DNA from: Candidatus Komeilibacteria bacterium CG_4_10_14_0_8_um_filter_37_78
GTDB lineage: Bacteria; Patescibacteriota; Patescibacteriia; UBA1558
DNA length: 32,269 nt
NCBI GenBank assembly: GCA_002785295.1
Contig: PFMC01000070.1
Span: 1-32,269, forward strand
Direction: 5' to 3'
Shown: piece after piece, positions 1 to 32,269 of the stretch
Numbering within the stretch: position 1 is the stretch's first letter
Layout: each line of letters opens with the position of its first letter
Translations under genes and position numbers: made by a program
The notes under the pieces: generated by a model
What the model was told of the DNA's origin: nothing
Seen by the model: the letters and a program-made list of their open reading frames with translations, nothing else
The model's database searches: none

Positions 1-84
1 AACTCCAGACCGAGAAAAAGACTTGGCTGGAAGACCCCTTATGAGGTATTCTATGAAAAGACAGGTGTTGCACTTCGAGTTTGA
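1..84 (+). mobile_element. 3' end of IS30-family transposase (truncated by window edge)
   Basis: Frame 1 reads NSRPRKRLGWKTPYEVFYEKTGVALRV*, matching the typical IS30 transposase C-terminus (NxRPRKxLGWKTPxEVF). Not in the ORF track because it is truncated. Confidence 0.85.
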
Positions 85-101
85 ATGTACCAAAGCTAGT
101 T

Positions 102-130
102 TTGACAAATAAAAAAAATTGTGTTATTAA
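102..130 (+). promoter_or_regulatory. Putative sigma70-type promoter TTGACA-17-TATTAA upstream of rpsU
   Basis: TTGACA at 102-107, 17-nt spacer, TATTAA at 125-130. Confidence 0.5.
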
Positions 131-251
131 TATAGTATAACCACAAGTCAAAAGTTAGAATTTAAAAGTTAGAATTTAACCAATATTATGTATTTTTAAC
201 TTTCCCGCCTGCAACGCTTTGTGCAGCGTCTGCATCGCTACCTGCCCACCG

Positions 252-271
252 CCTGCCTGTCGTTAGGCAGG
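252..271. repeat. GC-rich hairpin CCTGCCT-gtcgtt-AGGCAGG
   Basis: Perfect 7-bp inverted repeat with 6-nt loop in an otherwise AT-rich intergenic region. Confidence 0.7.
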
Positions 272-365
272 GTAGACATGGTGTGAAGCATTGTTGGTAT
301 TGGTAGTATTGCTGGCAGGTAAGTTTTTAATTATAAATTAATGTTATAGAAAGGAGGTGTTCACG

Positions 366-611
366 GTGTTAGAGGTAAAACGAAAACAGAGTGAAACCTT
401 TGAAAGTCTACTACGTAGATTTACCAAAAAAACAATCCAAAGTGGAAAATTATTACAAGCTAAAAAAATAAGATTCCATCAAAAACCTAAAACTACTCTC
501 AAGCGGAAAGAGTCAGCTTTAAAGCGTGAAGAATTTAAGAAACAGCGAGAGTATTTAAGAAAGACTGGTAAACTCGATGAATTTTTAGAGAAAATGAAAA
601 AACGAAGATAA
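366..611 (+). CDS. rpsU: 30S ribosomal protein S21 (bS21)
   Basis: VLEVKRKQSETFESLLRRFTKKTIQSGKLL... is S21-like. SD AAGGAGG at 351-357 favours GTG at 366 over the tracked start at 357, which overlaps the SD. Confidence 0.85.
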   Translation: MLEVKRKQSETFESLLRRFTKKTIQSGKLLQAKKIRFHQKPKTTLKRKESALKREEFKKQREYLRKTGKLDEFLEKMKKRR

Positions 612-1057
612 TGACTTTGTACCAACAAATAGAGGCAGATCGTATGATAGCAATGAAAGCCAGTGATGAGCTGAGGCTGTCCACTTTGCGTATGATTTCA
701 ACGGTTATGAAGAATGCCATGATTGCTAAGAAGGGTGAATTGACCGATGAAGAAGTGCAGAAAATATTGCGGACTGAAGTAAAAAAGAGAAAAGAAGCTC
801 ACGAGGCATTTTTGAAGGCAGACTATCAGGATAAAGCTGCTCAGGAGAAGACTGAAATGGCAATGATCGAAGCTTATTTACCAGCACAAATGTCAGATCA
901 AGATTTAGAGCAGTTGGTTAGCAAGACTTTGCAAGCGGCAAACATGTCAGAGCCTAGTCAATTTGGTCAGGCTATGGGAGTGGTGATGAAAGAACTTGCT
1001 GGACAGGCTGATGGTGCCAAAGTTCAAAGTTTGATTAAGAAAATCCTCAATACTTAG
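611..1057 (+). CDS. GatB/YqeY domain-containing protein
   Basis: LRLSTLRMISTVMKNAMIAKKGELTDEEVQKILRTEVKKRKEA...IEAYLPAQMS...GxAMGVVMKEL is typical of the YqeY family. Confidence 0.92.
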   Translation: MTLYQQIEADRMIAMKASDELRLSTLRMISTVMKNAMIAKKGELTDEEVQKILRTEVKKRKEAHEAFLKADYQDKAAQEKTEMAMIEAYLPAQMSDQDLEQLVSKTLQAANMSEPSQFGQAMGVVMKELAGQADGAKVQSLIKKILNT

Positions 1058-1071
1058 ATTTTTTTAAGATA

Positions 1072-1089
1072 TTTCCGTTTAGACGGAAA
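1072..1089 (+). terminator. Hairpin after the yqeY-like gene (weak terminator candidate)
   Basis: TTTCCGT-ttag-ACGGAAA, perfect 7-bp stem; no clean T-tract follows. Confidence 0.35.
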
Positions 1090-1112
1090 ATACAAAAAAT
1101 AAAAAAATTACC

Positions 1113-3443
1113 ATGCTTGAGTCAGTAAAAATATTTTTATCTAAAAGAAGAATTGCGATCTTATCGATTTATTTTTTGATAGCAATTCTTTTTTTGTTGG
1201 CAGTTCCAGTCTTTGCAGCAGATAGCTTCAATTTAGATGAAACGGGGACAGGACTTGGTTTGACACCGGTAGCTGAGGATTTTAGCATCCGGCAAACAGT
1301 GATCAATATTGTGAAGTACTTGATTGGCTTCATTGGTATCGCTGCTATTGTGATGATCCTTTATGGCGGTGTCAGGTGGATGACAGCGGGTGGTAGTGTT
1401 GATAAAGTGGCTAAAGCAAAGAAGACAATTATTAATGCTGCAATTGGGCTGATGATTTGTATTTTATCTTATGCCATTGTTTATTTTGTAGCTTTTCAGT
1501 TGGGTGATGAAGTTTTTGGTGATGGTTCGGGTGGTGATGGAACAGCACCATACTATTCTGGTGGTTTGGGTGGCGGGGCAATTGCCAGTCATTATCCACC
1601 ACGTGGGGCTGTTGGGGTACCGCGTAATATTAATATAGTAGTTACTTTCCGTGATCTAATAAATCCAGGTTCAATCACTGCCGACACAGTGGAGATTAGA
1701 AACAATACACAAGATAGTGTTAATACTTGGACTAATAGTACGACAGATAATAGAACCTTTGTATTTTTTCCAGATAATGACCTTGGTAGTGATGCTGAGG
1801 ATAATATTTATATAGTTACTTTGAAAAATGGTATTGAAAATTCTGAAGGTGACCTGATCTTTGGTAATCTAGGTTATGAATATACTTGGCAGTTTACTGT
1901 CTCTATAGAAATTGATGTTACGCCACCGACTGTTGTTGGGATTTACCCAGCTGATAATGATGGCACAGCATATCCTCGCAATACAATTGTGCAGATGGTT
2001 TTTAGTGAACCAGTGATTGGTTCTACTGGAACTTTTACAATTCAGGAACCGAACTTTACTAATATCCAGGTTTATGCAGTATGGGGCGTTAACGAAGGTC
2101 TTTATGGTACCTTTGTAGCTTCTAATAATTATCGGACAACAGAATTTATTCCAGCCGCTGTTTGTGGTGAGAATGGTTGTGGTGATGTAATGCATTGTTT
2201 TTTAATGGATAGTATGTGTACTGATATTCCTGATGGAGAAGACTGTATTCATGAACATGGAGTGAGGATCAAGACCGATCTCACGCCAGGTTTTCCTTTT
2301 GAGGGCATTGTAGATATGGCTGGCAATCCGCTAGACGGAGATGAGGATGGAACAGGCGGTGAAGGCACAGAAGATGACAAGACTTGGAGCTTTGATCTTA
2401 TTGATGAGCTTGATCTGACACCACCACAAATTATAGAGAAATCACCTGGCGCTTTTGAGAATAGCGTACCATTAAATAAGCCAGTTAAAGTTACTTTTTC
2501 AGAATTAATGATGTCTAGTACTTTAAATGCAGATAATTTAGCGATTGGCATATTTGGGTTAGAAGACGGAATACCTTATTGGGTGACAAGTGATATAGCA
2601 GAAGTGGATATCGATGGTGATTTAATAGAAACAACAATTGCTAATATTAATCATGATGTTTTTAGCTCTTTCACGGTTCATGAAAATAGAGTGCTGAGTA
2701 GTTGTCAGGATATTAACCAGAATTGTTTGTTAATTATTGAAGATCGTAGTGCTCAAGGAAGGGGATTTATTGCGCCACAATTATTAGAGGGTTTAGTAGG
2801 TCATTGGAACTTTGATGAAGGTGCGGGAATGACAGTTGCTGATTTATCTGGGACAGGAAATGATGGTACATTATATCGATTACAAGAAGATGATTGGGTG
2901 ACCAACAGTACTGGTTCGGCAATTGATTATGATGGAGATAAGGGCTATGTCAATGTCTTACATGATGAAAGTTTGATGTTCGACGGACCATTCTCTGTGT
3001 CATTATGGGTTAAATTAACAACAGATCCTTTATCTTATAAAAATGGTCAGCCGAATTGGGTTCCACAGTTTGTTTCTAAGAGTAGTTGGGGTGCTGATTT
3101 TCGTGTCAGATTTTGGACAGGCGGTAAAATAGCATTTGCTACTTATGGACTGAGTAATTCATCATTAACAACAAAGAATCAAGTATTGTTTCAAGACAAG
3201 TATGTTCATGTGGTTGCTGTTTGGGATGGTGTCAGTAAACTTATTTATATTGATGGTGAGGAGAATGCAAGATTTGATGGTGTGACTGGTCAACTCGCTC
3301 ATCTTGATCACAACCTTGGTATAGGCGCGAATCGGTTTGGTTCAGAATCTTTTCTGGGCCTAATAGATAATGTCCGTATTTATAATAGAGCATTAACTCC
3401 ACAAGAGGTAGGATTATTATATGATATTGAGTTTGTAGAATGA
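1113..3443 (+). CDS. Surface protein: N-terminal T4SS-pilin (VirB2/TrbC-like) membrane hairpin, SbsA-type Ig-like domains, C-terminal LamG/ConA-like domain
   Basis: Signal peptide, then VINIVKYLIGFIGIAAIVMILYGGVRWMTAGGS..KAKKTIINAAIGLMICILSYAIVYF. Big_5-like segments (TPPTVVGIYPADN..., TPPQIIEKSPGAFENSVPLNKPVKVTFSE). LamG motif LVGHWNFDEGAGMTVADLSGTGNDGTL...GLIDNVRIYNRALTPQEV. Confidence 0.8.
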   Translation: MLESVKIFLSKRRIAILSIYFLIAILFLLAVPVFAADSFNLDETGTGLGLTPVAEDFSIRQTVINIVKYLIGFIGIAAIVMILYGGVRWMTAGGSVDKVAKAKKTIINAAIGLMICILSYAIVYFVAFQLGDEVFGDGSGGDGTAPYYSGGLGGGAIASHYPPRGAVGVPRNINIVVTFRDLINPGSITADTVEIRNNTQDSVNTWTNSTTDNRTFVFFPDNDLGSDAEDNIYIVTLKNGIENSEGDLIFGNLGYEYTWQFTVSIEIDVTPPTVVGIYPADNDGTAYPRNTIVQMVFSEPVIGSTGTFTIQEPNFTNIQVYAVWGVNEGLYGTFVASNNYRTTEFIPAAVCGENGCGDVMHCFLMDSMCTDIPDGEDCIHEHGVRIKTDLTPGFPFEGIVDMAGNPLDGDEDGTGGEGTEDDKTWSFDLIDELDLTPPQIIEKSPGAFENSVPLNKPVKVTFSELMMSSTLNADNLAIGIFGLEDGIPYWVTSDIAEVDIDGDLIETTIANINHDVFSSFTVHENRVLSSCQDINQNCLLIIEDRSAQGRGFIAPQLLEGLVGHWNFDEGAGMTVADLSGTGNDGTLYRLQEDDWVTNSTGSAIDYDGDKGYVNVLHDESLMFDGPFSVSLWVKLTTDPLSYKNGQPNWVPQFVSKSSWGADFRVRFWTGGKIAFATYGLSNSSLTTKNQVLFQDKYVHVVAVWDGVSKLIYIDGEENARFDGVTGQLAHLDHNLGIGANRFGSESFLGLIDNVRIYNRALTPQEVGLLYDIEFVE

Positions 3444-6400
3444 TCAAGAAAATAAACATTGTAGCTTTAATCATTGTCATCGGTATTATAATAATACCAA
3501 GTCTTGTTTTTGGTGCTGACGGGTTTGGTTTAAATGAGACAGGTGAAGGATTAGGCTTTGCGCCGCGTGGTGCTGATTTTAGTATCCGTGGTCTAGTAAT
3601 TGGGATAGTCAAATATTTGATTGGCTTGATTGGCGTCGCTGCCATTGTGATGATCCTTTATGGCGGCGTTCGTTGGATGACAGCTGGCGGTAGTCCAGAC
3701 AAGGTCAATAAAGCAAAAAAAATAATTATCAATGCGGCTATTGGCTTGGCTATTTGTATTGCTGCTTTTGCTATCGTTAGCTTTATTCAGTATCAAGTGA
3801 CAACATGGATTGCACCAGGAGACGATGATGACGATGATGATGGCGATGGGCTATCTGATCCAATAGTTTTTATTATCTCAGATTGGGATCCAGAAGATGG
3901 CGAGGTTAATTTACCTCGTAATCTGAACATTGGCATTGATTTTAATCAGAATATAGACGTAGTAAGTATTAATCTCAATCAGATCACATTAACTCAGACG
4001 GTGGCCGGAGTTGAAGAACCAATTGATTTAGAAATAGAAGATCTTACTATCACAAACCGAAGAATAGAAATAAGGGCGCCGGGTAATTGTGATGAGCCAA
4101 ATATTGATTATTGTTATGATGCTAATGCTGTTATTAGTGTAGTGGTTGGTGCTAATACTATTTTATCAGCTGATGACGGTGAGAGTATTAGTTGTGCTAG
4201 TAGTGAATATAATTGTAATATCTCAATTTCAGTAGGTGAGTTGTTTGATACAGAGCCGCCAACTGTCCAGGTTACTTATCCTATTAATGGTAGTAGTTTT
4301 AGAAATGGGCAAAATTTTGGTTTAGAAGCTCATACTACTGATAATGTTGATGTCACTAATGTGATATTTTATGCTAATGGTTTCAATATGAATGCGCTGG
4401 TTGTTGAAGTACAAGAGAATTCTTGGGCTGCTTCTTGGACTCTTAGCGGTTATCAGGATGGGAATTATATTTGGCTCATAGCTAGGGCGATTGACAGCAG
4501 TGGTAATGAGTCATTATCCAATTTTGTCAGGATTAGACAAATACCAGCTCACTGTGTTGATGGTTTGCAAAACGAAGATGAAACAGGTCTTGATTGTGGC
4601 GGCAGTTGTGGGGCCTGTGAAGGCGAATCTTGTGATACGAATAATAATGAAAATATTTGTGATCCAAATGGTGATTGTGCGGCAGAGCTTTATTGTGATG
4701 AAGTAAATTGTCTTTGTGAAGTCGCCACAATCATTACGAGCATATCTTCAGATAATGGTGCTGTTGGCAATTTGGTCACAATTAACGGCATAAATTTTGG
4801 TGAAGGGGAAGGAGAAATATATTTTAATAATGGTCAAGTGTTGGTGCCAGCACGAATAGCTGAATGTAATGGTGCATGGACGGACACCCAGATTATTGTC
4901 GTGGTACCAGAATTACTGGAAAGTGGGGACCTGGCCGTTATTAGTGTGTACACAGAAGGAGGTAGTGGAGACGATACTGTTAATAGTCGAGGGTGGCAAG
5001 GCGTCTTTGAGGTTAATGATATTTTACGTCCAGGAATTTGTGCAGTAACGCCACCGGAAGGTAGAGCATTTAGTACTATAGTTGTTAGTGGTGAGCAATT
5101 TGGTAATACTACAGATGTACTTGAAGTTGGTGGTTTTAATGCTGCTATAAATGATTGGACTAATACTGATATTGAAGGCACTATTCCTAATATCAATCCA
5201 GGTACAGTTGGCGTGCGTGTCTTAGTAGATGGTGAGTATAGTAATGTGCTTAATTATACAATCGCAGCAGATGATATTAATCCGATCATTGCTTATTTAA
5301 ATCCGGCAGCTGGTCCAGTAGGACAGTATGTGACAATCTATGGAGATAATTTTGGTTATGATGAGAACGCTATCAGTATTACATTTGGTGGTGTAGCAGC
5401 AGACATCTCCTTTCCAACACAGTGTGGTGCATGGGAGATAGATAATAATGAAATTTTAGTTAAAGTACCAAGCAATTTAGCTTTAGACACTGTTAATGTA
5501 GTAGTGACGAGAAATGGTTATCAGAGTGATCCAGTAAACTTTACAGTAAATAATGATCCTTTATTACCAGGGCTTTGTTTATTAGAGCCAAATCATGGAT
5601 TACCAAGTTCAGAGATAAATATTTATGGTGAAGGATTTAGTAATGCTAATGGTCAGGTATTTTTTTATAATAATCGAGAAGCAGTTTTTGATTCATGGAA
5701 TAATACTACAGTCAATACAGCTGTTGTGCCTTTGGAGGCAGTGACTGGACCAGTGCAATTGGAAAATAGCGCTGATGTGATCAGTGGTAATACTTTAAAT
5801 TTTACAGTTGATATTTGTACTGAAAGTAATACTCCTCCAGATAAAGAATGTTGTATTGATGGTAGTATTGCAGACATTGGACAATGTGAAAATAATGGTG
5901 TACCTGGCGTAACAGAAGACACCTGGATGTTTACAACTGGCGTGCCATTTGAAGTAACTGACTGGACACCAACTTGCGATAGTGCCTGTTTGAACGCGGC
6001 AATTCAAGTAAATTTTAGTCATTCTATTTTACCAAGCAGTATATTAAATAATGATTGTGTACAAATTGAATGTTTGTCTGATAGTTGTCCAGATATTGAT
6101 CCAACTATTTCATTGGCAGAGGGAAACCTGGTTATTAATTATGCTGGTGAACTACAAGCTGATTCTCAGTACCGGGTGATTGTGCACACTGGTGAATATA
6201 ATGATGGCCAATGCGTATTAAGTGCTGCCGATGGTTGGCCTTTTGTGAATGTTAATTATGATACTGATGATGATCAAGTAGCAGATAGTTTTGCTTGGGT
6301 TTTTGCCACATCAGATGAGTTCTGTACTTTGGAGAGGGTAGAGGTAGATCCAGAGTTCGTGGAATTTTTATACCAGGATAATGAGGTGGCAGTCTTAGCC

Positions 6401-9400
6401 AAGGGTTATGGTCAACCAGATAGTTGTCAGGCAGAAGGTCAATTGTTAAATGCTTATGATTATGATTGGGATTGGCGGTCAGCAAATGCTAGTTTAGCAA
6501 CTCTGACTCAGAGAAATGAAAATTTTGATGACAAAATAGATCCGATTGCTGATGTTTATCCTTTTTTCAATGAAGCGACTGGCCGCACCTTTGGGGATAC
6601 TCAGATTATAACTGAGACGACTAATGAAGAAGGATATCAAGTAACTAATAATATGGATGTCAGCGTTGATCTTGATGTGCCGATTATTACTGAAATAGAT
6701 CCAATAACAGTATTTTTGAATCCAGAAGTAGTTACCTATACAACAATAGATGGTGTGAACTTTGGTGATCCGCAAGGTAGTAGCTATGTTATGGTAGGGA
6801 ATCAAATTGCTACTATTGCTGGTTGCCAAGGGGCGTGGAGTAATAATCAAATTGTCATTGAAGTACCTGCTGGTACTAGCACTGGTGATAAAATAAGAGT
6901 GATCAAAGCTAGGGGAGAGGATGAATCAGATGATGTCTTGGGTGTATTAGAGGATGAAGATGATTTGACTGTTATTTTGTGTAGTATTAATCCAAGCTAT
7001 GGACAAGGCAATACAGCAATTACTTTGCATGGTTATAATTTTGGTGATACGCAGATTGATAGTCGCGTTATTTTTAACGATGACGAAGCGCATTATAAAT
7101 ACGCAACAGTTAATTTATGGGCCAATGAACGTATTGTAGGATTTGTTCCTAGTAATATAGCTATTCGCCAAGAACCAATAGTTGTCTTTGTGAATGTTTT
7201 GGACAATGAAAATGGATTAGATGTTAATTCCAATCCAGTTAATTTTGACATCGCTCCACATATTGACTATATTAGCCCAAACAATGGTCCAATTGGACAG
7301 TATGTTACTATTTATGGTCGTAATTTTGGTGATCAGTCAGGGATTGTCAATTTGGGTAATACAGCAATGACTGCTACACCAGATTTCTGTGGCGATACTT
7401 GGACTAATAATGTGATTGTGCGAGTAGTGCCAGCTGGTTTAAGTTTAAGTGATTATGAGTTGGCTGTTACTACTAGTACGGGTTTAACTTCGAATGCTGT
7501 TAACTTTGTTTTGAATAATAATGTGCCAGGACCAAATTTATGCTTATTAGAACCTGATAACGGTGATACGGACGATAATATAGTGTTGAGTGGTGATAAT
7601 TTTGGTGCTGATTCAGATTTGATCCAACCTCTGGTCAGTGGTGCCAATCTTTGCGAGGTTGATGATACTAGTTTTAGTAATACTAATATTAGTGGTCCAA
7701 TTACAGCAGGAGTGAGAAGTGGTGAAGCTGTAGTTAGAAAATCTTATATTATTAGCCATGAATGTAATGGCTTTCATATTGGAAACTGGTGCCCCTTTGG
7801 TTATACTGATGTTTATGGCTATTTATTTAGTAATAGTTTACCGTTTAGTAAATTGAATAGTAGTAGTGGGGGGGAGGGGTGTAGTAATTTACCAAACACT
7901 TGTGTACCTGATTCTAATATTTGTGAAGAAGGGTTGATTTGTAATGATAGTTGTGTTTGCGTATCAGATGATGGTTCAAATGGACAGTGTGGTGATGGTA
8001 ATATAGATGCAGATGAGCAATGTGAAAATAATCCACCAAATAATATAGATGGCGATGGCTGCAGCGCTACTTGTCAGAATGAATTTGATGATTTGGTGTG
8101 CGGTGATTGGATTATTCAAGTGCTTAATAGTGATGGAGTTAATGAGGAGTGTGATGATGGTAATAATATTGATAATGATGGTTGTAGTGCAACTTGCCAA
8201 AACGAAAATGACGATAATATTGTGGTGCCAGTAGGCGCTTCACAGTGTGGTAATGGCACACTAGATGGTGGAGAGCTGTGTGATTTTGATACTGATGGTA
8301 CTGTTTTATGGTCAGACGGAGAACCGCTTTGTACAGATTTGGGATTGTATCAGGGTGGTTCTGTTGGTTGTGATCCTAGTGATTGTAGCTATGATACAGC
8401 AATGTGTATTTATGGTTCACCTAGTAGCGGAGTTTGTGTTAATACTGAGGCGTCTGTGACTTTTGAAGGTTTTATGGATAGTACAACTTTTGTTTATGGG
8501 ACTGATGACAGCGTACAATTAGAGAGCTTTGATGATGAAGCTTGTAGTGCAGGTTGTTTAGTATCAGCAACACTTGATTTTGAAATTTCTGGTGAGCAGC
8601 CATTCAGTTTTAGGAAACTATATATTATGCCAATTGATTTCTTAGATCCAAATACTGATTATCAAGTTACTTTAATTGGTGGTGATGCTGGAATATTATC
8701 AATTGAGGGTAATCAGTTAGACAGTGATTTTATTTGGTCATTTGATACTGGCAGTTCATACTGTACAATTAGTCGAGTCGAGATTGCGCCAGCTAGTTAT
8801 CAATTCAATTCTTATAACGATGAGCAACCATTTATTGCTAATGTTTACGATCAGAATAATAATTCTTTGCATGGTAGTTGGATCGATTATGTTTGGGTTG
8901 AGAATGAGCCAAACAATAGTAATAAGCTTGATATTTATGGCGCAAACTCAAAAGAGTCTAGCATTTCTGTGTTTAATGATTCTATTAGTGGTCACACCTT
9001 CCTCAATGTAAATGTCAGTAGCGAGGTTGATGGCATTAGCTATGGATCAGCGTCAGATCAAGCGAGGATTGATATTGTTGTTTGTGATGAACCGGTTGAA
9101 TATACAAATGCAACTTATAATTTTAGAACTTGGTATTGCCGAGATGGTAGTGGTGATGAATTGTTACCAGAATTGGACCCACATGAATCGAATAATTTGG
9201 GAGATAATATTTTGTATGATGTTTTGTATACTCAAGATGGTAGTGTTGATGGTATCGGGTTGAGAATTTATACCAACTTCTATCATTATGATCCATTATT
9301 ATGGTATCAAGAAAATATAGATATTATGGGTAGTCCGGCAGCTACTAGTATTGATGGCTATGAAGCGATTCAAGAAGGCCGGTCTACTTATATTAACGCT

Positions 9401-10006
9401 GTCAATCAACCAGTAGAAGATATCTATACTAATATTTTTGTTTGGTCATACACTCAAAATGCTTCACCAGGAACTATTAATTTATATAATCAGTTAGTCA
9501 ATAATCTAGAGTTTAATACTAATATACCAAGTCAGGCTACCAAACAAGGGCTGACACGTGATGCCAAGAGGGTAGCAGATTATCGCGAAATTAAGTTAGT
9601 TTTGGGTGATGGCAATTATCCAGCACTTGATTCAGGAAGTTATTTGCAGCACACCTCTGTCTCTACTTGGGATTCATGGCAAAATGCATTAGGAGCGGAA
9701 CTGGGTGTGACTTTGCCGGTTGATCCTCTTAATCAACATGTTAACTGTGATTTGCCAGGCTTTGACCCCATCACTTGTTGGAATCAAACAACAGAAGAGT
9801 ATAGCTGTACTTTAGGCTCTCGCATTTATCGTTATGATTATCTAGCAAATGATTCATATTTGATCAATATGGAATTTGATATTACGAACAGTTTATGGAA
9901 AGGCGACCTTTTTTCAGATATTCCTGATTTCTTTGTTGATCACAATGATTGTGCTGTTGAGCCGATCAATATTCAGGATGATGCCGATAATAGTGATAAT
10001 CAATAA
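3440..10006 (+). CDS. Giant surface protein (2188 aa): N-terminal T4SS-pilin-like hairpin, IPT/TIG repeats, SbsA/Ig-like domains, DUF4215 Cys-rich repeats, C-terminal pseudopilin-like module
   Basis: N-terminus near-identical to the upstream paralogue; ATGA overlap with its stop. TIG motifs (GxxVTIYGxNFG) recur about 8 times. CGDGNIDADEQCENN..DGDGCSATCQNE repeats. C-terminal RDAKRVADYREIKLVL...YPAL...LPVDPLN. Confidence 0.82.
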   Translation: MIKKINIVALIIVIGIIIIPSLVFGADGFGLNETGEGLGFAPRGADFSIRGLVIGIVKYLIGLIGVAAIVMILYGGVRWMTAGGSPDKVNKAKKIIINAAIGLAICIAAFAIVSFIQYQVTTWIAPGDDDDDDDGDGLSDPIVFIISDWDPEDGEVNLPRNLNIGIDFNQNIDVVSINLNQITLTQTVAGVEEPIDLEIEDLTITNRRIEIRAPGNCDEPNIDYCYDANAVISVVVGANTILSADDGESISCASSEYNCNISISVGELFDTEPPTVQVTYPINGSSFRNGQNFGLEAHTTDNVDVTNVIFYANGFNMNALVVEVQENSWAASWTLSGYQDGNYIWLIARAIDSSGNESLSNFVRIRQIPAHCVDGLQNEDETGLDCGGSCGACEGESCDTNNNENICDPNGDCAAELYCDEVNCLCEVATIITSISSDNGAVGNLVTINGINFGEGEGEIYFNNGQVLVPARIAECNGAWTDTQIIVVVPELLESGDLAVISVYTEGGSGDDTVNSRGWQGVFEVNDILRPGICAVTPPEGRAFSTIVVSGEQFGNTTDVLEVGGFNAAINDWTNTDIEGTIPNINPGTVGVRVLVDGEYSNVLNYTIAADDINPIIAYLNPAAGPVGQYVTIYGDNFGYDENAISITFGGVAADISFPTQCGAWEIDNNEILVKVPSNLALDTVNVVVTRNGYQSDPVNFTVNNDPLLPGLCLLEPNHGLPSSEINIYGEGFSNANGQVFFYNNREAVFDSWNNTTVNTAVVPLEAVTGPVQLENSADVISGNTLNFTVDICTESNTPPDKECCIDGSIADIGQCENNGVPGVTEDTWMFTTGVPFEVTDWTPTCDSACLNAAIQVNFSHSILPSSILNNDCVQIECLSDSCPDIDPTISLAEGNLVINYAGELQADSQYRVIVHTGEYNDGQCVLSAADGWPFVNVNYDTDDDQVADSFAWVFATSDEFCTLERVEVDPEFVEFLYQDNEVAVLAKGYGQPDSCQAEGQLLNAYDYDWDWRSANASLATLTQRNENFDDKIDPIADVYPFFNEATGRTFGDTQIITETTNEEGYQVTNNMDVSVDLDVPIITEIDPITVFLNPEVVTYTTIDGVNFGDPQGSSYVMVGNQIATIAGCQGAWSNNQIVIEVPAGTSTGDKIRVIKARGEDESDDVLGVLEDEDDLTVILCSINPSYGQGNTAITLHGYNFGDTQIDSRVIFNDDEAHYKYATVNLWANERIVGFVPSNIAIRQEPIVVFVNVLDNENGLDVNSNPVNFDIAPHIDYISPNNGPIGQYVTIYGRNFGDQSGIVNLGNTAMTATPDFCGDTWTNNVIVRVVPAGLSLSDYELAVTTSTGLTSNAVNFVLNNNVPGPNLCLLEPDNGDTDDNIVLSGDNFGADSDLIQPLVSGANLCEVDDTSFSNTNISGPITAGVRSGEAVVRKSYIISHECNGFHIGNWCPFGYTDVYGYLFSNSLPFSKLNSSSGGEGCSNLPNTCVPDSNICEEGLICNDSCVCVSDDGSNGQCGDGNIDADEQCENNPPNNIDGDGCSATCQNEFDDLVCGDWIIQVLNSDGVNEECDDGNNIDNDGCSATCQNENDDNIVVPVGASQCGNGTLDGGELCDFDTDGTVLWSDGEPLCTDLGLYQGGSVGCDPSDCSYDTAMCIYGSPSSGVCVNTEASVTFEGFMDSTTFVYGTDDSVQLESFDDEACSAGCLVSATLDFEISGEQPFSFRKLYIMPIDFLDPNTDYQVTLIGGDAGILSIEGNQLDSDFIWSFDTGSSYCTISRVEIAPASYQFNSYNDEQPFIANVYDQNNNSLHGSWIDYVWVENEPNNSNKLDIYGANSKESSISVFNDSISGHTFLNVNVSSEVDGISYGSASDQARIDIVVCDEPVEYTNATYNFRTWYCRDGSGDELLPELDPHESNNLGDNILYDVLYTQDGSVDGIGLRIYTNFYHYDPLLWYQENIDIMGSPAATSIDGYEAIQEGRSTYINAVNQPVEDIYTNIFVWSYTQNASPGTINLYNQLVNNLEFNTNIPSQATKQGLTRDAKRVADYREIKLVLGDGNYPALDSGSYLQHTSVSTWDSWQNALGAELGVTLPVDPLNQHVNCDLPGFDPITCWNQTTEEYSCTLGSRIYRYDYLANDSYLINMEFDITNSLWKGDLFSDIPDFFVDHNDCAVEPINIQDDADNSDNQ
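7868..7879 (+). repeat. Homopolymeric G7-A-G4 tract inside the giant surface-protein gene
   Basis: agtagtagtGGGGGGGaGGGGtgtagt, in-frame SSSGGEGCS. Confidence 0.9.
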
Positions 10007-10017
10007 GTCTTAAGTTT

Positions 10018-13000
10018 ATGAAAAAAAATATTTTAATATTAATAGTTATTCTACTGACAATGGGTTTTTTTAATATTACTAGCCTTCGGGCTGAGACAGT
10101 AGCTGAATGCGTCCAAGATATTGAGAGTAGACAAAATATTGAGCCGTTGAATGAAATCAGTGCTGGCATTACCCCTAAAAATATTTTTTATTTTTTAGAT
10201 GGTTTTGGTGATTGGATCAAGTTGCATTTATTTTCATTTACCACTGATGCTCAGATCAATACCCTACTCGAACAAGCCCAAGAAAGAGTAGCTGAGCTAG
10301 AGTCCTTACAACAGAGCAATGATTTATCTCTACTCCATATTAATACGATTACTGAAAGTTATAATAGCATTATGGATCAGTTGGATCTTGAGGTTCAAGG
10401 TTTAGTTGAGAGCAATAAAGATATTAGTGATATTTTGGCACGAGTAACCAAGCTGAATGCTAAAAACAACTTAATTATTAGCCAACTAATGGTTAGGGTG
10501 GGAGTTAGTAATTTTACTCCTTTAAGCGGTGTTTATAATAGTACTAAAGATAGTTTATGCGCCACGATTGATCTTTGGCAAGATGTCATAACGGAGTGTA
10601 ATGACAGTGCATTTATTTCTCAGAAGCTGTCAGTCTATTATAATGATGCGATCAATGAAATAGCTGATCTGGACGCTTCTCTAGAGCAAATTTCTACGGA
10701 TCAAGCAATGTTGACAGACTATTATGATCAAGTTTCGGGCGTGGTTAATAATATTAATACAGCCACAGCACTGCTCAATAATGTGATTGATAGTGGTTCG
10801 ATTTCGATTACTGATAAAGAAAGCATAATTAGTAGCTTTATCGCTGATGTTAATAGTGATGGTAATTATAGTAATATCAAAAATTCACAGCCAAATAGTG
10901 CAGAACTTGTCGAATATGGTTTGTCTGGAGTTTTGGCTACTGCCAATACTAGTTTGATCAATATTTTAAATCGCTTGGAAGACTTAACAGCAGTAGATAA
11001 TGATCAAGGGTTGGCAAGTTTTGTGGGAGATGTTTTGGCATTACAAAGTGATAGTGCTGAGTCACGTTTGGCTAGTATTCAAAGTCTTAGTGATAATATT
11101 GGTCAGGATCGAGCCAATCTACTTAGTAGTAAAAATAGTTGTCAAGCCTTGCGGAGTAAGTTTTTGAAAATCAGCGACGCCTTGGAAGATAGTAAATTGA
11201 CTAGCGCTACTGTTCTCTTAAACAATTTACAAACAGAGATTGATGATGTTGTTAGTGATTTATTACCTCGTTGTGGAGTGGGTGGACTTGTTGATTTTCT
11301 TTCTGAAGTATTTGCTGAAAGCACTGTTTTGAATAGTGATGGGCAGTGTCAAAGTGAGCAGTATCTACACGAGCTTGGTCAGTGGTCTCGCAATCAGCTA
11401 GCTTACTGGGATGAAACGATTTCTTATGTCGATGATTTAGCTGACAAGGTTGGTGAACAACAGACAGCTTTGGGTGGGTTTATAAATGGTCAACAAACAG
11501 CTGTTAGTATTGCTCAAAACAATGCCGCACAATTGAGTCAACGACCAACTAACAGTTTTAATATTAATGAGTTTTATAGTTTTGACCGTGGTTGGTTGAC
11601 CGATGAAGTGGTTGATTTTCAAGATCAGATGGCTGCTTTAGGAATAGAGATGGCTATTTTACAGGATGATTTACAAAATGCACAGATAATAGTTAATAAT
11701 TTACAGAACAATGTATTGGTTGCGGCGCAAAATAATGTCAATCAATTACAATCCGAATATGACCAATTAACTAGTGCTGTTCAAATATTGACTCAAGATA
11801 TTGTTCAGACACAGGCGCAGGTGGCCATTTCTCAAGCCAGCTTTGAAAATGCGACAGCTGGTGAGGCTAGTAGCGACCATGCAGTGCAGAGTGCATCTAG
11901 CATTGTTACTGCAGCTGAATTGGCTTTAGAAGAGGCGCAGGCCGCTTATGATGCTATGATCAGTAATGATGATCTAAATGTTGCGGTTAAAAATGGCGTG
12001 GATTATTATTATACTACTGCAAAAAGCCCCATCACGAATGGTATTTATTTTGGTGGTTTAGGAAGCTTCATTACTTATTATACTTTTGATCTTCCAAGTA
12101 GTGGCACGTATAATTTTTGGGTAGAAACATTGAATTATCCAGTTGATATGGCAAAAGACGGATATAATATTCCGCTGCGTCTTTACTATACGGCGCAAGA
12201 TACAACACAACTCGTCTACTGGAGCCCTATTATTAATAACCCTGCATCTAATCCAGAGATGCAGATCGCTACTTGGCCTAATAAATCTTTGATTGCTGGA
12301 ACCTATATTTTTAAACTTTATTATGCGGTCGATCGTACCTTACCGACTGAAGTTTCTAGCAAAATAAATATGTTGATCAATCGTGTTGGTATTGATAGTA
12401 CTCAATCTGGTAGACAGATAACGGTTTCAGAATTGGAGAATGCCGTAACTAGTGCCCAAACAGCATTAAATAATGCTCAAACAGCATTAAATAATGCTCA
12501 AAACAATTATGATCAGGCATTACTTGTCTTGGATTCAGCCGAACTTAATTTAGAAGTAGTGCAACAGAGTTTAGCAACTTTACTAGCTGATTTGATGGAG
12601 CAGCAGGAACTAGTGACTACAGCCGAGGAAGAGTTAGAAATTGCACATGCGAATTTGAGCGATCTTGTTGATAATCAGATTCCGGCTGCTCAAGCAGAAG
12701 TGATTAATCTCCAAAATCAAGTAAGTAATTTTGCTGATATTTTAGCTAGTGGTAGTGCTGAAGATATTATCAATCAAGAAATGAAGGCAGATATTATCAA
12801 GCAAGAGATCAACACAATCGTTAATGACAGTTTATCCGGTATTGCTAGTAGCTATCAAGACTTGGTGACTGAACTGTCAACTTATCAAAACACAGTGGCT
12901 GAAACGATCGCTTTGTATAGTGATTTGGCCACGGAGCTAGTCGCTGTGAATCAGTCATTGAACAATAATCAACTCGCTCAAGCTAAACAACAGATCAATA

Positions 13001-13710
13001 ATATTTTATTTAATTCATTGCAGGACTTGAAAACTAGCGAGTATGCAGAGCCAGCTTATTTTATAGGACACAATCTTAATGTCTTACAGTGGTTGATTGA
13101 TATTGATCAGCTTGATTTTGCTCGGCAAGATTTATATTTAGCAGAGGTAAGGGATGCTTTTGTACAATTACGAGAATTGTCATGTCCAGCTGCTCAACAA
13201 TTCTATAACACTGGAGTTAATGGTTTCTGCTCAATATCTATGAATAATAGTTTGTCTGCTGGTTGTGATTATATGACCAATTTGCAAATGTTGATTACTG
13301 AGGCTTGTACTACGGGCAGACAAGATTATTGCGGTGATGGTATAATTGATAGTGGTGAAACATGTGACGATTTCAATGATGTTTCAGGTGATGGTTGTGG
13401 TTCAACTTGTCAAAACGAGATTCTTTATTATTGTGGAGATGGTATCATACAGACACCAAACAGTTTGGGCATCAATGAAGAGTGTGAGAATACACCACCA
13501 AATCAGTTTGACGATGATGGTTGCTCAGCACAGTGTCAAAATGAAAATGAAGCATATTGTGGTGATGGTATTCTGCAGCAACCAAACGATGATGGTTTTA
13601 TGGAGCGTTGCGATGATGGTAATAGATTTGCTAGTGATGGCTGTAATAATCTTTGTGTTATAGAAAGAGGACAAAATAGTGGAATTATTATTAAATCTAT
13701 TAGACCTTAA
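10018..13710 (+). CDS. Secreted coiled-coil protein with inserted beta-rich domain and C-terminal DUF4215-type Cys-rich repeats
   Basis: Signal peptide MKKNILILIVILLTMGFFNITSLRAE. Long Q/A/L/E-rich helical segments flank a beta-rich insert (GVDYYYTTAKSP...INRVGID). C-terminal repeats YCGDGIIDSGETCDDFND..GDGCGSTCQNE. Confidence 0.75.
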   Translation: MKKNILILIVILLTMGFFNITSLRAETVAECVQDIESRQNIEPLNEISAGITPKNIFYFLDGFGDWIKLHLFSFTTDAQINTLLEQAQERVAELESLQQSNDLSLLHINTITESYNSIMDQLDLEVQGLVESNKDISDILARVTKLNAKNNLIISQLMVRVGVSNFTPLSGVYNSTKDSLCATIDLWQDVITECNDSAFISQKLSVYYNDAINEIADLDASLEQISTDQAMLTDYYDQVSGVVNNINTATALLNNVIDSGSISITDKESIISSFIADVNSDGNYSNIKNSQPNSAELVEYGLSGVLATANTSLINILNRLEDLTAVDNDQGLASFVGDVLALQSDSAESRLASIQSLSDNIGQDRANLLSSKNSCQALRSKFLKISDALEDSKLTSATVLLNNLQTEIDDVVSDLLPRCGVGGLVDFLSEVFAESTVLNSDGQCQSEQYLHELGQWSRNQLAYWDETISYVDDLADKVGEQQTALGGFINGQQTAVSIAQNNAAQLSQRPTNSFNINEFYSFDRGWLTDEVVDFQDQMAALGIEMAILQDDLQNAQIIVNNLQNNVLVAAQNNVNQLQSEYDQLTSAVQILTQDIVQTQAQVAISQASFENATAGEASSDHAVQSASSIVTAAELALEEAQAAYDAMISNDDLNVAVKNGVDYYYTTAKSPITNGIYFGGLGSFITYYTFDLPSSGTYNFWVETLNYPVDMAKDGYNIPLRLYYTAQDTTQLVYWSPIINNPASNPEMQIATWPNKSLIAGTYIFKLYYAVDRTLPTEVSSKINMLINRVGIDSTQSGRQITVSELENAVTSAQTALNNAQTALNNAQNNYDQALLVLDSAELNLEVVQQSLATLLADLMEQQELVTTAEEELEIAHANLSDLVDNQIPAAQAEVINLQNQVSNFADILASGSAEDIINQEMKADIIKQEINTIVNDSLSGIASSYQDLVTELSTYQNTVAETIALYSDLATELVAVNQSLNNNQLAQAKQQINNILFNSLQDLKTSEYAEPAYFIGHNLNVLQWLIDIDQLDFARQDLYLAEVRDAFVQLRELSCPAAQQFYNTGVNGFCSISMNNSLSAGCDYMTNLQMLITEACTTGRQDYCGDGIIDSGETCDDFNDVSGDGCGSTCQNEILYYCGDGIIQTPNSLGINEECENTPPNQFDDDGCSAQCQNENEAYCGDGILQQPNDDGFMERCDDGNRFASDGCNNLCVIERGQNSGIIIKSIRP
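12460..12501 (+). repeat. Perfect 21-nt tandem duplication (TALNNAQ x2)
   Basis: acagcattaaataatgctcaa at 12460-12480 and 12481-12501. Confidence 0.95.
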
Positions 13711-13733
13711 ATAAAAAATAATTAACAATAACT

Positions 13734-14492
13734 ATGTTTGAAGATTTACAAGCAAAAAAAATAAATGATCCAGCCGCTGCTGGAGGAGCAATACCACCAG
13801 TCAACACACCGCGACCAGCGCCAAGTCTAGACATGGACAAAGAGCCAGAAGATATGTTTGAGGTTATGGATAGTGCTAGTCCTGGAGCACCAAAGATTGT
13901 TATACCACCAACTCCTGGACCAATGCAGGCTAAGCCAGCACAAAGGGATTTGGGGCCAGCAGAGCCTCTCAGCACTTTGCCAGGTGGCAAGGCTACTAAG
14001 GGGGCTAAAAAGGCCAAATTAATTAATTTTAAACTGCTCAGTATCATTGGCAGCATCATTATCATCGCTGTTATTGTTGTTATTGTGGTCGTTTATACAA
14101 TCCCTACTCAGGAGGCTGATTTAGAAAACGATTTGCTATTAAATTCAAACTTAAATCAAAGCGACCCTGCTTTACCAGATTTGGGCGCACCAGTGACAGA
14201 CAGTATCAATGATAGTCAAGATCAGATTGATCAACCTGCTGAGATTATTGATTCTAATATTGATAGTGATGGTGATGGTTTGACTGACAGACAGGAAACA
14301 GTAATTGGTACAGATCCTTTTAATCCAGATAGTGATGGTGATGGTTTGTTTGACAATGAAGAGGTGGTCCTTTATGAGACAGATCCTCTTAATACTGATT
14401 CTGATGGTGATACTTTTCTTGATGGTGATGAAGTGAAGAATGGCTATAACCCAGCCGGTGAAGGAAAACTTTTACAATTACCTGTCGAGTAA
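13734..14492 (+). CDS. Single-TM protein with Pro-rich N-terminus and thrombospondin type-3/EF-hand-like Ca-binding repeats
   Basis: [25 protein letters not shown]; then [49 protein letters not shown]. Confidence 0.75.
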
Positions 14493-14569
14493 TTAGTTGT
14501 GAAGTTCAGCGATTAGAAATAGTAATTAATCTAAACAAAACTTAAAGGATAATATATTAGATAAGTCGT

Positions 14570-16222
14570 ATGATACCAAATGATAATTTAAGAGATAGTG
14601 AAATAATTGTTAATGGTGTGGATGCAGCAGCAGAGATTGGCATGCCTAGTAGTAGTGATTCTGGCCAGGCAATCAATGATGATTTTTACACTATGCCAAC
14701 TAAATTCAATCAGCCACGAACTAAGAAAATCAGCAAGTCCTTATTGATTATTATTGGTATTATAATAGTTGTTGGTTTATTAATTGCTGGCGCCATTTAT
14801 CTTTTTACTGCTAATATTTATGATCAAGGTAGTGATTTGTTAAACCCAAACTTGGTCAATCCAGGCGTCTTGGACGGTACCCCTAATGGTCTTCTAAACC
14901 CAGGAGAAAATAATAGTGATTATTTAGTAGAAGATCAGGAAGTACCAAAGGAGAGAGATGAGCAGAGGATAGCAGATATAGGAGATCTCCGTTCGGCTTT
15001 GGCTTTGTATTATTATGACAAGTCTGCTTATCCAGACATTTTGACAGATTTGATTAGTAAATATTTAAATGATATTCCGGTTAATCCTAGTCCCGGTGGT
15101 AGTACCTATCTTTATTTACCACAAGATAATAATCAGTCTTATAAACTGACTTTTGCTCTAGAACAGGGTGGGCAAATAGGTGGCTTGAAGTTGGTAGCAG
15201 GGGAGTATCAGGCTGATCCCAATATGATCAAGCCAATTTTAGGTGAGATTGACGATGGTCCAGAAACTACAATTCTACCGATCGATTTAATTGGTGGTTT
15301 GGATAGTGATAATGATACTTTAACGGATATTGAAGAAAATCTTTATAATACTAGCTCCATTTTAGTAGATACTGACGGTGATGGCTATTCAGACGCGGCA
15401 GAATTGGTCAATCTTTATGATCCAGCAATTGGTGGTAGTATACGATTGATTGATTCAGACAAGGTTGAGCAATATATCAACACTACTCAAAATTATTCCA
15501 TTTATTATCCTAGTGATTGGACAGTTATGGCCTTAACTGAGGACAAAACAGAGCTCTTGTTCAATTCCAATACAACAGAATTTATTCAAGTGATCATTAT
15601 TGATAATCCTTTGGGGTTGTCTGCTGAGCAATGGTATCTGCAATATAATCTTAGTGCCACTAAAGCAGATCTGACTGAGATAGTTGTCAATAATACTATT
15701 GGTATTCAAACTAGAGAAGGCTTGAGCACTTATTTCAGTTTGGGTAGCAAAGTCTATGCAGTGATTTATAATATGGGTACCACTAGTCAGTTAAATTATG
15801 AAATTACCTACCAGATGATGTTAAAGAGTTTTAATTTAATTACTATTGGATTAGCAGATCCTTTGGCTTTGCGCGATGCTCAACGATTGAGTGATATTAA
15901 TGCTATTCGTTTGGCATTGCTTAGTTATCAGGTAGACCAACTAGCCCTACCAACAGAGATTGATGATGATGTGGAGACTTATCAAATGATTGGTTCAGCA
16001 ACTGATAGTTGTGTGGTTGCTAGTAGTAGTCGCACAATAGTGGAGCAGTGCGTTGATTTGTATGATTATTTGGTGCCAGAATATTTATCAGATTTTCCCT
16101 ATGATGCACTATTGGGATCCACTAGTAATACTGGATATTATTTGAATCTATTAACAGATGGCACCTTGATTCTGGGAGCGATCCATGCGGAAGTAGAGGA
16201 TGTTTTAGAAGTAAATAATTAA
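14570..16222 (+). CDS. Single-TM surface protein with two pseudopilin-like modules, a Ca-binding-type repeat and a PsbP-like middle region
   Basis: TM SLLIIIGIIIVVGLLIAGAIYLF. Modules RIADIGDLRSALALYYYDKSAYPD..IPVNPSP and RDAQRLSDINAIRLALLSYQVDQ.. resemble GspG-like C-terminal regions. DTDGDGYSDAAEL. NYSIYYPSDW. Confidence 0.7.
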   Translation: MIPNDNLRDSEIIVNGVDAAAEIGMPSSSDSGQAINDDFYTMPTKFNQPRTKKISKSLLIIIGIIIVVGLLIAGAIYLFTANIYDQGSDLLNPNLVNPGVLDGTPNGLLNPGENNSDYLVEDQEVPKERDEQRIADIGDLRSALALYYYDKSAYPDILTDLISKYLNDIPVNPSPGGSTYLYLPQDNNQSYKLTFALEQGGQIGGLKLVAGEYQADPNMIKPILGEIDDGPETTILPIDLIGGLDSDNDTLTDIEENLYNTSSILVDTDGDGYSDAAELVNLYDPAIGGSIRLIDSDKVEQYINTTQNYSIYYPSDWTVMALTEDKTELLFNSNTTEFIQVIIIDNPLGLSAEQWYLQYNLSATKADLTEIVVNNTIGIQTREGLSTYFSLGSKVYAVIYNMGTTSQLNYEITYQMMLKSFNLITIGLADPLALRDAQRLSDINAIRLALLSYQVDQLALPTEIDDDVETYQMIGSATDSCVVASSSRTIVEQCVDLYDYLVPEYLSDFPYDALLGSTSNTGYYLNLLTDGTLILGAIHAEVEDVLEVNN

Positions 16223-16223
16223 C

Positions 16224-16622
16224 ATGGCTATTGAATTAATTGATTTTGATCTATCTACCCAAGAAATGAGGGTTTTAAGAAAGACAGCTGCTCAAGCTGT
16301 TATTTCTTTGCGTTTAAAGGATATTGAGATTAGTATTATTAGTATTATTAGTCAGCGTATTAAAAATCTCAATAAGCTATATCGTCAGCAGGACGTGGTA
16401 ACAGATGTTTTGTCTTTTCGTTATGAGGATGAGGGGGAGATCTTTATTTGCTTACCGCAAACAAAGCGTCAAGCTAAAGAGAATAAAGTCACGCTTAGAG
16501 AAGAGCTACAGAAATTGATAGTTCATGGCATGGCTCACTTGGCTGGCTATGACCACATCAAGACAAGAGATTTCCAAGAAATGAAAAAGATCGAAGATAG
16601 AATTCTTAACAAAGTTAAATAG
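16224..16622 (+). CDS. ybeY: Endoribonuclease YbeY
   Basis: TDVLSF...LREELQKLIVHGMAHLAGYDH, YbeY zinc-ligand motif. Confidence 0.9.
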   Translation: MAIELIDFDLSTQEMRVLRKTAAQAVISLRLKDIEISIISIISQRIKNLNKLYRQQDVVTDVLSFRYEDEGEIFICLPQTKRQAKENKVTLREELQKLIVHGMAHLAGYDHIKTRDFQEMKKIEDRILNKVK

Positions 16623-16682
16623 TTGATTGGTTGGTGGGATCAGATAATTAACTAATAACTACAAAACTAAAAACATAAAGAT

Positions 16683-17036
16683 ATGTGTTTAAAGAAATTT
16701 AGCAAAAGTTTGTTCAGGGCCTTAAAGGGTTTACGCCAAGTTTGGCATGATGAAAACAATTTCCGTATTGAAATTGTTATTGCTATAATGGTGATAGTTT
16801 TAATGTTTTATTGGCAACTCCCTATTTTGGAAAAGATTAGCTTAATCAGCATGATCGCCTTGGTCTTGTCTCTAGAAGTTTTAAATACGGCTATTGAAAG
16901 GATAATGGACATTTTAAAGCCCAAGATTCATGACTATGTCGGGACAATCAAAGATATGGTAGCAGCAGCAGTGCTGATTGCCAGCTTAGCGGCTTTGATT
17001 ATTGGTCTGATTATTTTTTATCCATATTTATTTTAA
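16683..17036 (+). CDS. dgkA: Diacylglycerol/undecaprenol kinase family
   Basis: FRALKGLRQVWHDENNFRIEIVIA...EVLNTAIERIMDIL...IKDMVAAAVLIAS. Confidence 0.9.
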   Translation: MCLKKFSKSLFRALKGLRQVWHDENNFRIEIVIAIMVIVLMFYWQLPILEKISLISMIALVLSLEVLNTAIERIMDILKPKIHDYVGTIKDMVAAAVLIASLAALIIGLIIFYPYLF

Positions 17037-17072
17037 GAACAAATTAATTGTTCAGCAGAAATATTATTTTAT

Positions 17073-17101
17073 TTGGCAGAAACCCTATATTTTGTTATAA
17101 T
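17073..17101 (+). promoter_or_regulatory. Putative promoter of ftsA-ftsZ, TTGGCA-17-TATAAT
   Basis: TTGGCA 17073-17078, TATAAT 17096-17101, just upstream of the ftsA ATG (17126). Confidence 0.7.
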
Positions 17102-17125
17102 TTTTATAATAAAATAAAGTAGCTT

Positions 17126-18370
17126 ATGGCTCAATCAGAGATAATAACCGGTATCGACATTGGTACCAGTAAGGTCAAGATCGTTAGTCTGCAAAGATTA
17201 GCTGATGGTGGCGTACAAATCATTGGTGCAGCAGATAATGAGATGGAAGGTGTCACAAAAGGCTCTATCAAAAGCATTGAAGAGTCTGTTTCGAGTATTT
17301 CAGAGTGTTTGGAGAAGGCTGAGCGAATGGTCGGTTTCCCGATTGAGAATGCTGTCATTGGTATTTCAGGTTCACACATTATGACTCAAGAGAGTAAGGG
17401 TGTGATTGCTGTGGCCAAAGCCAATGGTGAGATCCAGGAAGATGATGTTGACCGGGTGATTGAAGCTGCACAAGCAGTGGCCACTCCACCAAACTATGAG
17501 ATTCTCCATATCATCCCAAGAGATTTTACAGTCGACAGTCAAGAGGGTATCAAAGATCCTATTGGTATGACCGGTATCAGACTTGAAGTGAATGCCCAGA
17601 TCATTCTTGGTTTGACAGCACAGATTAGAAATCTAACTAAGTGTATTTATCGTACTGGAGTAGATATTGTTGATTTGGTGTTTTCGATTTTAGCTAATGC
17701 TGAAAGTACCTTGACGAAGAAGCAAAAAGAGCTGGGAGTTTGTCTGATCAATATTGGTGCTGCTACGACATCAATGATTGTTTATGAAGAAGGTAATATT
17801 TTACACACCACAGTCTTACCGATTGGTTCCAATCATGTCACCAATGACATCGCGATTGGTTTACGGATTGCTATTCCGACAGCAGAGATTATCAAACTAG
17901 AATACGGTCAAGCCATAGCTAAAGACATTTCAAAGAGAGATGAGATTGATTTATCAGCCATAGCAGACACAGAAAAAGAGGGTAGTATGGTTTCACTAAA
18001 ATATATTTCAGAGATTATCCAAGCGCGTTTAGAGGAATTGCTAGAGATAGTAAATAGTGAATTAAAAAGTATTAATAGAGATGGTCTTCTGCCTTCTGGT
18101 ATTGTGATCACTGGTGGTGGTGCAAAGCTACCAGATTTGATCGAGTTGGCAAAGAAGAAATTAAATCTCCCTGTCTTTATGGGTTATCCATTGGAGGTCA
18201 ATACTACTATTGATAAAGTTAATGATCCAGAGTACACTCAAGCCTTGGGATTGGCTCTGTGGGGTATGCGCCATACAGGTGGTAAGAGCAGCTTCACTTC
18301 CGGAAATTTTTCTTCAGTAGAAAAGGCCGTTGATCGGATGAAGGGTTGGTTTCAATCACTTTTACCTTAA
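17126..18370 (+). CDS. ftsA: Cell division protein FtsA
   Basis: ITGIDIGTSKVKIV...GISGSHI...INIGAATTSMIVYEEG...VITGGGAKLPDL; amphipathic C-terminus MKGWFQSLLP. Confidence 0.95.
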   Translation: MAQSEIITGIDIGTSKVKIVSLQRLADGGVQIIGAADNEMEGVTKGSIKSIEESVSSISECLEKAERMVGFPIENAVIGISGSHIMTQESKGVIAVAKANGEIQEDDVDRVIEAAQAVATPPNYEILHIIPRDFTVDSQEGIKDPIGMTGIRLEVNAQIILGLTAQIRNLTKCIYRTGVDIVDLVFSILANAESTLTKKQKELGVCLINIGAATTSMIVYEEGNILHTTVLPIGSNHVTNDIAIGLRIAIPTAEIIKLEYGQAIAKDISKRDEIDLSAIADTEKEGSMVSLKYISEIIQARLEELLEIVNSELKSINRDGLLPSGIVITGGGAKLPDLIELAKKKLNLPVFMGYPLEVNTTIDKVNDPEYTQALGLALWGMRHTGGKSSFTSGNFSSVEKAVDRMKGWFQSLLP

Positions 18371-18449
18371 GTTAAAATCAAAAATTAAAAATTGAAATAC
18401 TAACAATCAAATTTTGACTTTCAATTATAAATTTTAAACTAATATTATT

Positions 18450-19625
18450 ATGCCGAAGATAAAAAGTATATCCAGAGAAATAAAACCAGACGTTGAGACT
18501 TTTGCCAAAATAAAAGTTGTTGGTGTTGGTGGTTCTGGCGGATCAGCTATCAATCGAATGATCAAGGCTGGTATCCGTGGTGTTGATTTTGTTAGTATCA
18601 ATACTGATGCGCAAGCACTGAGTGCCAATGAGGCCAATAAAAAGATTCATATTGGTAAGGAAACGACACGTGGTTTGGGTGCTGGCATGGATCCAGAAAT
18701 TGGTGCTCGTGCTGCTGAAGAAAATAAGGACGAGATAGTGGCCAATCTAGAAGGGACAGATATGGTCTTTATTACTTGTGGTTTGGGTGGTGGTACTGGT
18801 TCAGGTGCCGCACCAATCATTGCAGAGGCAGCCAAAGATTTAGGTGCTTTGACCGTCGCTGTGGTAACTAAACCTTTTGCTTTTGAAGGTGCGCAAAGAC
18901 GGAATATTGCCGAGCGTTCCCTTGATAATTTAATAGATAAGGTAGACACCATCATTACAATCCCTAATGATCGATTGTTGCAGGTGATTGATAAAAAGAC
19001 TTCTTTACTGGATGCTTTTGCGATCGTGGATGAAGTTCTTAAACAAGGAGTGCAAGGTATCTCTGAATTGATCACCATGCCTGGTTTGATCAATGTTGAT
19101 TTTGCTGATGTAAAATCAGTAATGAAGGATACCGGTTCTGCTTTGATGGGTATTGGTCGAGCTAGTGGTGACAATCGAGCTGTAGAAGCAGCCAAATTAG
19201 CCATTGATAGTCCATTATTAGAAATGTCGATTAAGGGTGCGAAGGGAGTACTATTTAGTATCACCGGTGATGCTAGCGTTTCGATGTATGAGATCAATGA
19301 AGCTGCTGAAGTGATCACTTCCTCGGTTGATCCTAATGCGCGTGTCATTTTTGGTGCAGTGATTGATGATCGGATGGAAGATGAGGTGAAGATCACTGTC
19401 ATCGCTACAGGCTTTAATGCTAAGCAACAACTAGATGAAGTATCTGCAGTCAAAAGCTATACACCAAATCCAATGTTGAATATTAAGCCGGAAGATAAAG
19501 AAGATGATAAATTAAAGAAGGGTGATCGAATGCCAGAAGTGTTTAGAAAGAGAAAAGAAATAGAGGTTAAAGAAGAAGATGATGAATTAGATATCCCTAC
19601 CTTCATCAGAAAGAAAATGAATTAA
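18450..19625 (+). CDS. ftsZ: Cell division protein FtsZ
   Basis: IKVVGVGGSGGSAINRMI...GLGGGTGSGAAPIIAE...TIPNDRLL; C-terminal peptide DIPTFIRKK. Confidence 0.98.
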   Translation: MPKIKSISREIKPDVETFAKIKVVGVGGSGGSAINRMIKAGIRGVDFVSINTDAQALSANEANKKIHIGKETTRGLGAGMDPEIGARAAEENKDEIVANLEGTDMVFITCGLGGGTGSGAAPIIAEAAKDLGALTVAVVTKPFAFEGAQRRNIAERSLDNLIDKVDTIITIPNDRLLQVIDKKTSLLDAFAIVDEVLKQGVQGISELITMPGLINVDFADVKSVMKDTGSALMGIGRASGDNRAVEAAKLAIDSPLLEMSIKGAKGVLFSITGDASVSMYEINEAAEVITSSVDPNARVIFGAVIDDRMEDEVKITVIATGFNAKQQLDEVSAVKSYTPNPMLNIKPEDKEDDKLKKGDRMPEVFRKRKEIEVKEEDDELDIPTFIRKKMN

Positions 19626-20080
19626 TGCAGTGTCCACTTTGTTTGAAAAAAGATACAAAGGTTTTGGATTCAAGACTGATCGCCGATGGCTTTGCTGTGA
19701 GAAGGCGCCGAGAGTGCCAGGATTGTAGTTTTAGATTTTCGACATATGAGGAAATGGAGATACTAAATATTTCTGTTGTTAAAAGAGATGGTCGCAGTGA
19801 AAATTATAGTCGCGAGAAGATGGCACGGGGGATTGAGAAGGCTTTGGAAAAGAGATCGTATACTTCAGATGATTTTAAAAAATTATTAAATCGGATTGAG
19901 AGAGATATTCAGAAATTGCGTCGAGATGAGATCACAAGCAATAAGCTTGGTGAAATAGTGATTAAGCAGTTGAAGAAGTTTGATAAAGTTGCTTATATCC
20001 GTTTTGCTTCAGTCTATTATTCTTTTGAAGATGTAAAATCTTTCACTAGGGAAATAAAAAATTTAAAGATCAAAAAATAA
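19625..20080 (+). CDS. nrdR: Transcriptional regulator NrdR
   Basis: MQCPLCLKKDTKVLDSRLIADGFAVRRRRECQDCSFRFSTYE + ATP-cone. Confidence 0.96.
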   Translation: MQCPLCLKKDTKVLDSRLIADGFAVRRRRECQDCSFRFSTYEEMEILNISVVKRDGRSENYSREKMARGIEKALEKRSYTSDDFKKLLNRIERDIQKLRRDEITSNKLGEIVIKQLKKFDKVAYIRFASVYYSFEDVKSFTREIKNLKIKK

Positions 20081-20081
20081 A

Positions 20082-20549
20082 ATGAGAGTTAATCATGGGT
20101 TTGTTATTAGAATAATATTACTAGTTTCTTTAGCTGTAGTGGTTTGGATAGCTGGGGTGATGGTTGGTCAAGAAAATACAGTGACTATTCTCAATCCAGA
20201 AACTTCTGTCACTGGCAGACAATCTTTTTCCAATCCTCAAGTCAGTATTATGTTGGATTTTGGTAATGGTCAGATTGATGTTTATGATCAACTATTTATT
20301 ATTAATGATAAAGATCTTTGGGCCGCTCTAAAAAATCTTGCAGTTAGAGAAGATTTGCAACTGGATTATAATAAAGATTGGGCGATCAATGGGCTTGATT
20401 GGTACCGTTTGCAAAACAAATTGACTGGTGAAAGTGGTGTCACCTGGCATGTCTGGGTCAATAATCAGTATCGGACTGAAGATTTGACAGATATTGTTTT
20501 AAAGAATGGTGATGTGGTCAATTTTAAATATTTATACTATCAGCCATGA
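20082..20549 (+). CDS. Membrane-anchored protein, possibly DUF4430-like
   Basis: N-terminal TM; VTWHVWVNNQYRTEDLTDIVLKNGDVVNFKYLY resembles the DUF4430 C-terminal pattern. Confidence 0.5.
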   Translation: MRVNHGFVIRIILLVSLAVVVWIAGVMVGQENTVTILNPETSVTGRQSFSNPQVSIMLDFGNGQIDVYDQLFIINDKDLWAALKNLAVREDLQLDYNKDWAINGLDWYRLQNKLTGESGVTWHVWVNNQYRTEDLTDIVLKNGDVVNFKYLYYQP

Positions 20550-20869
20550 CAAACTACGCCGGTGCTTCTATGGAAGACCAAATAAAAAAATTACTGCAGG
20601 AAAATTTGGAATACTCAAAGGAAATTTACGAAATTAATCAGAAAGTTAAACGTTATATTTTTTGGGGTAGAATCATCAGTCTAGTACAACTACTATTAGT
20701 GATTGTACCAATAATTTTGGGTATTATTTATTTACCATCGCTTGCTAGTGACTTTATTCATAATTTTACAGGTCTCAATGCCGTCAAAGGAGAGGTGCCT
20801 AGTGTTGATGGTGGTTCTTTAAATATCTTATTAGATCAATACAAAGAACTGCTGAATTATAATAAGTGA
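20546..20869 (+). CDS. Small single-TM protein of unknown function
   Basis: ATGA overlap with upstream gene; TM IISLVQLLLVIVPIILGIIYL; alternative ATG at 20570. Confidence 0.6.
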   Translation: MTNYAGASMEDQIKKLLQENLEYSKEIYEINQKVKRYIFWGRIISLVQLLLVIVPIILGIIYLPSLASDFIHNFTGLNAVKGEVPSVDGGSLNILLDQYKELLNYNK

Positions 20870-20886
20870 TCATTTTTGTGATAGAG

Positions 20887-20908
20887 AGCACCTTTTCGTG
20901 CTTTTTTT
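20887..20908 (+). terminator. Rho-independent terminator
   Basis: AGCAC-cttttc-GTGCT-TTTTTT. Confidence 0.75.
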
Positions 20909-20927
20909 GATACCCTAAGTAGAGGAT

Positions 20928-20957
20928 TTGCATTTTTAAAATAAATTGGATTATAAT
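20928..20957 (+). promoter_or_regulatory. Putative promoter TTGCAT-18-TATAAT for the HtrA-like gene
   Basis: Hexamers 20928-20933 and 20952-20957. Confidence 0.5.
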
Positions 20958-20988
20958 AAATGAGCTTAATAATTAACTTTTTTTGCGT

Positions 20989-22245
20989 ATGAATGACAAA
21001 AAATATTCAAAAAATTTATTAATTGTTACTATTATTATTAGTGTTGTAGTGGGTTCATTTGCTGGTGGTGTCACCGGTTTTCTAGCTGGTACTTTTTTTT
21101 CAGTGGACATTGGTAATATTTTAAGTAATTTTGGTTGGGATAATAATCAAAATAGTTCTTTGTTTGGAATTAGGGAGAGAAGTGGAGACAAACTTTCAGT
21201 CGAACAGATTGTAGTTAATGCGACACCGGCAGTAGTTTCTATTGTAGCTACTAAAGAAGTTACTCAATATAATCAGACTGGATCAATTTTTCCTTTTGAG
21301 GATTGGTTTAATTTCAACTCACCATTTGGTTGGCAATTGCCTCAATATCAGGTACCACAACAAGGGCCACAAACAGAGATTCAACAGATTGGTGCGGGTA
21401 CAGGATTTATCATCTCTAGTGATGGTTTGGTTTTGACTAATAAACATGTTGTTGATGATCAGGCAGCGACTTATACCGTGACTTTGAGTGATGACACTTC
21501 TTATGAAGCCGAAGTTTTGGGTAGAGACCCTTTCAATGATTTAGCGATTCTAAAAATAGCAGCAAGTGATTTGCCAATTTTATCATTGGGAGATTCAGAG
21601 AGTATCAATATTGGTGAGTCAGTGGTGGCGATCGGTTTTGCTTTGGGTGAATATAGCAATACAGTCACTACTGGTATTGTTTCTGGACTTAGCCGTGATG
21701 TGGTAGCTGGCAATGGCTTGTCTTCGGAAAAATTGGAAGGCGTAATTCAAACTGATACAGCGATCAATCCAGGAAATTCTGGTGGACCATTGATTAATAT
21801 GTATGGTGAAGTCATTGGCATCAATACAGCAGTTAATCGGGAGGGCCAGTTGATTGGTTTTGCCATCCCCATCAATGGGGCTAAGCAGATGGTCAATGGC
21901 GTGAAAGAATTTGGACGAATAGTCAGACCATATATGGGTGTCAGATATGTAATGATCAATGAAGCAATGGCTATTGAAAATAAGCTCGCTGTTGATTACG
22001 GAGCACTAGTGGCGCGCGGTCAAAACATGACAGAGTTAGCGGTTATTCCTGGTAGTCCGGCTGATAAAGCTGGGATTGTCGAGAATGATATTATTTTAGA
22101 AATAGAAGGAGTCAAGCTTGAGAATGATAATACTCTAGCGAAATTAATTGCTAATTATCAGCCAGGTGATAAAATAGAAGTAAAGCTATATCATCGTGGT
22201 GAATATCAGGATGTTAATGTAGTTTTAGAAGAATATCAAGAATAA
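20989..22245 (+). CDS. HtrA/Deg-type S1C serine protease with PDZ domain
   Basis: LTNKHVV (His), DLAILKI (Asp), NPGNSGGPL (Ser), C-terminal PDZ. ATG at 20989 preferred over the tracked TTG at 20983. Confidence 0.93.
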   Translation: MNDKKYSKNLLIVTIIISVVVGSFAGGVTGFLAGTFFSVDIGNILSNFGWDNNQNSSLFGIRERSGDKLSVEQIVVNATPAVVSIVATKEVTQYNQTGSIFPFEDWFNFNSPFGWQLPQYQVPQQGPQTEIQQIGAGTGFIISSDGLVLTNKHVVDDQAATYTVTLSDDTSYEAEVLGRDPFNDLAILKIAASDLPILSLGDSESINIGESVVAIGFALGEYSNTVTTGIVSGLSRDVVAGNGLSSEKLEGVIQTDTAINPGNSGGPLINMYGEVIGINTAVNREGQLIGFAIPINGAKQMVNGVKEFGRIVRPYMGVRYVMINEAMAIENKLAVDYGALVARGQNMTELAVIPGSPADKAGIVENDIILEIEGVKLENDNTLAKLIANYQPGDKIEVKLYHRGEYQDVNVVLEEYQE

Positions 22246-23343
22246 ATGAAAGAATTAAATGCCAATATCAATGACTTAGCGGGTAAGATTGAAAAGTTGC
22301 CCGCTTTGTTGCATTTACCAAAACAAGAAAAAAAATTAGCTGATTTAACTAGTAAAGCAAAGGCTGATGATTTTTGGCAAGATAGTCAACACGCTGCTAG
22401 TATTAACAAAGAAATATCAGATATTCAAGATGAGATCAGCAATTATCAAGTTTTGCGAGATGAAATTGAAGCTTTGCAGGGTTTGATGTTAGAAATCGCA
22501 GAAGAGGATATTGGTTTATTAAAGGAAATTGAGGTTAAATATCGTGAAATTGCTAATGCTTATCAGAGTTTAGAGTTTTTAACTCTTTTTTCCGGTCAAT
22601 ATGATCGCTATGATATTGTGATGACTATCAACTCAGGCGCTGGTGGTGATGAGGCACAGGACTGGGTAGCGATGTTGTTGCGGATGTACTTGCGTTTTGC
22701 CGAACAAAGAAATTGGACTGCTGAGATTATCAGTGCTAGTCGTGGTTCAGAAGCAGGTTATAAAAATGTAGTTTTGGAGATCAAAGGTAAATACGCTTAT
22801 GGTCAATTGCGCAGTGAATCTGGTGTTCATAGATTGGTTCGGCTTTCACCTTTTGATGCTGATCAAGCCAGACATACATCTTTTGCCATGGTTGATATTT
22901 TACCAATCATTGAGGAGGCTTTGGCTATTCAAGTTGATCCCAAAGATATCCGCATTGATACTTATCGAGCATCAGGTGCTGGTGGCCAAAAAGTGAATAA
23001 AACAGATTCAGCTGTACGTGTAGTCCATGAACCAACGGGTATTGTGGTTACTTGTCAGAATGAAAGATCACAAGCGCAAAACAAAGAAACAGCAATGAAA
23101 ATTTTAAAGAGTAAGTTACAAATCTTACAAGATTTGCAGGTAGAAGACGAAAAAAGAAAGTTGAAGGGAGAGATTACTGACGCAGCTTGGGGTAATCAGA
23201 TTCGTTCTTATGTCCTGCATCCTTATAAATTGGTGAAAGATCATCGAACTGATTTTCAAAGCACAGATCCGGACAAAGTCCTAGATGGTGATTTGGCTGA
23301 GTTTATTCAAGCTTATTTACTACAGCAGCAACATGAAGCATAA
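22246..23343 (+). CDS. prfB: Peptide chain release factor 2
   Basis: SPF motif (LSPFDADQ) and GGQ motif (GAGGQKVNKTDSAVR). Confidence 0.96.
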   Translation: MKELNANINDLAGKIEKLPALLHLPKQEKKLADLTSKAKADDFWQDSQHAASINKEISDIQDEISNYQVLRDEIEALQGLMLEIAEEDIGLLKEIEVKYREIANAYQSLEFLTLFSGQYDRYDIVMTINSGAGGDEAQDWVAMLLRMYLRFAEQRNWTAEIISASRGSEAGYKNVVLEIKGKYAYGQLRSESGVHRLVRLSPFDADQARHTSFAMVDILPIIEEALAIQVDPKDIRIDTYRASGAGGQKVNKTDSAVRVVHEPTGIVVTCQNERSQAQNKETAMKILKSKLQILQDLQVEDEKRKLKGEITDAAWGNQIRSYVLHPYKLVKDHRTDFQSTDPDKVLDGDLAEFIQAYLLQQQHEA

Positions 23344-23770
23344 ATTGATTCACTTTATCAAGTATGGAGCCTTCACAATTTTGTGGATGGCTTTTATTTT
23401 TTTTCTTTCGGCGCAGTCACGATTAGATATTGGTTTAGAAGATTTGTGGGATATAATATTTAAAAAAGCAGCTCATATTTTTGTCTATACTATTTTGGCA
23501 TTATTGATTACAAAACTTTTGTATGGTTATCGACACTGGTCTCAGCAAGGAGGAAGGGTTAATAGTTTGCTGATAATTATCTTAGCCTTTTTGGTTGGTT
23601 TTGTTTTTGCCTTGTCTGATGAGTATCACCAAGCTTTGGTGCCAGGCAGAGATGGCAATATGATGGATGTCTATATGGATTCTTTAGGATTATTCATGGG
23701 AGTAGTTTGGGGTTACCGTTTACATCTTGATAAATTAAGACACGGCTTAAAAGTTTTATTTTCTAAATAA
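23333..23770 (+). CDS. VanZ-like membrane protein
   Basis: FFLSAQSRLDIGLEDLWDIIFKKAAHIFVYTILALLI...ALSDEYHQALVPGRDGNMMDVYMDSLG; ATG at 23333 overlaps the prfB end. Confidence 0.85.
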   Translation: MKHKLIHFIKYGAFTILWMAFIFFLSAQSRLDIGLEDLWDIIFKKAAHIFVYTILALLITKLLYGYRHWSQQGGRVNSLLIIILAFLVGFVFALSDEYHQALVPGRDGNMMDVYMDSLGLFMGVVWGYRLHLDKLRHGLKVLFSK

Positions 23771-23856
23771 TTCTTTGTTGTTTTTTAAGGGGTTTTTAGT
23801 CAAGTTCAAACAGTCGAAAGTCTCTATTTATTCGATAGAAACAAGAAGATTCTATT

Positions 23857-23890
23857 AGAGGCCGGGCCTCTATATAGAGGCCCGGCCTCT
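23857..23890. repeat. Perfect 34-bp GC-rich palindrome
   Basis: AGAGGCCGGGCCTCTAT|ATAGAGGCCCGGCCTCT, exact reverse complement halves. Confidence 0.95.
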
Positions 23891-23900
23891 GCCAGTGTTG

Positions 23901-23929
23901 TTGACAAATCAAACTAAAAAGAATAATTT
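23901..23929 (+). promoter_or_regulatory. Putative promoter TTGACA-17-TAATTT upstream of comEC
   Basis: TTGACA 23901-23906; -10-like TAATTT 23924-23929. Confidence 0.45.
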
Positions 23930-23937
23930 AATATCGA

Positions 23938-23961
23938 GGTCGCTTAAAACAGCGGCCTTTT
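23938..23961 (+). terminator. Terminator/attenuator-like hairpin directly abutting the comEC start codon
   Basis: GGTCGC-ttaaaaca-GCGGCC-TTTT then ATG at 23962. Confidence 0.55.
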
Positions 23962-25467
23962 ATGTTTACAAAAAATAACAGAATAATAATATATTCCCTG
24001 GCCTATATGATCGGCATTGTTTTGGGTAATCAATTAGATCTTGATTTGACTTTTTATTATTTGTTAATCTTTGTGCCACTCATTTTTTTATTTTGGCAAA
24101 CAAAAAAGATAAAATTTATTTTATTAGTACTGATAGCAATAGTGTTTGGCATAGTGCGTTTGCAATTTTCACATCCAGAAATTAATGAAGAACAAATTGC
24201 ATTTTATAATAATTCTGCTGGTTTAGAGTTTAAACAAATGTCAGAAATGCAGTGGCAAGGAATCGTAACTAAGGAACCAGATATTAGAAATGATCATATT
24301 AAGTTAACATTACAGACTAGTCAGGTCTTAGTGGATGATGTGTGGCAAGCGGTAAATGGTTTGGTATTAGTGAAAAGCAATTTATATCCCGAATATAATT
24401 ATGGTGACCAATTGGAAGTCAGGTGCAAGTTAGTTCAACCCGATAAAATCGATGACTTTGCCTATGATGATTATTTATCGCGCTATGATATTTATTCCCT
24501 TTGTTATAGTCCCAAAATAGAATTAATAGCTACTGAGCAGGGAAACTACTTAAGTGCAAATATTTTGAAGTTTAAGGACAAAGTTCATTTATTATTCAAA
24601 CAAAATATTAATGAACCAGCGAGCAGTTTATTGTCAGCTATTTTGTTAGCGCGTAAAAGGGGATTGTCAGACGAGCTATTAAACAACTTTAGTCGGGCTG
24701 GTGTTTCCCATATGATTGCAATTTCAGGCATGCATATCAGTATTATTTCCTTATTAATCGCTCGTTTATTAGCTGTTTTATATTTACCAAAGAAAGTGGC
24801 TTATCCGATTGCTTTATCATTGTTAGCAATTTTTATAATTTTGGTCGGGGCACCAGCTTCGGCAGTGAGAGCTGGTATTATGGGAGCGATTGTTTTGATT
24901 GCTGATTATTTTGGTCGTTTCAATCAAAGCTATCGCGCCCTGATCTTTGTTGCCACCGCTACACTGCTTATTAATCCAAAATTAATCATTTTTGATTTGG
25001 GTTGGCAGTTGTCATTTTTGGCAGTTCTTAGTTTGATTTTTTATTCACCGGTGATGGATAAACTTTTTAAGAGAATACCACAACTTGGTGGTCTGACAGC
25101 GATCTTAAAGACCACTTTGGCAGCTCAAGTCCTTACTTTGCCATGGATCGTCTATAAATTTGGGATCATCTCTGTGGCGGCGCCAGTGGCTAATATAATG
25201 TTATTACCCAGCTTACCAATTATTATTATTGTTAGTATCCTGGCGATTGTGATCAGCTTTATTTACGCGCCACTGGCGTCGCTATTTTTTTGGTTGGTCT
25301 GGTATATTTTAAATAAGTTAATTGAAGTTATCAATCTCATCAGTTCATCCTCCTTAGCAGTGATTGATAATATTACCATCTCTATTTGGTTTGTAATCTG
25401 TTTGTATCTGGCAATTTTTTGTATAACAAAAGCTGCCACGTTTAAGCGGCAGCTTCCCAAGATTTAG
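23962..25467 (+). CDS. comEC: ComEC/Rec2-type DNA uptake channel (no MBL domain)
   Basis: LLARKRGLSDELLNNFSRAGVSHMIAISGMHISI...GAPASAVRAGIMGAIVL...; polytopic. Confidence 0.92.
   Translation: MFTKNNRIIIYSLAYMIGIVLGNQLDLDLTFYYLLIFVPLIFLFWQTKKIKFILLVLIAIVFGIVRLQFSHPEINEEQIAFYNNSAGLEFKQMSEMQWQGIVTKEPDIRNDHIKLTLQTSQVLVDDVWQAVNGLVLVKSNLYPEYNYGDQLEVRCKLVQPDKIDDFAYDDYLSRYDIYSLCYSPKIELIATEQGNYLSANILKFKDKVHLLFKQNINEPASSLLSAILLARKRGLSDELLNNFSRAGVSHMIAISGMHISIISLLIARLLAVLYLPKKVAYPIALSLLAIFIILVGAPASAVRAGIMGAIVLIADYFGRFNQSYRALIFVATATLLINPKLIIFDLGWQLSFLAVLSLIFYSPVMDKLFKRIPQLGGLTAILKTTLAAQVLTLPWIVYKFGIISVAAPVANIMLLPSLPIIIIVSILAIVISFIYAPLASLFFWLVWYILNKLIEVINLISSSSLAVIDNITISIWFVICLYLAIFCITKAATFKRQLPKI
25430..25455 (-). 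terminator. Terminator of the minus-strand gene, embedded in the comEC 3' end
   Basis: Minus strand: AAGCTGCC-gcttaaacgt-GGCAGCTT-TTGTT. Confidence 0.6.
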
Positions 25468-25778
25468 TTCACTTGGATTAAATCGTGATCACGAAGATAT
25501 TGGATAACATTGAGATCAGTACCATTGGCTGGCGTGATAGTGCAATGCCAACCTTTGTCTGTCGTCAGGACATGGACTTTGATGTATTTGCCATGCAAGC
25601 CACAGTTAACGATTCGAGCAAAATGTAACATCGCGTTGTGGCTTGGTGTTTCGCCAAGAGGGTCAAGATTGATATCAGGGACTCGCTGGTCGTGTGAAAG
25701 TTGGATAAAGCCAGAAGCGATGATAGTCGGATTAATGCGACAGTTTATTTCGTGATCGATAGTAGTGATTGAGCTCAC
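25464..25778 (-). CDS. Hypothetical protein, 104 aa
   Basis: Minus-strand SD AAGGAGG, 4-nt spacer, GTG start; ends 4 bp into the comEC stop with its own terminator. Preferred over the overlapping plus-strand ORF 25510-25755. Confidence 0.7.
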   Translation of the reverse strand: MSSITTIDHEINCRINPTIIASGFIQLSHDQRVPDINLDPLGETPSHNAMLHFARIVNCGLHGKYIKVHVLTTDKGWHCTITPANGTDLNVIQYLRDHDLIQVN

Positions 25779-25852
25779 TAGTCCTCCTTATTCGGTTAGT
25801 TGTTGAATGTACAAATAATATTCATTTCCTAATTTACCAGTAAGTCGTACAA

Positions 25853-26767
25853 ATGTCAATAGGTATAAAAAAAATGATTAAATATGCTAGTTTATTCGCG
25901 ATGATTATCATTAGCTTGCTTTTTTATTATCAGTTAGAACAGAACGATCAAGTAGCGAAAGTTGTCTTTTTTGATGTTGGGCAAGGAGATGCAATCTTGA
26001 TTACCACGCCAGCTAAAAAGACTATTTTGATTGATGGCGGTCCAGATAATGCTTGGTTGCCACAGCTCGGCGAACAATTACCATTTTATCAAAGAAAGAT
26101 TGATTTGATGATTTTGACCCATGCTCATGCTGATCATGTTGTTGGCTTAGTAGAAGTATTGAAAAGATATCGGGTTGATTTGATTCTTTATCCAGGTTCA
26201 ATTGATTATGATTCAACGCCATATTTAGAATGGTTAAAAGTGATTGAGGAAAATTCTTTAAATTTACAAACTACTAAACAAGGGGATTATTATGATTTTA
26301 ATGATCATAGCTTTTTATTAACTCTTTATCCTTTAATTGAATATAATGGTCAGAAAGTTGATGATGTGAATAATACTTCGGTCATTAATCAGTATTGTTT
26401 TCTTGAAATATGTTTTCTCTTGACTGGCGACGCTACTGCTGAGTCTGAAGTCGAGATGATTGCTAGCGGACAGGATATGCATTCAGAAGTATTAAAGGTG
26501 GGGCATCATGGTAGTCATTATTCAAGTACAGAAGAATTTTTAGCAGCTGTAGCTCCTCAGGAAGCTATTATCCAAGTTGGGCAGGATAATAGTTTCAATC
26601 ATCCTCACCCTCGGACACTGAAAAAACTGATTAGGATGAACATCAAAATTAGACGAACCGACCAAGATGGGATGATCATTTTCTATACGGATGGGCAAAA
26701 TTATTGGCTTGAGCCCACCTTGTCAGACAGTCCTTTATCGGCTATAATGGACTTAATTAAGAAATAA
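25853..26767 (+). CDS. ComEC-associated MBL-fold hydrolase with N-terminal TM
   Basis: VVFFDVGQGDAILI...LTHAHADHVVGL...LTGDAT...VGHHGSHYSS, characteristic of the ComEC C-terminal MBL domain. Confidence 0.9.
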   Translation: MSIGIKKMIKYASLFAMIIISLLFYYQLEQNDQVAKVVFFDVGQGDAILITTPAKKTILIDGGPDNAWLPQLGEQLPFYQRKIDLMILTHAHADHVVGLVEVLKRYRVDLILYPGSIDYDSTPYLEWLKVIEENSLNLQTTKQGDYYDFNDHSFLLTLYPLIEYNGQKVDDVNNTSVINQYCFLEICFLLTGDATAESEVEMIASGQDMHSEVLKVGHHGSHYSSTEEFLAAVAPQEAIIQVGQDNSFNHPHPRTLKKLIRMNIKIRRTDQDGMIIFYTDGQNYWLEPTLSDSPLSAIMDLIKK

Positions 26768-26772
26768 TAACC

Positions 26773-27150
26773 ATGGTAATGGCCAAAAAAATATTGATTA
26801 TGGAGGATGAGGATACTTTAGCTAATATGTATAAGTTGAAGTTTGAGAAGTCTGGTTATCAGGTTATTTTAGCTGATAATGGCGAGGCGGGATTAGTATT
26901 GGTCAAAGAAGAAAAGCCAGATTTGGTTTTGCTTGATATTATCATGCCGAAGATTGATGGTTTTGTAGTTTTAGAGAGAATGAAGCAGGATCAAGAGATC
27001 AAAAATATTCCTGTTTTTATGTTGACCAATTTAGGACAAGCAGAAGATATAGAAAAGGGGAAAGACCTTGGTGCTAATGGTTATTATGTTAAAGCCAATT
27101 TAACACCCGGTGAACTTGTTATTAAGATTAATCAATTTTTTAAGATATAA
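26773..27150 (+). CDS. Stand-alone CheY-like receiver domain
   Basis: ILIMEDEDTLANMYKLKFEKSGY...KPDLVLLDIIMPKIDG...VFMLTNLG...YYVKANLTP. Confidence 0.93.
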   Translation: MVMAKKILIMEDEDTLANMYKLKFEKSGYQVILADNGEAGLVLVKEEKPDLVLLDIIMPKIDGFVVLERMKQDQEIKNIPVFMLTNLGQAEDIEKGKDLGANGYYVKANLTPGELVIKINQFFKI

Positions 27151-27158
27151 TTATCACT

Positions 27159-28247
27159 ATGAAAAAGTACAAAGAAGAAAACCCAATAGCACTAACTAAG
27201 ACTGTGGTTGATGGTTTGACTACAAAATTTAATCTGTCACTTCTAGATGAGAGGGAGAAATATTTTGAAGCAAAAGTTGGTAAAGAGATAACGGAGTTAA
27301 AAAAATATTTTGAAAATAACACATTTATTGCTTATTGGATGGGCAAAAAAAATTCTGGTAAAGGCACATACTCTAAATTTATGGTGGAAATATTTGGTAA
27401 GGACAGGATAGCTCATGTATCAGTTGGCGATGTGGTAAGGAGTGCCCATACAGATATGGCTGATGAGGATAAGAAAAAAGAGTTATTAGATTATTTATCT
27501 GTTCATTATCGTGGTTATATTTCGCTCGATCAAGCAATAGATGCTTTGTTGGGAAGAAATACTGCTTCATTATTGCCTTCTGAGTTTATTTTGGCATTGA
27601 TCAAGAGAGAAATTGATAAGACGCCAAAGAAGATCATTTTTATAGACGGCTTTCCTAGGGAGTTAGATCAAGTATCATATACTTTGTTTTTACGAGATTT
27701 GATTGACTATCGTAAGGATCCAGATGTTTTCATTGCTATTGATATTCCAGAATTTGTGATAGATGAACGAATGAAAAATAGAGTAGTTTGTCCAGAATGT
27801 CATACACCTAGAAGTTTGAAGCTATTAACGACGCCTGAGGTGGGTTATGATCAAGAAAAGAAAGAGTTTTATTTGATCTGTGACAATCCAAAATGTAATA
27901 ATGTGCGCATGGGGTCAAAAGAGGGTGACAATGCTGGTATTGAATCAATACGTGATAGATTAGAATTGGATGAAAAGCTGATTGAAACGGTTTTTTCTTT
28001 GCATGGTGTACCAAAGATTTTATTGAGAAATTCTATACCAACAAAAGACGTTAATGGTTTGGTGGATGATTATGAAATCACGCCAGAATATAGCTATCAA
28101 CTCAATCCAGATAATAGTGTCAAAACAATAGAGAGTGAGTGGATCATTAAGGATGATGAGGGTCAGGATGCTTATAGTCTATTAGCACCAGCAGTGGTTG
28201 TCTCTCTAATTAAGCAACTCCACACATTATTCCTCAAAGATAGTTAG
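27159..28247 (+). CDS. Adenylate-kinase-like nucleoside monophosphate kinase with Zn-finger LID, extended
   Basis: GKKNSGKGTYSKFM P-loop; FIDGFPREL; CPECHTPRSL...CDNPKC zinc-finger-type segment. Confidence 0.82.
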   Translation: MKKYKEENPIALTKTVVDGLTTKFNLSLLDEREKYFEAKVGKEITELKKYFENNTFIAYWMGKKNSGKGTYSKFMVEIFGKDRIAHVSVGDVVRSAHTDMADEDKKKELLDYLSVHYRGYISLDQAIDALLGRNTASLLPSEFILALIKREIDKTPKKIIFIDGFPRELDQVSYTLFLRDLIDYRKDPDVFIAIDIPEFVIDERMKNRVVCPECHTPRSLKLLTTPEVGYDQEKKEFYLICDNPKCNNVRMGSKEGDNAGIESIRDRLELDEKLIETVFSLHGVPKILLRNSIPTKDVNGLVDDYEITPEYSYQLNPDNSVKTIESEWIIKDDEGQDAYSLLAPAVVVSLIKQLHTLFLKDS

Positions 28248-28270
28248 TCTATAATTTAACTGTTATATCA

Positions 28271-28301
28271 AAATCCCGTTGCGTCTGACACAGCGGGATT
28301 T
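28271..28301 (+). terminator. Strong hairpin after the AK-like gene
   Basis: AAATCCCGTTG-cgtctgaca-CAGCGGGATTT, 11 bp with one wobble. Confidence 0.65.
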
Positions 28302-28335
28302 GACTTTATTGTTTGGATTGTTATACCGGGAATAG

Positions 28336-28443
28336 GTATAAATATATGACAGACATTTGTTTCACAACCTGGATGAAGTCTGATCACCGTAATGAGTCAA
28401 ATTACGGTACTTTTGGTTGTGGACTAATGGCTAATATTTATAT
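28336..28443 (+). ncRNA. Candidate rod-shaped structured RNA (four nested stems)
   Basis: 28336-28345/28434-28443 (10 bp, one G.U); CATT/AATG 28354-28357/28426-28429; CACAACC/GGTTGTG 28363-28369/28415-28421; ACCGTAAT/ATTACGGT 28386-28393/28401-28408. Confidence 0.5.
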
Positions 28444-28480
28444 CTGATAATAATCACAAAAACTATATTATTGATATGGA

Positions 28481-28514
28481 AATTAGCCTGAAATAGGGCT
28501 AATTCTTTATTTTT
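28481..28514 (+). terminator. Rho-independent terminator
   Basis: AATTAGCC-tgaaatag-GGCTAATT-CTTTATTTTT. Confidence 0.7.
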
Positions 28515-28610
28515 ACGGGGTCTTACGAGCTAGATTGAGGAATCTTGCCAACGAAGAATCGGTGAAAAAAATATAGTAATATTATTTTTATAAAAAAGGA
28601 CGCAAATTGA

Positions 28611-28660
28611 GACAGTTAGTCTTTACCCAGCTAAGCTGGGTTTGATAGGTAAAAACTGTC
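28611..28660 (+). ncRNA. Compact structured RNA element in the leader of the small-ORF cluster
   Basis: GACAGTT(28611-28617)/AACTGTC(28654-28660); TTTACC(28622-28627)/GGTAAA(28648-28653); CAGC(28628-28631)/GCTG(28635-28638). Confidence 0.45.
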
Positions 28661-28766
28661 CTAATATCCTCATGTCTTCAGATTGACCAAAATGGCCATT
28701 GCACCTTTTTGTATCCTAACAAATGGAGATAGGAAAATCAATGAACATTAACAAAAAGGAGAACAT

Positions 28767-28853
28767 ATGAAACAAAAAGTCACCACTGTATTTATTAGTT
28801 ACAACAAAATCACTGGCTATCTGTCTGGTTGGTACCCTCAGGGTGGGTCTTGA
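28767..28853 (+). CDS. Small ORF, 28 aa (MKQKVTTVFISYNKITGYLSGWYPQGGS)
   Basis: SD aaaAAGGAG upstream of ATG; below the ORF-track cutoff. Confidence 0.4.
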   Translation: MKQKVTTVFISYNKITGYLSGWYPQGGS

Positions 28854-28879
28854 CAAAATGATGAAAATAACCGTACAAT
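28850..28879 (+). promoter_or_regulatory. Putative promoter TTGACA-18-TACAAT of the CxC small-ORF cluster
   Basis: TTGACA 28850-28855, TACAAT 28874-28879. Confidence 0.6.
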
Positions 28880-28938
28880 ATGCTATCCTATAAATGAAAG
28901 AACTTTAACATAAAGTCATTTTACCAAGGAGGTATAAA

Positions 28939-29073
28939 ATGAAGAACACATTCATGTTAATAGTCATTCTTTTGACTAGTATGGTAATGGGTCAGTGGCC
29001 AGTTTTATCACGGCGAAGTTTCGGTACAACACGTGAAACAGTATGTCGTGTATGCAGGTTTGAATGCACTTAA
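28939..29073 (+). CDS. Small ORF, 44 aa, signal-peptide-like N-terminus, Cys-containing C-terminus
   Basis: SD AAGGAGG then ATG; MKNTFMLIVILLTSMVMGQWPVLSRRSFGTTRETVCRVCRFECT*. Confidence 0.45.
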   Translation: MKNTFMLIVILLTSMVMGQWPVLSRRSFGTTRETVCRVCRFECT

Positions 29074-29260
29074 TCAAGCTATTGCCATGGCGCGTAGCTT
29101 GCAAGTACAAGCAGACGTGCCAGTCACTGTAGTCTCTTGCGACTGTGAGCAAGATAAAAAAAAGAAAATGTTAGCTAATACAAATATCAAGCTGATTCCA
29201 TGTGAATGTGGTGGTCACAAAACCTTGGCCAAAATGGTAGCAGATGTTTTAGCTAATTAA
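29033..29260 (+). CDS. 75-aa protein with two CxC motifs
   Basis: GTG start; ...TVVSCDCEQDKKKKMLANTNIKLIPCECGGHKTL...; overlaps the upstream small ORF in another frame. Confidence 0.65.
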   Translation: MKQYVVYAGLNALNQAIAMARSLQVQADVPVTVVSCDCEQDKKKKMLANTNIKLIPCECGGHKTLAKMVADVLAN

Positions 29261-29277
29261 ATAAGAAGGAGTTAGCA

Positions 29278-29481
29278 ATGTCTCAACAAGTAATGCCACC
29301 TGTCGAGGGTGGGGGATTTGATAGAGCCAGTGAGATCTTTGGTCAGATTGTTGTCTTTGATGAACATGCTCATCAGCAATATGATGCCAGACACTGCCAA
29401 GAAAGAGTGACAGATGCAGAGGTGCATTGCAATTGCTCTTTCAGTGAGTCTGAAGAGGCTCACTCAGCTTGTTTTCTATAG
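29278..29481 (+). CDS. 67-aa Cys/His-rich protein with a CxC motif
   Basis: SD AAGGAG; ...FDEHAHQQYDARHCQERVTDAEVHCNCSFSESEEAHSACFL. Confidence 0.65.
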   Translation: MSQQVMPPVEGGGFDRASEIFGQIVVFDEHAHQQYDARHCQERVTDAEVHCNCSFSESEEAHSACFL

Positions 29482-29487
29482 GAGGTT

Positions 29488-29628
29488 ATGATGACAAAAG
29501 AAAAAGATAAACCAATCGTCAAATGTGCTTGTCAAAAGCTAAAAGAAGCAATTAGAAAGTTTTATTTTGCAAGAGATAAAACTAATCCACAGGACAGAAC
29601 TAAGTGTCAATGTGGACTGAATCCCTAA
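29488..29628 (+). CDS. 46-aa (or 45-aa from ATG 29491) protein with two CxC motifs
   Basis: SD AGGAGG overlapping the previous stop; MMTKEKDKPIVKCACQKLKEAIRKFYFARDKTNPQDRTKCQCGLNP*. Confidence 0.65.
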   Translation: MMTKEKDKPIVKCACQKLKEAIRKFYFARDKTNPQDRTKCQCGLNP

Positions 29629-29653
29629 TCTTAGCAAGTACGAATGATGAAAT

Positions 29654-29686
29654 AGGAAGTTGACAACAATTGTCAGCTTCCTTTTG
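29654..29686 (+). terminator. Strong rho-independent terminator of the CxC cluster
   Basis: AGGAAGTTGACAA-caa-TTGTCAGCTTCCT-TTT, 13 bp with one wobble. Confidence 0.8.
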
Positions 29687-29687
29687 A

Positions 29688-29716
29688 TTGACATTAAAAA
29701 GGTGTCTTTATATAAT
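29688..29716 (+). promoter_or_regulatory. Perfect consensus promoter TTGACA-17-TATAAT
   Basis: TTGACA 29688-29693, TATAAT 29711-29716. Confidence 0.85.
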
Positions 29717-29722
29717 GAAAGT

Positions 29723-29964
29723 GTTCTTATCATTGTTGTAGATTGAAGCTCTATAACCTTTGTATTAGGGAGTTTGCGTGAATTAGGATTGTGATTCTAG
29801 TTCTAAAGCACCCAGCGGCGATAGTTTTACAGGATTGAACGAGATACGGTTTTACTATATCTTATTTGATCTGTAATAACTGCCCGGTTGTTATTGTGGA
29901 ACTTCCAATCGAGAACTGCAATGGTAAGAACTTAAAATCGCCGAGCCAGGCTCGACGTTTTTAT
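29723..29964 (+). ncRNA. Candidate abundant structured ncRNA, class unassigned (6S-like overall form possible)
   Basis: No coding ORF. Predicted TSS about 29723. Closing stem GTTCTTATCATTG(29723-29735)/CAATGGTAAGAAC(29919-29931), 13 bp; further stems inside; terminator CGAGC-cag-GCTCG + T-rich tail at 29942-29964. Confidence 0.7.
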
Positions 29965-29991
29965 TTTATTTTGTTAAGCTTAATTTATTAG

Positions 29992-30069
29992 CAGGGTGTA
30001 GCTCAGTTGGCCTAGAGTGCCGGGCTGGGGGTCCGGAGATCGGAGGTTCAAATCCTCTCACCCTGACCA
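29992..30069 (+). tRNA. tRNA-Pro (anticodon GGG), CCA encoded
   Basis: Acceptor CAGGGTG/CACCCTG + A + CCA; anticodon arm CCGGG-CTGGGGG-TCCGG; T-arm GGAGG-TTCAAAT-CCTCT. Confidence 0.95.
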
Positions 30070-30085
30070 GTTTATTAGAAGTCAA

Positions 30086-30415
30086 ATGAAAGTTATCAAA
30101 TTTACAAATGATTTAATGTATAAAATAATCAAGGGCGAAAAAGATTTCACTTGGTGATTTTTTGATGATAAGGATCTTATTATTGATGATAATTTATTGT
30201 TAGTGAATAGTGACAATGGTCAAGAGTTTGCTAAAGCAGTTATTACTGGTATGGTGATTAAAGCTGTGCACGATTTAACTGAACTAGATATGAAAGATAA
30301 ATTTGAGAGTATCGAAGAGGTTTGTGAAATATTTTCAAATTATTATGGAAAGACTATTACACTTGATGACAGAGTTAAGATCATTAGATTTAGGGTTGAG
30401 GAAATACTTGTTTAG
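30086..30415 (+). pseudogene. ASCH-like domain protein interrupted by an in-frame TGA (30155-30157)
   Basis: MKVIKFTNDLMYKIIKGEKDFTW*FFDDKDLIIDDNLLLVNSDNGQEFAKAVITGMVIKAVHDL...; the tracked ORF at 30197 is the in-frame downstream portion. Confidence 0.7.
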
Positions 30416-30442
30416 TAATCAGAGTAAAATTATATAAAAAAT

Positions 30443-30778
30443 ATGGAAGAAATAAATTGGAATGAATTTGAAAAAATATTTTTAGCTGTTGGTACGATCA
30501 TCAAAGTTGAGGATTTTCCAGAAGCTAAAATTCCTGCTTACAAAGTCGAAGTAGATTTTGGTGAACACGGTATCAAGAAATCGAGTGCTCGAATCACAGA
30601 TTTATATACCAAAGAAGAGTTACTGGACAAACAGATCATTGGTGTGATTAATTTTCCGGTTAAACAAATTGGTCCTTTCCAATCCGAATTTTTATTAACT
30701 GGTTTCTATCGTGAAGATGGCAAGGTGGTGATGGCTATCCCAGAGAGACAAGTAAAGAATGGTAGTAAGTTGGGCTGA
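30443..30778 (+). CDS. csaA: CsaA-type tRNA-binding-domain protein
   Basis: [73 protein letters not shown]. Confidence 0.95.
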
Positions 30779-30852
30779 TAGGTTTGACAAAAGTGTTTTC
30801 ATTTTATAACGTTCTAACATTAGTGTTATTTAAAAGCGATAAGGAGATAAAT

Positions 30853-31017
30853 ATGAGAGTACTGGCAATGGGCAGATTTATTTTATTTATGATCGGCATT
30901 GTCTTGCTGGCCATATTTATTTTGATCTGTTGCGTTTGGGGAGTGTTCTTATCAATTCTCATCGGTCTTATAATGTTCTGGGCTTATCGCTTGGGACACA
31001 AACATGTTGCACAATAA
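30853..31017 (+). CDS. Small membrane protein (54 aa)
   Basis: SD AAGGAG upstream of ATG 30853; two hydrophobic segments; the tracked start at 30784 is less likely. Confidence 0.65.
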   Translation: MRVLAMGRFILFMIGIVLLAIFILICCVWGVFLSILIGLIMFWAYRLGHKHVAQ

Positions 31018-31020
31018 AAA

Positions 31021-31050
31021 AACAGCCCTGTCGAATGACAGGGTGTTTTA
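31021..31050. terminator. Bidirectional terminator between the small membrane protein and rpmB
   Basis: AACAgCCCTGTC-gaat-GACAGGGtGTTTT. Confidence 0.75.
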
Positions 31051-31215
31051 TTTACGAAAATTTTTGATACACTTAGTGCAGATTCTTAGTTTTTTACCAT
31101 CAACTGTCTTGGTCTGTAAGTTTATCTTTACCTCACGTTTAGTTTTAATCTGGGAGTGGCTTTTCTGTTGGCCAGAAGTGGTGCCACGACTGCAGATTTG
31201 ACAATTTTTAGCCAT
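31048..31215 (-). CDS. rpmB: 50S ribosomal protein L28 (zinc-ribbon form)
   Basis: Minus strand MAKNCQICSRGTTSGQQKSHSQIKTKREVKINLQTKTVDGKKLRICTKCIKNFRK*; 55 aa, missing from the ORF track. Confidence 0.92.
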   Translation of the reverse strand: MAKNCQICSRGTTSGQQKSHSQIKTKREVKINLQTKTVDGKKLRICTKCIKNFRK

Positions 31216-31291
31216 GTTTCTAAATATTTAATTGTAAGGTATAATAGGTAGCGTTAATACTTTATACTATTATTAAGTAAACGTCAAGACC

Positions 31292-31921
31292 ATGTTGATT
31301 ATTATTAAAATACTATCGATTTTATACGCGATTGTTATTCATGAGTTTTCTCATGCTTATGTCGCTTTTAAGCAGGGGGATTTGACAGCTAAATTGAATA
31401 ATCGCTTAACTTTAAATCCCATTCCACATATGGATATGTTTGGTACTATTATGTTGCCAGCTATTTTGATTTTATCAGGCAGCCCTTTGGTGATTGGTTG
31501 GGCTAAGCCAGTACCAGTCAATCCTTTGAATTTTAAGAATAAGAAGTGGGGCAATACTTTAGTCAGTTTAGCTGGGCCGGCTAGCAATCTGATCAGCGCT
31601 TTGCTTTTCGTGATTATTCTCAAGATTATTTTTGTTTGGCAGTTAGTTGGTGTAGATAGTTATTTGATAGTTTTTTTATCTTATTTGATTATTATCAACG
31701 TTGTCTTAATGGTTTTTAATTTGATTCCTATTCCACCACTTGATGGTTCAAATTTCTTGTTTGATATCTTACCAGCCAAATATAATAGTGTAAAAGTGTT
31801 TTTGTCTCAGAATGGTCCTTGGTTATTATTAATACTATTAATAGCTGATAGTTTTTTCGGATTAGGGATTTTTAGTAGAATTATAGGATTTTTTATAGAC
31901 ATAATCTATGGTTTAGTTTAG
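31292..31921 (+). CDS. Site-2 protease family (M50) metalloprotease
   Basis: IHEFSHAYVAFKQGD (HExxH), NLIPIPPLDGSNF. Confidence 0.92.
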   Translation: MLIIIKILSILYAIVIHEFSHAYVAFKQGDLTAKLNNRLTLNPIPHMDMFGTIMLPAILILSGSPLVIGWAKPVPVNPLNFKNKKWGNTLVSLAGPASNLISALLFVIILKIIFVWQLVGVDSYLIVFLSYLIIINVVLMVFNLIPIPPLDGSNFLFDILPAKYNSVKVFLSQNGPWLLLILLIADSFFGLGIFSRIIGFFIDIIYGLV

Positions 31922-31924
31922 CAC

Positions 31925-31953
31925 TTGACATAATAGTATATACATGCTATTAT
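31925..31953 (+). promoter_or_regulatory. Putative promoter TTGACA-17-TATTAT embedded in an inverted repeat
   Basis: TTGACA 31925-31930, TATTAT 31948-31953; ACATAATAG(31928-31936)/CTATTATGT(31947-31955). Confidence 0.6.
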
Positions 31954-32269
31954 GTTTTATTGTAATCTGGATCGCATTTTTAGCAATCAAAAATACATCT
32001 ATGTGTGGATTATGGGGTACAGCCGCGGTTATTTATAACCTCGCATAGAGAGAGTCGGATTACTAGTACAGGCGAAGCATGGCGGTGAAGAAGTAGATTG
32101 CTTATTTTTTCACAATAGGGCCGAGTAAACATCTTATTTAACCCCAGTCATATAATGACTAAAGAACGAATAAGGCGTGGCTCTCCGTCAACTAGTGTGA
32201 TAGTTTAGTATCCAAATTAGTGGCAAAAAGGCTAGTGTCATTTTAGCAATATAAGTATCAATGTTTCTA

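What the first reader, a model, noticed from the sequence alone, without database searches (positions are those of the whole stretch)
28850..29686. Mini-operon of CxC-motif micro-proteins
Between a TTGACA-18-TACAAT promoter and a 13-bp terminator lie consecutive tiny ORFs of 44, 75, 67 and 46 aa. The last three carry CxC motifs in similar contexts (VVSCDCEQ, LIPCECGGH, EVHCNCSF, IVKCACQK, RTKCQCGL), five in all, plus extra Cys/His. Several have very strong SD sites, unlike most large genes here. This suggests small, highly translated metal-binding or redox peptides. I do not recognise the family.
Basis: partly seen in the sequence, partly recalled or inferred. Interest (0 to 1): 0.8.

Follow-up and report, generated by a model that had tools for sequence, protein, structure and literature searches.

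The report
Broken member of new CPR protein family
The supposed cluster of tiny cysteine-rich proteins is mostly one interrupted gene from an undescribed protein family with three invariant cysteines, found patchily across the ultra-small Patescibacteria, followed by two small open reading frames that have no known relatives.

Summary
The four ORFs, five CxC motifs, promoter-like site and hairpin are all present, but the 'mini-operon of micro-proteins' reading holds only in part. ORF2 (75 aa) is not a natural unit. It is the C-terminal ~90 residues (open from 28988) of a ~150-aa protein family found in 17 of 381 class genomes and 9 of 380 phylum genomes (Patescibacteria). Intact relatives begin with a hhhSYN...GW segment, which the window carries 0.2 kb upstream at 28767-28850, outside the given coordinates. 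In the window the gene is interrupted: TGA at 28851, three more stops in frame, then a frame change. ORF1 (44 aa) is a reading in a third frame across that broken middle.

The family matches no Pfam, NCBIfam, PHROG, PADLOC or PDB entry. Its AlphaFold model (pLDDT 86) is an alpha/beta sheet domain. The invariant CxC and CGG cysteines lie at the C-terminal ends of two strands, suggesting a thiol or metal site (inferred).

ORF3 and ORF4 have strong Shine-Dalgarno sites but no homologues in about 700 genomes, so they may be young small genes. The segment sits where relatives carry ndk, beside an unannotated structured RNA and tRNA-Pro. The family is new; the window copy is probably degenerate.

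The parts
28767..28853 (+). N-terminal piece of the interrupted family gene: MKQKVTTVFISYNKITGYLSGWYPQGGS, SD AAGGAG, ends at TGA 28851-28853
   Evidence: matches the family profile N-terminus at 17.6 bits; 12 of 20 residues identical to the G343 homologue (L008); 4 of 4 conserved positions kept; SD
28851..28990 (+). broken middle: stops in frame 0 at 28851 (TGA), 28911 (TAA), 28935 (TAA), 28977 (TAG), frame 2 blocked by TAA at 28985, then shift to frame 2; about 137 nt where closest relatives have about 90 nt
   Evidence: three-frame translations and frameshift-aware alignment to G343 and G393 proteins
28850..28879 (+). sigma70-like promoter match TTGACA-18-TACAAT inside the broken gene
   Evidence: pattern scan only
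28939..29073 (+). ORF1, 44 aa: SD AAGGAGGT; about 17 codons of own sequence (signal-peptide-like), then 27 codons read out of frame over the conserved C-terminal piece
   Evidence: codon bias negative in this frame
28988..29260 (+). C-terminal piece of the family gene (contains ORF2): YxG, CxC, K, CECGG, 90 codons open
   Evidence: G343 45% identity E 1.5e-19; family profile E 5.7e-30; 9 of 9 conserved columns kept; positive coding score only in this frame
29278..29481 (+). ORF3, 67 aa, SD AAGGAG, one CxC, no homologue
29488..29628 (+). ORF4, 46 aa (45 from ATG 29491), SD AGGAGGT, KCAC...KCQCG, no homologue; borderline likeness to the CxC...CxCG core of the family
   Evidence: 6.6 bits; 5 of 2000 shuffles and 20 of 2000 CxC-preserving shuffles reach it
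29654..29682 (+). 13-bp hairpin with short T run, likely terminator

Best explanation
Bases 28767-29260 are one interrupted gene of an undescribed Patescibacteria family of about 150-aa alpha/beta proteins. The N-terminal strand (28767-28850) and the C-terminal half (28988-29257) are preserved. The middle carries stops and a frame change, and ORF1 is an out-of-frame reading over it. ORF3 and ORF4 are two further, lineage-specific SD-led small ORFs downstream. The whole stretch is accessory DNA in a variable slot between a response-regulator gene and a structured-RNA/tRNA-Pro locus. In intact members the invariant CxC and CGG cysteines sit at the ends of two strands of the sheet, most likely forming one thiol or metal site (inferred). 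The window copy is most likely inactive or remodelled.
For: Shown: homologues are continuous ORFs of about 150 aa or more that begin with the same SYN..GW segment. G343 aligns from upstream of ORF2's GTG. Family profile hits on both pieces: 17.6 and 76.3 bits. All conserved positions are kept in both pieces. Four in-frame stops plus a frame change lie between them. Three Cys, YxG, CGG and a nearly invariant K are conserved across 23 members. The model has pLDDT 86.4, with CxC (102-104) after strand 97-101 and CGG (128-130) after strand 122-125. Synteny: same-family genomes have MBL-fold/REC/ndk/ncRNA/tRNA-Pro or ndk/ncRNA/tRNA-Pro, without this segment. 14 of 20 members with a mapped N-terminus are SD-led, against 29 of 144 neighbouring genes. 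Inferred: the site's chemistry, and that the window copy is non-functional.
Against: The C-terminal piece shows no decay (90 open codons, all motif residues kept, good codon bias). All four stops lie in the middle, which uniform decay would give rarely: (45/163)^4, about 0.006. The longest SD match in the window (AAGGAGGT) and a good promoter match lie inside the break, as if a shortened protein were newly started there. No close relative of the same species was available to date the break or exclude an assembly error.
Confidence: 0.75

Rival explanations
1. Remodelled gene: a new promoter and SD drive a shortened protein (ORF1 start plus C-terminal domain by +1 frameshift, or ORF2 from its GTG), followed by ORF3 and ORF4 as a working operon of CxC proteins.
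For: Longest SD match in the window at 28939, promoter match at 28850, C-terminal domain intact; three SD-led starts before one hairpin; ORF4 weakly echoes the CxC...CxCG core.
Against: ORF1 and ORF2 are in different frames, with no recognisable frameshift signal. ORF2's GTG has no SD and starts inside the conserved sequence. The truncated domain would lack three of six predicted strands. ORF3 and ORF4 have no homologues.
Confidence: 0.2
2. Assembly or sequencing error: the gene is intact in the organism and the metagenome contig is wrong between 28850 and 28990.
For: A draft genome of 85 contigs; no read data available; the flanking pieces are perfect.
Against: Four stops, a net length gain of about 47 nt and loss of the family's conserved LFVCANDAG block cannot come from one or two base errors. 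A second interrupted gene (ASCH, TGA at 30157) lies 1 kb away.
Confidence: 0.08
3. One reading: four independent, highly translated metal-binding micro-proteins.
For: Five CxC motifs, strong SD sites.
Against: ORF2 and the upstream 28-aa ORF are pieces of one larger gene; ORF1 is out of frame with the conserved sequence.
Confidence: 0.07

Closest known systems
P-loop GTPase G domain (Ras, EngB, FeoB, EF-Tu), best fold-search hits
   Same: alpha/beta order; CxC and CGG fall roughly where the NKxD and SAK loops lie (reading by eye, not tested further)
   Different: best E 2.8e-3, TM at most 0.55; no P-loop GxxxxGK[ST] in any aligned member; low sequence identity (8-14% among the G-domain hits)
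TIR/CAP12 and nucleoside deoxyribosyltransferase-like flavodoxin folds
   Same: weak hits by profile (CAP12-PCTIR E 0.05) and by fold (NDT)
   Different: below every cut-off; no catalytic pattern tested; the Cys triad is not a feature of these families (own knowledge)
HvfA-type thioamide RiPP metallophores (NF050188)
   Same: short, Cys-containing; E 0.0075 for the window piece only
   Different: 16.9 bits against cut-off 95; not seen for any other family member
Bacterial metallothioneins and other CxC-rich small proteins (own knowledge)
   Same: repeated CxC
   Different: only three or four conserved Cys per ~150 aa in a folded alpha/beta domain; no Pfam match

Membership tests
Undescribed CxC/CGG family defined here (A1, A3, 23 members) | C-terminal core YxG - CxC - K - CGG | tested here: met
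   9 of 9 conserved columns kept in the window piece; profile E 5.7e-30
Undescribed CxC/CGG family defined here (A1, A3, 23 members) | N-terminal SYN..GW strand segment continuous with the core in one ORF | tested here: not met
   segment present at 28767-28850 but separated by stops and a frame change; the window holds an interrupted member
P-loop GTPase | Walker A GxxxxGK[ST] after the first strand | tested here: not met
   absent from all rows of alignment A3
HvfA RiPP metallophore (NF050188) | score above curated cut-off of 95 bits | tested here: not met
   16.7-16.9 bits
Any Pfam family | score above gathering cut-off | tested here: not met
Known anti-phage defence protein (PADLOC) | confident profile match in several members | tested here: not met
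   one member, E 0.016, to ZorB only
Metal-binding or redox protein | bound metal or redox-active disulfide | not testable with these tools
   three invariant Cys at neighbouring helix starts in the predicted fold is suggestive only; no coordinates were available to measure distances

The most novel reading that the evidence does not exclude
Patescibacteria carry a patchy, SD-led accessory protein family with a Cys-triad site on an alpha/beta fold. In this lineage it is being broken down into a set of separately initiated CxC mini-proteins (ORF2, ORF3, ORF4) that still work as thiol or metal peptides.
Probability: 0.12. Interest if true: 0.7.

Novelty: new variant of a known kind. Interest (0 to 1): 0.38.

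Why it matters
It turns an orphan cluster of tiny ORFs into a definable, widespread but rare and unannotated Patescibacteria protein family with an invariant cysteine site, testable with intact relatives (for example L062 and L065). It also warns that 'micro-protein operons' in metagenome assemblies can be fragments of one broken gene. Strong SD sites separate such small accessory genes from the otherwise SD-poor larger genes of this window.

Tried and rejected
Whole-library profile searches (Pfam, NCBIfam, PHROGs, PADLOC, PDB sequences): no real match. Fold searches in PDB and BFVD: nothing with E below 0.001. Viral, phage and plasmid searches: none, so no sign of a phage origin. Alternative genetic code (TGA read as an amino acid): rejected, since TGA ends 4 of 23 window genes and the middle also holds TAA and TAG. 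ORF4 look-alike in G415 (L103): rejected, it lies antisense to a better SD-led ORF and its E-value is expected by chance over 333 genomes. ORF3 as a family fragment: rejected, 192 of 2000 shuffles score as well. Conserved operon partner: none found in 22 neighbourhoods. Searching with ORF2 alone in the order and in genome contigs gave nothing; the family appeared only when ORF2 was extended upstream and the whole class was searched. Literature searches found no description of the family. Three weak profile hits (G342, G272, G092) lie over other genes and were left out of the 23 members.

Full report
Observation. Strong SD sites are real and unusual here: 28767, 28939, 29278 and 29491 have 6-8 nt SD matches, while none of 24 larger genes has 5 or more, and only 3.7% of all + strand ATGs in the window have 6 or more. 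ORF2, however, has no SD and overlaps ORF1 by 41 nt in another frame.

ORF2 is part of a larger protein. ORF2 alone found nothing useful in the order, in genome contigs or in viral contigs. Extended upstream within its stop-to-stop frame and searched in 381 class genomes, it hit G343 at 45% identity (E 1.5e-19), beginning before ORF2's GTG, and a dozen further genomes. These relatives are continuous ORFs, mostly of 147-209 aa, that share an N-terminal hydrophobic-SYN...GW segment and a C-terminal core YxG, CxC, K, CGG. A profile of 13 rows found 17 of 381 class genomes and 9 of 380 phylum genomes, the window's own included. Named hits come from Uhrbacteria, Peregrinibacteria, Moraniibacteriota, Lloydbacteria and Falkowbacteria MAGs. 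The family is therefore widespread in Patescibacteria but rare and patchy, and the window's genome has one copy.

The window copy is interrupted. The N-terminal segment is present 0.2 kb upstream, as a 28-aa SD-led ORF at 28767 (17.6 bits against the family profile; the C-terminal piece scores 76.3 bits). Between the two pieces lie stops at 28851, 28911, 28935 and 28977 in the first frame, and a change to the frame of ORF2, which opens at 28988. The closest relatives (G343, G393) have about 90 nt there, with a conserved LFVCANDAG block; the window has about 137 nt without it. ORF1 starts inside this stretch with the longest SD match of any + strand ATG in the window, but its last 27 codons are out of frame over the conserved region, and its codon bias is negative. 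Both preserved pieces keep every conserved position. That argues for a recent break, or for continued use of the C-terminal part; it cannot be decided without strains or reads.

ORF3 and ORF4. Their SD sites and positions directly after the preceding stop codons suggest real starts, and their own frames score best, though weakly, for codon bias. No homologue appeared in 381 class genomes, 333 phylum genomes or phages; for ORF3 also none in viral contigs. ORF4 shows a faint likeness to the family's CxC...CxCG core (5 of 2000 shuffles reach it; 20 of 2000 if CxC is preserved), which is not enough to call homology.

Fold and likely working. An alignment of nine relatives plus the window gives a confident model (pLDDT 86.4, pTM 0.84): three strands, a long helix, then three strand-helix units. 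CxC follows the fifth strand and CGG follows the sixth, both just before a helix. That is the classic place for an active or binding site in such sheets (established knowledge of Rossmann-like folds). Because the three cysteines are invariant in 23 of 23 members, I infer one thiolate site, for metal or for thiol chemistry. No solved or viral structure matches with E below 0.001; the best are G domains at TM 0.55 or less, and no P-loop is present. Sequence libraries give nothing above cut-off.

Genome context. In same-family genomes G002 and G001 the same locus reads (MBL-fold, REC) ndk, structured RNA, tRNA-Pro(GGG). In the window an adenylate-kinase-like gene and the CxC stretch lie between REC and the RNA instead. 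The stretch is thus accessory DNA in a variable slot. Relatives of the gene also sit in unrelated places without a constant partner, though one is fused to a receiver-like domain (G147) and two have small receiver-like genes nearby (domain named by eye). Most are SD-led: 14 of 20, against 29 of 144 neighbouring genes.

Verdict. The family is new to the libraries tested and worth a biochemical look through an intact member. The window's 'mini-operon' is best explained as one interrupted member plus two orphan small ORFs.

Noticed in passing
window 29688-29965 (+): Candidate structured non-coding RNA: perfect TTGACA-17-TATAAT promoter, rod-like fold (z = -5.6), hairpin end, no credible Rfam match; conserved with 22 pairs showing compensatory change in G001 and G002, and a 36-nt block at 89% in G032; upstream of tRNA-Pro(GGG) in all three same-family genomes. 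6S-RNA-like in outline only.
   Followed up: partly
window 30085-30415 (+): ASCH-domain gene (Pfam E 3.3e-6 when read through) interrupted by an in-frame TGA at 30157; a second broken gene 1 kb from the finding.
   Followed up: partly
L046 (G343, reverse strand of the locus; oriented 6538-7835): Directly after the family gene: a radical SAM/SPASM protein (Pfam 1.5e-19) and an overlapping SD-led 66-aa ORF ending VCQCCFDSGSPQGDCCPLY, RiPP-like; not seen beside other members.
   Followed up: partly
window 27159-28247 (+): Adenylate-kinase-like 362-aa protein with an insert containing CPEC/CDNPKC cysteines; stands where same-family genomes have ndk; only one good relative in the order (G022, 55%).
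   Followed up: partly
window 1113-3443 and 3440-10006 (+): Two adjacent large surface-type proteins (776 and 2188 aa) share a short hydrophobic two-helix N-terminal module (pilin/VirB2-like by eye) fused to long repeat ectodomains.
   Followed up: no
L053 (G147) 5549-6421: Family member fused to an N-terminal receiver-like domain.
   Followed up: no
window 30853-31017 (+): Another small SD-led ORF (TAAGGAG; 54 aa, membrane protein), consistent with SD sites marking small accessory genes here.
   Followed up: no
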